From IMG/VR virus record IMGVR_UViG_3300036985_004801, positions 1 to 54,321 of that record: 54,321 nucleotides of DNA. One strand, 5' to 3'. The notes under the pieces were generated by a model. That model saw only the letters and a program-made list of their open reading frames with translations. It was not told the origin of the DNA and did not search any database. This document shows, piece by piece, positions 1-54,321 of the stretch; the first letter of the stretch is position 1, and each line of letters opens with the position of its first letter. Source of the stretch: a virus. Both the position numbers and the translations under genes were made by a program.

Positions 1-343
1 TCATAACTATATAGTTTAAGTAAATAAATAAATCCTTTAGGATTTAAGTTTATGTTCAAGCAATATATGAGCGACCTCTCTATGTAGATAGTAGATAGTA
101 CTCTGTCTTGTCTTCCTCTGCTCCTGGTTCCTGTCTGTTCTGTAGAAGATGAGAGGTTGTGAGTAGGTTGAGTGGTGTTGGTTGTGGTAGTACTTGACTA
201 CATTCTCTTCCCTGTGGATGTTTTTCTTGATTTTTCTCTCTGAATTTCAAGTCAACAAAATAATTTCATGGGGGGTACCACCTCGCTGCTTGCATGGGGG
301 GGAGTCAACTGGTAGAGATATATAACACACACACCTATAATTC

Positions 344-386
344 AATTCCACAATACCCAGTCATCATTTAATTCCACATTACCCAG
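344..386. repeat. 17-bp direct repeat, two copies 26 bp apart
   Basis: AATTCCACAATACCCAG at 344-360 recurs as AATTCCACATTACCCAG at 370-386 with one mismatch. Start-to-start spacing is 26 bp, and the pair lies 26 bp upstream of the promoter at 412-419. Position and spacing suggest a regulator binding site; no function is demonstrated. Confidence 0.6.
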
Positions 387-411
387 ATAGGGGGGGTATA
401 AAATATTTTGT

Positions 412-419
412 TATATTTG
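412..419 (+). promoter_or_regulatory. Bacteroidota-type -7 promoter element (TATATTTG)
   Basis: TATATTTG matches the Bacteroidota sigma-factor -7 consensus TAnnTTTG. It lies 18 nt before the ATG of the 45-aa basic protein gene. No clear -33 element was identified. Confidence 0.6.
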
Positions 420-437
420 CTTCTAAAAATATAAGTT

Positions 438-575
438 ATGGCACAAAATATTCAGGGATCTAATTCCAAACTCTCTCCTAAAGTAAGCAGACCGGGAGTA
501 CATGCAAAGACTAAGAGTAGTAAGTCAAAAGGTAGTAAAAAGTATAAGAAACCATACCAAGGTCAGGGTAGGTAA
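438..575 (+). CDS. Small basic Ser/Lys-rich protein (45 aa)
   Basis: An uninterrupted 45-codon frame from ATG to TAA, directly downstream of a TAnnTTTG promoter. The product is very basic: the central part is Lys/Ser-rich (KTKSSKSKGSKKYKK) and it ends GQGR. No conserved domain was recognised. It resembles in composition the other tiny basic proteins of this phage (24582-25288, 26467-26601), which suggests nucleic-acid binding or a virion role. Its short length makes the call less certain, but its own promoter supports it. Confidence 0.6.
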   Translation: MAQNIQGSNSKLSPKVSRPGVHAKTKSSKSKGSKKYKKPYQGQGR

Positions 576-635
576 ATATACTAATATAGGGCACTTTTAA
601 GATCCTAGTACTGGTAAGGGTTTCAGAGGATTGGT

Positions 636-741
636 TGCACCCAAAAAGGTGCAGCTATAAACACATTCATTGAGATGTAGAGTGATGCATGCACCCAAAA
701 AGGTGCAAAAATAAATTATCATTTGCACCCAAAAAGGTGCA
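636..741. repeat. Three perfect 18-bp hairpin repeats (TGCACCCAAAAAGGTGCA)
   Basis: The identical 18-mer occurs at 636-653, 690-707 and 724-741 (spacings 54 and 34 bp). Each copy is an inverted repeat with a 6-bp stem TGCACC/GGTGCA and a CAAAAA loop. The last copy ends 18 bp before the TATATTTG promoter and so covers its -33 region. None is followed by a T-run, so these are not ordinary terminators. Possible roles are operators for the operon at 772, iterons for the RepL-like protein encoded at 996-1496, or RNA hairpins in read-through from the promoter at 412. Confidence 0.8.
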
Positions 742-759
742 CAGTGAATAAAAAATGAT

Positions 760-767
760 TATATTTG
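760..767 (+). promoter_or_regulatory. Bacteroidota-type -7 promoter element (TATATTTG)
   Basis: TATATTTG with only four bases between the motif and the ATG at 772. A start site 5-7 nt after the motif would fall on or next to the start codon, so the transcript would be leaderless or nearly so. The third hairpin repeat overlaps the expected -33 position. Confidence 0.6.
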
Positions 768-771
768 TATC

Positions 772-999
772 ATGAGAAAAAAATATTTAAAGAACATTGA
801 ACCAGCAGACTCTAGGAAGTATACAGTAAAGGGTGATGATCAAGATACGTTTGGAATAATGACAGGTGTACTAATTAGATTTTCTTTTAGAGATAGACTT
901 CGTATTCTAATAGGTGGTTCTGTTGGTGTTGGTATCACTGTTGTTATTGATCAACCAGCTGCACCCATTAAGACACATCATAGTTGTGAGTTGTTATGA
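772..999 (+). CDS. Hypothetical protein (75 aa), first gene of left operon
   Basis: Begins right after the promoter at 760-767 and ends in an ATGA overlap with the next gene, so it is probably translationally coupled to the RepL-like protein. The N-terminus is basic (MRKKYLKNIE), and a Gly/Val/Ile-rich segment around residues 47-60 (GGSVGVGITVVI) could be a buried beta hairpin rather than a membrane helix. No family was recognised. Its position suggests an early, possibly regulatory product. Confidence 0.6.
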   Translation: MRKKYLKNIEPADSRKYTVKGDDQDTFGIMTGVLIRFSFRDRLRILIGGSVGVGITVVIDQPAAPIKTHHSCELL

Positions 1000-1496
1000 T
1001 TATACCAATAGTAAGGAAGAAAAAGATTATAGGATCTGCTGTGGATACTGCTACAGGTGAGATTCATGTTGATGTAAGTTCTGTGAACTATGTTGATAAG
1101 GATCTTGTTATAGTGCATAGTGATGAATATGTCATTATTGATTCCAATGCCTTAGCTTATATTGTAGATAATTTTACTCCTGTTGATTACGGTAGAATAT
1201 TAAAGATGGCCAATATGACTAATGGTAGTTATAATATCTTGTATCAACAGAGGACTACTCCTCATACAGACACTACATTGATGGATGAGTTAAAGTATAC
1301 TAGAAATAAATATGCTGATTTCATGAAGAGATTGTATAAGAGAGGAGTAGTTTATTATATTAGTGGTGTAAAAGATGGTGTTGAGTTTAAACATATTATG
1401 TTGAATCCACACTTGGCTAGAAAGAGAAAGACTATTGCTAAAGATTGTCTAATTTATTTTAATGAGTTAACTCCTGTTAGGGCTAAAGTATTATGA
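996..1496 (+). CDS. RepL-like winged-helix DNA-binding protein
   Basis: The 166-aa product has a central helical region followed by a helix-turn-helix-like stretch (residues about 90-120, MDELKYTRNKYADFMKRLYK). A beta wing then ends in IMLNPHLARKRKTI. The layout of helices, a short wing and an 'xMxNPxLx' tail resembles RepL-type replication initiators and related phage winged-helix regulators (established family pattern). It overlaps both neighbours by 4 nt. It lies about 255 bp downstream of three identical hairpin repeats that could be its targets. It could equally be a transcription regulator; the replication role is inference. Confidence 0.55.
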   Translation: MIIPIVRKKKIIGSAVDTATGEIHVDVSSVNYVDKDLVIVHSDEYVIIDSNALAYIVDNFTPVDYGRILKMANMTNGSYNILYQQRTTPHTDTTLMDELKYTRNKYADFMKRLYKRGVVYYISGVKDGVEFKHIMLNPHLARKRKTIAKDCLIYFNELTPVRAKVL

Positions 1497-1696
1497 GAAT
1501 TTTTATTGCTGTTATTGTATTGTCTTCTTGTGCGTCAACTGGTAGTATACATAATGCAGATCTAGTGAACGGTAATAAAAAAATGTTACACCAGGATTAT
1601 GTAATGAAAAAGAAGATGATACGTACTAGGGAATTAGCTACTGAAAAAACTAAAAGACTTAAGACAAGTAGAGTTAAACAATTATATGTAAGATAA
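1493..1696 (+). CDS. Small predicted lipoprotein (67 aa)
   Basis: The N-terminus MRIFIAVIVLSSC has a positive charge, a hydrophobic core and a lipobox-like LSSC with Cys13 as the predicted lipidated residue. The mature part is Lys/Arg-rich with no domain recognised. The signal is short but acceptable for a lipoprotein. Small lipoproteins of phages can act in superinfection exclusion (known for T5 Llp and some Streptococcus phages); whether this one does is inference. The start overlaps the previous stop by 4 nt. Confidence 0.55.
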   Translation: MRIFIAVIVLSSCASTGSIHNADLVNGNKKMLHQDYVMKKKMIRTRELATEKTKRLKTSRVKQLYVR

Positions 1697-1697
1697 T

Positions 1698-2126
1698 ATG
1701 TGGATTTATAAAGGTGCTGAGTTTACTGAAGATATGATTCCTGAGGGATCAATAGGATTTATATATGAGATGCTGTCAATTATAGATGGTAAGTCTGTTA
1801 GATATATTGGTAAAAAGAATTTCTTTGCTGATGTAAAAACTAAGTTGAGTAAGAAAGCTCTACCTGCAGATAAACGATTGAAGACTTATACTAGAAAAAG
1901 AAAGTTTACTTATCAAAACTATTTCAGTAGTAATGACACTTTAAAAGATGCACATAAGAGAGGTATTCCAATTAGAAGAGAAATCACAATGATTTGCTAT
2001 AGTAAGCAGGAGTTATCATATTATGAATGCAAGTTCCAGTTTATACTAGGTGTACTGGAGAGTGATGAGTTCTTGAATGGAAATATATTAGGAAAATTTT
2101 ATAAACTAAAGTTATGTCAGCAATAA
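1698..2126 (+). CDS. GIY-YIG endonuclease, SegE-like
   Basis: The 142-aa protein carries the GIY-YIG signature in order: GFIY (residues 20-23), RYIGKK (35-40), Arg93/Arg94 in the helix after the first sheet, Glu110 in SYYECK as the metal-binding acid, and Asn127/Asn129 near NGNI. The compact layout with a YYE...N.NI.G.FYK tail matches the SegE-like GIY-YIG group of phage nucleases. It probably cuts DNA, either as a free-standing homing enzyme or in host/competitor DNA degradation. It starts one base after the lipoprotein stop and overlaps the next gene by 13 nt. Confidence 0.7.
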   Translation: MWIYKGAEFTEDMIPEGSIGFIYEMLSIIDGKSVRYIGKKNFFADVKTKLSKKALPADKRLKTYTRKRKFTYQNYFSSNDTLKDAHKRGIPIRREITMICYSKQELSYYECKFQFILGVLESDEFLNGNILGKFYKLKLCQQ

Positions 2127-2296
2127 GAGATAGATTTATCAAGGAAGGATCCTATAATTATGAATGGGATTTCAAAGATGTTACAGAAGAAATAGAAAAT
2201 AGTAGTAAACTTTATATATCTAAAGAATATTTTTTAAATAGTATGTATGAGATTACAAAGATTATCTATAAGTATAATAAATCAAAATCAAAATAA
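2114..2296 (+). CDS. Hypothetical small protein (60 aa)
   Basis: A 60-residue product rich in Lys, Tyr and Glu, predicted mostly helical, with no recognised domain. It overlaps the GIY-YIG gene by 13 nt and stops two bases before the GroES-like gene, so it sits inside a coupled operon. The tight spacing is the main evidence that it is real. Confidence 0.5.
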   Translation: MSAIRDRFIKEGSYNYEWDFKDVTEEIENSSKLYISKEYFLNSMYEITKIIYKYNKSKSK

Positions 2297-2298
2297 AT

Positions 2299-2580
2299 AT
2301 GGAATACGCAGGGAAATTGGTAATCATTGAGATGCCTACATTAGAAAAAGGAGTTGGAGCTATTGAATTATTAGCCGATGCACAAGCAGCAAAAGATGCT
2401 GAGTTTAGAAAGTCTTGGAACAGATTAAAAGTGGATGCAGTTGGACCTGAGGTTACATTCTGCAAACCTGGTGATCATGTATTAATTACACCAAAACAAT
2501 TATCTTATGCTGATCAATTTGAACTAAATGATAAAGTTTATTTTGTGATCCAAGAGTCACATTGTATTGGTAAACATTAA
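2299..2580 (+). CDS. GroES-like co-chaperonin
   Basis: The 93-aa product is the usual GroES length. V48-G-P-E-V followed by CKPGDHVL (residues 55-62) matches the GroES 'VGxG...vxxGDxVLf' core. The end, YFVIQESHCIG, matches the 'YxxxxExdIla' C-terminus. Upstream, EKGVGAIEL (16-24) aligns with the mobile loop that ends GGIVL in GroES and contacts GroEL. T4 gp31 is a precedent: it replaces GroES for capsid protein folding. By analogy this protein may partner host GroEL to fold the major capsid protein. It is the last gene before a terminator. Similarity is by eye only. Confidence 0.55.
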   Translation: MEYAGKLVIIEMPTLEKGVGAIELLADAQAAKDAEFRKSWNRLKVDAVGPEVTFCKPGDHVLITPKQLSYADQFELNDKVYFVIQESHCIGKH

Positions 2581-2585
2581 TCAGT

Positions 2586-2617
2586 ATCCCTTGCATTAAG
2601 TTGTGAGGGATTTTTTG
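2586..2617 (+). terminator. Rho-independent terminator after GroES-like gene
   Basis: Stem ATCCCT (2586-2591) pairs with AGGGAT (2606-2611) and is followed by a T-run (2611-2616). It closes the left operon and is immediately followed by a promoter. Confidence 0.65.
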
Positions 2618-2619
2618 TT

Positions 2620-2627
2620 TATATTTG
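2620..2627 (+). promoter_or_regulatory. Bacteroidota-type -7 promoter element (TATATTTG) for fibre operon
   Basis: TATATTTG directly after the terminator, with a TTG at 2601-2603 as a possible -33 element. It leaves an untranslated leader of about 55 nt before the first fibre gene at 2687. A second related sequence, TTTTTTGTATATTA, lies at 2643-2656. Confidence 0.6.
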
Positions 2628-2686
2628 TTGTATAAATGAAATGTTTTTTGTATATTATATAATACTGTTTATTAAAATTTCTTATT

Positions 2687-3265
2687 ATGTCGATTATAAA
2701 TTCAGATGGTTTAAATGCTAACTGGCAATTAAATGTCCTTAAAGGTCTTTCTAGCATAAATGATAATGCACAAAATGTTATAAATATTGGTTCACAACTA
2801 AATTCAATTTTAGTTGCAATTCAAGCAGGAACAGATTATGAATCCGCAATTGTATTAGATGCTGCTGGTGTTACATGGTTAGAAATTAGAATTTATGATT
2901 CAGCTACAAGTACATTTAATCCTCCAGTTTATTATTTAGCAGGAACAAATACTCCAGGTACACCGCTTGCACCACTTACTTATGTAAATCCTAATACTTA
3001 CTTAGCTCAAATAGTAACTAATACAACAGCTGTTAGTAGAACTCCTGTTTACTTTAGAACAACTACATCAGGAACAATAGCTGCAGTAACATATAGCTTT
3101 TCTATAGCAAATGTAGGATCAGCTAATGGAACTTTCTTAGGCGATCCTATTAAACCAGGTGAATCAGTAAATTTTGGAGCTGATGGTATTAATAATTCTT
3201 ATGCTGCTTCTACATTTACATTTGATGGAACAGGTACTGAATTACTTATTACGTATAATTCATAA
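2687..3265 (+). CDS. Putative virion/tail-fibre protein (192 aa)
   Basis: First gene of the fibre block. The sequence is rich in Thr, Ser, Asn, Gly and Ala, with a short helical N-terminus (SSINDNAQNVINIGSQLNSI) followed by beta-rich repeats, typical of phage appendage proteins. The middle (residues about 55-80, 'AGVTWLEIRIYDSATSTF') and the C-terminus (GDPIKPGESVNFGADG) look like small beta-sandwich domains. No enzymatic motif is visible. It could be a tail-fibre base or a head decoration protein. Confidence 0.6.
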   Translation: MSIINSDGLNANWQLNVLKGLSSINDNAQNVINIGSQLNSILVAIQAGTDYESAIVLDAAGVTWLEIRIYDSATSTFNPPVYYLAGTNTPGTPLAPLTYVNPNTYLAQIVTNTTAVSRTPVYFRTTTSGTIAAVTYSFSIANVGSANGTFLGDPIKPGESVNFGADGINNSYAASTFTFDGTGTELLITYNS

Positions 3266-3270
3266 TACGT

Positions 3271-3936
3271 ATGAGTACTCAGATTTCTACTAGAACTATA
3301 GTAAAAGATGAAGGTGCAACTGTGCCTTCTAATAATATTATAAATTTTATTGGATCTGGTGTTACTGTAAGTAGTGTTGGAGGTGCAGCCCAAGTAGATA
3401 TTCCAGGAAATGTTTCACCAACTACATTTGGTCTTTTTGCACAAACTGCAGATAGCACACCTGTAACTGGTACAATAGTAGAAACAACAATAATAGGAAC
3501 AGGAGTTGGTGGATTAACTGTACCTGCAAATGGATTTTCTATTGGAGATTCTTTTCAAGCATCTTTAGATGGCATACTTTCTTGCGTTGGAACAGCTACC
3601 CTTCATATTCACGTTAAGACTTTAGCAGGAGTTATCCTTGCCGATACAGGTATAATTGCTATGGATGCAACAACTTCAAAATCTTGGTTATTAAATTTAT
3701 ATTTTACAATAAGAAACATTGGTGCTACAACAGTTGCATCAATTTCATCAGGTGGTTTATTTTCTTATATTAAAAATGCAGGAACAAACTTTGAAGGCTA
3801 TGTATTAAGTAATATTAACAACACAACATTTAATACTACAATAAGCAACACATTGATAGTTACTGCACAATGGAATACAACTAATGCAGGTAATTCAATA
3901 GTTACAAGAAACTTTACACTTACAAAAATATTCTAA
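3271..3936 (+). CDS. Putative tail-fibre protein with beta-sandwich tip (221 aa)
   Basis: After a short N-terminus comes a module INFIGSGVTVSSVGGAAQVDI (residues 24-44) that recurs in the 970-aa spike at 5966 (DFVGTGVVATTIGDAVTVTI). It is probably a virion-attachment or trimerisation element. The C-terminal ~150 residues (from DSFQASLDGIL) alternate short hydrophobic strands and end in NFTLTKIF, in the style of jelly-roll receptor-binding tips. It starts 5 bp after the previous stop. Host binding is inferred. Confidence 0.6.
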   Translation: MSTQISTRTIVKDEGATVPSNNIINFIGSGVTVSSVGGAAQVDIPGNVSPTTFGLFAQTADSTPVTGTIVETTIIGTGVGGLTVPANGFSIGDSFQASLDGILSCVGTATLHIHVKTLAGVILADTGIIAMDATTSKSWLLNLYFTIRNIGATTVASISSGGLFSYIKNAGTNFEGYVLSNINNTTFNTTISNTLIVTAQWNTTNAGNSIVTRNFTLTKIF

Positions 3937-3955
3937 TAATAAATAAAACTATAAA

Positions 3956-5623
3956 ATGAAGGCACAAAATTCATCACCATTTGCTAGCATAATAGCTGGA
4001 AAAATGATTAAGAAAACTGTAGAACAATCTGACCTAGTTGTTTTAGGTACAAGGGATCCTAAATTTGGAGGAGGTTATAAATTTACTGCTATAGAATTTG
4101 ACGATTTACAAAAGCAGATAACTTCATTAATTCCAGTAACTTCTCCAGTAACTGCAGGTGTACAATCAGTTACTGGATTAGATACAGATAATACAGATCC
4201 ACTTAATCCTATTGTTCAAATATCTGTTGATGGAACTACTATAACAGGTGATGGAACTTCAGGTAATACTTTAATTGCTGCATATCAAGCTCCCTCAGTT
4301 GATGGTATTACAATTACTGGTGATGGATCTATTGGTAATCCATTAGTTGCAGCTAGTACAGGTGGTGCAGTTCTACATACAATTTATGCATTTGTTGATT
4401 TAATAAATGGTAATGATTCAACTGCTACTTTAGGAAATGAAGGTTTACCTTTTTACACTATTGCTGCAGCACAAGCGGCTTTAGTTGCATTTGGAGTATC
4501 AACCACTCAGCAAGGTTGTGTGTATCTAAGAAGCGGTGAATATACAGTATCTGTAACTTTAAAAACCAATATAATTACTTATTGTGAACCAGGAGTAATA
4601 TTCACATCAGGTGGATTTATTGATGATATTAATACTGTTAAAGCAATAGTATTAGGATATGGAGAATTTATTCAAAATGCTACACTTTACACTGGTCTTT
4701 ACGCTACAGATGTTTATATTGAAGCTCATTCATTAATTAAAACTGCAGGATATGGTACTAGAGGTATAAGTGTTATACCAAGTAATGGATGGTCTACAGT
4801 TACTGTTGTACTAGATAAATGTATATTAGGTACTACAGCTTATGATCTGATATTAAGAGGTCTTACAAATTTTAATTTTACATGTAAAACACAAGTTGAA
4901 TTTACATATAATATATGTACTGTTAATGCCAATGGAACTCAATCTGCAATTGGTAAATTTGTTATGACAGCACCAGCATGGTTATTTAAAACTGCAGGTT
5001 CTACATATCTTAAATATGCTATTAGACTTCAAGGTACTGCTTTAGGATTTGAATGGATAATGAATGGAGATATAATTTTTGAAGCAGCAAATAGTTCAGC
5101 TTTACTTATTTGGGCACTTTTAGGTTACGATGATACACTTACATTTAATGGTAATATAAATTTAGGAGCAGGAAATGGGGGTCAAGCATTAAACTCAAGT
5201 AATACAAAAGTTATTTTTAATAGTCCTACTTTTAAAGGAACTACATTTCTTATAAATGTTAATCAATTATTAAATGTACTATTTAATAAATGCAGGATTA
5301 TTAAACAATTAGGTACTGTAACACCAGCTTTCCAAGTTGGAAATTCAGCAAAATTAAACATGATTGGATGTCAATTTTTACAAGAAGATGTTGCTGCTGT
5401 TAATATGATAAATGTTAGTGCAACAGCAACTGAAGTAAATTTATTAAGAACAGATTGTGTCTTAACAGGATTAGGAGGATTTTTAATTAATTCTAATGCT
5501 GTTACTCCTTCTTTAGGAATAAAGAATAGTATTTCAAATGTTGCGGTTTCAAATGTAGTTCTATATAAATATGCAACAAATAATTTAGAAATAGAACCAT
5601 TATTAACATTACCAATTTATTAA
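3956..5623 (+). CDS. Tailspike-like beta-helix protein (555 aa)
   Basis: The N-terminus (residues 1-65) is a conserved-looking attachment domain with the stretch VVLGTRDPKFGGGYKFTAI. Two tandem modules follow, VDGTTITGDGTSGNTLIAA and VDGITITGDGSIGNPLVAA. From about residue 145 (FVDLINGNDSTATLGNEGLP) the sequence shows the 'NGND.T...G...PF.TI..A' entry of pectate-lyase-type right-handed beta-helices seen in phage tailspikes and depolymerases, and then many short hydrophobic rungs. It probably binds or trims a surface glycan. Catalytic residues cannot be assigned. It is followed 3 bp later by a small acidic partner gene. Confidence 0.65.
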   Translation: MKAQNSSPFASIIAGKMIKKTVEQSDLVVLGTRDPKFGGGYKFTAIEFDDLQKQITSLIPVTSPVTAGVQSVTGLDTDNTDPLNPIVQISVDGTTITGDGTSGNTLIAAYQAPSVDGITITGDGSIGNPLVAASTGGAVLHTIYAFVDLINGNDSTATLGNEGLPFYTIAAAQAALVAFGVSTTQQGCVYLRSGEYTVSVTLKTNIITYCEPGVIFTSGGFIDDINTVKAIVLGYGEFIQNATLYTGLYATDVYIEAHSLIKTAGYGTRGISVIPSNGWSTVTVVLDKCILGTTAYDLILRGLTNFNFTCKTQVEFTYNICTVNANGTQSAIGKFVMTAPAWLFKTAGSTYLKYAIRLQGTALGFEWIMNGDIIFEAANSSALLIWALLGYDDTLTFNGNINLGAGNGGQALNSSNTKVIFNSPTFKGTTFLINVNQLLNVLFNKCRIIKQLGTVTPAFQVGNSAKLNMIGCQFLQEDVAAVNMINVSATATEVNLLRTDCVLTGLGGFLINSNAVTPSLGIKNSISNVAVSNVVLYKYATNNLEIEPLLTLPIY

Positions 5624-5626
5624 ACC

Positions 5627-5944
5627 ATGGATATTAAAATAACAAATAATGTTTCTACACAAATTGAGGAAACAATTGTAGTTGACTTAGGTGCTCAGGA
5701 AATAGTATTGAAACCATCTGAAGAAAATAAAACAAATGCAAAAGCATTAACTGATTTTATTGCATACTTTAATACTAACTTTTTTACAGTAATTTTAGAT
5801 GCTCCATACTGGGCAAATATTGATCTAATTAGTTCAGTAGTTTCAGTTGAGAATACAGTACCAATTGAAATTAATTTTAATGATCTTCCAGCTAAGATTA
5901 AAAAAGTAATTGTAGAAATTAATACACATAGTTTTGCTGAATAG
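5627..5944 (+). CDS. Small acidic protein paired with tailspike (105 aa)
   Basis: A short acidic product with alternating strands (EIVLKPSEENKTNAK, ISSVVSVENTVPIEINFNDL) and no recognised domain. Its position three bases after a large spike gene is mirrored by the 111-aa protein at 8880 after the second spike. That suggests a spike-specific chaperone or an adaptor, by analogy with tail-fibre assembly proteins. There is no sequence proof of that role. Confidence 0.55.
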   Translation: MDIKITNNVSTQIEETIVVDLGAQEIVLKPSEENKTNAKALTDFIAYFNTNFFTVILDAPYWANIDLISSVVSVENTVPIEINFNDLPAKIKKVIVEINTHSFAE

Positions 5945-5965
5945 TAAAACTTAAATAAGCATAAC

Positions 5966-8878
5966 ATGAGTACTGAAATAAATATAAAGAAAAAAATTTC
6001 TATTTTAGAAGAGTCTGTAGCAATTACTACTGATGTAAAAAGTATTGATTTTGTTGGTACAGGTGTAGTAGCAACTACAATAGGAGATGCTGTTACCGTT
6101 ACTATTAATGAGAATGTATTATTTTTTAACAGTTACAGTGCATTTCCAGCAATAGGTCTTGATGGATTTATGTATGTTGATAATACAGGTAATATAGCTT
6201 ATCTATGGGATACAGTAACTTCTACTTATGTCGTTGTAGGAGCGGGTCCAGCTATTCCTCCAGATCCTTCTTCTATTGCATTTGCAAATGCTGTAACTCA
6301 AGCTGTATTATTATACGCACCAATATATTATAATGGACTTGCTAATGATGGAGTTGGTGCAACTTTAACTGCAACAGCAAATGGTATAGTAAGTGATGGG
6401 AGTTTGCCTAATAAAATTGATACATTATATACTCCAGTTGCTACAGATATTGTTTTAGTAAAAAATCAAGCATTACAAAAACAAAATGGTCTATATGAAA
6501 TTACAATTGTTGGTTCAGCTTCTACTACTTATTTATTAACAAGAGTTGGAGATTATGATGAAACTTCAGAATTATATCCTTTACAAGTTAATGTATTACC
6601 TGGTGGATCAAATGGTTTAACTTTATATAATCAAACAACAGTAAATCCAATAGTTGGTACTAGTAATATTGTTTTTTTAACTACATCTGCATCAAACGGT
6701 TATGTTATTCCTACATATTTTGTTGATACTGTAACTACTGCTGCATTACCAACTTGTGTATATGCAAATGGAACAATCTATCCTGTAACAATACCAGGTT
6801 ATCTTGCTACTCTTACAGCTTCAGTAAATGGTGCATTAGGAACTATTAATGGTTTAACAGCTAATGTATCTACTATACCGGCTCTATCATTTTCTAAACT
6901 ATTAGTAAAGAATCAAGTTAATCCTGCACACAATGGTAGTTATGTTGTAATTAATGCTGGTAGTGCTACAACTAAATGGGTATTAAGAAGAATACATTAT
7001 ACATCAGCAGCTTTTGATAGATATTCTCAGAACTTTATGGTTTCTAATACGGGATCTACTAAAATTGGTAAGTATTATTTTACTTCTCCCAATGTTCCTA
7101 TTTTAACTAATGCTACTGTTGGAACAGCAGCAATTAATATTCTTGAGTATGGTGGTAGTGATGCAGGTTTAATTTATATTACAAATCAAACTACAGGTGT
7201 AGTAACATATTATACTACATTAGAACTTGCTTCTGCAGGTGCAGTTTCAGGAGATACTATTTATGTAAATACTGGAACTTATGTAGTAACTACAACTGCT
7301 GCTAATGGATTAAGTAAAAGTGGAGTTAATTGGTTTTTTCAACCAGGTACAATAGTATCTAAAGCAACGTCAGGACATATATTTAGTGATAATGGTTTTG
7401 CTCTTAATGCAAATGTATATGGAATGGGAACTTTTACTAAAGCAACTACTACAGGTAATATATTTTATAATACATTAGCTAATGCAATTTTTGAAGCAAA
7501 ATCAGTTACATCAAGTACAGCTGATTGTTTTGTAACAACTACTGCAAATAATCTATATTTCAATGTTAACTTTGCTACATCAAGTGGTGGTAGAGTTTTA
7601 CATATAGCTGGTTCTTCAACAAGTCGTATAAAAATTGATATGATTTCTTGGAGATCTACTGCAGCTAATTGTATAGGTGGAGGTACATGGTGGTATAATA
7701 CTGATGTTAAAGTAACTGGAGATTTATTAGAATCTACAACTGCACAAGCAGTAGGTAATTATAATAGTGGAGTTGTACTAGATTTAAAAATTACAAAAAT
7801 ACTTGGAGTAACTTATGCTGTATCTTCAGGTGATGGAGCTAATGGTTATCCAAACATTATAAATTGTAGTTATTGTACAGGTATATATGATGTTGGTAAA
7901 AATTATATTCTTAATGGTCAATTTGGTGCATTATATTATGGCGGTTCTAATGGTACTTTTGTTAATGGTGGAAGATTTTCAACAATAACTTTAGCAGGAG
8001 GTGGACATGTAATTACAACTCTTGGAACTAATCTTACAATGCCTTCACAAGGTACAATAACACAAAGTTCTGGTGTATTAGATGTAACTATTGATACTTT
8101 TCATTACGGTATTGGATTTACTATAACAGGAGGTGTTTGTAATATTGTAAATCAATCAGTTCAAAATCAATTATCCGGAGCATTAGATAGAATAGTAAAT
8201 GGTGGAACATTAAACTTATATACTAATTTTATTCATGGTGGAAATCCTGATTCTGGAGTATGGTATGCAATAAAATTACAATCAGGAACTTTAAGATTAT
8301 TAGCTTCAGTAAGAAATAACTTTAATACTGCTGCAAGTAATATTGGAGCACATGGAATTGTATGGGTTGGTGGTAAATTAATTATTGATAGATCAACTAT
8401 TTATATAACAGATACTGTTGCATTACCTATACAAGCAACAACTGCTGGTTTATCTTTAAGAGTTCTTACAGGAGGATTAAGTACTAATATTACAACTGAT
8501 GGAGGAGTATTACCTGGTAAAAAAATGAAATATAAATTTAATATAAGTGCAATTGCTGCAACAGGAATAAATATTTTCATACCATTATCTTATAATATTT
8601 CAGAATCAAATATTGGGGTATATAATACTAAAGCTCTTTTAGCACAAAGAATGGCTGCACTAATTAATGGTAGTCCATTTTTAAATGTTGCAGTAATTGC
8701 TACACAAGACATACCAGGAACTGATGAATACTTTTATATAGAAACATTAACAGCAGGTCCAGTGTTCTCATATAATACACCTGTTAATTTTTCAGCTATA
8801 ACTATTCAAAGATGGAACAGTTATGCAATAACAAATTTAACTGGAGGATCAATTTTAGAAAACATAAACGTAGAATAA
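5966..8878 (+). CDS. Large modular tailspike/tail-fibre protein (970 aa)
   Basis: The N-terminal ~50 residues include DFVGTGVVATTIGDAVTVTI, shared with the 221-aa fibre at 3271. Two copies of a common phage-fibre module follow: IVLVKNQALQKQNGLYEI...LLTRVGDYD (about residues 155-200) and LLVKNQVNPAHNGSYVV...WVLRRIHYTS (about 310-350). From about residue 395 (IYITNQTTGVVTYYTTLELA) to 800 there is a long stretch of short hydrophobic rungs with Asn/Gly turns, consistent with a beta-helix. The C-terminal ~130 residues form a separate domain. It is probably a host-surface-binding spike, possibly a depolymerase. It is the longest appendage gene in the block. Confidence 0.7.
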   Translation: MSTEINIKKKISILEESVAITTDVKSIDFVGTGVVATTIGDAVTVTINENVLFFNSYSAFPAIGLDGFMYVDNTGNIAYLWDTVTSTYVVVGAGPAIPPDPSSIAFANAVTQAVLLYAPIYYNGLANDGVGATLTATANGIVSDGSLPNKIDTLYTPVATDIVLVKNQALQKQNGLYEITIVGSASTTYLLTRVGDYDETSELYPLQVNVLPGGSNGLTLYNQTTVNPIVGTSNIVFLTTSASNGYVIPTYFVDTVTTAALPTCVYANGTIYPVTIPGYLATLTASVNGALGTINGLTANVSTIPALSFSKLLVKNQVNPAHNGSYVVINAGSATTKWVLRRIHYTSAAFDRYSQNFMVSNTGSTKIGKYYFTSPNVPILTNATVGTAAINILEYGGSDAGLIYITNQTTGVVTYYTTLELASAGAVSGDTIYVNTGTYVVTTTAANGLSKSGVNWFFQPGTIVSKATSGHIFSDNGFALNANVYGMGTFTKATTTGNIFYNTLANAIFEAKSVTSSTADCFVTTTANNLYFNVNFATSSGGRVLHIAGSSTSRIKIDMISWRSTAANCIGGGTWWYNTDVKVTGDLLESTTAQAVGNYNSGVVLDLKITKILGVTYAVSSGDGANGYPNIINCSYCTGIYDVGKNYILNGQFGALYYGGSNGTFVNGGRFSTITLAGGGHVITTLGTNLTMPSQGTITQSSGVLDVTIDTFHYGIGFTITGGVCNIVNQSVQNQLSGALDRIVNGGTLNLYTNFIHGGNPDSGVWYAIKLQSGTLRLLASVRNNFNTAASNIGAHGIVWVGGKLIIDRSTIYITDTVALPIQATTAGLSLRVLTGGLSTNITTDGGVLPGKKMKYKFNISAIAATGINIFIPLSYNISESNIGVYNTKALLAQRMAALINGSPFLNVAVIATQDIPGTDEYFYIETLTAGPVFSYNTPVNFSAITIQRWNSYAITNLTGGSILENINVE

Positions 8879-8879
8879 G

Positions 8880-9215
8880 ATGGAATTACAAAACATAGTA
8901 GTAGACTTTATAGAAAACACTACATCAACAATGTATCAAGATGTACATTATGATGTAGATGTTATGTCAGAAATTGAACCAGTTAAAATTGAATTTGAAC
9001 TAGCTTATGGTATTACCTTTGATAGAGCAGTAGTTCAATTAACAGAGGATCAACATTTATCTGAACCAAGAATACTTTGTCAAAAAGTAGATGAGCAAAC
9101 TATTATAACTATTGCAGATATTAGAGATAATCATCTAGCACTTATGTTAGAGTTAGAAAAGATAAGATTATTAATTGAGGAACAGTTACCTAATATTATA
9201 AGTAATGGCAATTAG
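8880..9215 (+). CDS. Small acidic protein paired with large spike (111 aa)
   Basis: Starts one base after the 970-aa spike gene and overlaps the next fibre gene by 11 nt. It is Glu/Asp-rich, with a beta-like first half (VDVMSEIEPVKIEFELAYG) and a helical tail (LALMLELEKIRLLIEEQLPN). It occupies the same place relative to its spike as the 105-aa protein at 5627. An assembly chaperone or connector for the spike is likely but unproven. Confidence 0.55.
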   Translation: MELQNIVVDFIENTTSTMYQDVHYDVDVMSEIEPVKIEFELAYGITFDRAVVQLTEDQHLSEPRILCQKVDEQTIITIADIRDNHLALMLELEKIRLLIEEQLPNIISNGN

Positions 9216-9843
9216 AGATAAAATAATAAGTAGTAGTAATGGTATAAACTTTACTAAAGAAACAGACTCAAGTGCTGATTGGTCAAGTATTGCTAATAGT
9301 ACATATTTTAGAGATGTTGCTGATGGATTAATACATTATAAAAATTCAGCAGGAACTGTATTAGAAATATATGGTGCAAGTAATACTGCGGTTGGGTTTT
9401 CACCTCAAGATGTATCTTCTGCTGATACAGCACCAAACGCTGCATCAACTCAATATTATTATCAAACAATTAGTACTGTTACAGGAACTATATCTAAAGT
9501 AAAAATGTGGGGTTTTTCTGGTACTGATATAGTTTATTTTGGGATTTATAGAGGTCGTTTAGGTAGTACATTGACTTTAATAGGTCAAGGTGCTGCAGCA
9601 TGTTCTATTGGACCAAATGAAATTTCACTTACAGCAGAAGTAGGTCAGACATTAAACTTAGTAGTTGGAGAAAATCTTGTTGTAGGTTACTATGCAGATG
9701 GAATTTCTTGGAGAACTATATATGATGTAGGAATCTCAGATGCTTTATTTGGAATAACTAATACAGCAAATATAACAACTATGCCTACAGCACCAACTGG
9801 AACTGCTACTGGAATTAGATTTGCATGTACATTATATTCATAA
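9205..9843 (+). CDS. Putative tail-fibre/receptor-binding protein (212 aa)
   Basis: The N-terminus has a short attachment motif (SSADWSSIANSTYFRDVADGLIHYKNSAGTV split around residues 24-54). Then comes a domain of alternating strands rich in Gly and Thr (YFGIYRGRLGSTLTLIGQG, LNLVVGENLVVGYYADGIS) typical of a jelly-roll tip. It overlaps the preceding small gene by 11 nt and is the last fibre gene before the lysis cassette. It may be a third exchangeable receptor-binding protein. Confidence 0.6.
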   Translation: MAIRDKIISSSNGINFTKETDSSADWSSIANSTYFRDVADGLIHYKNSAGTVLEIYGASNTAVGFSPQDVSSADTAPNAASTQYYYQTISTVTGTISKVKMWGFSGTDIVYFGIYRGRLGSTLTLIGQGAAACSIGPNEISLTAEVGQTLNLVVGENLVVGYYADGISWRTIYDVGISDALFGITNTANITTMPTAPTGTATGIRFACTLYS

Positions 9844-9858
9844 AGTTAATTTAAAAAA

Positions 9859-10386
9859 ATGAAAACAATAATAAGTAAATTAGTAATGTCAGCTGGATAT
9901 AAAAGCACTGATCATTTTTTAAACAGTTCTTTCCATCCAAACTTACTTGGATTTGGTGCAACTCTTAGTACAATTCTTGCATCAATTGCTTATTATTTTA
10001 ATGCAGTGTTTGGAATAGAATTACCAGTAGGAATTGTTTTAGTGATATTATTTTCATTAGAAATGTTTACTGGTATCAAAGCTAGTAGAAAAGAAAATAA
10101 ATCTTTTGATTCAGAATTATTTGGTAAAGGTTGGTTAAAACTTCTAGTTTATATGATTATGATTGGGTGTTCAAACATTTTATCTATATATATTCCTGTT
10201 AAAAGTTTTTTTACATGGAATTTTAATATATATTCGTGGTTGCATTATGGGTTTTATAATTTCATAATTATTAATTTAATCTGGTCAAACTTAGAAAACT
10301 TTAAAAGATTAGGTTGGATGGAATATATTCCTATACTCAAACAGTTGTCAAAGTATATTAAAGATGAACCAACTATAAAAGAATAA
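9859..10386 (+). CDS. Phage holin (PF05105-like)
   Basis: The 175-aa product has four predicted membrane segments (approximately residues 28-48, 52-73, 95-113, 122-145). After the second helix, the region LFSLEMFTGIKASRKENKSF followed by SELFGKGWLKLLVYM matches the 'D..TGi..A...k...s....KG..KK' pattern of the toxin-secretion/phage-lysis holin family. It would form lesions in the inner membrane at the end of infection. Its stop overlaps the ATG of the lysozyme gene, consistent with a co-expressed lysis cassette. Confidence 0.75.
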   Translation: MKTIISKLVMSAGYKSTDHFLNSSFHPNLLGFGATLSTILASIAYYFNAVFGIELPVGIVLVILFSLEMFTGIKASRKENKSFDSELFGKGWLKLLVYMIMIGCSNILSIYIPVKSFFTWNFNIYSWLHYGFYNFIIINLIWSNLENFKRLGWMEYIPILKQLSKYIKDEPTIKE

Positions 10387-10832
10387 TGAAGACATCACAA
10401 CAAGGCATAGATCTAATTAAATATTTTGAGGGATGTAAGCTAAAAGCTTATGTTGATCCTGGAACTGGTGGATTACCAATTACTATTGGGTATGGTAACA
10501 CAGCTAGAAAGGATGGAAGCAAGTTTAAACTGGGTGATAAGATTACTCAAGAAAGAGCTAATGAATTATTTTTAGAAATGCTACCTAAGTATGAAGCAAC
10601 TGTAATCAAAAACATAAAGGTTATTTTAAACCAAAACCAATTTGATGCTCTTGTATCTTTCTGTTGGAACTGTGGTAGTTCAGAAGCTTTATTTAGATTG
10701 ATTAATCAAAAAGCAACTAATGAGATTATCTATGCATGGTGGATTAACCATTATGTTACAGGAGGTGGAAAATTACTTCCAGGATTACTAAAGAGAAGAA
10801 GAAAAGAGGCAGATTTATTTATTAAAAATTAA
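10386..10832 (+). CDS. GH24 lysozyme endolysin (T4-type)
   Basis: At 148 aa this is a single-domain muramidase. The E-D-T catalytic triad of the T4 lysozyme family is visible as Glu15 (YFEGCKLKAY), Asp24 and Thr33 (PITIGYG). The Glu-Asp spacing is identical to T4 and three extra residues precede the Thr. The C-terminal LLPGLLKRRRKEADLF is the conserved 'GL..RR..E..L' helix. It cleaves the MurNAc-GlcNAc bond of peptidoglycan after the holin opens the membrane. No signal peptide is seen, so it is holin-dependent. Confidence 0.9.
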   Translation: MKTSQQGIDLIKYFEGCKLKAYVDPGTGGLPITIGYGNTARKDGSKFKLGDKITQERANELFLEMLPKYEATVIKNIKVILNQNQFDALVSFCWNCGSSEALFRLINQKATNEIIYAWWINHYVTGGGKLLPGLLKRRRKEADLFIKN

Positions 10833-10836
10833 TATT

Positions 10837-11064
10837 ATGGAAAATTTAATTAAAAGATGGAATGCTAAAACTCCAACATTCTGGAAAAAAGTACAAAAAA
10901 TTGCTATTGTTTCAGGAGCTATAGCAGGAGTATTATTAGCTCTTCCACTTAGTTTACCTATCGCTATAGTAACTACAGCTGGATATGTTGTAACTGTTAG
11001 TGCTACTATAGCTACTACAGCACAATTAACAAAAGAAGATTTAGTAGAAGTTAATCAAAATTAA
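10837..11064 (+). CDS. Small two-helix membrane protein, holin-like
   Basis: The 75-aa product has two hydrophobic helices (about residues 22-42, IAIVSGAIAGVLLALPLSLP, and 44-64) with a charged N-terminus and a short acidic tail. Size and topology fit class II holins or antiholins. It lies 4 bp after the lysozyme and before the YkuD-like enzyme, inside the lysis cassette. With a four-helix holin already encoded at 9859, it could be the antiholin or a second pore former. The exact role is inferred from location only. Confidence 0.6.
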   Translation: MENLIKRWNAKTPTFWKKVQKIAIVSGAIAGVLLALPLSLPIAIVTTAGYVVTVSATIATTAQLTKEDLVEVNQN

Positions 11065-11068
11065 TATT

Positions 11069-11665
11069 ATGATTTTAAGTCAAGTTAGAAATGCTATTAA
11101 TACCAAAGGGTACAAATGGTTTGAAGATACTGATAATAAAGGCTATGATGTTAATATAGTAGGTGTACGTAATAGTTCTACTGGTAGAAAAGTTACTAAT
11201 GTATTTGATGATCTTATTACAATATCATATAAAGATGATAAAGGTGTATGGCAATACCATGAATGGATGAATACAACTGAGCCAGGTAAAAAAGGTGTAA
11301 TGCAGTATCATAATCCTAAAGGTGTAGCAAGACTTATTCCTGGACAATACAGAGGTGTGTGGTCTATTGATAAGCATCAAGGTAAATATGAAGCCCTGTG
11401 TCAAAGAAATGGTACTGTAGCAATTTTTAGAGATAATAATAAAGACATGACCTTTGATGATATAACTAGAGATAATGGTATGTTTGGTATTAATATCCAC
11501 AAAGCAGGTCAAGATTCTACATGGGTAGAAAACTGGAGTGAAGGCTGTCAAGTATTCAAAAGAGTAAAAGACTTTGATGCATTTATGAAGATCTGTAGAA
11601 TAGCAGCAAAAATACATGGTAACAAGTTCTCTTATACATTAATTGAATCTAAAGATATAGTGTAA
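11069..11665 (+). CDS. YkuD-like (L,D-transpeptidase fold) peptidoglycan enzyme
   Basis: The 198-aa protein has the fold-defining His144 (GINIHKAG) and Ser157-Glu-Gly-Cys160 (NWSEGCQVF). The His-to-Cys distance of 16 residues fits the YkuD signature H...x14-17...[ST]xGC, with Cys160 the predicted nucleophile. In a lysis cassette it may act as a peptide cross-link hydrolase rather than a transpeptidase. That is inference, since several phage and amidase-like enzymes reuse this fold. No signal peptide is visible. It overlaps the next ATG by one base. Confidence 0.65.
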   Translation: MILSQVRNAINTKGYKWFEDTDNKGYDVNIVGVRNSSTGRKVTNVFDDLITISYKDDKGVWQYHEWMNTTEPGKKGVMQYHNPKGVARLIPGQYRGVWSIDKHQGKYEALCQRNGTVAIFRDNNKDMTFDDITRDNGMFGINIHKAGQDSTWVENWSEGCQVFKRVKDFDAFMKICRIAAKIHGNKFSYTLIESKDIV

Positions 11666-11958
11666 TGGCAAGAAATTCATTAGCTGGTAAATCCACAGGT
11701 ACAAGCAAGTCAGCAAAATACTTTGCAGAGAATGCTGATGCAAGGAAAAAAAAGAATGCATATAATACAGCATACCATGCAACACCAGCTCGTGTTAAAT
11801 ATAGAGAAGGATTAAATGCAGCAAATAGAAAATCTGGTACTTATGGTAATGGAGATGGCCAAGATAAATCTCATACTAAAAAAGGTACATTAGTAAGTGA
11901 AAAGGCTTCAACTAATAGAGCTAGAAATGGCAAAGGTGGCAAGTCTTCTAAAAAGTAA
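11665..11958 (+). CDS. Small basic protein with conserved-looking tail (97 aa)
   Basis: Strongly basic, Lys/Arg/Asn/Gly-rich protein without hydrophobic core. The ordered motifs ARKKKNAYNTAYHATPARVKYRE (residues about 26-48), GTYGNGDGQDKSH and NRARNGKGGKSSKK look like a family signature I have seen in large phages, although I cannot name it securely. It is probably DNA-binding or a virion nucleoprotein. It starts on the last base of the YkuD-like gene and is followed by a terminator. Confidence 0.6.
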   Translation: MARNSLAGKSTGTSKSAKYFAENADARKKKNAYNTAYHATPARVKYREGLNAANRKSGTYGNGDGQDKSHTKKGTLVSEKASTNRARNGKGGKSSKK

Positions 11959-11987
11959 TTCGCTATAATAAACTATAATTGCTTAAT

Positions 11988-12016
11988 AAAACATTCAGAG
12001 ATGGATGTTTTTTTTT
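11988..12016 (+). terminator. Terminator after lysis cassette
   Basis: Stem AAAACAT (11988-11994) pairs with ATGTTTT (12005-12011) and runs into a nine-T tract (12008-12016). The stem is AT-rich and weak, but the long T-run and the promoter that follows support it. Confidence 0.5.
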
Positions 12017-12048
12017 GCTTAAACAATAAATAGTTAAACATTTATTAT

Positions 12049-12056
12049 TATATTTG
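12049..12056 (+). promoter_or_regulatory. Bacteroidota-type promoter for packaging block
   Basis: TATATTTG at 12049-12056. TAGTTAAACA begins 18 bp upstream at 12031, and the same TAGTTAA sequence precedes the promoters at 20223 and 44180, so it may be a phage-specific upstream element. The first gene starts 20 nt downstream. Confidence 0.6.
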
Positions 12057-12076
12057 TCTAATAAACAATAAATGTT

Positions 12077-12358
12077 ATGTCAGAAAATACCAACCAAGAA
12101 AAACGCGATTACACTGAAGCAGAGATACTTGAGATTCGCAAGAAAACTATTGCTCATTATGAAGAGCAAGAGAGTGTACTACGCATTCAATGCTTAGTAG
12201 AAAAACTAAAAGCAGGAATTAAGAAAGCTCAATTTGAAGCACTAGAGTATAGCATCAAATTTATGCAACTAAGTTTTGCTATGCAAGAAGCTGATAAGGA
12301 AGCTGAGGCTGAAGAAAAAGATAAGGGTGCTGATTTAGATATTGATAAAAAAGAATAG
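12077..12358 (+). CDS. Hypothetical coiled-coil acidic protein (93 aa)
   Basis: The protein is predicted almost entirely helical. Heptad-like segments include RKKTIAHYEEQESVLRIQCL and VEKLKAGIKKAQFEALEYSI. The highly acidic tail (EADKEAEAEEKDKGADLDI) resembles DNA-mimicking or chaperone tails. It is the first gene of the packaging operon and is followed 2 bp later by the next gene. No family was recognised. Confidence 0.6.
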   Translation: MSENTNQEKRDYTEAEILEIRKKTIAHYEEQESVLRIQCLVEKLKAGIKKAQFEALEYSIKFMQLSFAMQEADKEAEAEEKDKGADLDIDKKE

Positions 12359-12360
12359 AT

Positions 12361-12732
12361 ATGGCAAAGGCATTAGTTGTAAATAAACAAGTATCTTTAT
12401 CTTTAATTGATATTATAAAATTTCAATTAAACATGCACTGTTTTACTAATAAAATAAGATTAAGCCCTGCACAGTTAGATTGCTTATCTTTGTTAGGATT
12501 ATATGGAGATATTAATATGTCTGATTTTTGTAATGAAGTAGTATCAGAAGAGATCTTTGGAAATGTTCAAACTACAAGAAACTTTATTACAAAGTGTGTT
12601 GCAGATAATCTTGTTTATAGAAGTGGCTTGGGTAACAAGTTAGTATCCCTTACTAAAGAACTAGCAGTTCTAACAGAGGGAACAATATTATTAAACTTAA
12701 AAATATATCATCTTGAGGCCAACGAAGGGTAA
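12361..12732 (+). CDS. Hypothetical helical protein, possible winged-helix (123 aa)
   Basis: Helices around residues 10-25, 38-50 and 60-80 (DFCNEVVSEEIFGNVQTTRN) are followed by VADNLVYRSGLGNKLVSLTK, which could be the recognition helix and wing of a winged-helix fold. This is judged by eye and is tentative. It overlaps the IHF-like gene by 20 nt. Its place next to an IHF-like gene suggests a DNA-architecture or packaging function. Confidence 0.5.
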   Translation: MAKALVVNKQVSLSLIDIIKFQLNMHCFTNKIRLSPAQLDCLSLLGLYGDINMSDFCNEVVSEEIFGNVQTTRNFITKCVADNLVYRSGLGNKLVSLTKELAVLTEGTILLNLKIYHLEANEG

Positions 12733-13078
12733 AGATTTGATTAGTAAGACTGCACTTGATTTAAACTTATCAGAAGATTTGGTTAGAGATGTTGTGGATT
12801 TTTATTATTCTATAGTGATTAAGAAAATAGAAGCTTTAGAAACCCCAACACTATACCTTCATGGTTTAGGTACTATAAGATTAAGTAGAAAGAAATTGCA
12901 AAAAGAAATTGATGGTCTAAACTTTTTTCTGAATAGTACTTCTCCAGAAGATTTTAAAAGAGTGATTAAGTATAATTTTTCTAAAGTTGTACTTGCTAAA
13001 AAGATTAGAGCATTAGAAATATGTAATGAGTATTATAAAGACATGTATGAAAAGCGTTATAAAGATTTGGAAAAATAA
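12713..13078 (+). CDS. IHF/HU-like DNA-bending protein
   Basis: The N-terminal half (KGKDLISKTALDLNLSEDLV, then VVDFYYSIVIKKIEAL) matches the helix-turn-helix dimerisation region of HU/IHF. It is followed by LYLHGLGTIRLSRKKL, the beta strand that in the family reads 'v.l.gfGtf.v..r'. The DNA-inserting arm appears replaced by a helical C-terminus, as in divergent phage copies; IHF-like genes are a known feature of crAss-like genomes. No ATG exists in frame after the TAA at 12698-12700, so TTG at 12713 is the probable start, coupled to the upstream gene by overlap. Confidence 0.65.
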   Translation: MRPTKGKDLISKTALDLNLSEDLVRDVVDFYYSIVIKKIEALETPTLYLHGLGTIRLSRKKLQKEIDGLNFFLNSTSPEDFKRVIKYNFSKVVLAKKIRALEICNEYYKDMYEKRYKDLEK

Positions 13079-13367
13079 AGGGCAAATCCTTGAGGGTATA
13101 AAGAATAACATCTTTAAAACTGAACATATAGAGGAAGTTGCTAGAGAAAGAAAACTAATTTGTGATGGTTGTCCATTATTAGATAATGTTGGATCAACTT
13201 GTTTAGTTCCTGGAACTGGACCTTGTTGTGGAAGTTGTGGATGCAGCATGAAATTAAAACTAAGAGCATTGAGTGCAGATTGTCCTGAAGGTAAATGGGA
13301 TGCTATATTATCTCATGAAGAAAATTATTTGTTAAATAAAAACTTACAAGAGGATGTTCCAGAATAA
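13047..13367 (+). CDS. Cys-rich, probably zinc-binding protein
   Basis: The N-terminal part contains IWKNKGQILEGIKNNIF, and a Cys-rich centre follows: ICDGCPLLDNVGSTC then CCGSCGC and a final ADCPEGKW. The paired CxxC elements suggest one or two zinc sites of a rubredoxin/zinc-ribbon kind. An alternative ATG at 13026 (113 aa) would overlap the IHF-like gene by 53 nt; I chose 13047 (106 aa) because the conserved-looking part begins just after it. Its role near packaging genes is unknown. Confidence 0.6.
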   Translation: MKSVIKIWKNKGQILEGIKNNIFKTEHIEEVARERKLICDGCPLLDNVGSTCLVPGTGPCCGSCGCSMKLKLRALSADCPEGKWDAILSHEENYLLNKNLQEDVPE

Positions 13368-13390
13368 TCTAACTATAATCTACAAAATAT

Positions 13391-13672
13391 ATGACAGATT
13401 TTAATTCAAAAGTTTTATATAAAGAAATGTTGAGTTTTTACAGTAAGAAACTAGAAGGTCAAAAAGACATTACTGTTTGGACAGGTGAAGGAGGCTTGGC
13501 TGAAATAAATAGACGAATTAGGCAATCACCAATACGTGAGCATTTAAAAGCAGCAAGAGATTTAGGCACAGTGACTGTAACAAGATCTAGAAAACTTATA
13601 GGAATGTTAGATAGTCCTGATACAGAAGTTCAAAAATTAGCAGAAGGAATTATTTTAGGATTAAAAATATAG
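13391..13672 (+). CDS. Hypothetical protein (93 aa)
   Basis: A compact, predicted mixed helical protein with no recognised domain. Conserved-looking stretches are DITVWTGEGGLAEINRRIRQ and SRKLIGMLDSPDTEVQKLAE. It sits between the Cys-rich protein and the PD-(D/E)XK nuclease with 3-23 bp gaps, within the packaging operon. It could be a small accessory of the terminase complex; nothing in the sequence proves it. Confidence 0.55.
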   Translation: MTDFNSKVLYKEMLSFYSKKLEGQKDITVWTGEGGLAEINRRIRQSPIREHLKAARDLGTVTVTRSRKLIGMLDSPDTEVQKLAEGIILGLKI

Positions 13673-13675
13673 AAT

Positions 13676-14515
13676 ATGGCAATTAAATTTTATGCAGAAG
13701 ATCATAAGTATATCAGTATTGATGAAAGAGATCCTATTGATTGGATAAGTGTAACAAGACTAATCCATTATTTTAAAATTCCTTTTGATAAAAAACTACA
13801 AGCAGAAAAATGTGCTACTGGTAAAAATCCTAAGTATAATAAAATGACTCCTCAAGAAATTATTGATCTTTGGGACAAGGAAAATAAAAGAGCTATTTCT
13901 GTAGGATCGTGGTATCATGATCAAAGAGAGAAAGATGTTCTTGCTTGTAATACAATTACCAGGAAAGGTAAAGAGTTAACTATAATTAATCCTTTGATGG
14001 AAGGTTTAGTAAAATTAGCTCCTGATCAACAATTAGTAGAGGGAATGTATCCTGAACACTTAGTTTATTTAAAATCTGTTGGAGTTTGTGGTCAGGGAGA
14101 TAGAATTGAGGTAATTGATGATATGATTGATGTATATGATTACAAAACAAATAAAGTAATTAATAAAGAAAGTTTTGTTGATTGGAGTGGTAATCGCAAA
14201 AAAATGACAGGACCTCTTGCACATTTAGATGAATGCAATTACAATGAATATGCTTTACAGTTAAGTACTTACATGTACATTATGCTAAAACATAATTTTA
14301 ATTTGAAGCCAGGTAAAATACAATTAGATCATATAGAATTTGAGATAGATAGTTTAGATAAAAATGGTTATCCAATTATTGCTACAGATGCTAAAGGAGA
14401 TCCTCTAGTTAAAAAGGTTATTCCTTATGAGTTACCATATATGAAAAAAGAAGTTATTGCAATGTTTAAGTATGTACAAGAAAATAGAGAAAAAATATTA
14501 AATCATGGCAATTAA
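13676..14515 (+). CDS. PD-(D/E)XK superfamily nuclease
   Basis: The 279-aa protein shows GQGDRIEVIDD (residues 139-149), then DVYDYKTNK (152-160) with the Asp-x-Lys core D155/K157, and a downstream QLSTYMYIM helix. This is the Cas4/RecB-like 'G.D......DyKT.....Q...Y' arrangement. An upstream His-containing helix (SVGSWYHDQRE) may complete the site, as in RecB-type nucleases. It probably processes DNA ends during recombination or packaging. It overlaps the next gene by 11 nt. The family is established in crAss-like phages. Confidence 0.75.
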   Translation: MAIKFYAEDHKYISIDERDPIDWISVTRLIHYFKIPFDKKLQAEKCATGKNPKYNKMTPQEIIDLWDKENKRAISVGSWYHDQREKDVLACNTITRKGKELTIINPLMEGLVKLAPDQQLVEGMYPEHLVYLKSVGVCGQGDRIEVIDDMIDVYDYKTNKVINKESFVDWSGNRKKMTGPLAHLDECNYNEYALQLSTYMYIMLKHNFNLKPGKIQLDHIEFEIDSLDKNGYPIIATDAKGDPLVKKVIPYELPYMKKEVIAMFKYVQENREKILNHGN

Positions 14516-15017
14516 ACTATTTGATACAGTAAATGGAAAAGTTGTGGCAACTGAACATTGTCATACTATTCCATTTCTAAGAAGAATAATGGAAGAGTAC
14601 CCTGACAACCATATTCATATTTATGCATATCTTTTTTATATGTCTTGCAGAAGTTCTGAAAATCCATATTTTAATAGACCACAGGAGGAAGTACAAGATG
14701 AGATCTTACAAGATTTAGAAGTAACTTTTGATCCTGAGGATAGATTAATTAGAATGGGGGTTGATAGATGTAAAGCAATGTATGAAACACCAACCTTGCG
14801 TGCTTACAATGGTATTGCAAACATGCTAGAAAAGCTTGCTTTCTATATGGAAACACAAACTATTACTGATGGTAGAGATGGTAATATAACTGCTATTATT
14901 AGTGCAGCTAAAAACTTTGATTCAATAAGAAAATCATTCAAAGGAGTTGCCAAAGATCTTGAAGAAGAACAATCTTCTAGAGCTAGGGGAGGTCAAAAAC
15001 TAAGTTACGATGATTAA
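14505..15017 (+). CDS. Hypothetical protein, candidate small terminase subunit
   Basis: A 170-aa mostly helical product directly upstream of, and overlapping by 8 nt, the large terminase gene, which is the usual place of TerS. Helical regions flank LRAYNGIANMLEKLAFYMET, and a charged tail (KDLEEEQSSRARGGQKLSYD) could contact TerL. No HTH is obvious in the N-terminus, so the assignment rests on position, size and helical content. Confidence 0.4.
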   Translation: MAIKLFDTVNGKVVATEHCHTIPFLRRIMEEYPDNHIHIYAYLFYMSCRSSENPYFNRPQEEVQDEILQDLEVTFDPEDRLIRMGVDRCKAMYETPTLRAYNGIANMLEKLAFYMETQTITDGRDGNITAIISAAKNFDSIRKSFKGVAKDLEEEQSSRARGGQKLSYDD

Positions 15018-17235
15018 AGATAATCTAGGAGAACCGCATGAAGATCTGCCCTTATGGGATAATGGAGTTTGGACTACATATAGTTTTGATACAAGGGAAA
15101 TTATGGCTGATACTTTAGAAGCTGATTATTTTAAAGAACCTGGTCTATATGAGTTTGATGAAATTATTGAAGAGTTTCAGAAGCAAGGATTAAAATTTAA
15201 AAAAGATGGTTATTTCTGTGATGCTGCTGATGGTACTAAAGATTATATAACTTACTGGGAATCTGAAAAACAAAAATCAAGAAAAGGAGTTTTATTTTGG
15301 AAAGGTGATAAAAAGTTTTATTTGCCAAGAGATTATTATTTTTGGATCAACTTTTTACCAATTATAGATAAAGTAAAAAAGAAAACAGATTTTCCTGATA
15401 TTCATGATTCACAATATCATATGGCTTTGTATGAAGCTATTGGTGAATTAAAATATTTGCATGGTGTAATACTTAAAAAGCGTCAGTTTGGATCTTCATT
15501 TTTTCATGGAGCAAAACTTGTAAATATTTTATGGTTTGAATATGGCCCAGTATTAAAAATTGGTTCATCCTTAAGTGCTTATGTTACAGGTGTAAATGGT
15601 ACTTGGAAAATGATCAATGAATACAAAAACTTTCTAAATCAACATACAGCATGGTACAGACCTATGAATCCAAGTGGTGTTGGTGAGTGGCAGCAAAAGA
15701 TTGAGTATGTAGAGAATGGTAGAAAAACTGAAAGAGGAAGAAAAGGTGTACTACAAGCATTATCATTTGAACAATCAGATACAGCAGGGGTAGGGGGTTT
15801 ATGTACTCTATTCTTTTATGAGGAAGCAGGTATTGCTAAATCAATGGATAAAACTTATGAGTTTATGTTGCCTGCACTACAAGCTGGTGAAATTACAACT
15901 GGTTACTTTATTGCTTCAGGTACTGTAGGAGATTTAAAACAATGTGAACCTTTGCGCAAGTTTATGTATAAAGCAAAAGTAAATGGTTTTTATGAAATCC
16001 CTAATAGGTTTTCAGATTCAGAAGGTACAGTTCTTAATACAGGTTTGTTTGTTCCTGAACAATGGTCCATGCTTCCATACATAGATAAGTATGGTAATTC
16101 ATTAGCTGAAGAAGCATTAGCATCTTTACTTGAATTAAAAAAACAATGGAAGAAGGATTTAGATCCTGAAACTTATCAAATTAGAGTATCTCAGCGACCA
16201 TCAAATATGAAGGAAGCATTTGATTACAGAGGTGAAAGTTTGTTTCCACTTGAACTAGTAAAATCACATAAAAGAGATATTGAAGAAGGTGACTACCCAT
16301 ATAAATGTTATAACTTATCCTATGATAATACAGGATCAATTATTGCAGCAGTTACCAACAAAAAACCAATATTACAATTCCCTACAGATAAAACAGCAGA
16401 AGATAAATCAGGAGCTATTCAAGTATGGGAAGAACCAGATGAGGAAAAAGATTTTTGTACAACTTACTATGCAGCAGTCGATCCAGTATCTGAAGGTAAA
16501 ACTGTAACTTCAGATTCTTTATGTTCAATCCATGTTTATAAAAATCCTATTCAAATACAAAGGGTAAAAGAGAATGGAACTGTTGAAACATTTATTGAAG
16601 GAGATAAAATAGTTGCTTCTTGGTGTGGTAGATATGATGATATCAATAAAACACATGAAAGATTAGAATTAATAATTGAATGGTATCAAGCATGGACTGT
16701 TGTAGAGAACAACGTGCCATTGTTTATTCAATATATGCAATTTAAGAGAAAGCAAAAGTATTTAGTTCCATCTACACAGATTGTCTTTTCTAAAGAAATT
16801 CAAGCTTCCAAAACTCAATTCCAACAATATGGTTGGAGGAATGTTTCAACAATATTTAAAACTGTGATGCTGAATTACTTAATTGAGTACCTTAGAGAGG
16901 AACTTGATGAAGAAATTGGAGATGATGGTAAGGTATATAAGAAGCATTATGGTATCTCAAGAATACCTGATTACATGTGTATGATTGAGATGGAACACTA
17001 TCGCCCAGGAGTCAATGTGGATAGAATTGTATCTCTTGCTTCTCTAATTACTTTTGTAAGAATACAAGAAGCTAGCAGAGGTTTAAAGAAAAGAGTTGAA
17101 TATGATAATGAAGAATATTTGGATAAGTCAGAAAATTTGTATAAATTAAGTAAGAGTCCCTATAGACACATGGGAGCAAATAGTGAATCTTTGAGTATGA
17201 AAAAACCAAGGAATCCATTTAAAAATTTTAAATAA
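15010..17235 (+). CDS. terL: Terminase large subunit (TerL)
   Basis: The 741-aa protein has the ATPase-nuclease architecture of TerL. A Walker-A-like region KRQFGSSFFHGAKL lies near residues 155-170. A hydrophobic strand with acidic residues, LCTLFFYEEAG, lies near 265-276 (Walker B and catalytic Glu). The RNase H-like nuclease begins with YYAAVDPVSEG near 485-496, where the Asp binds metal. A further acidic stretch lies in the C-terminal part. It cuts and pumps concatemeric DNA into the prohead through the portal encoded at 17405. Length and context fit crAss-like phages. Confidence 0.88.
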   Translation: MIKDNLGEPHEDLPLWDNGVWTTYSFDTREIMADTLEADYFKEPGLYEFDEIIEEFQKQGLKFKKDGYFCDAADGTKDYITYWESEKQKSRKGVLFWKGDKKFYLPRDYYFWINFLPIIDKVKKKTDFPDIHDSQYHMALYEAIGELKYLHGVILKKRQFGSSFFHGAKLVNILWFEYGPVLKIGSSLSAYVTGVNGTWKMINEYKNFLNQHTAWYRPMNPSGVGEWQQKIEYVENGRKTERGRKGVLQALSFEQSDTAGVGGLCTLFFYEEAGIAKSMDKTYEFMLPALQAGEITTGYFIASGTVGDLKQCEPLRKFMYKAKVNGFYEIPNRFSDSEGTVLNTGLFVPEQWSMLPYIDKYGNSLAEEALASLLELKKQWKKDLDPETYQIRVSQRPSNMKEAFDYRGESLFPLELVKSHKRDIEEGDYPYKCYNLSYDNTGSIIAAVTNKKPILQFPTDKTAEDKSGAIQVWEEPDEEKDFCTTYYAAVDPVSEGKTVTSDSLCSIHVYKNPIQIQRVKENGTVETFIEGDKIVASWCGRYDDINKTHERLELIIEWYQAWTVVENNVPLFIQYMQFKRKQKYLVPSTQIVFSKEIQASKTQFQQYGWRNVSTIFKTVMLNYLIEYLREELDEEIGDDGKVYKKHYGISRIPDYMCMIEMEHYRPGVNVDRIVSLASLITFVRIQEASRGLKKRVEYDNEEYLDKSENLYKLSKSPYRHMGANSESLSMKKPRNPFKNFK

Positions 17236-17405
17236 TGGAAGAAGAAAAAGTATTTACTTTAAAACAACATTTAGAAGCAATTGCTCTTGCTTATGTAACT
17301 GGTAAAACTAAGGTTGCTGTAAAAGAAAAAGAAAATATGATTGAACATATGAAAGTTAGTTCTACTAACTGGGCAAAAATTTTGATTAATAAAACTGAAG
17401 ACTGA
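17235..17405 (+). CDS. Small helical protein between terL and portal (56 aa)
   Basis: A complete frame from ATG (sharing the last A of the terL stop) to a TGA whose A begins the portal ATG, so it is coupled at both ends. The product is helical and Lys/Glu-rich (KQHLEAIALAYVTGKTKVAV) with no recognised domain. The perfect one-base overlaps on both sides strongly support a real gene. Confidence 0.7.
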   Translation: MEEEKVFTLKQHLEAIALAYVTGKTKVAVKEKENMIEHMKVSSTNWAKILINKTED

Positions 17406-20140
17406 TGGAAGTATTAAATGCAATGGATTTCAAAAAGGGTAAGAAAACCAAAAAAAATAGATTTGGTGTTTTTACTCAACCTATTCAATTCATTCCTGCT
17501 GAGGAAAAAGATGATGACTGGTCAAAACATAATTTAGATTGGTTAGAGTGGCAAGGCATTAAACAGATTATGTCTAAGGCAAGACGTATAATGAAGAATT
17601 ATAAGTTAGCTAAAGGTACTATTGATAAAAGTGATTATCTTCCTGATGTTGAAAATGATATGACAGAAATGTTAGAAGTTTTAACTGAGGGTAACAATGA
17701 AGCATTAGAATTAAAATTTTATCCATTAATTCCAAATATCATTAATACAATGGTATCTGAATTTGCAAAAAGAAATACTAAGATAGACTATAGAGCTATT
17801 GATGAGTATTCTTATAATGAGATAATGGATAAAAAAACTGAAGAGATTGGTAGAGTCTTATTAGAAGATGCTCAACAAAAACTTGTAGTTAAAATGGTAG
17901 AGATGGGAATGGATCCTAATTCTCCTGAAGCACAAGAGCAACTTAATCCTGAAGCTTTAAAAAGATTACCAGAGATAGAAGAGTTTTATACAAAAAAATA
18001 TGAAACCCTTGCTGAAAGATGGGCTGTTAAACAACATGCTATTGATGTAAACCGTTTCAGAATGGATGAAATGGAAGAACTAGCATTTAGAGATTCACTA
18101 ATTACAGATAGTGAGTTTTGGCATTTTAAAATGTTAGAAGATGATTATGATATTCAATTATTAAATCCTGCACTTACATTCTACCATAAATCTCCTAATG
18201 TACATTATATCTCACAAGGCAATTGGGCTGGTTGGGTAGACATGCTTACAATATCTGATGTAGTAGATAAGTATGGGTATTTAATGACAGCAGAACAACT
18301 TGAATCACTTGAGCTATTGCATCCTGCTAGATCAGCTAGATATATGATTGATGGTATTCCTAATGATGGATCTCTTTACGATACAGATGAAAGTGTAGAA
18401 TCAAATAGAAGAGTTGGTGTAGATATGAAGCGTCATCTTTCTTTTATAGAAAATGCTCATGATCCTCATGATATTGTATCTTATATTATTGGACAAAGTG
18501 AACATGCTGGTAATTTACATACTGTTGAGTTATTAAGAGTTTCAACTTCTTATTGGAAAACACAAAGAAAAATTGGTAATCTTACTAAGATAGATGAAAA
18601 TGGAGCAGTAATAACTGAGATCGTTGATGAAAATTATCTTTTAACTTCTAAACCAATTTACAATAAAGTATTTGAAAAGAAAGAAACTGCTGATAACTTA
18701 GTCTTTGGAGATCATATTGATTGGTTCTGGATTAATCAAACTTGGGGTGGTGTAAAGATTGGAAACAACAGAACTATCTTTAATACAGAAACTGATTCTG
18801 ATTTTGAACCTATTTATTTGGGTATTGACAGAACTAAACCTGGACCACTTAGATTTCAATTCAAAGGAGATAAAACTATGTATGGGTGTAAACTTCCTAT
18901 AGAAGGTAAAGTATTCTCAGATAGAAATACTAAGTCTACATCACTAGTTGATTTAATGAAACCTGCACAGATAGGATTTAACATGTGTAATAATCAAATA
19001 GCAGATATATTAGTAGATGAACTAGGTTCAGTAATTGTACTTGATCAAAATGCTATTCCTAAACATTCTATGGGTGAAGACTGGGGTAAAAACAATTTAG
19101 CTAAAGCTTATGTAGCAATGAAAGATTTTTCTATGCTTCCATTAGATCCTTCTATAGCTAATACTGAAAGTGCTACCAACTTCCAACACTATCAAGTTCT
19201 AAACATGGAACAATCAAATAGATTGATGTCTAGGATTCAATTAGCTAATTACTTTAAACAGCAATGTATGGAAGTAGTTGGTTTAAACCCTCAGCGTATG
19301 GGCCAACAACTTGGACAAACTAATACAGCTACAGGAGTTGAACAAGCAATGGCTGGATCTTATGCACAAACTGAAACTTATTTTATTCAACACTCAGATC
19401 ATTTGATGCCAAGAGTTCATGCAATGAGAACAGACCTTGCTCAATATTATCATTCAAATAATCCATCTACTAGATTGCAAGGTATGATTTCACCAGATGA
19501 AAGAACAAACTTTGAAATCAATGGTACTGATTTATTACTTGTTGACTTAAATGTTTTTTGTCAAACTAATGCTAATAATAGACAGTTGCTAGAACAATTG
19601 AAACAAGTGTTCATGTCTAACAATACTACTGGAGCATCAGTTTATGACTTAGGTAAGTTAATGCAATCAGACTCTCTTGGAACTATTAACATGGCTCTTA
19701 GATCAATTGAAGATAAATCTGAAGAAAGAAGAAAAGAAGAAATGCAATCTCAACAAAAACAACAAGAGGCTGCAATTCAGGCATCTAAAGATGAAAAACA
19801 AATGGAGTTTGATCATGAGTCAAGAGAAAAAGAAAAAGATCGTAGATCTAGATTACTTGAAGCAGAGATTAAAGCAGCTGGTTATGGTGCTCAACAAGAT
19901 ATTAATGAAAATAAAGTTTCTGATTTCACAGACTCTTTAAAAGATGTTAAACAATCTGAGCAATATGCTGATACTATGAACTTTAATCAAACTAAAGAGT
20001 CTAATAAACAGGATATTCATCAACAAAGATTAGACTTAGATAGAGAAAAGATGATGAATGAAACAAGGAATAAACAACTTGAGTTAGCCATTGCAAGAGA
20101 AAATAAAAACAAGTTTGATACTAAAAAACCTAATAAGTAA
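17405..20140 (+). CDS. Portal protein
   Basis: The 911-aa product follows terL closely, as portals do. It begins with a basic region and has helical and beta parts (NIINTMVSEFAKRNTKIDYR near residue 115; FWHFKMLEDDYDIQLLNP near 240). The C-terminal ~200 residues form a long charged coiled coil with Gln/Lys/Glu repeats, corresponding to a barrel/crown extension. Size and features fit the ~800-900-aa portals of crAss-like phages. Twelve copies would form the DNA channel at the head vertex. A run of Gln-rich sequence (QSQQKQQEAAIQ) lies near residue 785. Confidence 0.8.
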   Translation: MEVLNAMDFKKGKKTKKNRFGVFTQPIQFIPAEEKDDDWSKHNLDWLEWQGIKQIMSKARRIMKNYKLAKGTIDKSDYLPDVENDMTEMLEVLTEGNNEALELKFYPLIPNIINTMVSEFAKRNTKIDYRAIDEYSYNEIMDKKTEEIGRVLLEDAQQKLVVKMVEMGMDPNSPEAQEQLNPEALKRLPEIEEFYTKKYETLAERWAVKQHAIDVNRFRMDEMEELAFRDSLITDSEFWHFKMLEDDYDIQLLNPALTFYHKSPNVHYISQGNWAGWVDMLTISDVVDKYGYLMTAEQLESLELLHPARSARYMIDGIPNDGSLYDTDESVESNRRVGVDMKRHLSFIENAHDPHDIVSYIIGQSEHAGNLHTVELLRVSTSYWKTQRKIGNLTKIDENGAVITEIVDENYLLTSKPIYNKVFEKKETADNLVFGDHIDWFWINQTWGGVKIGNNRTIFNTETDSDFEPIYLGIDRTKPGPLRFQFKGDKTMYGCKLPIEGKVFSDRNTKSTSLVDLMKPAQIGFNMCNNQIADILVDELGSVIVLDQNAIPKHSMGEDWGKNNLAKAYVAMKDFSMLPLDPSIANTESATNFQHYQVLNMEQSNRLMSRIQLANYFKQQCMEVVGLNPQRMGQQLGQTNTATGVEQAMAGSYAQTETYFIQHSDHLMPRVHAMRTDLAQYYHSNNPSTRLQGMISPDERTNFEINGTDLLLVDLNVFCQTNANNRQLLEQLKQVFMSNNTTGASVYDLGKLMQSDSLGTINMALRSIEDKSEERRKEEMQSQQKQQEAAIQASKDEKQMEFDHESREKEKDRRSRLLEAEIKAAGYGAQQDINENKVSDFTDSLKDVKQSEQYADTMNFNQTKESNKQDIHQQRLDLDREKMMNETRNKQLELAIARENKNKFDTKKPNK

Positions 20141-20222
20141 ATAATTTATACATTATAACTATAGTATAACAAAAAGTTTTTTTTAATCTAAAATAGTTAA
20201 ACAAATATTGTTTAGAATTGGA

Positions 20223-20230
20223 TAAATTTG
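20223..20230 (+). promoter_or_regulatory. Bacteroidota-type promoter for capsid block
   Basis: TAAATTTG fits TAnnTTTG. The TAGTTAAACA element seen before the promoter at 12049 lies upstream at 20194-20203, here 29 bp rather than 18 bp from the motif. The untranslated stretch 20141-20267 holds nothing else recognised. The first gene starts at 20268. Confidence 0.5.
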
Positions 20231-20267
20231 CTTATATTAAATACAGTCAGTACTAAAACCAATAATA

Positions 20268-21533
20268 ATGACAGAAGAAGAAAAAGCAGTTAATACTGCA
20301 AACAGTCCTACTACAGCGGTAGAGGAGATTGATTTTGATAATTTAGATGATCTATTAGGTATTCCTTCAGCAAGTTCTATTATAGTTGCTACAGAATCTA
20401 AGCCATCTGTTTTAAAGTCAAACAAGGTTGACATATCGTTTCTAGATGACATTGATGATAATGACACAGTAGCAGCACAAGACCCTGAAGTTGCTAAAGC
20501 AATGGTTGCCTCTATAGTAGATGCACCAGCAGACAACTTTGAGGAGGAGGAAGATCAAGTTAATAAAGGAGGAAGACCTAGATTAACTAAAGATGCTATG
20601 GTTGAAGCAACTACTAGACTAATTGAGAAAGGAGTTTTGCAACCATTTAATGATGGCAAAGCTTTAGCAGATTATACAGTAGATGATTTTGAAGAGTTGA
20701 TTCAATTAAATATTGATTCTCAAAATCAAGAAGTTGCTCAAAATGCACCAGTTGAGTTGTTTAAACAACTACCACAAGATGTGCAAGCAGTTGTTCATTA
20801 TGCTTTAAATAATGGACAAGACATGAAATCTCTTTTCTCTCAACTTGCTAAATCTCAAGAAACATTTGATTTAGATGTTTCTGTAGAAGCAGATCAAGAA
20901 AGTATTGCTAGACAATATTTAGATCTATCTGGGTTTGGAACAGTTGAAGAAATTGAGGATGAAGTAAATGTTCTTAAAGATCGTGGAGATCTAGCTAAAT
21001 ATGCTGAAAGGTATAAACCAAAGTTAGATGCAAGACAGGCTGATGTAATTGAAAAAAGATTGAAAGATCAACAAGCAGCTAAGAACAGAAAGATTGATAT
21101 GGAAAAGAAATATCATGATGTTGTATATAATACTTTAAATTCAAGTAGTTTAAATGGGATTCCATTAAATAACAAAATTCAAACAATGTTATATTATGGT
21201 TTAACTGATTCTACTAAATATCAAGATTCAAAAGGTAATGCTACTAATGCATTAGGATTTCTATTAGAACAACACCAATTTGGTGAAAATGCTAATCCTT
21301 CTTTAGTAGCTGAAGCTTTATGGTTGCTAGCTGATCCTGTTAATTACAGAAGTTCAGTAAAACAATTAGGTGCAAATGTTGCAAATTCTAATACTGTAAG
21401 ACAACTTAGAACTGAAGAAGCTTCTAGGAATAGTTCATCAACAGGAATAGGTGACACAAGTACAAGTGCTGCGAGAGTAACGAATAAAAGAGAGCCATTA
21501 AGAAGGCCAGGAAAATCTTTATTCTCCAGATAA
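20268..21533 (+). CDS. Putative scaffolding protein
   Basis: The 421-aa product lies immediately before the major capsid gene. The N-terminal third is strongly acidic and low in structure (EIDFDNLDDLLGI, VDISFLDDIDDNDTVA). The middle is helical, and the C-terminus is basic (NKREPLRRPGKSLFSR). An acidic helical body plus a basic capsid-binding tail is the classic scaffold layout. It probably guides MCP assembly and leaves or is degraded before packaging. No protease motif was recognised. Confidence 0.65.
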   Translation: MTEEEKAVNTANSPTTAVEEIDFDNLDDLLGIPSASSIIVATESKPSVLKSNKVDISFLDDIDDNDTVAAQDPEVAKAMVASIVDAPADNFEEEEDQVNKGGRPRLTKDAMVEATTRLIEKGVLQPFNDGKALADYTVDDFEELIQLNIDSQNQEVAQNAPVELFKQLPQDVQAVVHYALNNGQDMKSLFSQLAKSQETFDLDVSVEADQESIARQYLDLSGFGTVEEIEDEVNVLKDRGDLAKYAERYKPKLDARQADVIEKRLKDQQAAKNRKIDMEKKYHDVVYNTLNSSSLNGIPLNNKIQTMLYYGLTDSTKYQDSKGNATNALGFLLEQHQFGENANPSLVAEALWLLADPVNYRSSVKQLGANVANSNTVRQLRTEEASRNSSSTGIGDTSTSAARVTNKREPLRRPGKSLFSR

Positions 21534-21564
21534 ATTAGTGTAAATAATTAATAAATAAATAAAA

Positions 21565-23181
21565 ATGAGTACTCCAGTTTTAAATAATGGTATGTTCCTT
21601 CGGGACAACCATTACACAGCAAGCTCTCATGTGGATTCTTACCACTTGATGAATTTGATGAAAGATGCACAACCTGATGATTTGGGACCAATTGAACTTT
21701 GGGCACAAGTTAAAAAGTTGGAAATGCCTTTATATCAAATGTCTTCATTTAATGGTAAGAATGTTATTGAGGTAAATCACCCAAGAGGTGAATATAAATG
21801 GTCAACTCCAGTATCGGAAGAACTTCCTTTCATTATGGAAGATCTTGATCCAATGAATACTGCAAAAGGTATTGATGGAACACCATTTAAAATTAAATTG
21901 AACAAAAGAATTTTTGGTCATGGTGATATCATTACTTATGATAAATTTAATGGTAAAGAACTTTATATCACAGATGAGGACATCTTGGATATGGGAGATG
22001 GTTTCATCTACACAGTTTCTATGCCTAACAATGATTCTACAGGTACATTTGATAACCGTTTCTTGACTAACAATACATATTTCTTCAGAGTAGGTTCTGC
22101 TAGAGGTGAGTATGGTGAAAGATATTCTGATCTTTCTATGACTCACACAACTCGTGAGTTCTATAACTATGTTGGTAATGCTGATGCTCACGTTCACTAT
22201 TCTATCTCTTCTAAAGTTAAGTTGATGGAAAAAGGTGGTATGCAAGCTGATGGTTCAGTTCCTGTAACTGAAATCTGGAAAAACTTTGATACATCAATGG
22301 ATCCTTCAATCAATACATTGGAAGGAATGGTTGCTGCTAAAGGTCAAGGGTATGTGAAAAAAGCAATGGAAAATGGTAACTTAGTTCGTTCTTTCATTAC
22401 TAAATTAGAAGCTGCTCACCTTTCTAAAATTGCTTATGATATTGAAACTTACCTTATGTGGGGTAAAGGAGGTAGAATTAAACAAGATGGTCCAGATGAT
22501 TTAAGATTATCAGTAGGTTTGTGGAAACAATTAGATTTGTCTTACAAACATGTTTACAACAAATCTGATTTCAAATTAGATATCTTCCGTTCTGAAATTT
22601 TCAACTTCTTCAATGGTAAAGTTGATTTCCAAGGACCAGATCCTAAGAGAGAACTTATTGTTCAAACTGGAATGGGTGGAATGAGAATGATCAATGAAGC
22701 TATCAAACGTGATGCTTTTGCTTCAGGTCTTGTTATGAATGCTAAAGAATTAGAAGCAGTTAAAGGTTCAGGAATGGATTTATCTTATGGTTTCTCTTTT
22801 ACAGCGTACACAATTCCTTTCTTGGCTAATATCAAGTTTGTATTGAATCCTGCATTTGATAACTTACAAAACAATGAGATTGAAAACCCAATCATTGATG
22901 GTTTCCGTCTTTCTTCTTATTCTTTCATCATCTTTGATGTTACTGAAAATGGACAAGACAATATTAAATTATTGAAATGTGCTTGGAATAAAGAACTTGT
23001 TTGGAGATATGTTAATGGTTCTATGGATTATATGGGAAGAACTCAAGGGTTTGCTTCTACAGGTAACTTCAATGGATACCAAATCTACATGACGCAAGCA
23101 ATGCCTGCTATCAAAGTAGAAGATCCTACTAAAGTTTTAAAAATTGTTATGAGAAATCCAGTTACTGGAGGTTCATTATAA
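21565..23181 (+). CDS. Major capsid protein (crAss-like, HK97 fold inferred)
   Basis: The 538-aa protein follows the scaffold gene. It starts STPVLNNGMFLRDNHYTASS and contains RGEYGERYSDLSMTHTTREF and GFSFTAYTIPFLANIKFVLN, patterns I associate with crAss-like MCPs. The HK97 fold is inferred from family knowledge. The coding sequence uses more CGT, TTC and AAC codons than neighbouring genes, consistent with very high expression. It has its own terminator-like hairpin downstream. Several hundred copies would form the head shell. Confidence 0.82.
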   Translation: MSTPVLNNGMFLRDNHYTASSHVDSYHLMNLMKDAQPDDLGPIELWAQVKKLEMPLYQMSSFNGKNVIEVNHPRGEYKWSTPVSEELPFIMEDLDPMNTAKGIDGTPFKIKLNKRIFGHGDIITYDKFNGKELYITDEDILDMGDGFIYTVSMPNNDSTGTFDNRFLTNNTYFFRVGSARGEYGERYSDLSMTHTTREFYNYVGNADAHVHYSISSKVKLMEKGGMQADGSVPVTEIWKNFDTSMDPSINTLEGMVAAKGQGYVKKAMENGNLVRSFITKLEAAHLSKIAYDIETYLMWGKGGRIKQDGPDDLRLSVGLWKQLDLSYKHVYNKSDFKLDIFRSEIFNFFNGKVDFQGPDPKRELIVQTGMGGMRMINEAIKRDAFASGLVMNAKELEAVKGSGMDLSYGFSFTAYTIPFLANIKFVLNPAFDNLQNNEIENPIIDGFRLSSYSFIIFDVTENGQDNIKLLKCAWNKELVWRYVNGSMDYMGRTQGFASTGNFNGYQIYMTQAMPAIKVEDPTKVLKIVMRNPVTGGSL

Positions 23182-23197
23182 TATTTAATTTATTAAT

Positions 23198-23224
23198 AAA
23201 GGAGTTGGGAAACTGACTCCTTTT
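23198..23224 (+). terminator. Hairpin after MCP gene
   Basis: Stem AAAGGAGT (23198-23205) pairs with ACTCCTTT (23216-23223) across a 10-nt loop and is followed by only a short T-run. It could be a partial terminator or an mRNA-stabilising hairpin below the MCP gene. Confidence 0.55.
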
Positions 23225-23237
23225 AAACTTTATAATT

Positions 23238-23495
23238 ATGTCAACAATAAAAGTAGGTGTAAGTAGCCCAGATCCAATTCTAGCAAGATCTTCTTATTCT
23301 GAATCTGCAATAGCAAGAATTGCTCATATTAATGAAGCAGTTCGTTTGGTAAAAGCAGATGTAGATGCAGTTGGTGTTTTACCAGCTTCTACAAATCTCA
23401 CAGCAACAAGCGTTAATACTTTAAGAGCTGCAGTAGAAATTAGATTAGATGATATTGAATCAAAACTTAATGCTTTAATATTAGCATTATCATAA
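23238..23495 (+). CDS. Hypothetical small virion-region protein (85 aa)
   Basis: An Ala/Leu/Ser-rich, helical product (SAIARIAHINEAVRLVKADV, then VNTLRAAVEIRLDDIESKLN) with coiled-coil character. It lies between two hairpins, right after the MCP gene, which is a typical place for a head decoration or minor head protein. No family was recognised. Confidence 0.6.
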   Translation: MSTIKVGVSSPDPILARSSYSESAIARIAHINEAVRLVKADVDAVGVLPASTNLTATSVNTLRAAVEIRLDDIESKLNALILALS

Positions 23496-23503
23496 ATTTG
23501 ACT

Positions 23504-23533
23504 GGCAGTTTTAGAAATAGAACTGCCTTTTTT
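23504..23533 (+). terminator. Rho-independent terminator
   Basis: Stem GGCAGTT (23504-23510) pairs with AACTGCC (23521-23527), followed by six T (23528-23533). It ends the MCP transcription unit and abuts the next promoter. Confidence 0.8.
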
Positions 23534-23535
23534 AT

Positions 23536-23543
23536 TATATTTG
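23536..23543 (+). promoter_or_regulatory. Bacteroidota-type promoter (TATATTTG)
   Basis: TATATTTG directly after the terminator; TTTG at 23497-23500 lies too far upstream to be a confident -33 element. The next ATG is 30 nt downstream at 23573. Confidence 0.6.
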
Positions 23544-23572
23544 TCAGTCATTAAAATAAACCAACAATTAAA

Positions 23573-24565
23573 ATGAGTACAAAATTAGAAAACTTGGGGA
23601 AAGTAAGTATCAAAGCTTACACAGATCCAAATCAAGAGAACATGGGATTAGAAAAGTATAACTATGTTGTATTTCCAAATACCTTTCAAGTTGAAACACT
23701 TGCAGCCATAGAACAAAATGGTAAGACAAGATATTTAACTGGGTTAAATGAATATGCTCCAGAAGTTAAACAGATTAAAGATCCAGAGAAAAAGAGTGCG
23801 GTTATTAAAGATATCCGTGAAACAGTTGCTATGCTAGAAAGAGAAAGAGCATTCAATCAAATTGATCCTGAAGATAAAGAATTTTGGTCAAAAGTTGAAA
23901 TGTTTACACCAGATAACTCAGATGTTTGGGGTAAAGTTTTCTTAAAGTTAGGTAATGATGATCAAGTATTAGATCCTAAGGAAAATCTTGATCACATGAT
24001 TCTTATTAAAGCAATTGAAAATGGTGGTTTCTCATTAGTAGCTGCAAATTTTGAGGATGCTAAAAGAACTAAACAAAGATGGTATTTAGATAGACAGATT
24101 GAATCTATCTCTACCAAAACTAATGTTACAAAACTTAGAAATAAGGCTCTTACTATTCTTCAAACATTATCAGAAGAGGATCCTAGAAAATTATTTTATA
24201 TTGCAAAAAATATAGATGCTAATAGTTCTCAATATACTAACAAGACTTTACAAGATGTTATCTATGACAACATGGATAAATATATTAATGGTCTTGGATA
24301 TGATACTGATAAAAAGAGATGTGCTACTGCATTTATTGATTATACAGGAATGTCAAATGAAGATTTAAAAATTAAGTCTATTATTAAAGATGCTAGTTTT
24401 TATAAATATATTATTGTTAAACCAGATGGTATGTTACATGAATCCTCTCAAAATGTTATGTTAGGAAGAAATGTATCTGATATTTTAGAGTATCTTAAAA
24501 ATCCATCTAATGATGATATGCTAGATCTATTAATGGCTAAAGTTGAAGATCTGTGGAGTAAGTAA
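23573..24565 (+). CDS. Virion-associated protein downstream of MCP (330 aa)
   Basis: A 330-aa soluble, largely helical protein with its own promoter. It has notable charged stretches (APEVKQIKDPEKKSAVIKDI; ERERAFNQIDPEDKEFW) and a conserved-looking EDPRKLFYIAKNIDANS. It shows no enzyme motif. A protein of this size after the MCP and before the connector gene is seen in crAss-like genomes, where it is usually annotated as structural. That assignment rests on position. Confidence 0.6.
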   Translation: MSTKLENLGKVSIKAYTDPNQENMGLEKYNYVVFPNTFQVETLAAIEQNGKTRYLTGLNEYAPEVKQIKDPEKKSAVIKDIRETVAMLERERAFNQIDPEDKEFWSKVEMFTPDNSDVWGKVFLKLGNDDQVLDPKENLDHMILIKAIENGGFSLVAANFEDAKRTKQRWYLDRQIESISTKTNVTKLRNKALTILQTLSEEDPRKLFYIAKNIDANSSQYTNKTLQDVIYDNMDKYINGLGYDTDKKRCATAFIDYTGMSNEDLKIKSIIKDASFYKYIIVKPDGMLHESSQNVMLGRNVSDILEYLKNPSNDDMLDLLMAKVEDLWSK

Positions 24566-24581
24566 TTTAAAATCAGATATA

Positions 24582-24704
24582 ATGGCAACAATGAAAAAAG
24601 CATTACCAAAAGCTAAATGTGGAGGTGGTGCACCAAAGAAAGCAATGGGTGGTAAAGTTATCGCTAAAAAAGCTATGGGTGGTAAAATGAAAAAAGGTTG
24701 TTAA
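24582..24704 (+). CDS. Tiny Lys/Gly-rich protein with GG motifs (40 aa)
   Basis: A complete 40-codon frame. The product has the repeated unit KKAMGG (KKAMGGKVIAKKAMGGK) preceded by AKCGGG, and it ends MKKGC. The [K/Y]xxGGx[V/M] pattern resembles GG motifs in the large cargo-type proteins encoded at 44200-53072. It starts 16 bp after the previous gene and ends 1 bp before the next. A packaged DNA-condensing peptide is possible but unproven. Confidence 0.6.
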   Translation: MATMKKALPKAKCGGGAPKKAMGGKVIAKKAMGGKMKKGC

Positions 24705-24705
24705 A

Positions 24706-24993
24706 ATGGCTACCCCAGCTTGGACAAGAAAAGAAGGAAAAAATCCTAATGGTGGATTAAATGCTAAAGGTAGAGCATCTGCAAATGCGCAGGGCTCTAA
24801 CCTTAAAGCACCTGTTAAGTCTGGAACTAATCCAAGAAGGGTTAGTTTTGCTGCAAGATTTGGGGGTATGTCTGGTCCTGAAAAGAAACCAAATGGTGAA
24901 CCTACTAGACTAAAACTTGCTTTAAAAGCATGGGGGTTTGGTAGTAAAGAAGCAGCAAGAAATTTTGCTAATACACATAAAAAGAAAAAATAA
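24706..24993 (+). CDS. DUF6321-like small basic protein (95 aa)
   Basis: The sequence AWTRKEGKNPNGGLNAKGR, then NPRRVSFAARFGGMSGPEKK, and a tail TRLKLALKAWGFGSKEAARN is characteristic of a small basic phage protein family that I recall as DUF6321. The exact name is from memory. Its function is unknown; the frequent Lys/Arg and Gly suggest DNA contact. It overlaps the next ATG by one base, within a run of four tiny basic genes. Confidence 0.65.
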   Translation: MATPAWTRKEGKNPNGGLNAKGRASANAQGSNLKAPVKSGTNPRRVSFAARFGGMSGPEKKPNGEPTRLKLALKAWGFGSKEAARNFANTHKKKK

Positions 24994-25121
24994 TGGCAAA
25001 GACAACATCTACCACAAGTTCAAAGAAGTCAGAGTGTGCACTAAAAGTTAAAAAATCTTTTCAAGCAGGTATGATGATTGGGCGCAACATGAAAAAAACT
25101 GTTTCTAAAAAGAAAAAGTAA
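24993..25121 (+). CDS. Tiny basic protein (42 aa)
   Basis: Complete 42-codon frame with one-base overlaps at both ends. The product is Thr/Ser-rich at the start, has a hydrophobic centre (FQAGMMIGRNM) and a basic tail (KKTVSKKKK). No family was recognised. It is supported mainly by the exact start/stop coupling with its neighbours. Confidence 0.6.
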   Translation: MAKTTSTTSSKKSECALKVKKSFQAGMMIGRNMKKTVSKKKK

Positions 25122-25288
25122 TGGCAATTAAAAAAGGTATGGGTTTCAAAGCAGCTCAAAAAGGGATTGCTAAAAAGCAAGGTGTTTCTATGGAAAGTGC
25201 TGGAGCTATATTAGCTTCTGCTGCAAGAAAAGCATCACCTGCTGCTAAGCGCAAGAATCCTAATCTTAAAAAAGTTAAAGGGAAATGA
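25121..25288 (+). CDS. Small basic protein, DNA-binding-like (55 aa)
   Basis: The product reads as a short helix-rich basic protein: MGFKAAQKGIAKKQGVSMES, then AGAILASAARKASPAAKRKN, and a Lys-rich end. This pattern of a helix-turn-helix-like unit followed by KASPAAK recurs in small phage proteins, to my recollection. It starts in overlap with the previous stop and ends in an ATGA overlap with the connector gene, so it belongs to the head-completion operon. Confidence 0.65.
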   Translation: MAIKKGMGFKAAQKGIAKKQGVSMESAGAILASAARKASPAAKRKNPNLKKVKGK

Positions 25289-25986
25289 CAAATGATACTA
25301 TTCAAATAAAAGTTAAGCAGCGTATAAATAAGTTATCTAGTAATGACTATGATAACATTATGCCATGGGAAATTGTTGAAGCTTTTAACAAAGGTCAAGT
25401 TGCTTGGTGTAGAAGAAATTTAGCTGGGACTAATGTTTCTAAAACAGGAGATGAAGGAAGTAAAAGAAGAATTGATGATTTACAACTACTTCTTACAGAA
25501 AAACCATTAACTATGGTAAAAAAAGATTTGTATTATACATCTCCTACTTTACCAGCAAATTATTTTGAATGGAAAAGATTATCTACCTATGCAAAGAAAG
25601 ATTGTTGTGATAAAAGAAAAATGATGATCTATCTTGCAGAGGAAGCTAATGTAGATAGTATTCTCAGAGATTATAATAAAAAGCCAAGTTTTGAATGGGC
25701 TGAAACTTTTTCAACTATAGCAAATAATAAGATTAAAGTATATACTAATAATGAATTTACTTTAGAAGATACTTTACTTATATACTACAGACAACCAAGA
25801 AAGATTGAAATCATTGGGGTATCTAATCCATATTCAGGTCTTATTTCTACAGCTGAGGTTGAATGTGAATTTAAAGATGATCTTGTAGAAATTTTTATAG
25901 ATGAATGTGTAAAAATACTAGCAGGAGATCTTGAGGATATTACAACTAATCAAATTGCAGATAATTCAGTAGAAACAAATAATTAA
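25285..25986 (+). CDS. Head-tail connector/ring protein (233 aa)
   Basis: A 233-aa protein beginning with a helical region (QRINKLSSNDYDNIMPWEIV, then EAFNKGQVAWCRRN) and continuing with beta segments (IKVYTNNEFTLEDTLLIYYR), followed by a helical tail (DLVEIFIDECVKILAGDLED). This helical core with a beta excursion matches head-completion/adaptor proteins that bind below the portal. Family and location agree with crAss-like ring proteins. The exact ring number cannot be assigned. Confidence 0.6.
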   Translation: MTNDTIQIKVKQRINKLSSNDYDNIMPWEIVEAFNKGQVAWCRRNLAGTNVSKTGDEGSKRRIDDLQLLLTEKPLTMVKKDLYYTSPTLPANYFEWKRLSTYAKKDCCDKRKMMIYLAEEANVDSILRDYNKKPSFEWAETFSTIANNKIKVYTNNEFTLEDTLLIYYRQPRKIEIIGVSNPYSGLISTAEVECEFKDDLVEIFIDECVKILAGDLEDITTNQIADNSVETNN

Positions 25987-25993
25987 ATATAAA

Positions 25994-26461
25994 ATGAGTA
26001 CTCCACAAAGAAGTCTATTAGGTAGATCATCAACAGCAATAGGTTCTTCTGTACCTGTAAGCAAAATGTCATCATCGTATAATTGCGATCAAGGTGTTGC
26101 TGAAATGGTATCTGAATTAATGAATGCTGCAACTACTTTTCACAAACTTCATTTAAAAGTTGAAGGAGTTGGTTCTTATGCTGCACATAAAACTTTAGAT
26201 GATTTATATTCATCAATGCATGGATTTGCTGATACTTTAGCTGAAGGATATCAAGGTGCTGCATGTTGTATATTAAAATACAATGAAAGTGCTCCTAAGA
26301 CTGTAAATACAGTTAGTGATGCAATTACATTACTTAAAACTTTAAAAGACATGGTTTGTTCTCTTCAAGATAATATGCCATATACCGAAATTGTAAATGA
26401 TTTGGACACTATAAAAAGTGAGTTCAATTCTGCAATGTATAAATTAACATTCTTAAAATAA
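25994..26461 (+). CDS. DUF5856-like four-helix protein (155 aa)
   Basis: The central part FHKLHLKVEGVGSYAAHKTL, then DDLYSSMHGFADTLAEGYQG, has the His and Asp/Glu spacing of a Dps-like four-helix bundle (HxxH...SYAAHK...E.YQG). I recall this as DUF5856 in phages, a name given from memory. It may be a ferritin/Dps-type metal-binding protein packaged in the head. Its role is unknown. It lies between connector and structural genes. Confidence 0.6.
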   Translation: MSTPQRSLLGRSSTAIGSSVPVSKMSSSYNCDQGVAEMVSELMNAATTFHKLHLKVEGVGSYAAHKTLDDLYSSMHGFADTLAEGYQGAACCILKYNESAPKTVNTVSDAITLLKTLKDMVCSLQDNMPYTEIVNDLDTIKSEFNSAMYKLTFLK

Positions 26462-26466
26462 TAACT

Positions 26467-26601
26467 ATGGCAACTGCAAAAAAGAAAGCTGCGCCTGCAA
26501 AAGGTAAATGGGTTCCACCATGGATCAAAGCGGCAGTAGAGAAAAAAGCTGCTGGAAAAACTCCAGCTAAAACTGCTTCTAAAGCAAAGAGTAAAAAATA
26601 A
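26467..26601 (+). CDS. Tiny Ala/Lys-rich protein (44 aa)
   Basis: Complete 44-codon frame starting 5 bp after the previous stop. The composition is Lys/Ala/Pro-rich with KGKWVPPWIKAAVEKKAAGK in the middle and a tail KTASKAKSKK, like histone H1-type or DNA-condensing tails. It fits the series of tiny basic virion-region proteins. Confidence 0.6.
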   Translation: MATAKKKAAPAKGKWVPPWIKAAVEKKAAGKTPAKTASKAKSKK

Positions 26602-26675
26602 ATAATATTTATATTGCATATATGAATTTTATTTACTATATTATTATATTGTTTATAAATTAAAAAAATAAAAAA

Positions 26676-28322
26676 ATGAGTTATTTTAGTCATGCTTACC
26701 GCAAATCATTTGTTGGTTCAAAAGCAACACAAGCATCAGTACCTGGGGTTTCTGCAGGTGTAGATGATGGATTCTTGCTAGATGCAGGTTTATCAACTGC
26801 TGTATTAGCTGATACATTAGCACCAAACGCTTTAGGTGTTGGTACTTATGGATTTTTTACTCCAGATACTTATGTATCAGTAAATGCTGCTTCTCCGGAA
26901 GTTGTTGCTGGTAAACCATTAGTATTTGCAGCTGCATCATTGTTTACAAATGATAAGATTGGACCATTCCACGGAGGATATAAAGAGTCTAATAAATCTA
27001 AAATGATCAATCCTAGATTTGTTCATAAATTTTCTAAAATGACAGGTTCTGCTTCTGAGCAATCAATTTGGCATGTAGGAAATACAAACTTAAACTTGAA
27101 TGGTATTGCTACTTTAGGTGCTATCGTTCCTGGTACTGGTTATACCAATGGTACGTACCTTAATGTTTCCTTAACAGGAGGTTCTGGGGTAGGTGCTACT
27201 GCTGATATTACTGTAGCCGGTGGTGTTGTTACTGTTATTACACTTGTTCATCCAGGTCAAGGTTATTTAGTTGGGGATATCTTAGGATTACCTGCTTCTA
27301 TTCCTTATGTTGCTGGTACGCTTGCATCTACTTCAGTTGCTACTACTCAGTACAATATCAATACTCCTTGTAGTTTTGATTTCTTATGTGGTGAAACATA
27401 TAATCTTCGTTTTGACTTATGGGGTTCTCCAGTTCTTCGTTTCTTAAATCATGATTTATACAAAACTTTAGCTGCATCTACTGGATGTTGTGCATCAGGT
27501 GCTATTGTACCTACTAATGTTGATTCAACTCTAGTAATGATTGATTGGGCTAATCAAATTGTAAATGATATTTGGTTACAAAACTTTGTTCAACCAATAG
27601 TTTATACTGAAACAGGAAGTCCTTTATTCCAAACTTCTGCTCAAGCAGTTGCAGCTGGTTATTTAACTTCTCTTACTACTATTGTTGAACCAGGATCTGC
27701 TAACGTATGGTCTAACTACGGTGTAGTTGGTGCTGTTGGTGCTACTGTTCCTCCAGTTGGTGGACATATCCCAGGTGCTTTAGCTGGTATTCGTTTTGTT
27801 ACTGCTTATGCTGATACTCAATTCAGTAACTGTTCATTCCAAAATACTGATTTCTATGAAAAAGAAATAGTTCAAATGAATGTATCTTTAACTGATTTAT
27901 CTGGTGATCCATGTGAATTTTCTGCTCTTTGTGCAACTAAAGAATATGCAGGATTTACAGGTCAAGGATTTGGTGAAACAGTATTGAGAGATGTTATTCT
28001 TGATGAGTCTTACTTACAAAATCATTTCTCAAATGATGTTCGTATCCGTGAGATTACTCAAGGAGATCAATATTTCTCTGCAGTTAACCGTGCTGCATTA
28101 TATACTCGCTATGTAATTCAACACAGTGTTCCTCGTTACAATAACCCATCTGGTGTTTATGATAATGATCAATATGCATTAAATGTTTATATCCCTGCTA
28201 CGGCTGGTGCTGCAACTTTGTTTGAAGCATTTATGGCTACATGGTTAGGTGCTGTTGCTGTCGGTGGTGTTGTTACTTTAACAACTTACGGTCACACACC
28301 ATTTGTTCCTGCAGTAATATAA
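26676..28322 (+). CDS. Abundant-type virion structural protein with inserted beta domain (548 aa)
   Basis: N-terminal residues 1-142 and C-terminal 223-548 form a soluble structural protein. Between them, residues 143-222 (IVPGTGYTNGTYLNVSLTGG, then GATADITVAGGVVTVITLVH) are an inserted Gly-rich repeat domain of a type common in phage fibres. Nine of eleven Arg codons are CGT/CGC, unlike the AGA use of neighbours, which implies strong expression. A strong terminator follows. It may be an auxiliary capsid protein or a tail tube component; I cannot tell which. Confidence 0.65.
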   Translation: MSYFSHAYRKSFVGSKATQASVPGVSAGVDDGFLLDAGLSTAVLADTLAPNALGVGTYGFFTPDTYVSVNAASPEVVAGKPLVFAAASLFTNDKIGPFHGGYKESNKSKMINPRFVHKFSKMTGSASEQSIWHVGNTNLNLNGIATLGAIVPGTGYTNGTYLNVSLTGGSGVGATADITVAGGVVTVITLVHPGQGYLVGDILGLPASIPYVAGTLASTSVATTQYNINTPCSFDFLCGETYNLRFDLWGSPVLRFLNHDLYKTLAASTGCCASGAIVPTNVDSTLVMIDWANQIVNDIWLQNFVQPIVYTETGSPLFQTSAQAVAAGYLTSLTTIVEPGSANVWSNYGVVGAVGATVPPVGGHIPGALAGIRFVTAYADTQFSNCSFQNTDFYEKEIVQMNVSLTDLSGDPCEFSALCATKEYAGFTGQGFGETVLRDVILDESYLQNHFSNDVRIREITQGDQYFSAVNRAALYTRYVIQHSVPRYNNPSGVYDNDQYALNVYIPATAGAATLFEAFMATWLGAVAVGGVVTLTTYGHTPFVPAVI

Positions 28323-28345
28323 TTATCAAGAAGTTTTAGTGTTCC

Positions 28346-28388
28346 GAAATGGAGAATGGAGGTTTTCTCTGTTCTCCATTTCTTTTTA
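28346..28388 (+). terminator. Strong rho-independent terminator
   Basis: An 11-bp stem, GAAATGGAGAA (28346-28356) with TTCTCCATTTC (28372-28382), is followed by five T. It separates the capsid block from the Cys-rich fibre cluster. An in-frame ATG at 28349 lies in this stem and is therefore unlikely to start the next gene. Confidence 0.9.
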
Positions 28389-28399
28389 AAAATACTTTT

Positions 28400-28960
28400 A
28401 TGGCAACAAATTCCTTAAGTTTAAATATTCCAAACATAATGACTGACTGTGTTCTTCGCATTGAAGACACAAGTATATACAGTTCACTAATGCCTTATAT
28501 CTGTCCTACAGTACAGGTGTTAGTTCCTGGTTATAGTGATTGTGTAACATTTAATGATACAACTGTTCCTAAAGTAATACAAGGCTTTGTGTTCAATTTA
28601 TCTGCATGTGATCTAAATATTCAAACTGCTAACTGTGGTTCTGAGTTTGATCCTTTACCTGATGGTATTTATGTAATTAAATACTCTCTTTCTCCTAATG
28701 ATAAGATGTATGTTGAATATAATCATCTGAGAGTTACTTCTCTAAGAGCGAAGTTGAAACAAGAATGGTGCAATTTAAAATTAAGTGCTTGTGAACCTAT
28801 ACCAGAAACTCAAAATAAATTTTTATCTTTGATGACAATTACTGGTTACATAGATGCCGCACAAGCTAAAGCAGAATATTGTTTAGATGCTTCTCAAGCT
28901 ATGGTTCTATATAACTATGCTAAGAAATTGTTAGATAATTATTCATGTAAAATCTGTTAA
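28400..28960 (+). CDS. Cys-rich virion protein (186 aa)
   Basis: The start is placed at ATG 28400 (MATNSLSLNIPN), because the longer frame from 28349 begins inside the terminator stem. The protein has a beta-rich first half (CVLRIEDTSIYSSLMPYICP, then VLVPGYSDCVTFN) and a helical C-terminus with a repeated AEYCLDASQAMVLYNYAKKL. Eleven Cys are spread along 186 residues. It is the first gene of the Cys-rich cluster. It could be a fibre base or neck protein; no family is certain. Confidence 0.6.
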   Translation: MATNSLSLNIPNIMTDCVLRIEDTSIYSSLMPYICPTVQVLVPGYSDCVTFNDTTVPKVIQGFVFNLSACDLNIQTANCGSEFDPLPDGIYVIKYSLSPNDKMYVEYNHLRVTSLRAKLKQEWCNLKLSACEPIPETQNKFLSLMTITGYIDAAQAKAEYCLDASQAMVLYNYAKKLLDNYSCKIC

Positions 28961-28962
28961 AA

Positions 28963-29100
28963 ATGGCAAAGATCTGTCCCAACTGTGGTACTTGTACATG
29001 CACAGGAACTTATTTAGTAAATGCAACAAACAGCACTCCGTGTTGTACTGCATGTGTTAATGCTGTCAATCAACAATTGGCAATTAATCAACCAAAATAA
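28963..29100 (+). CDS. Tiny Cys-rich protein (45 aa)
   Basis: Complete 45-codon frame starting 2 bp after the previous stop. The product has CPNCGTCTC near the N-terminus and CCTAC in the middle, giving zinc-ribbon-like CxxC pairs. The remainder is Asn/Gln-rich. It lies in the same register as other Cys-rich neighbours and occupies a stretch that would otherwise be read as an N-terminal extension of the next gene. Confidence 0.6.
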   Translation: MAKICPNCGTCTCTGTYLVNATNSTPCCTACVNAVNQQLAINQPK

Positions 29101-29110
29101 AATTAGTGTA

Positions 29111-30592
29111 ATGATTAATGATAAAATATTTAAAAATAAAGGTGATGTTAAAAGGGATGATATAAGTTTTTACTATACTTTAGTAGACTGTTGTTCTAAC
29201 TTACCTTATGTATATCCAGAAGGTCATTATCTTGCTGGTTATCCAATGTATATATTATATGATGGATCATATAATGATGTCAGTCTTTATGATGTTTTAA
29301 ATAGTTTATCAATTATTACTTCTTTTCAAGATTCAACTGGCTTTACTATAGAAGGATGTTTTCTATTAAAGCCAGCAGAATCACCTACTGGAGGAAATCC
29401 TGTGAATTTAAGAAATTGGTTTGATGTATTTTATACCAATACTATTTTTACTGATTTATGTTGTGATTGCAATAGTAGTTGTAATTCATTATTTTTTCAA
29501 TTTCCTAATAATCGTACAGAAACTGCAGGGCAACTTACTTTTAGTTTTGTTGGTCCTACAGGTAATTATAATGGTAGAAACTATTATCAAATTATTATAA
29601 ATGGTAATGCTTATTATGTATGGTATTCTACAATGGATACTTGCTGGTATTACACTAATACCTTAGGTGTACTTGGAGGAGGATTTTTTCAATTAGCTAT
29701 AGATTCTTTGATACCGGCTATTCCTGGTGAAATTTCTAGTTGGAGTACTGAAGGTGAAGGAATTATGCAATCATATATTTGTGTTGCAGAAGATCCAATT
29801 ATTCCTATAGTAGTTAATACATATCCTGAGGAAAGATATCAACTTACTTGTTGTTCTACAGGTGAAGCATTAATAATTAATGGCTTGCCAGGTATCTTTG
29901 TTTTTAAAGGTATTATTAAAAATGGTAATCATCCAGATGACTTCTTAGAAGTAGTACTTACATCTATTAAAGATATCAATGGTAACTTAATTACTGGGTG
30001 TTATAGAGTAACTGAAGCTGAATGTTATGATGAGTATCAAGAATTACTATGGGAAGATGTTTTTATTGAAACTGAGTGCGTAAGTACTTGTAGTGAGTGT
30101 TTACCTTCACCTGTTGTCATTCCTGCCATTTTAAACCATAAAACGATCTATCCTACATTTACTGTTAATAATGTAGATGCAGATGAAGCAGAGAGAATAT
30201 TCTGTGCATTTGGTGATGGTATGTATCAAAAAGTATTAGCTTTGAAGTATGGTATACAGTTCTGCTGTCCTGCCGATCTTCAACAAGCTCAAATTGAATT
30301 AGAGATATTAAAAATGGATATTGCTTTAGATCCTGATAGATGTTGTACTGTTGCTCCGTTACCTGGTACTTGTAAAAAGTATATAGTGACTATTCCTAGT
30401 GGAGTTGAAGGGTATTTGTATTTCAGAGATTGTGATAGTAACCATATTCATGTGCAGTTTTCTCAGTCTAGCACACCTTTTGAAACTTATGTGTGTGGTA
30501 TTACTGGTCAAACAAGTGCTGACATTTATATATTAGCAAATAACTCAACTATAATTCCTGCTTCCTTCATTGAGAGTGTAGATTGTATTTAA
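29111..30592 (+). CDS. Cys-rich virion/fibre protein (493 aa)
   Basis: I place the start at ATG 29111 (MINDKIFKNKGDVKRDDISF), because an upstream ATG at 29021 in the same frame lies inside the tiny Cys-rich gene. The protein has an N-terminal domain (DISFYYTLVDCCSNLPYVYP), a Gly/Tyr-rich beta domain with NGRNYYQIIINGNAYYVWYS, and Cys-rich segments (DLCCDCNSSCNS; CVSTCSECLP). It ends in a beta domain (YIVTIPSGVEGYLYFRDCDS). It is probably part of a tail appendage; no enzyme motif is visible. Confidence 0.6.
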   Translation: MINDKIFKNKGDVKRDDISFYYTLVDCCSNLPYVYPEGHYLAGYPMYILYDGSYNDVSLYDVLNSLSIITSFQDSTGFTIEGCFLLKPAESPTGGNPVNLRNWFDVFYTNTIFTDLCCDCNSSCNSLFFQFPNNRTETAGQLTFSFVGPTGNYNGRNYYQIIINGNAYYVWYSTMDTCWYYTNTLGVLGGGFFQLAIDSLIPAIPGEISSWSTEGEGIMQSYICVAEDPIIPIVVNTYPEERYQLTCCSTGEALIINGLPGIFVFKGIIKNGNHPDDFLEVVLTSIKDINGNLITGCYRVTEAECYDEYQELLWEDVFIETECVSTCSECLPSPVVIPAILNHKTIYPTFTVNNVDADEAERIFCAFGDGMYQKVLALKYGIQFCCPADLQQAQIELEILKMDIALDPDRCCTVAPLPGTCKKYIVTIPSGVEGYLYFRDCDSNHIHVQFSQSSTPFETYVCGITGQTSADIYILANNSTIIPASFIESVDCI

Positions 30593-30608
30593 GATATTAG
30601 GATAATTA

Positions 30609-30620
30609 ATTAAAATTTTG
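30609..30620 (+). promoter_or_regulatory. Weak promoter-like element
   Basis: The sequence around TTTTGTATATTA (30616-30627) is the same as at the better promoter 44180, with similar distance to the next ATG (14 nt). The exact TAnnTTTG match is imperfect here, so this is a tentative call. Confidence 0.35.
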
Positions 30621-30633
30621 TATATTATTAGTT

Positions 30634-31146
30634 ATGGGAAAACCGACAAACACTAGAAGCACTGGATGTGCAGTCACAACAAGTAACTGTGTTGTATGGC
30701 AAGGTCCAGATTTATGTTGTATTGATCTTTGTAATGGAGATTCAATTAGCGAAGTTATAAATGAACTTGCAAAAAAGATTTGTAAAATATTTGAATTACT
30801 TGATGTACAGTCTTATGATTTATCTGAATTAATATCTATTGAGTGTCCCCCTGCAAATTTTGTAGAGGTGGTTCAATTACTTATTGATGAAATAGCTAAA
30901 TTAAAAGGTACTCCTACATCTGTAACACCAGGTTCTTCTGGATGTCCTGACTGTGATGTATCTGTTTCAGCTTGTTTTCAAGCACAGTATGGAACAGTTA
31001 TATCTTTAACAGATTATGTTACAGCTATCGGGGTTAAAGTATGTGATCAACAGGTTTTGATTCAAACTCAAAATAATGCTATTGCACAACTGACATCGCA
31101 AATAGCAAGCATTCAAGCACAGTTGAATTTATTAATTGGAGGATAA
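30634..31146 (+). CDS. Coiled-coil fibre protein with conserved neck module (170 aa)
   Basis: The N-terminal module CVVWQGPDLCCIDLCNGDSI, then VINELAKKICKIFELLDVQS, is a recurrent phage fibre/neck unit. A related version occurs at the start of the 346-aa protein at 32630. The C-terminal part is a heptad-rich coiled coil (QNNAIAQLTSQIASIQAQLN), suggesting trimerisation. It is probably a fibre shaft that attaches to the virion by the Cys-rich head. Confidence 0.65.
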   Translation: MGKPTNTRSTGCAVTTSNCVVWQGPDLCCIDLCNGDSISEVINELAKKICKIFELLDVQSYDLSELISIECPPANFVEVVQLLIDEIAKLKGTPTSVTPGSSGCPDCDVSVSACFQAQYGTVISLTDYVTAIGVKVCDQQVLIQTQNNAIAQLTSQIASIQAQLNLLIGG

Positions 31147-31147
31147 G

Positions 31148-31879
31148 ATGAAAAAAAGATGTGTTTCCCAAAATAATGCAATTGTATTAGATACAACTGT
31201 AGTATGTCCTTGTCCAATAGTTCCTCCTGTAGTTACTGGGTGTATTGATCCTTTAACATATACATTTAATATAGCAGTTGCTAACTCTATTCAAGATGGT
31301 GTTAGTGTTGATGAAGCTTTAGATAGACTACTTGATACAGGTATGATACTTCCATCAGGTGATGAAATATGTTGTCCTGATTGTAGTGAGTCACCATTCT
31401 ATTCTTTGTCATCAATTGAAACTTTATTAAAGTTAGCTGGAGCACTTGACTGGTTAAAAATGGTTCCAAGAGCAATAAATTATTGTTGTATAAATACAGA
31501 TAGTTCTATTGAAACATATTTAAAATATAACGAAGCAATGGCTTCAGGAGGTGATCTTCCTGAATGTTGTGATACAAATTTCACTAGTTGTGTTGCTACA
31601 TTAAATAGTTATGGTATTTTAGCAAAAGGTATTGCTGAAGTTAATACATTAAATGGAGATACAGCAATTTGTACTTTACTTAATTTACTTACATCTATTT
31701 CAGAACCAGCATATTTAACAGGAACAATTACTGATTTTTTTAGTAGATTCTTAGATAAAGGATTTGTTGCTTTTTGTTGTGGTTGTAATATTGTTATAGG
31801 TAGTGTGGAAACCTTTTTAAAGTATTATGAAACTGGAGCTTGTCCTGATATATTTCCACCAGCTAAAATTAAAGAATAA
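31148..31879 (+). CDS. Cys-rich paralogous protein A (243 aa)
   Basis: I choose ATG 31148 (MKKRCVSQNN); a GGAGG lies 5 nt upstream of it, and a TTG at 31136 gives only four extra residues. The protein carries CIDPLTYTFNIAV, EICCPDC, YCCINTDSSIETYLKYNEAM and PECCDTNF, repeated in related order in the next gene (31879), so the two are tandem paralogues. Cys pairs (CCPDC, CCI, CCD) may bind metal or form disulfides. No enzyme motif is seen. It is probably a structural appendage protein. Confidence 0.6.
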   Translation: MKKRCVSQNNAIVLDTTVVCPCPIVPPVVTGCIDPLTYTFNIAVANSIQDGVSVDEALDRLLDTGMILPSGDEICCPDCSESPFYSLSSIETLLKLAGALDWLKMVPRAINYCCINTDSSIETYLKYNEAMASGGDLPECCDTNFTSCVATLNSYGILAKGIAEVNTLNGDTAICTLLNLLTSISEPAYLTGTITDFFSRFLDKGFVAFCCGCNIVIGSVETFLKYYETGACPDIFPPAKIKE

Positions 31880-32628
31880 TGAGTTGTTTAAAATGTAATG
31901 CAAATAAGTGTACATGTGAAACATCACTATGTATTAATCCTTTGATTTATTTATTTAAGGAAGTGTTTTCTTTAATAGGTACAACTTCTGGTGATGGAGG
32001 ATTTGCTAAGGCTGTCCCAGCTAAAGCTCCTGATCCAGTACCAATGACATATACTTTAGCTTCAGCTTTAGAATATACATTATCTCAAGGTATTTCTATC
32101 TCTAATAACAAAAATATATGTTGTCCTGATTGTAGATCAGGAATATATGCTTTAGGAAATCTTACTGTATTTCAAAATTTATTAAATATTCTTACTCCAT
32201 CAGATATTTGTTGTATTGAACATTATAGTAGTTTACAAACTTGGATGGTTTTTCAAGAATCATGGGCTAGATTTCATGATGGCAAAATTAAATGTTGTGA
32301 TACAGATTTTAATGAAGTTGTTACAGAATGGATAGCAGCATCAAGTTCTGTAAATTCTAACTATTATTTAGATACTATTATAAATGAGGGGATCTTTGAA
32401 GAGTCTTCATTTAATGGATATAGTGGTTTAGGAATTTTATTTAATTTTCTTCAATTAAATCATCCTGAATTAACAGCAGATGATTATTTAGATATTTTAG
32501 GTATTATGATGGAGCAAGGTGTTGTTGTTTATTGTTCTGATTGTTCAATAACTATTAGCAATGAACCTTCTTTTGAAAAATATTATGGTGGGAAAAAAAA
32601 AGAAATGTTAATAAATAAAATTTTATAA
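31879..32628 (+). CDS. Cys-rich paralogous protein B (249 aa)
   Basis: Overlaps protein A by one base and shares its motif order: a Cys-rich N-terminus (SCLKCNANKCTCETSLCINP), NICCPDC, ICCIEHYSSLQTWMVFQESW and IKCCDTDF, ending CSDCSITISNEPSFEKYYG. The two are probably products of a tandem duplication that has diverged. It has the same compositional type as other genes in the cluster. Its function is unknown. Confidence 0.6.
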   Translation: MSCLKCNANKCTCETSLCINPLIYLFKEVFSLIGTTSGDGGFAKAVPAKAPDPVPMTYTLASALEYTLSQGISISNNKNICCPDCRSGIYALGNLTVFQNLLNILTPSDICCIEHYSSLQTWMVFQESWARFHDGKIKCCDTDFNEVVTEWIAASSSVNSNYYLDTIINEGIFEESSFNGYSGLGILFNFLQLNHPELTADDYLDILGIMMEQGVVVYCSDCSITISNEPSFEKYYGGKKKEMLINKIL

Positions 32629-32629
32629 A

Positions 32630-33670
32630 ATGGGATGTTCATCTTGTCAACAAAATAATCATACAGCACCTGCTGTAACAACAAGTACTCAATCTTTATG
32701 TGATTGTGCATGTGGTTGTGCTGAACCAGTATGTCCTACACCTCAACCATGTACAGAGATTACTGATTCTAAATGTATTGTATATACTGATCTTGCTATT
32801 AGTTGTGGAAATGAAGTTGTTGTAACAACTAACTCTTCTATATCAACAGCATTAAATCAAATAGTAAGTTATTTTTGTGGTGTTGAAGTACCATCAATAG
32901 CAGAAGATATATTATGTAATGGAGATATAATTGTTCCAGCTGGAACTTTAGTACAAGATGCTATAGTAATTTTAGCTGAATATATTTGTAATCTTAATAC
33001 TTCTGTAGATAGCATATTACTTGATATTCCAATCTTACAATTATGTTGTGCTGATAACACTGCATCTAGTTATGTACAAGCTGGTGAAATTGCAGCATTG
33101 CAGACATGTTGTACTGATAATACTGCAGCTAATGTTATACAAGATGGTGATATTGCAACCTTGCAAGGAGATGTAGGTACAATAAATGGAAATTTAATTT
33201 CTGTTATAGGTGATATTGCTTTATTGCAAACTTGCTGTACTGATAATACGGCAGCTAATGTTGTACAAGACGGTGCTATTACAGCATTGCAAGGAGATGT
33301 AAGTACAATCAATTCTACATTGTTAACTCTTGCTCCTAAGTATAAATCTTATGTTGCACAGTTAACACAAGCAAGTATTAGTGATCCTACAGTATTGGTA
33401 TTAGACAATGAATTAAGTGGGCCAATAGTTTGGACTAGATATGCACAAGGATATTATCAAGGTACTTTAGTTGGTGCATTTCCAACTGCCAAAACTGTAA
33501 TTTTTATGCAAGTAAATAATCCAGTAGTTGCTACTTATGGATTAAGTTATGTTGTGTATAGACAAAGTGATGATGTAATAACTTTAATAACTCAAGTAAA
33601 TGATGCTACATCTACTATAGTTGATGATTTATTATTCTCAGCACCAATTGAAATTAGAGTATATAATTAA
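32630..33670 (+). CDS. Coiled-coil tail fibre with 21-aa repeats (346 aa)
   Basis: The N-terminus has a CxxC-type head and a module SKCIVYTDLAISCGNEVVVT related to that of the 170-aa protein. Residues 136-240 hold five tandem 21-residue units of alternating type (LQ.CCxDNTAxxxVQ.GxI and LQGDV.TIN), three heptads long. The C-terminal ~100 residues (YKSYVAQLTQASISDPTVLV, then WTRYAQGYYQGTLVGAF) match a beta-rich tip common in Bacteroidota phage fibres. It is probably a trimeric fibre with a receptor tip. Confidence 0.7.
   Translation: MGCSSCQQNNHTAPAVTTSTQSLCDCACGCAEPVCPTPQPCTEITDSKCIVYTDLAISCGNEVVVTTNSSISTALNQIVSYFCGVEVPSIAEDILCNGDIIVPAGTLVQDAIVILAEYICNLNTSVDSILLDIPILQLCCADNTASSYVQAGEIAALQTCCTDNTAANVIQDGDIATLQGDVGTINGNLISVIGDIALLQTCCTDNTAANVVQDGAITALQGDVSTINSTLLTLAPKYKSYVAQLTQASISDPTVLVLDNELSGPIVWTRYAQGYYQGTLVGAFPTAKTVIFMQVNNPVVATYGLSYVVYRQSDDVITLITQVNDATSTIVDDLLFSAPIEIRVYN
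33035..33349 (+). repeat. Five tandem 63-bp (21-codon) coding repeats
   Basis: Units begin at 33035, 33098, 33161, 33224 and 33287, each opening with codons for Leu-Gln. The order is A-A-B-A-B, where A encodes the LQ.CC.DNTA type and B the LQGDV type. DNA identity between the units at 33098 and 33224 is high, so the A-B pair was recently duplicated. Confidence 0.85.
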
Positions 33671-33684
33671 TTAAATATAATCTT

Positions 33685-34182
33685 ATGTGTTTTACTTGTG
33701 GAAATAATAGTTGTGCTGGAAACTGCAATGCAATACCAAAAGGATTAAGAGGTCCTAGAGGTCATGTTGGAGAAAAAGGTGATACTGGACTTACTGGTCC
33801 AATTGGACTTACTGGTCCGCAAGGTCCTTCTGGTGCACAAGGTTTAACTGGTCCTCAAGGTATTCAAGGAGTTCCTGGTTCATCAGGTACTGGTGGTTCT
33901 CCGGGAGCTATGGGAATTGCTGGATTACCTGGACTTAATGGTGTAGATGGAACTAATGGTATTGATGGTGTTACAGGGCCTCAAGGGATTCAAGGTATTC
34001 AAGGAGATCAAGGATATTCTGGTAGAGGTATTGCTATGTTTTCACAAACTAGTCAACCAACTCCTGCAGACTTTAATGCTGCTTATGGTGGTATTGAAGG
34101 ATATGGTGTGAACTTTGTTCCTGCCTCAGGAAATGATGCTCTTAAAGCAGGAGATATTTGGATTCAATCATGTACAGCATAA
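33685..34182 (+). CDS. Collagen-like fibre protein (165 aa)
   Basis: After a Cys-rich cap (MCFTCGNNSCAGNCNA) come about 30 Gly-X-Y triplets (GPRGHVGEKGDTGLTGPIGL and so on) interrupted once by GSSGTGGSPG. A globular end follows (FSQTSQPTPADFNAAYGG...GDIWIQSC). Such triplets form a triple helix, so the protein is probably a trimeric fibre. It lies in the fibre cluster, 14 bp after the 346-aa fibre gene. Confidence 0.8.
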   Translation: MCFTCGNNSCAGNCNAIPKGLRGPRGHVGEKGDTGLTGPIGLTGPQGPSGAQGLTGPQGIQGVPGSSGTGGSPGAMGIAGLPGLNGVDGTNGIDGVTGPQGIQGIQGDQGYSGRGIAMFSQTSQPTPADFNAAYGGIEGYGVNFVPASGNDALKAGDIWIQSCTA

Positions 34183-34188
34183 TATAGT

Positions 34189-35943
34189 ATGAGCACATAT
34201 AAAATGTTTGATGGTACTAATTGGATTGATCCATGTGATTGTAATATTAATATTATTGATTCAACTGGTACATTTAAATTATTAGATCCTAGAGGTTGTG
34301 TATTAAATTATTTTGATGGTACATCATGGTGTCCTATTACATGTCCTTGCATATGTCCACCAGGATATATTTATAATGATGCAACTAATGCTTGTGAAAC
34401 AACTTATATAATCCCAGCGACTCCTAGTGGAGGAAGTACCGTGCCAATTGTTCACGGTGATGTAAGTCCTAGTTACGGAAGTACAGGAACTAGGTTATAT
34501 GAAGATATTTCTACTAAAACTTTTCCTTTAAATGGATGGCAAGATAGTTCTTTGTGTCCTATTCCAACTCCCTTTTGTAGTCCTGGCTATCAAGTTTATG
34601 AAAATTCTGGTGTTGGAACTATGTTAACTGTTGATGCTACAGCTATAGCAGGTAATAATGTATTTGTTAATCCTGGTACTAATAACGATAGACTAAATAC
34701 AGCAGGTATATGGGCTACAGGATATGGTGACAATCAATGGCTACCTCTTGAATTTTGTATAAATATAGATATAGAAAAAACCTATATATTTGCAATGGCT
34801 GGAGATAATCAAGTTAAAGCAAGTATAACATCTTCAACTTTCATGGGAGGGGTAACTAATTTTAATCTTGTAAATTTATGGGGTTCACAAAGTCCAACAG
34901 GTTCACCCGTAAGTGGTAGTGTACTAAGAACTTTTAGTATTTGGCACATGTTTCCAATTACATTACCTGTAGGAAATCATATTTTACAATTATCAGGAAT
35001 GGATTTTGGTACACCGCAGTCATTTGGTGCAGAAATTTATGATATACCTATTGGAAATCCTGGAGATGTTTGGCCGATTGATCAAACAATGCGTGCATTT
35101 TTAGCAAGTACTATTGTTACTCAAGCAGATCTTGCACCTTTTATTACTTTTTCAACAGAACAATTAGTTCAAACTCCACCATTATTAATTGCAGCTGTAG
35201 GAGAAACAATTACTTGGACCTGTCCTCCAGGAACTGTATTAGATTATTGTCAAGGTGTTCCAGCATGCTTAGTAACTGACTTAGTTCCATGTGATGGTGG
35301 TACTCCAATAACTGATAAAACTGAAATAAATATTTGGTTTGATAATTCTGGTTCAATGACATCTACTAGAGATCCATTAGATGTTATGCGTGCTACTATA
35401 TTACAAACTTCATTATTACCTTACTATGGGAATGATGTTATTTTATATAATAAAAGAGTAAAAGTACTCAACATGTTTGATAATGGTTGGAATTATGATG
35501 AACGCTTTGTAAGATGCCTTGCTACAGAAAGAAACTTTAATAGAGCAGTTGATGCTACAGTTGATCAAGTTATTAATTTAACTTATTCTGATGAATCAGA
35601 TGTATATGGTTATGGCGATAGTGCAATGTTTAATCCAACTAGTTTTACAACAATCTATGCTTTAGATATTGCTTATTTAAGAACTGTAATGTCTACAGTA
35701 GGATATACTATTAAGGGAACTGCTTTTAGAGTTAATACTGGACCAAGTTCTTATCCTGGATTTAGAGAATTAACAAAAGCAACTTTTATAAATAATGGTG
35801 CATATACTCCTCCAGATAATGTAAATGATTATTATGCAATTAACTTTAATTGTAATTTAGATACACTAGCAGGATCTACTCCTACTTACTATAAGAATCA
35901 AATTACTGCTGCTATGGCTGCTTTAGGAATAGATATACCATAA
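34189..35943 (+). CDS. Cys-rich tail protein with von Willebrand A-type domain (584 aa)
   Basis: The N-terminal Cys-rich part (DPCDCNI, CPITCPCICPPGYIYNDATN) resembles EGF-like or repeat modules. From residue about 378 a domain begins with EINIWFDNSGSM, where Asp385, Ser387 and Ser389 give the metal-ion-dependent adhesion site DxSxS of VWA domains. Downstream LTYSDESDVYGYGDSAM and TFINNGAYTPPDNVND follow, roughly 200 residues in all, fitting the VWA length. Such domains bind ligands through a divalent cation. A host-adhesion role is inferred from the fibre context. Confidence 0.6.
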   Translation: MSTYKMFDGTNWIDPCDCNINIIDSTGTFKLLDPRGCVLNYFDGTSWCPITCPCICPPGYIYNDATNACETTYIIPATPSGGSTVPIVHGDVSPSYGSTGTRLYEDISTKTFPLNGWQDSSLCPIPTPFCSPGYQVYENSGVGTMLTVDATAIAGNNVFVNPGTNNDRLNTAGIWATGYGDNQWLPLEFCINIDIEKTYIFAMAGDNQVKASITSSTFMGGVTNFNLVNLWGSQSPTGSPVSGSVLRTFSIWHMFPITLPVGNHILQLSGMDFGTPQSFGAEIYDIPIGNPGDVWPIDQTMRAFLASTIVTQADLAPFITFSTEQLVQTPPLLIAAVGETITWTCPPGTVLDYCQGVPACLVTDLVPCDGGTPITDKTEINIWFDNSGSMTSTRDPLDVMRATILQTSLLPYYGNDVILYNKRVKVLNMFDNGWNYDERFVRCLATERNFNRAVDATVDQVINLTYSDESDVYGYGDSAMFNPTSFTTIYALDIAYLRTVMSTVGYTIKGTAFRVNTGPSSYPGFRELTKATFINNGAYTPPDNVNDYYAINFNCNLDTLAGSTPTYYKNQITAAMAALGIDIP

Positions 35944-35959
35944 TATAAAATATAAAGAC

Positions 35960-37003
35960 ATGTGTGAATGTAAAGATAAAAGTTGCTGCAAACATGCAGA
36001 AATAAAATTAAAAGGACCAAGAGGATATACAGGACCAATAGGACCACAAGGAACTGTTGGACCACAAGGTGTTCAGGGTCTACAAGGATTGAATGGCCCA
36101 ACTGGACCAACAGGTATGACAGGTCCGTCTGGCTCAGCAGGTGCGGCAGGTGCTCCGGGTGCAACAGGTGCTCAAGGTGTAGCAGGTATTCCAACTACAA
36201 TACAAGACACAACTACAATTGATCTTGATTATACAGGTGGAATATTAACAGCTGTAGTTCAAGATACTGGATGGGTAGATCTTTTAGGTTTTACTTATTA
36301 TGGAGCTCAAACTGTTAAACCACAATGTAGAAGAATTGGAAATCAAATACATTTTAGAGGTTCTGCTGTTGTTCCATTAGCAAATCCAGCTACACCTACG
36401 GTAGTTGTACCGTTTACATCAACAAGTGCGTATAATGGTATTTCTGGTTGTAAAACTTTTAGTGGAACAGGTGGATGCCTCATTAATTCTAATGGTTCAA
36501 TTGTATTTAATAATGATACTTCGGTTATACCTTTAAGTGTATTAAATGCTCCTACTCTACTTGATGGAAGTTATACTAAGACTAATCATATAGGAACAAG
36601 ACCAATTGATATTGATGCCACTGATGGTACTTCATTATCTGCTAATTTTACTGTAGTTATAACATCAGCTAAAAAATTAGTAATTGGCACTCTAAAAGAT
36701 CAAGAACTTACAGCTAGTAGTGCTTCTACAAATAATATAGGTACTTCTTCTTTACGTTTTATTACAAGTACAATAGTAGCAGGAGATAATGTTCCTAATT
36801 ATATAAACACAAGTACTATTCATAATGCACCAAGTGGAGCAGTATATAATCTTAGTACTGATGGTAATACTGGTGTATGGCCTTTTAGTTGTGATGCAGG
36901 AAAAGAAACAGATATAGGAGGTTTTTTTATAAGTTTAGATGGGTTAACTGCATTTATTAGTCCATGTGCTACAACAATACCAACTCCAACTCCAGTTTGT
37001 TAA
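35960..37003 (+). CDS. Collagen-like fibre protein with beta-rich tip (347 aa)
   Basis: A Cys-rich cap (MCECKDKSCCKHAE) precedes about 16 Gly-X-Y triplets (GPRGYTGPIGPQGTVGPQGV). Then comes a 260-residue beta-rich C-terminus (VDLLGFTYYGAQTVKPQCRR, IGNQIHFRGSAVVPLANPA) typical of a receptor-binding tip. It is the partner of the 165-aa collagen-like protein in layout. A canonical terminator closes the cluster. Confidence 0.75.
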   Translation: MCECKDKSCCKHAEIKLKGPRGYTGPIGPQGTVGPQGVQGLQGLNGPTGPTGMTGPSGSAGAAGAPGATGAQGVAGIPTTIQDTTTIDLDYTGGILTAVVQDTGWVDLLGFTYYGAQTVKPQCRRIGNQIHFRGSAVVPLANPATPTVVVPFTSTSAYNGISGCKTFSGTGGCLINSNGSIVFNNDTSVIPLSVLNAPTLLDGSYTKTNHIGTRPIDIDATDGTSLSANFTVVITSAKKLVIGTLKDQELTASSASTNNIGTSSLRFITSTIVAGDNVPNYINTSTIHNAPSGAVYNLSTDGNTGVWPFSCDAGKETDIGGFFISLDGLTAFISPCATTIPTPTPVC

Positions 37004-37044
37004 AAATATGTCACAGAAGGTTGGTTTATGTGACTGACTAGGAT

Positions 37045-37075
37045 AAACCCCGAAGAGATTCGGGGTTTGTTTTAT
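37045..37075 (+). terminator. Canonical rho-independent terminator
   Basis: Stem AAACCCCGAA (37045-37054) pairs with TTCGGGGTTT (37059-37068) across a GAGA tetraloop and is followed by GTTTTATTATTT. The stem is far more GC-rich than its surroundings. Confidence 0.9.
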
Positions 37076-37086
37076 TATTTAATTTG

Positions 37087-37094
37087 TATTTTTG
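37087..37094 (+). promoter_or_regulatory. Bacteroidota-type promoter (TATTTTTG)
   Basis: TATTTTTG fits TAnnTTTG; TTTG at 37066-37069, 17 bp upstream of the motif, may serve as the -33 element. The gene starts 20 nt downstream at 37115. Confidence 0.6.
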
Positions 37095-37114
37095 ATGATA
37101 AATTAGTATATTAT

Positions 37115-37606
37115 ATGAAAGTAGATTTAAATAAAGCAAGGGTAACAGAGATAAAAGGTAAGGTTATTGAGTATAATGAAGTTAGGGATTTTAATAAAAA
37201 GTACCCAAAGCATCATTTAAAGAAGACTGACATTGTTAAAATAATGAGAACATTCAATTCTAATATGGCTGATGAAACAATGAATAACATCTATGGTGTT
37301 CTTCTACCAGAAAATATTGGAGCTATCTTTATTAATAATGCAGGCAAGCCTAAAGGTAAACCTATTGATTATGCTAAATCTAAATTGGCTGGTAAATTAG
37401 TTTATCATAAAAATTGGGAAACAGATAATAATATAATGAGAATTGTATATGTTAATAAGACAAGAAGAACAATAATTAAAAATACTGGTCTATTTAGTTT
37501 CAATCCTTTACAGGCATTTAAAAGAAAAGCAAGTGCTTACTTTAGAAAGAGTTGGCCTAAATGCTTAACTGTAAATTATAATTCTACAATAGATATTAAA
37601 ATATAA
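37115..37606 (+). CDS. Hypothetical virion-region protein (163 aa)
   Basis: ATG 37115 (MKVDLNKARVTEIKG) lies 20 nt after the promoter motif; an in-frame TTG at 37067 lies in the terminator and is not used. The protein is basic in parts (KTRRTIIKNTGLFSFNPLQA) and has SKLAGKLVYHKNWETDNNIM as another clear stretch. No family was recognised. It begins the connector/tail operon and is followed 3 bp later by the next gene. Confidence 0.6.
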   Translation: MKVDLNKARVTEIKGKVIEYNEVRDFNKKYPKHHLKKTDIVKIMRTFNSNMADETMNNIYGVLLPENIGAIFINNAGKPKGKPIDYAKSKLAGKLVYHKNWETDNNIMRIVYVNKTRRTIIKNTGLFSFNPLQAFKRKASAYFRKSWPKCLTVNYNSTIDIKI

Positions 37607-37609
37607 GTT

Positions 37610-38281
37610 ATGACAAGTATTAGAGAATCAATATCGCGTATAAGAAATGTATTTAAACTTGTTAGTGAAGAAGCCTTCATAACAGATAGATATATTTATA
37701 GTGTTCTTTTAAAGTATGCTAAGGCATTAATTAGAAGACAAGATAATGAAAACAAGTTAATGCAATATGACAGCTTGTTTGAAACTCTACCATTTGTTGA
37801 TCTTATTTCTATAGATAAAATTGAAGCTGATTGTGCTGGAGTAAAAACTGGTTGTAATATTATGAGAACTAAAAAGAAGTTACCTAAGATTATGACTGGT
37901 AGTGTTGGACCAATTCTTAGGAGTGTTTCTTCTATAGATGGGCAAGATATATTTCAACAATGTAAAGCAGCAGTGTATGTTGCTATGTCACAGTCTACTA
38001 ACTTTAAATATAATAAAACACATTACTTCTGGTATAAGAATGGTTATTTATACTTTCCAGATATTAATTGGGAAGCTGTTTCTATTGAAGCAATGTTTGA
38101 AGAACCTGTTGATGCTTTCTGTAATGAAAATGATGAAGATTGTACACCAGCACAAGATAGAAATTTTACTATTCCAGATTATTTATTTACTGAAATGGAA
38201 CAATTTGCACAACAAGAAATGATGACACTTGGTAAAATTCCATCAGATGCAGCAGATAATTCACAAAATATACTAAGATAA
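37610..38281 (+). CDS. Putative ring/adaptor protein (223 aa)
   Basis: Begins with a helical region (SIRESISRIRNVFKLVSEEA, FITDRYIYSVLLKYAKALIR) and contains FVDLISIDKIEADCAGVKTG. The central beta part has HYFWYKNGYLYFPDINWEAV, and an acidic stretch with NENDEDC and a helical tail follow. In crAss-like genomes such a gene in this position encodes a ring/adaptor below the portal (established by context; the exact ring not assignable). It is followed one base later by the next gene. Confidence 0.65.
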   Translation: MTSIRESISRIRNVFKLVSEEAFITDRYIYSVLLKYAKALIRRQDNENKLMQYDSLFETLPFVDLISIDKIEADCAGVKTGCNIMRTKKKLPKIMTGSVGPILRSVSSIDGQDIFQQCKAAVYVAMSQSTNFKYNKTHYFWYKNGYLYFPDINWEAVSIEAMFEEPVDAFCNENDEDCTPAQDRNFTIPDYLFTEMEQFAQQEMMTLGKIPSDAADNSQNILR

Positions 38282-38282
38282 G

Positions 38283-39236
38283 ATGCCAAATACTTTTTTA
38301 AATTACAGAACTTATGATCAGTTATTGGCAGAGATCCAGTCTGATTTTAAAAAATATTACCTTGAAGACTATATTAATCCTCAGGAGTTTATTAAGGTCG
38401 CTAAGAGATGCAATTATGAACTTGGACTAAAGATATTCAAAACCAAAGAATGTGTCTTAGACATTGAGAAAGGTAGGGCAAAACTACCTAATAACTTCAA
38501 TGTATTAAACTTTACATTTTTTTTAGCACATCATTGTATAATTGAACCAATAATTTCTGGAACACAAGTACAGAATATTGCATTAGGTCCAGTTTATAAT
38601 CCAGGTAATTGGACAGATGTGAATCTATGTTCAATGGCTGTTGCACCTAATTCTCCAAATACTCCACCAAAATCTTGTGGTGAATGTGGAAGTAAGTTTG
38701 ATAGTTGTGCATGTAAGCCAATTGGAGATGTTACTCTTAACTGTAAAGGAGAGTACATGGCATTAGTTCAGACATATAAGTTTCATACTAAAAGATGGAC
38801 AGAAATGCATTCTATCAGAATGATTAATAGTCCTGATGTTGTTGATCCTGATTGTCCAAATAAAACTTGGCAGGCACGTAACACAGCATATATTAAAAAT
38901 GGATTTATATATACCTCATTTAAAACAGGTAAACTTTATATCAATTATCAGGGTATGATGGAAGATGAGGATGGAAATTTATTAGTTCCTGATCATGATA
39001 TGTTAAATGAGTTTTATGAGTATGCAATTAAGCAAAGAGTTCTTGAAAACATGATAATGAATGGTGAACCAGTAAATCAAAGTCAGATTCAAATTATAGA
39101 AGCAAGATTAAAAGCTTCTAGGAATAATGCTTATAGTTTAGTTAATACTCCTAACTTTAGCGAATTGAGAAGAATTTGGGAGGTTAATAGAAAAGCTCAA
39201 TACCATAATTTTTACAATGCTTTTAAATCTTATTAA
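38283..39236 (+). CDS. Putative tail connector/ring protein (317 aa)
   Basis: The N-terminus TYDQLLAEIQSDFKKYYLED and NPQEFIKVAKRCNYELGLKI is a helical bundle. A Cys-containing insertion (KSCGECGSKFDSCACK), a beta domain (YIKNGFIYTSFKTGKLYINY) and a helical end follow. The architecture fits a head-tail connector or tail hub component, matching the position in crAss-like genomes just before the giant stabilisation protein. It ends 2 bp before the 1637-aa gene. Confidence 0.65.
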   Translation: MPNTFLNYRTYDQLLAEIQSDFKKYYLEDYINPQEFIKVAKRCNYELGLKIFKTKECVLDIEKGRAKLPNNFNVLNFTFFLAHHCIIEPIISGTQVQNIALGPVYNPGNWTDVNLCSMAVAPNSPNTPPKSCGECGSKFDSCACKPIGDVTLNCKGEYMALVQTYKFHTKRWTEMHSIRMINSPDVVDPDCPNKTWQARNTAYIKNGFIYTSFKTGKLYINYQGMMEDEDGNLLVPDHDMLNEFYEYAIKQRVLENMIMNGEPVNQSQIQIIEARLKASRNNAYSLVNTPNFSELRRIWEVNRKAQYHNFYNAFKSY

Positions 39237-39238
39237 TT

Positions 39239-42200
39239 ATGGCAAAGCAAAGAAGAGGAGCAGGCAATCAAGATGTTAAAACAACAGGTACTTTTGATAA
39301 AAGTCTTGTTACAGATACTAGTGATTTTCATTTACCAGAAAATTCATGGACCTATGCTAGGAATGCTATTAATAACACACGTAAGGGAGATATTGGTAAG
39401 TTAAGTACTGAACCTGCAAATGACTTTTGTACTTATGCACCGTATACAATTATTGGTGCTATACATATAGAAGAAGACAGATGGTTGATGTTCTCAACAA
39501 ACAATACTGATTCAGAAATTGGTATCTTTAAAGAAGGTACTTGTAATTATACTACATTAGTCAATGATAAATGTTTAAAGTTTAGTACTGATTTTTTAAT
39601 TAAAGGAATTATAAGACCAACTTATAATTGTTCTTTTAATGCTTATTGGGATGATGGAAAAAATGTATCAAGAGTATTAGATATTTCTGATGTACCATGG
39701 AAACAAATTTGTGTAACAACTGATGGATGTACTGTATGTACTGATACAACAGATCTTGATTGTGATAAACTTAGATTAGAATCTTTTATACAGACACCTT
39801 GTATTAAAATTGTTAAAGGTAAAGGAGTTGCAAGTATAGCAAATGGTACATACCAAGTACAAATAGCATATCTTGATAATCAACAAAGAGTTACAGATTA
39901 TTTTATTCCATCTAATCCTTTGTCTTTATTTGATCATACAAATATTAATAGTTCAATTGATATTTATATTTCTAATTTAGATACTAATTTTACTGATTAT
40001 AGTTTAGTTTTAATATATGTTGTAAATGAAAATACTGTTGCTAGACAAATGGGAATCTATAGTACTAGACAAAATGTTGTTACAATAGATTATATTGATC
40101 TTACTCTTCCTGTTGTTCCTTTATCCTTAATGCCGATAATAACACCAGTTCCAGATAAATCTGAAGCTATATATAATGTTGGTAGTTATGCTCTAAGAGT
40201 TGGACCAACAACAAAATTTGATTTTAATTATCAACCCTTGGCTAATCAAATAGAAACTTTTTGGCAATGTGTTGAATATAAAAATGAGTACTATAAAAAT
40301 GGTGGTACTAATATAGGATACATGCGTGATGAAGTATATCCTTTCTTTATAAGATGGGTATATAATACAGGTGATAAATCAAGTAGTTATCATATTCCAG
40401 GTAAAGCTGCAACTGACTTTTATCTTACAGATGATACTGGAGCAAATGCTGGTCTAATTGCTGAAGATGCAATATGTCCTGCTACAATAAATGATATTGA
40501 AAGTCCTGATTATATACCAAAAGTTTTTGAAGTATATAATACAGCTACATTAACTACTACTCCTAATACAATATTGCCAGATGGAGGATTATTAGTAGCA
40601 GAAGGTAAAATGGGATACTGGGAATCAGTTGAACTATATGATGATAACAATCCAATTGTTTGGAATTCAAATATAGCTGGACATCCTGAATGGAATCTGT
40701 GTGGTAAACCTATTAGACATCATAAATTTCCTGAAAATGTAATTATTTCAGGTGGATCTTCAAATACTATTACTAATCATTATAAAGATGGTGGTGATAA
40801 AATTAGAATCATGGCAGTACGTTTTGATAATGTACAACCACCAGTTGACAACAGTGGTGCTTTAATCTCTAACATTGTTGGTTATGAAATTCTAAGAGGT
40901 AACAGGACTGGAGCAAAAACTGTTTTATATAAAGGAATAATAAATAATATGTTTTCATATACAGCACCTGCTATTATAACTAATAGAACTGCATTGTATG
41001 CTAACTATCCTTTTAATGATCTAAGGCCTGATCCTTTTATTTCATCAAATCCTACACCAACTAGTTTTGAACCAGGTTCAGGAGGTTTAATTAACTATAC
41101 TCCAAATGCTGCTTATAGTAGAAAACATTTTACTTTTCATTCTCCTGATACAATGTTTGCTACACCATTTTTAGTAGATGATGAAGTAAAAATTTATGGT
41201 GCAGCATGGGGAGATAGTCAAGGTAATTATTTAGAACCTGATCATCATCCAAGACATAAGTTTATAACAGATTTATCATTTTTAGCAGGAATTATTGCAG
41301 GTATTGGTTATGCTATTTCTCAACAGTTAGGTACAAGAGATATTAAATATTCGGGGTATCAAATTGATAGTGATCCAATATTTGCAGGAGCTTCTAATTC
41401 TGCAGGAAATGTGATTCCAGCAACAACTGTATTAACTGCTGCACAAGCAGCTGCAATTAATACAGTTGGTTTACAAGGATTTGTTGATGGTTTTTCTGGA
41501 CAAAATGTAGGGGTTGCTTCAACAACTTCTGTAACACAATTGGCTCTTAGAACTGCAAGTCAAGTAGCTGCTAGTGTTCCTTCATCAGGAATAACTTCAG
41601 GTACTGTTGAAATTACTTATAAAGATCAAGATTCTAATCCTGGACCGATTAAAGTAATAATGCTTGCTTTAGGTAATCCTATATTTGTAAGTCAAATGTC
41701 TGAAGGAGCTGCTACTACAATGAAATTAATTTTATCATTGGGATCATGGCAACAATTTGCTGTACAATATCAAGCATTATGTAAATATGAAAACTTTGCT
41801 GCACCTTATGCTCATAATAGAAGAAGACGAGTTAATGATGCTAGATATTTAAAACAAGGTATTCAAGATTATCAATCTAATTATGTTATTAATCATAAGC
41901 TTAGAAATGATACAGCAATGTTTGATACTACAGTAGATATAGATGATATTACAGGAACAATTGCTGATGTATCAAGGCCGCAATTAATATCAACTCTTTC
42001 AGAAGATAATAAGTTTAATACATATTCAAGAAGAGCATCTTCTCATTATGTAGCTTTAAAAACTAGATTAAGAAATCAATATGGACAGTTGCAATCTGTA
42101 AGACAATTATTAGCATCTTCTTGTATAACTCCTATAGCATTAACTAATTCAGGTGTAATATTTGGAGGAGATATTTATATTGGTAAATATTCAGAAAAAA

Positions 42201-44152
42201 ATACATTATATTATTTTCAACAATGGTTAGATGGTGAACTTGATGGAGCTATATTTAATTACAACAAGTATAAGATGTTTGAAAATACTGCTTTTTGGAT
42301 GGACACTGATCCATTTGATTTAATGGAGTTTGTAAATAGTTTTCCAAGTGCAATTAGTAGTGCTCTTACAGGAGGTTCATTATCTTCGGTTATGGCATCA
42401 TTTGTTACTCCTTCTGATAAACATTGTTTTGATAGATTAGGTATTGCATCTAATGGAATATTCTTGTTAAAGAAAGCATACATGTATTTATTTAATTCTG
42501 GTGTTAGAGATTTCTTTGTAGAGTCAGAATTTAATGTAGATATGAGAGATTGGCAAGATATTGAATCTCAAAAACATTATCCAGTTCTTTCTAATTTAAG
42601 AACAATGTTTGGAATGAAATTGATAAGAGCTGATAACTATTATAAAATAGATAGAAGTTTATCTTGGTCATTCATGGCAAGTCAAAAAATACCTTGGGGT
42701 ATTATGCAAGATAGAGATTATAACCCTTTATTGTCTGAAAGTTGTTATACTAAATTTCCAAGAAGGTTACTTTATTCATTACCACAAAATGCAGCACAAC
42801 AAGATGTATCTTTATTAAAACAAGATAACTGGAGAATATTTTTACCAAATAATTATGCTGATTATGAAAGTAATGTAACAGCAATTAAGTCTATTGATAG
42901 AACTGCAGCATTGATTCTTTTTGAAAATCAAGCTCCTGGATTATTACCTGGGGTTGATGAATTAAAAACACAATCTGGTACAGCAGTAACAATTGGAGAT
43001 GGTAATTTGTTTGCAAGAAAATTACAACAACTTTCAAACTCAGAAACTTCTTATGAATTTGCATCTTGTCAAAGTAGATTGTCTGTATTAAATACTCCGG
43101 CTGGTGTATTCTGGATGAACTTAAATCAAGGTAAAATATTTAGTTATTCTGGTGGATTAAAAGAGATATCTTTAAAAGGAAATAAGTTTTGGTTAAATAC
43201 ATATTTACCATATAAATTACTTGAGGACTTTCCTACATTCTCTGTTACAGATAATCCTGTATCTGGAATAGGATGTCAAACAATTTATGATAATGAATAT
43301 AGTTTAATCTATTTCTGTAAGAAAGATTACAAATTAAAGAAAGACCTACCAGTTACTGTTGAGTATGTGGGTGGTTCTAAGTTTTTAATTAATGATGTTT
43401 TTATAGCAAATGCAGGAGATCCTTTATACTTTGATGATTGTTCATGGACATTAAGCTATGATCCTAAAATTCAAGAATTTGTATCATTTCATGATTGGCA
43501 TCCAGATTTATCTTTAGGTGCTAAGAATACCTTTTTAACAACTAAGGGTAATGGTATATGGAAACATAATAATATTTGTAGTTTATATTGTAACTACTAT
43601 GGTAAAGACTATCCATTTGAAGTAGAGTTTCAATTAGATAATAAGTTTGCTGTAGCTACAATGAGAAATGTAGAGTTCTATATTGAAAGTTATATATATG
43701 ATTCTAAAAATTGTTATGATAGATTTCATGTATTAGATCATGGATTTAATGAAGCTGTAGTACATAATTCAGAACAAGTATCTGGTTTGTTAAAGTTAGC
43801 AATTACTCCTAAGAATGATATACCATTACTATTAAGTTATCCTAAAGTTCAATTAGATCACATAGATATTATCTTCTCTAAAGAAGAACAACAATATAGA
43901 TTTAATCAATTCTGGGATATAACAAATGATAGAGGTGAATACAGTAATGCTGAAGAACTTATTTGGAATACAGAAGATAATGGTTATATTCGTAATCTGA
44001 ATCCAGTAAATTTAAACTATAACAAGCAAGAATTTCAAAGGAAAAAATTCAGACACTTTAATAATAGAGTAATTTTAAAAAGAACAGATAACAATAATGT
44101 TGAGATACTTGTAAGTTTAGCAGTAAGTAATCAACAATTATCTCACAGATAA
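39239..44152 (+). CDS. Giant tail stabilisation/muzzle-type protein (1637 aa)
   Basis: The largest gene of the window. The N-terminus has FHLPENSWTYARNAINNTRK, which is typical of crAss-like stabilisation proteins (P22 gp10-like tail needle/stabiliser families). The body is made of repeated beta-rich segments with aromatic residues (GIIRPTYNCSFNAYWDDGKN), consistent with a large beta-propeller-type assembly, and ends in helices. It would build the tail hub/muzzle at the distal end of the short tail and secure the DNA. It starts 2 bp after the connector gene. Confidence 0.78.
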   Translation: MAKQRRGAGNQDVKTTGTFDKSLVTDTSDFHLPENSWTYARNAINNTRKGDIGKLSTEPANDFCTYAPYTIIGAIHIEEDRWLMFSTNNTDSEIGIFKEGTCNYTTLVNDKCLKFSTDFLIKGIIRPTYNCSFNAYWDDGKNVSRVLDISDVPWKQICVTTDGCTVCTDTTDLDCDKLRLESFIQTPCIKIVKGKGVASIANGTYQVQIAYLDNQQRVTDYFIPSNPLSLFDHTNINSSIDIYISNLDTNFTDYSLVLIYVVNENTVARQMGIYSTRQNVVTIDYIDLTLPVVPLSLMPIITPVPDKSEAIYNVGSYALRVGPTTKFDFNYQPLANQIETFWQCVEYKNEYYKNGGTNIGYMRDEVYPFFIRWVYNTGDKSSSYHIPGKAATDFYLTDDTGANAGLIAEDAICPATINDIESPDYIPKVFEVYNTATLTTTPNTILPDGGLLVAEGKMGYWESVELYDDNNPIVWNSNIAGHPEWNLCGKPIRHHKFPENVIISGGSSNTITNHYKDGGDKIRIMAVRFDNVQPPVDNSGALISNIVGYEILRGNRTGAKTVLYKGIINNMFSYTAPAIITNRTALYANYPFNDLRPDPFISSNPTPTSFEPGSGGLINYTPNAAYSRKHFTFHSPDTMFATPFLVDDEVKIYGAAWGDSQGNYLEPDHHPRHKFITDLSFLAGIIAGIGYAISQQLGTRDIKYSGYQIDSDPIFAGASNSAGNVIPATTVLTAAQAAAINTVGLQGFVDGFSGQNVGVASTTSVTQLALRTASQVAASVPSSGITSGTVEITYKDQDSNPGPIKVIMLALGNPIFVSQMSEGAATTMKLILSLGSWQQFAVQYQALCKYENFAAPYAHNRRRRVNDARYLKQGIQDYQSNYVINHKLRNDTAMFDTTVDIDDITGTIADVSRPQLISTLSEDNKFNTYSRRASSHYVALKTRLRNQYGQLQSVRQLLASSCITPIALTNSGVIFGGDIYIGKYSEKNTLYYFQQWLDGELDGAIFNYNKYKMFENTAFWMDTDPFDLMEFVNSFPSAISSALTGGSLSSVMASFVTPSDKHCFDRLGIASNGIFLLKKAYMYLFNSGVRDFFVESEFNVDMRDWQDIESQKHYPVLSNLRTMFGMKLIRADNYYKIDRSLSWSFMASQKIPWGIMQDRDYNPLLSESCYTKFPRRLLYSLPQNAAQQDVSLLKQDNWRIFLPNNYADYESNVTAIKSIDRTAALILFENQAPGLLPGVDELKTQSGTAVTIGDGNLFARKLQQLSNSETSYEFASCQSRLSVLNTPAGVFWMNLNQGKIFSYSGGLKEISLKGNKFWLNTYLPYKLLEDFPTFSVTDNPVSGIGCQTIYDNEYSLIYFCKKDYKLKKDLPVTVEYVGGSKFLINDVFIANAGDPLYFDDCSWTLSYDPKIQEFVSFHDWHPDLSLGAKNTFLTTKGNGIWKHNNICSLYCNYYGKDYPFEVEFQLDNKFAVATMRNVEFYIESYIYDSKNCYDRFHVLDHGFNEAVVHNSEQVSGLLKLAITPKNDIPLLLSYPKVQLDHIDIIFSKEEQQYRFNQFWDITNDRGEYSNAEELIWNTEDNGYIRNLNPVNLNYNKQEFQRKKFRHFNNRVILKRTDNNNVEILVSLAVSNQQLSHR

Positions 44153-44179
44153 CTATTTAATAGTTAAGATATGTAAAAT

Positions 44180-44187
44180 TAATTTTG
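44180..44187 (+). promoter_or_regulatory. Bacteroidota-type promoter for cargo genes (TAATTTTG)
   Basis: TAATTTTG fits TAnnTTTG, with TAGTTAA starting 19 bp upstream (44161), as at 12031. It sits 12 bp before the ATG at 44200 and is followed by the start-region pattern TATATTAAT. Confidence 0.6.
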
Positions 44188-44199
44188 TATATTAATATT

Positions 44200-47100
44200 A
44201 TGAAAAGGCAATTAGCAAAAAAAATTGATAAATTTAAATTGGGAGGAACACCTAATTTGAATACTGTGTATATCAATAATTTGACAAAGATGCTCAACAA
44301 TACTGTAGGAAATAATCAATTATCCCAAGCTGAATATGGCATGGATATGCAATTTGGTGATCCTACTAAACCAAAAAAACCACAGACTGCTAAACCTGTA
44401 CAACCATATTACACATCTGATCGTAAAGATTATGATTATCATGTGCAGGCGAAACTTGATAGTTTCGCTTTATATAATTACACCAAGTTACAAAGAGAAC
44501 TTGAAAAAGGTACAGACCGTAATTCAAGAATGAGTCAATATTTGGGTAGTCCAGTATATACAGAAGAGGGTGTAAAAGGGCAAAAAATCTTAAAAAAAGA
44601 AGCGGCTAAAATTTTAAAAGAACACCCTAATATAAAAAGTGGGACTTATAAAGAACCTAAAAGTTATAAAAGTTATTCAGGTAGTTGGGATGTCCATCAC
44701 CCTAAAATTAAGCCTCAAGGAACGTGGTCAGGTCATGCATTAAATGATGATTATTCTAATGCAAAACCAGTACAAGAAGTTATTTTTAGAGCAAATAATA
44801 ATACTATAAAGAAGACATTAACACCTATACCTACAAAAGTAAAATATGCTAATAAGAAAAAGACAATAACAAATGTTAATGCAGTACCAGAAGATAAAGT
44901 AATACCTCAAGATGAGATTACACCTCTTGATCCTATGTCTTTTCCACAAGTTGCAAGACCTGAGCAACAAATTATTCCAGCTCCACCATATGTAAAACCT
45001 GTTCATTATGCTGGCCCAAGATATGGTACATTAGCTGGGGATGAGAATCTTAATTTACCTGAAGGATATACTCAAGAACAAAGAGAAGCAGCTAGAAGAA
45101 AGTTTGCTGCTGATGAGTTTACAAGAAAAACTTTAGAGTACCAACAACAACAAAGAGGTACTCAACCTGTTGTTCAAACACGTAAAGAAGGAGGAGAACC
45201 ATTTAGTTTGAATACCAAGTATATTAATAATTTAACAAATATTCTTAATAATGTGGCAGGAAATAATCAATTATCTCAAGCTGCATACGGTATGAACATG
45301 CAACCTGGTGGTCCTGATAAACCTGTAAAACCAAATAATATAACAACACAAGATACTGATATTTCCTTAGAAGATTATTTAAAACTATATGAAAATTCTT
45401 TAGCTTTAGAAAAAGGTATTACAAGTATGCCTAATTATAAATTACAAGGGTCAAGTAATAATGTAGATGATTATTTAAAACAATTAGCACAAGCAAGAGA
45501 ATATTGGGCTGATTCTCCAAAAGAATTAGAACAATTACAAAGTCAATTAAAATCTAATTTATTAAATAAAACTGATCAGCAACGTAAATATGCAGAACTA
45601 TCTGTAGCAAGAAAAATAGAAACAAATAATATTAATGATTATCATACAGTTGTATCACCAAATAGTTTTTATCAAAGAGATCTATCAAATGGTTTTGTAA
45701 ATAAAAATTTTCCACCTGCATATTATGATTCTAGAGTAAAACCTTCTTCAAGAAATAATTATAGTTATCAATCTTCTGATGAAAATGATAATTTTTTTGA
45801 TAACATTGAAGTATATAAATATGATCCAGTTGAAGTTAAAAAACAAGCCTTATTAAAATATGCTGATTCTGAAGAAGCTTTTCAAAATATTTTAAATAAC
45901 TCTACAGGAAATGATATAGCTCCATTAAAACGTATACCATATGCACAATCTGTGCAACCCAAACAAGAAATAATACCTGCTAAACCATATGTAAAACCTG
46001 TTCATTATAGAAATTGGAATCCTAGGTTTTATGAAAATGAAAATATGGAAATGCCAGAAGGATATACTCAACAAGATGTTGAAAAAGAAATAAGAAGAAG
46101 GCAATCAGCAGAATATGATAAAAGAGCATTAGAGTATCAAGAACAAGAAAAAGCTAAAATTACTAAAAGATTAAAACCAGCAGTTCTTACTGAAAATTTT
46201 AAAGAAGGAGGAGAACCAGATAAAACACTGCCTGATGAGGAATGGTATAAAAAGTATCAACAACAAAAAGCTAAATATGAAAGTGATAAAGCTAAGGGTA
46301 TAATATCTAGTACTGGTTATCAAGATGAAGTAACTGTTACACCTGCTAATAATAATAGACAAAAAGGAATACAAGTTACTCCTGAACAATATAAGGAATT
46401 AGAAAGAAAAAGTAAGGGGGAAAAGTGGGCAAAACAATTTGGTGAACAGTATAGTACATATGAATCTCAACCATGGAATCATACACCACAAAGTGCAGGT
46501 TCTGCTGATTGGTTCTGGACTTTACCTTTTGCTGCTCCAGCTGCAATAGAAGCTGCAGGTGCTATAGGAGCAATGTCACTTCCGTTTATGTCTACTATAC
46601 CAGGTGCTACTGTAGGTAATGCAGCAATGGCCGCAGGTATGGCTAATAGTTTTTATAAAGCTCCTCAAAATGTTAAAGATTGGTATGATGTATCACAAGG
46701 TACCAAAGATTGGAAAGAAGCAGCAGCAGGAACTGGAGAAATTGCTTTAGGTTTAATAGGATCAAAAGCAGGATTTAAGTCAGTTGCAGATGATGTTGCA
46801 CAAGGTGCTAAAACTGTTAGTAAAAGTGTTGGTAATACATATGATAATATTGCTGAAGGTGATAATTTTTTAAATTATGCATGGCAAAGTCCAGCAGCAA
46901 AAATTGATAGATTAGCTGGTGAACTTGATAAAATGCCAATGTCACAAAATATATTTGATAAAATTAAAAATAATACAAATATTTCATCTGAAGATAAACT
47001 TTTTATAAAAGATTATGAAATTGGTAGTGGACCATATACAGGTAGAGGGGTGTCTAATCCTGAAAGAAGAGCAAAACTTAATGAAATTTTAAAAAAAGCT

Positions 47101-47643
47101 AATATATCACTTGATGAACCAGCAGTAATTTCAAGAAGAATTGATTCAGCAAATAGTGATATATTTCATTTAGAAAATGGAGTATATAAACCAAATAGAA
47201 TTACTTCTTGGTCTGGAGGAAGAGATCATCTTGGAAATATAAAATATGATGGAGGTGTAGATAGAATGGTTGTAAAATTACCAAAAGGAGAACATAATAT
47301 TTTAAAAAATCCTTATATTCCACTTACAGAAGAGGAAGTAGCTGCATATGAACAACTACAAAGAGATGCAGGTAAGAGTTTTGATCCACGACTTCTTGGT
47401 GATAGATCCGGAGAAAGAGAATTATTATTAGGAGAAAATGCTCAATTTAAAAAGATGGGTAAAGTAAAAAATTTATTTGGAGGTCATGATTTTATTATGA
47501 AACCTAAATGGCATTTACAACCAGCAACTATTGAAGGAGGATTTAAAAATGGTGGTGATGTTGAATCATGGGAAGATGATCTTGATAATGAACAAATAAA
47601 AGCTTATAGAAAAGCTGGGTATATTGTTAAAGTTATTAAATGA
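44200..47643 (+). CDS. Large virion protein with tandem duplication and candidate ADP-ribosyltransferase domain (1147 aa)
   Basis: The start is ATG 44200 (MKRQLAKKID); a TTG at 44185 is the only longer option. Residues 15-673 hold two ~1-kb duplicated segments with conserved edges. Residues 770-830 are hydrophobic/Ala-rich (FAAPAAIEAAGAIGAMSLPF). From about residue 925 an ART-like domain appears: PYTGRGVSNPERRAKLNEIL, R979/R980 in VISRRID, STS-like TSWS (1002-1005), and E1072-R-E1074 in GERELLLG. The C-terminal tag GGDVESWEDDLDNEQIKAYR recurs in related form in the next protein. It is probably an injected cargo protein. Confidence 0.6.
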   Translation: MKRQLAKKIDKFKLGGTPNLNTVYINNLTKMLNNTVGNNQLSQAEYGMDMQFGDPTKPKKPQTAKPVQPYYTSDRKDYDYHVQAKLDSFALYNYTKLQRELEKGTDRNSRMSQYLGSPVYTEEGVKGQKILKKEAAKILKEHPNIKSGTYKEPKSYKSYSGSWDVHHPKIKPQGTWSGHALNDDYSNAKPVQEVIFRANNNTIKKTLTPIPTKVKYANKKKTITNVNAVPEDKVIPQDEITPLDPMSFPQVARPEQQIIPAPPYVKPVHYAGPRYGTLAGDENLNLPEGYTQEQREAARRKFAADEFTRKTLEYQQQQRGTQPVVQTRKEGGEPFSLNTKYINNLTNILNNVAGNNQLSQAAYGMNMQPGGPDKPVKPNNITTQDTDISLEDYLKLYENSLALEKGITSMPNYKLQGSSNNVDDYLKQLAQAREYWADSPKELEQLQSQLKSNLLNKTDQQRKYAELSVARKIETNNINDYHTVVSPNSFYQRDLSNGFVNKNFPPAYYDSRVKPSSRNNYSYQSSDENDNFFDNIEVYKYDPVEVKKQALLKYADSEEAFQNILNNSTGNDIAPLKRIPYAQSVQPKQEIIPAKPYVKPVHYRNWNPRFYENENMEMPEGYTQQDVEKEIRRRQSAEYDKRALEYQEQEKAKITKRLKPAVLTENFKEGGEPDKTLPDEEWYKKYQQQKAKYESDKAKGIISSTGYQDEVTVTPANNNRQKGIQVTPEQYKELERKSKGEKWAKQFGEQYSTYESQPWNHTPQSAGSADWFWTLPFAAPAAIEAAGAIGAMSLPFMSTIPGATVGNAAMAAGMANSFYKAPQNVKDWYDVSQGTKDWKEAAAGTGEIALGLIGSKAGFKSVADDVAQGAKTVSKSVGNTYDNIAEGDNFLNYAWQSPAAKIDRLAGELDKMPMSQNIFDKIKNNTNISSEDKLFIKDYEIGSGPYTGRGVSNPERRAKLNEILKKANISLDEPAVISRRIDSANSDIFHLENGVYKPNRITSWSGGRDHLGNIKYDGGVDRMVVKLPKGEHNILKNPYIPLTEEEVAAYEQLQRDAGKSFDPRLLGDRSGERELLLGENAQFKKMGKVKNLFGGHDFIMKPKWHLQPATIEGGFKNGGDVESWEDDLDNEQIKAYRKAGYIVKVIK
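44242..46219 (+). repeat. Tandem ~1-kb duplication within one gene
   Basis: Unit 1 (44242-45189) and unit 2 (45190-46219) begin with a similar sequence (YINNLT..LNN..GNNQLSQA.YGM) and end with a similar sequence (IIPA.PYVKPVHY ... PEGYTQ). The middles are unrelated. Each unit is preceded or followed by a K.GG.P motif. The pattern suggests an ancestral duplication with one exchangeable internal part. Confidence 0.7.
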
Positions 47644-47661
47644 TTTTATAGTAGATAGTTT

Positions 47662-50600
47662 ATGAAAAAGAGAGTAAGAATATATAAGGCTGGTGGCCAA
47701 ACAAATGAAATAGAAAACAATATGGGAAATCCAGAACAACAAATGCCTCAAGGTAATCCTGAAGCAATGCAGCAACAAATGCAACAAGGTCAACCTCAAC
47801 AAGGTGGTCAAGATCAACAGATGCAACAAATTATGCAGTTTGTTCAACAGATGCTACAACAAGGAGCACAACCTGCTGATATTGCTGCACAATTACTTGA
47901 AAGGCAAGTACCGCCTGAAGCTATTATGCAAATATTTGTTCAAATGGGTATGCAAGAAGCTGAAGCACAACAAACTATTCAAGCTGCTATGCAAAATGGT
48001 CAACCCCAACAACAACAAGGACAGGGTGAAGAACAAATGGAAGGACAAGCTTCTAATCCTCAAGAGGAACAACAAGAACAACAAGGACCTCCTCCTACTC
48101 AACCTGGTGCTCAAATGTCTTATGGCGGTGGATTACAAAGAAGACAACCTCTTTTTGCTGAAGGTGGAAATGTAGATCAAGATGAACTTGATACTGTTGT
48201 TAAAGATGTAGAAGCTTGGATGTCAAGTGATGTTGATACAGATACCATAATTCAACGTATTACCCAACAAGCACAAGATGGAGATATAAGTCCAGAAGTT
48301 GCAAAAATGATTTTAGATAAATTAAGTGAACAAAAACAAGCTAGTGATCCTAGTGGTTCAGATGTAGCCATGCAATCTCAATCAAATGATCCACAAGTAT
48401 ATACTCCTGAGATGGGTGCTCCAGATCAGCAAATGGGATATAGTAAGTTTGGTGGTAATCTTAAAAAATTATTAACTAAAGCTTATGGTGGATCAGCAGC
48501 TGCTCCTGAAGAAAGATCTAAAAATTATGCTGAAGACAGAACAAATATGTTTTTAGACACTATTAAAAATAATACATATAAGTCTATATTAAATGGTTCT
48601 TTCAACAGAGATGGTTCTGTTAGTGCTGCTTATACATCTCCTACTATGTCTTATGGTGGAGGTATTCCTAAAGCCGAAGGTGGAATTAATTTAAAAGATG
48701 GTAAGGTAGTAATTGATCCTACACAATATAAAAGTGAAGCTGAATATAAAGCTGCTGCATTAGATTGGAATTATGCAAATCCTCAGAATACAGTAGGTAT
48801 GGATCTATATAAAGCTAATCCATGGAAAGCTCCTGAAGTTGAGAAAGTAGATAAGGCTACATATACTTATGATGCAGCAAGTGGATCATTTAAACCAGCT
48901 GCCGCAGCAACTACAACTACCAATACAGGTGTTGCAAGAGCTGGAGATGTATTAGGTCAAGATGCTTATGGTGCTTTTGTTACTCATACAGATGGTTCAA
49001 TGCATAGAGTACCTGGCAATACTCCTGCTCCAGGTGCTTATACTCAGCAATATGGTGGATATGGTCAAGGAAACTTTAATCCAGTAGCTTATGGTAGACC
49101 AGGAAATACTTTATTTGATAATTTATATTCTGGTGCAAATCCATTGGGTAGGTTTTTAGCTAACTCAGGAAACAGATATTCCGATCTTAATGTTATAGGT
49201 AATAATTTACCAGGTGGTATGAGTGGTGCTGAATTTTTAGGTGCTGCTGGGAAAAATGGTTTATTCCCTGGTATGGCTGGAAAAATTGGTGATCAATCAT
49301 GGAGAATAGGTGAAGGTGAAGAATTTAAAGAAGGTAGTTTCTGGAAAGGTAATAGAAGAAAAGGTACAAGATATCAAGTTGATTGGGGTAATGCTGCTGC
49401 AATGAATCCTGTAGGCAATGTGCCTGGGTATAATCCAACTGCAGCTGGTCCCGGTTATTCTGGATATAATGCTGATGCAAATGGAGATGGTATTCCTGAT
49501 CTTTTAGTAAGACCAAATGAAACTACAGCACCTGTAGCAACTACTAATCCTGTTACAGCACCTGTAGCAGAGGATGTTACTCCTTCTTCTACTGATGCAT
49601 CTGTTCCTATTGCTACACCTGATCCTAATGCAGATGTAAATACACAATCTGTCAATAGTGGAACATATCCAGAAGATGATTATAATGCATTGGCTGATGT
49701 TACTAGAGCTGAATTAGAAAATTATAATTTAGAAAGACAAAGAGCTGCTTCAGAAGGTGCTATTAATGGTTATCCTGTAAATCAACAAGGTCAAGCACCT
49801 TTATATTCTGGTGAACAACCAATGATGTCTGCAACTGAACAAGATATATATCAAGCACCTTTAGATCAAGGATTTACTCAAAATAGTAATTATGCTGTTT
49901 ATGGTAATCCAACAACTACTGGAGTACCTGCTGAATATACTCCTGAGGCAGATGCTAGTACAGAAGTGCTTATGGAAAGTGATGGTCCTACTAATTATAA
50001 AGCACCTAAAAAACCTATAGCAAAAAAGAAAACTGTTTTATCACAAACATCTGCTGTAAAACAACAAGAAGCACAAAAGGCTGCAAAAAGATTAGCATTT
50101 GAAAATTTACATAATCCAACTACTAAAAATCAAGCAAACAGGAATACTTTTAAAACAGAGGAAGAATGGAACGCTTATCAAGATGTACTAAATAAAAATT
50201 TAGCTAGACAGAATGCTTTTGGTCTTAGCCGCGCATATGGTGGTAATATAGATCCTCAAGCATTGCATAATGCTATTAATTTAATTAATCGTGCTTATGG
50301 TGGAATGATACCAAGAGCTGGTGGTGGAATTGATTTAGGTTCTATAGATACAGATGTAAATAAAATGCCAGATTATTTGCAGTTTGAAAATCTTCCTGGA
50401 AATCAACCAAGTATCGGTGAAAATACTGGTACTTTAGAAACAAGTGCTGATAAAAAATTTAAAATAGATTGGAATTCTGCAGGAGATACATATATGACTA
50501 ATGCTCCAAAGGTGACTAACTTTATGAATAAAGCAAATGCTGCTCCAGGAGTGTTAGAAAATGAGATAGGTCGTCAGTCTGCAATAAATGATACTGCTAG

Positions 50601-50850
50601 ATCTTTTGAAAGTCAATCTCAAGGTATATATGATCAACAAGGTAATTGGATACCTAATAATATTGGTAATCAAAACTTACATCAAACTAATAGTAACTTT
50701 GCTGAACAAAATCAAATTAGTAAATATGGTGGTAATGTATTTAAATATGGTGGCAAAGTTTATGAGATGGGTGGTGTAGTAGATCTTACTGATGATGAGT
50801 TAGCTGAACTAAGAGCTGCTGGAGTGAATTTAACACAAGTAAATGGATAA
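47662..50850 (+). CDS. Large Gln-rich virion protein with repeated GG motifs (1062 aa)
   Basis: Residues 25-160 are extremely Gln-rich. Between them lie a helical pair (QPADIAAQLLERQVPPEAIM, then QIFVQMGMQEAEAQQTIQA) that looks like a small helical bundle. Many YGG/KYGG/AEGG motifs follow, and the extreme end is GGVVDLTDDELAELRAAGVN, a variant of the tail of the preceding protein. DANGDGIPD at residues 605-613 resembles a calcium-binding loop. The character fits a packaged internal (cargo) protein of crAss-like phages; no enzyme is recognised. Confidence 0.6.
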   Translation: MKKRVRIYKAGGQTNEIENNMGNPEQQMPQGNPEAMQQQMQQGQPQQGGQDQQMQQIMQFVQQMLQQGAQPADIAAQLLERQVPPEAIMQIFVQMGMQEAEAQQTIQAAMQNGQPQQQQGQGEEQMEGQASNPQEEQQEQQGPPPTQPGAQMSYGGGLQRRQPLFAEGGNVDQDELDTVVKDVEAWMSSDVDTDTIIQRITQQAQDGDISPEVAKMILDKLSEQKQASDPSGSDVAMQSQSNDPQVYTPEMGAPDQQMGYSKFGGNLKKLLTKAYGGSAAAPEERSKNYAEDRTNMFLDTIKNNTYKSILNGSFNRDGSVSAAYTSPTMSYGGGIPKAEGGINLKDGKVVIDPTQYKSEAEYKAAALDWNYANPQNTVGMDLYKANPWKAPEVEKVDKATYTYDAASGSFKPAAAATTTTNTGVARAGDVLGQDAYGAFVTHTDGSMHRVPGNTPAPGAYTQQYGGYGQGNFNPVAYGRPGNTLFDNLYSGANPLGRFLANSGNRYSDLNVIGNNLPGGMSGAEFLGAAGKNGLFPGMAGKIGDQSWRIGEGEEFKEGSFWKGNRRKGTRYQVDWGNAAAMNPVGNVPGYNPTAAGPGYSGYNADANGDGIPDLLVRPNETTAPVATTNPVTAPVAEDVTPSSTDASVPIATPDPNADVNTQSVNSGTYPEDDYNALADVTRAELENYNLERQRAASEGAINGYPVNQQGQAPLYSGEQPMMSATEQDIYQAPLDQGFTQNSNYAVYGNPTTTGVPAEYTPEADASTEVLMESDGPTNYKAPKKPIAKKKTVLSQTSAVKQQEAQKAAKRLAFENLHNPTTKNQANRNTFKTEEEWNAYQDVLNKNLARQNAFGLSRAYGGNIDPQALHNAINLINRAYGGMIPRAGGGIDLGSIDTDVNKMPDYLQFENLPGNQPSIGENTGTLETSADKKFKIDWNSAGDTYMTNAPKVTNFMNKANAAPGVLENEIGRQSAINDTARSFESQSQGIYDQQGNWIPNNIGNQNLHQTNSNFAEQNQISKYGGNVFKYGGKVYEMGGVVDLTDDELAELRAAGVNLTQVNG

Positions 50851-50852
50851 TT

Positions 50853-53072
50853 ATGGCTAAGTATAAAATATCTGGATTTCCAAGTCAAAATGTGCCTAAG
50901 GCTGTTTTGCAAACTACAATGCAACCTGTGGCTAGAAATATTGCAAATGTAGAAGCTGAGAAAGGGGAAGTTGTTGTTACAAATTCAACTAGAGGTCCTA
51001 AGGAGGGAGATGGTGGTCAACACAATTATTTTGACATGTTTGATATTGGTGGCAAAAAACATTATGATGGTGGTACACCTTTACTTTTAGCAACTGATGG
51101 TGAGGGTGAGGGTAATGGTACGTCATTTATATTTAGTGACAACAAGAAGATGATAGTAAAAGATCCCAAGATGCTAGAATATTTTGGGGTTAATCCAAAA
51201 AAGCCACAAACCTTTGCGGATATTTCTAGAAATTGGGTAAAGTCTGTAAACAAATCAAAGCAGATACTTATTAATAGTGATGCAGATGCTGTAACAAAGA
51301 AGTCTGCAGAGATGACAATGGAAAATGCAGCATTTAAAATTGCGGCTTTAAAGTTATTGCAGGAATCTGGTAAGAATGGTTTTGGTGAGGGTATTCCAAA
51401 TAACTTAGATGTTTTCTTTGATAAGCTACAAGTAGATCCAAATAGTTTATTTGCTATGAATCAAGGTGATGCAGACAAAACAAATCAAGCTGTCACTAAA
51501 GCTTTTGGTGGTATAGTTAATTCTAACAATAATTATGATGAATTTCCTTCTTTATCAAAAGGTGGAGAATTGCCTAAAGCTGGATTAGGAGATAATGTAC
51601 AAGATCCTAAAGATGATTTAACTAAGTTTGGTAAATCAGATCCTACAGCTGAAAAACAATTTGCTTATATTAGAGATGTTTTAGCTAATGATGATAACTT
51701 TAAAGCAGCTTTAAAAAGAGAATACGATGATGCTGCTAGTCATCCAGAAAATTTTGGAGCAGGTTATAATGATGCATTTAAGTTAAATCCAGCAAGTAGA
51801 GATTTAGTTATTAAAAAAGATGCTAATGCTATTTTTGCAGATTACATGGAATTTCAAAAAAGAAATTTAATGTTAAAATCTCATGGTAGAGATGTTAAAG
51901 GTTCAGGACAACAACCTATAAAAGGTCAAGTAAGTAATAAAAATATAACTGAATGGACAAATGCTCATGGTGTTCCATTACCTAATAGAGATGGTGTAGC
52001 TTCTCAACAATTATCATATATTGCTTTTAATAAGTTAGCTGCTAATAAAGATAAATATAATGCTGAACTTGCAAAAGTTATGCAACCTTTTGAGGCAGAA
52101 AAAAGTGGTGCAGGAGATGAAATAGTATTTGGTTCTTCAGAAAAAGGAAGTATTTCAAAAGCAGATGGTGTATATACAGATACAACAGGAGGTGAAAATA
52201 GTAAGTTTACTTTTAAAGAACCAGAGGCTTCAAAAGCTATTGTTGATAATAAAGAACCTTCTTATCAAAAACCAACTAACTATAGAGGTTTAGGTGCTAC
52301 TAAAACGTTAAACAATCCTTATGCTTTAAGAAGAGAAGATCAACTTGGTATTGATCGTGCGATGCAAGCTAGATGGGAAATACCTGAAATTCATCCTTGG
52401 GCTAAAGCTCCTTCTATAGTATTTCCAGAAACAGTATATGATTCACCTGAAAGAAAAATAGCAGCTCAGAATGAACAATTAGGAATGTTTTTAAATAGTG
52501 GAAATGCTTTTGCTACTAGTCCTGGTCAAGCAGCTGCAAACTATGGTAATGTAGCTGCAACCGCTTATGGTAATGTAGCAGATGCTATAGACAATAGTGC
52601 TAAAGTTAATGAAAATTTATTTACTAATAATCAACTACAATATACTCAATTAGCAAATCAACAAAGTGCAGTAAATGCACAAATGTCTACTAATCAAGTT
52701 GATAAAGAAAATACTTTAAAACAAAATCTTGCTAATTCAGTAGGTATTGCTAAAGATAAGATTACAAATTTAGTTGCTAATGCTTGGACAAATGCTACAG
52801 ATAGATTTAATCTTAATGCTCTTAATGAGAATAAAAAATTAGATCCAATTACAGGACAACTATATCTAGCAAATGAGAAACCATTAACTCCTACTAGAGA
52901 TACATCTAAATCTTTTGGTGAAGAATTTAATGTTTTTGCAAGCAGCATGCCAGCAGATGTAAGTAATGACTTAAAAGTAAAAGCTTTCTTAGCATACAAG
53001 TCTGGTAAATATGTATTAGATCCAGTTAACGATGTTACTAAAGTTTCTGATTTAAATAATTATAACACATAA
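50853..53072 (+). CDS. Putative internal virion (cargo) protein (739 aa)
   Basis: The N-terminal region NIANVEAEKGEVVVTNSTRG, followed by FDIGGKKHYDGGTPLLLATD and SFIFSDNKKMIVKDPKMLEY, is a pattern I associate with large internal proteins of Bacteroidota phages. GG motifs (KAFGG, SKGGELPKAG) link it to its neighbours. The C-terminal 250 residues are helical. It is probably injected or stabilises the packaged DNA. No enzyme motif is visible. It starts 2 bp after the Gln-rich protein. Confidence 0.6.
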   Translation: MAKYKISGFPSQNVPKAVLQTTMQPVARNIANVEAEKGEVVVTNSTRGPKEGDGGQHNYFDMFDIGGKKHYDGGTPLLLATDGEGEGNGTSFIFSDNKKMIVKDPKMLEYFGVNPKKPQTFADISRNWVKSVNKSKQILINSDADAVTKKSAEMTMENAAFKIAALKLLQESGKNGFGEGIPNNLDVFFDKLQVDPNSLFAMNQGDADKTNQAVTKAFGGIVNSNNNYDEFPSLSKGGELPKAGLGDNVQDPKDDLTKFGKSDPTAEKQFAYIRDVLANDDNFKAALKREYDDAASHPENFGAGYNDAFKLNPASRDLVIKKDANAIFADYMEFQKRNLMLKSHGRDVKGSGQQPIKGQVSNKNITEWTNAHGVPLPNRDGVASQQLSYIAFNKLAANKDKYNAELAKVMQPFEAEKSGAGDEIVFGSSEKGSISKADGVYTDTTGGENSKFTFKEPEASKAIVDNKEPSYQKPTNYRGLGATKTLNNPYALRREDQLGIDRAMQARWEIPEIHPWAKAPSIVFPETVYDSPERKIAAQNEQLGMFLNSGNAFATSPGQAAANYGNVAATAYGNVADAIDNSAKVNENLFTNNQLQYTQLANQQSAVNAQMSTNQVDKENTLKQNLANSVGIAKDKITNLVANAWTNATDRFNLNALNENKKLDPITGQLYLANEKPLTPTRDTSKSFGEEFNVFASSMPADVSNDLKVKAFLAYKSGKYVLDPVNDVTKVSDLNNYNT

Positions 53073-53122
53073 CTAATTTTTGTTTAACTTATAATTAATA
53101 TATTTACAATAAATAAAATAAC

Positions 53123-54321
53123 ATGGCAACTTATATACAAGGTCAAACCGATTATATTTCTCAGATTCAGCCTACAAAGCCTAATCTAGCGTTTGATGCA
53201 CAAGTTTTACAAACTTCACAAAGTAAATATGATGCTAACCATAAAAAGGTAAGTGATCTTTATGGTTCATTATTAAATTCAGCTATGACAAGAAGTTCAA
53301 ATCTTCAAGCAAGAGATGAATTTTTTAAGACAATTAATGATGATATTAAAAGAATGGGAAGTATGGATTTTTCATTAGATCAAAATGTTCAAGCTGCAGC
53401 AGGTGTCTTCCAATCTATCTATACAAATAATAATATTGTTAAAGATATGGTATGGACCAAAAACTTTAATGAAGAATCTCAAAGAGGTGAGTCTTTTAAA
53501 AATTGTCTTGATGAAACTAAGTGTGGAGGACAATGGTGGGAAGAAGGTGATAGATATATGGCTTACAAGAAAAAAGCTTTTGCAGATGCTACAGCAGATC
53601 AAGCATTAGCAATGGATGATGTTAAATATGTACCCTATAAAAGTGTAATGAAAGAATCAATTAAATTAGCTACAGCAGCTGGTTTAAATGTAGAAATGGA
53701 TAAAATTGATGGTAACTATAAAGTTACTACAAAAAACGGTATATTAATAAAGACTCCATTAACTGCTTTATTTTCAGAAACTATTGGTAAAGATCCAGCT
53801 TTCTCAAATATGTATACAGCTAAAGCTTATGTTAATAGAAATGACTGGGCTGCAAGTAAAGTTAATATGGGTGAGTTTAATACAATGGATGAAGCTCATT
53901 TAGGATATTTAAAAACTGTTGATAAAGAGAATCAAGCTAAACTTGATAAAGCTTCACAAGACTTAAATATTGATTTACATACTATTGATCAAAACATAAA
54001 AAACTATGAAGCTGATTATAAAGCTGGTAAATTTGAACAAGGTAGTGATAAATGGAATAAATATGTAGATGCTAAAAATTTACAAAATAGTGCACTGCAG
54101 GCTAAATCATATACTGATCAAATTCAACAGGTTTCTTTGTTAAAGAATAAACATATGGCTATAGAATCAATGTCTAGCAATATAGATAATCAAAATGCTT
54201 GGTCTTATATGAATGAAGATATTAACAAAGCTGTAGAAGCTCTACAATGGAAAGATGCTAAACAGACTATGGATTTAGATAAGTTAGCTGAGATAAGAAT
54301 TAATCATCAAAATGATATGGC
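53123..54321 (+). CDS. Large virion protein, truncated by window end
   Basis: An ATG at 53123 opens a frame of 399 codons without a stop to the window edge. The sequence starts MATYIQGQTDYISQIQPTKP and is largely helical (YDANHKKVSDLYGSLLNSAM; QDLNIDLHTIDQNIKNYEAD). It continues the series of large internal virion proteins. In crAss-like genomes a very large protein or the virion RNA polymerase is expected soon after; that part cannot be seen here. Confidence 0.7.
   Translation, partial: MATYIQGQTDYISQIQPTKPNLAFDAQVLQTSQSKYDANHKKVSDLYGSLLNSAMTRSSNLQARDEFFKTINDDIKRMGSMDFSLDQNVQAAAGVFQSIYTNNNIVKDMVWTKNFNEESQRGESFKNCLDETKCGGQWWEEGDRYMAYKKKAFADATADQALAMDDVKYVPYKSVMKESIKLATAAGLNVEMDKIDGNYKVTTKNGILIKTPLTALFSETIGKDPAFSNMYTAKAYVNRNDWAASKVNMGEFNTMDEAHLGYLKTVDKENQAKLDKASQDLNIDLHTIDQNIKNYEADYKAGKFEQGSDKWNKYVDAKNLQNSALQAKSYTDQIQQVSLLKNKHMAIESMSSNIDNQNAWSYMNEDINKAVEALQWKDAKQTMDLDKLAEIRINHQNDM

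What the first reader, a model, noticed from the sequence alone, without database searches (positions are those of the whole stretch)
47017..47574. Candidate ADP-ribosyltransferase domain on a phage virion-type protein
The C-terminal part of the 1147-aa protein has the order of elements of R-S-E class ARTs: a helical entry with PYTGRG and N-E-x-L helix, Arg979/Arg980, an STS-like TSWS, and an E-x-E (E1072-R-E1074) before LLLG. T4 Alt shows that phages can inject an ART with their DNA. If this holds, the phage may modify host RNA polymerase or other targets immediately at infection. Sequence similarity is by eye.
Basis: partly seen in the sequence, partly recalled or inferred. Interest (0 to 1): 0.72.

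Follow-up and report, generated by a model that had tools for sequence, protein, structure and literature searches.

The report
Probable ADP-ribosylating cargo of crAss-like phage
A crAss-like phage carries, right after its tail-gate gene, a quickly reshuffled protein that it probably packs into the particle and injects, and whose tail end looks like an enzyme that tags host proteins with ADP-ribose, although the enzyme fold could not be confirmed here.

Summary
The window is a crAss-like phage; the ORF directly follows the muzzle gene. For the domain itself, proof is lacking: no Pfam, NCBIfam, PHROG or PDB hit, no homologue found, two AlphaFold runs at pLDDT 38 and 41, and profile tests only marginal. 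Context is much stronger. The ORF sits in a variable slot: empty in the closest relatives, elsewhere 295-2401 aa of swapped modules. Its upstream module and linker are 70-72% identical to those of phages whose muzzles are only 44-45% identical. The same slot carries a Pfam-certified R-S-E ART (PF03496) in one relative, an ART-PolyVal domain in another, and SLT, lysozyme, SET and zincin-like domains elsewhere. The ORF ends in a C-terminal tag found almost only on genes after the muzzle, and the slot is the position of crAss001 gp45, a cargo protein detected in virions. Best reading: a modular ejected cargo protein with a probable R-S-E ART effector. Target unknown; RNA polymerase is speculation. 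New variant of the polyvalent-protein kind.

The parts
39239..44152 (+). Crassvirus muzzle protein gene (1637 aa), directly upstream; identifies the window as a crAss-like phage
   Evidence: PF25731 crAss_MUZ E 8e-22; 491 relatives matched in viral contigs
44200..47643 (+). The 1147-aa slot (cargo) gene containing the candidate ART
   Evidence: ORF; absent at this place in the closest relatives
44200..45189 (+). Cassette 1 (residues 1-330), about 40% identical to cassette 2
   Evidence: internal alignment 116/292 identical; boundaries at GG331 and GG670
45190..46206 (+). Cassette 2 (residues 331-669); residues 383-672 are 71% identical to the slot gene of L064
   Evidence: phmmer 2.7e-123; identity; dS 0.17, dN 0.21
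46489..46854 (+). Shared hydrophobic linker (QSAGSADWFWTLP...GFKSVADDVAQGAK) that precedes different effector domains in other phages
   Evidence: alignment A4 with L086, L065, L115, L117, 52-81% identical
46987..47505 (+). Candidate R-S-E ADP-ribosyltransferase domain (residues about 930-1102)
   Evidence: motif order; three motifs co-align with the PF03496 domain of L051, p 0.011; profile tests marginal
47134..47139 (+). R979/R980, candidate catalytic Arg (R of R-S-E)
   Evidence: MAFFT places it on R of VSRV in L051
47203..47214 (+). TSWS 1002-1005, candidate S-T-S motif with T replaced by W
   Evidence: aligns with NWSTT of L051
47413..47421 (+). E1072-R-E1074, candidate E-x-E catalytic motif
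   Evidence: aligns with EQE of L051 and, in register, with the Mod+L051 profile
47506..47541 (+). KWHLQPATIEGG end-of-effector sequence, also found twice in the L086 slot protein after other effectors
   Evidence: phmmer; DNA pattern twice in L086
47551..47640 (+). C-terminal tag GGDVESWEDDLDNEQIKAYRKAGYIVKVIK
   Evidence: tag HMM 7.5e-9
47662..50850 (+). Next gene (1062 aa), ends in the same kind of tag (about 50749-50832); its homologue directly follows the muzzle in L002-L008
   Evidence: tag HMM 7e-10; sequences

Best explanation
The ORF encodes a modular cargo protein of a crAss-like phage: made late, carried in the virion by means of signals that may include the conserved C-terminal tag, and ejected through the portal, tail and muzzle into a host cell (most likely of Bacteroidota, by kinship). 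The slot between the muzzle gene and the next gene is filled by recombination with interchangeable effector cassettes. The effector here is most probably an R-S-E type ADP-ribosyltransferase that uses NAD+ to mono-ADP-ribosylate a host protein early in infection, in the manner of T4 Alt. Shown: position, modularity, swapping, tag, ART-family domains in the same slot of relatives. Inferred: ART fold and activity of this copy, packaging, ejection, target.
For: Muzzle upstream. Slot empty in L002-L008 although their muzzles are 75-79% identical. Module 383-672 is 71% identical to L064, and the linker 70-72% to L065 and the contig of L086, where muzzles are 44-45% identical. In the contig of L086 the same linker leads into another effector that ends in the same KWHLQPATIEGG, and a later cassette holds ART-PolyVal PF18760 (E 2.7e-12). 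In L051 the slot gene holds PF03496 (24.0 bits, cut-off 23.4), supported by hhalign to T4 Mod proteins (E 1.2e-4; 0 of 240 decoys). The window domain aligns to it with all three motifs together. Slot proteins carry SLT, lysozyme, YkuD, glucosaminidase, SET and M91 domains. Tag: 83 C-terminal against 22 internal hits, nearly all on genes after the muzzle; only these two genes in the window. crAss001 gp45, detected in virions (PMC10172136), is the gene after the muzzle and shares residues 353-448 with slot genes of L011 and L035.
Against: No family, PDB or homologue hit to the domain itself. Structure predictions at pLDDT 38 and 41, Foldseek empty. Window alone against Mod, Alt and combined R-S-E profiles: 24, 78 and 11 of 240 decoys score as high; the Alt and Mod alignments are out of register. 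The S-T-S motif reads S-W-S. crAss001 gp45, gp46 and gp47 do not carry the tag, so its link to packaging is inference.
Confidence: 0.62

Rival explanations
1. The protein is an ejected modular cargo protein, but its C-terminal domain is not an ART: another small enzyme or a structural or channel part whose residues resemble R-S-E by chance.
For: No profile or fold support for the window domain; slot proteins carry many unrelated domains; S-W-S instead of S-T-S.
Against: YTGRG, R, S-x-S and E-x-E-LLL in the right order and spacing, co-aligned with a certified ART in the same slot; ARTs recur in this slot.
Confidence: 0.25
2. The domain is a degenerate or inactive ART, kept as a binding module or drifting under relaxed selection.
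For: Module 383-672 shows dN 0.21 and dS 0.17 against L064, compatible with relaxed or diversifying selection; T to W change in the S-T-S motif.
Against: Candidate catalytic R, S and both E are kept; the frame is open over 1147 codons; the linker is under some constraint (dN/dS about 0.6).
Confidence: 0.08
3. The gene is an ordinary non-packaged late or accessory gene (moron) that landed between two structural genes.
For: Absent in close relatives; presence in virions not tested; crAss001 cargo proteins lack the tag.
Against: Same position as crAss001 gp45 and partial homology of other slot genes to it; tag shared with the neighbouring gene; peptidoglycan-cutting domains in slot proteins fit entry proteins.
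Confidence: 0.12

Closest known systems
T4 Alt (and ModA/ModB), R-S-E ADP-ribosyltransferases
   Same: Order of motifs (Y-x-G-x-G, R, S-x-S, E-x-E); Alt is packed in the head and injected (PMC9503650, PMC5512222).
   Different: No significant sequence similarity; Alt is a protein of a myovirus with its own gene, this is a module at the end of a recombining cargo protein of a podovirus-type phage.
Polyvalent proteins of phages and conjugative elements (PMC5512222)
   Same: Large multidomain proteins thought to enter with the DNA, mixing ARTs, zincins, lysozymes and others; ART-PolyVal itself occurs in the slot of the L086 contig.
   Different: [quoted passage not shown] crAssphage is not mentioned.
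crAss001 cargo protein C1 (gp45)
   Same: Gene directly after the muzzle; partial homology with slot genes of L011 and L035; many GG-containing linkers.
   Different: No effector domain described; no hit to the window protein itself; lacks the C-terminal tag.
PF03496 ADPrib_exo_Tox
   Same: Present in the same slot in L051; motifs co-align with the window domain.
   Different: The window domain does not match the model.

Membership tests
R-S-E ADP-ribosyltransferase superfamily | R, S-x-[ST] and E-x-E motifs in order | tested here: met
   S-T-S reads S-W-S
R-S-E ADP-ribosyltransferase superfamily | Significant profile similarity (PF03496, T4 Alt, T4 Mod) | tested here: not met
   (significant for the L051 domain, not for the window domain)
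R-S-E ADP-ribosyltransferase superfamily | ART beta-sandwich fold | tested here: inconclusive
   pLDDT 38 and 41; Foldseek no hit
R-S-E ADP-ribosyltransferase superfamily | Catalytic residues kept in homologues | tested here: inconclusive
   no close homologue found; L051, the nearest candidate, keeps R, S and E-x-E
R-S-E ADP-ribosyltransferase superfamily | NAD+-dependent transferase activity | not testable with these tools
   needs the purified domain
Polyvalent proteins | Large protein joining unrelated effector domains | tested here: inconclusive
   met by the slot family as a whole: ART-PolyVal, PF03496, SLT, SET, M91 and others; the window copy itself has only one recognisable candidate domain
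Polyvalent proteins | Delivery with the DNA during entry | not testable with these tools
   only positional and tag evidence
Crassvirales | Muzzle protein | tested here: met
   PF25731 E 8e-22
Crassvirus cargo protein C1 (gp45, PF25725) | crAss_CARG1 domain | tested here: not met
   found in crAss001 gp45, not in the window ORF

The most novel reading that the evidence does not exclude
Many environmental crAss-like phages keep an interchangeable effector slot behind the muzzle gene. Through it they swap virion-delivered enzymes (R-S-E ARTs, PolyVal ARTs, zincins, SET domains, peptidoglycan hydrolases), and a shared C-terminal tag marks these proteins for packaging. The window gives a new, highly divergent R-S-E ART as one such effector.
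Probability: 0.5. Interest if true: 0.78.

Novelty: new variant of a known kind. Interest (0 to 1): 0.6.

Why it matters
Crassvirales are among the most abundant phages known, and how their ejected cargo prepares the host is open. A slot of exchangeable, injected enzymes would explain part of it and would extend T4-Alt-like and polyvalent strategies to podovirus-type crAss-like phages. It also gives a testable handle: the C-terminal tag and the conserved linkers can be used to pull out further effectors, including possible anti-defence functions. The literature searches made here found no description of ARTs or polyvalent proteins in crAss-like phages in the held library.

Tried and rejected
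Single-sequence AlphaFold of residues 871-1147 (pLDDT 38) and a two-sequence alignment with L051 (pLDDT 41): both unusable, Foldseek accordingly empty. tblastn of domain and full protein against phages and plasmids, up to E 10: none. Scans of viral and GTDB contigs with the domain: none. Search of 89 viral contigs, most of them related, for the domain: only tag and end-sequence hits. A DNA pattern for WHLQPAT gave mostly chance matches. An alignment of the linker found only the four contigs already known. T4 Alt and Mod family profiles: no significant match to the window alone. PDB profile search: none. Idea that crAss001 cargo proteins bear the tag: rejected. A weak PF03496 hit in the contig of L014 was not taken further. 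Most hits of the generic R-S-E regex are in muzzle proteins and are taken as chance.

Full report
Observation. The ORF is real and the motifs are at the stated places: 1147 aa from ATG 44200 to stop 47643; PYTGRG 945-950, R979/R980, TSWS 1002-1005, E1072-R-E1074, then LLLG. A generic R-S-E pattern occurs in 0.84% of shuffles of this protein, so the motif set is suggestive but not proof, the more so as the pattern was written afterwards.

What the window is. The gene upstream (39239-44152) is the crassvirus muzzle protein, PF25731, E 8e-22, so the window is a crAss-like phage record of 54 kb. Muzzle searches gave 491 matching stretches, of which the best 80 are held here.

The slot. In seven close relatives (muzzles 75-79% identical, L002-L008) the muzzle is followed after a short gap directly by the homologue of window gene 47662-50850; the 1147-aa gene is missing. 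In other relatives the same place holds ORFs of 295 to 2401 aa. Pfam finds SLT, LysM, PG-binding, SET, GIY-YIG, glucosaminidase, YkuD, lysozyme, amidase and M91 domains in these. The window ORF is a mosaic: cassette 1 (1-330) and cassette 2 (331-669) are about 40% identical repeats; residues 383-672 are 71% identical to the slot gene of L064, and the linker is 70-72% identical to L065 and the contig of L086, while the muzzles of these pairs are only 44-45% identical. That points to exchange of modules between distant phages. Synonymous divergence of the L064-shared module is low (0.17) and non-synonymous divergence is as high (0.21), as expected for a recent exchange with diversifying or relaxed selection; the linker is under mild constraint.

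Effector swapping. In the contig of L086 a 2514-aa slot protein uses the same linker, then a different domain that ends in the same KWHLQPATIEGG sequence that ends the window's ART-like domain; a second cassette holds ART-PolyVal (PF18760, E 2.7e-12) and a third a zincin-like IHELTHDW motif. In L051 the slot protein holds a PF03496 ADP-ribosyltransferase domain (24.0 bits, cut-off 23.4); hhalign to the T4 Mod family gives E 1.2e-4 and no decoy of 240 reaches its score.

Is the window's domain an ART? It aligns with the L051 ART over the whole length with R, W-S and E-x-E in the same columns, better than 98.9% of shuffles. T4 Alt, fetched here, shows the same order with YVGSGY, LYRS, FVSTS, NEMEVILP. 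But the window domain alone is not significant against Mod, Alt or combined profiles (24, 78 and 11 of 240 decoys as good); against Mod plus L051 only 2 of 240 decoys are as good, with E-x-E in register. No Pfam, NCBIfam, PHROG or PDB hit to an ART, no homologue in phages, plasmids, IMG/VR patterns, GTDB patterns or 89 viral contigs, and no usable structure. I put the probability that it is an ART at about 0.7, from motif order, spacing and context together.

Cargo. A profile of the C-terminal 30 residues finds 83 terminal and 22 internal copies (E < 0.05) across the loci, nearly all in the genes after the muzzle; in the window only the 1147-aa and 1062-aa proteins have it. A regex version gave 66 ORFs with a terminal tag against 0.2 on shuffles (some loci overlap, so the 66 includes repeats). 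crAss001 gp45, the gene after the muzzle, was detected in virions, with parts seen in capsid and tail (PMC10172136); residues 353-448 of gp45 are related to the slot genes of L011 and L035 at E about 1e-11 to 1e-12. The tag is absent from gp45-47 of crAss001. Packaging and ejection of the window protein are therefore inferred.

Mechanism. Late expression, packaging by tag and other contacts, ejection through portal, tail barrel and muzzle in a partly unfolded state as proposed for crAss001 cargo (PMC10172136), refolding, NAD+-dependent mono-ADP-ribosylation of a host protein. Only the genetic steps are shown. The target is unknown.

Known or new. Injected ARTs (T4 Alt) and polyvalent proteins are known (PMC5512222, PMC9503650). 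The first of these surveys places R-S-E ARTs of the Alt type outside genuine polyvalent proteins, and neither mentions crAss by name in the passages searched; literature searches found no description of ARTs or effector slots in Crassvirales (the library lacks most subscription journals and preprints). Hence a new variant of a known kind.

Noticed in passing
window 47551-47640 and about 50749-50832; C-termini of slot genes in many loci: A conserved C-terminal tag GG..ELT.EEI......GY.VE.L ends many proteins encoded just after the muzzle in crAss-like phages; candidate packaging signal, weakly like DUF7210.
   Followed up: partly
L152, minus strand (contig 3300042898_002309), 2514-aa ORF: Slot protein with three cassettes: unknown domain, ART-PolyVal (PF18760), zincin-like (IHELTHDW).
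   Followed up: partly
L051:15280-20040: 1587-aa slot protein with a PF03496 ART and, near its N-terminus, a HEAIH metallopeptidase-like motif.
   Followed up: partly
L117:2577-3158 and L058:15768-16460: A further shared domain with YRA/YRV, W[SF]T and NE[FY]IIP, possibly another ART type; no Pfam hit.
   Followed up: no
L072:8026-11835, L077:15523-19344: Slot proteins starting with a SET-like stretch (GKGLFTTD); Pfam SET in four slot proteins in all.
   Followed up: no
L010:17947-18438: Slot protein with a kinase-like stretch (GKGGGQGRIYKN...NNIMFD...LVDLNYVG); no Pfam hit.
   Followed up: no
L127 and L129: ART-PolyVal also occurs in open frames of about 2040 aa elsewhere in crAss-like contigs, outside the slot genes listed here.
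   Followed up: no
window 45346-46215 (residues 383-672): Module nearly neutral or diversifying between two phages (dN 0.21, dS 0.17) although the frame is intact.
   Followed up: partly
L137 (WLWP01000004.1): A crAss-like muzzle gene in a contig binned as a Pseudomonadales genome; host link or misbinning not decided.
   Followed up: no
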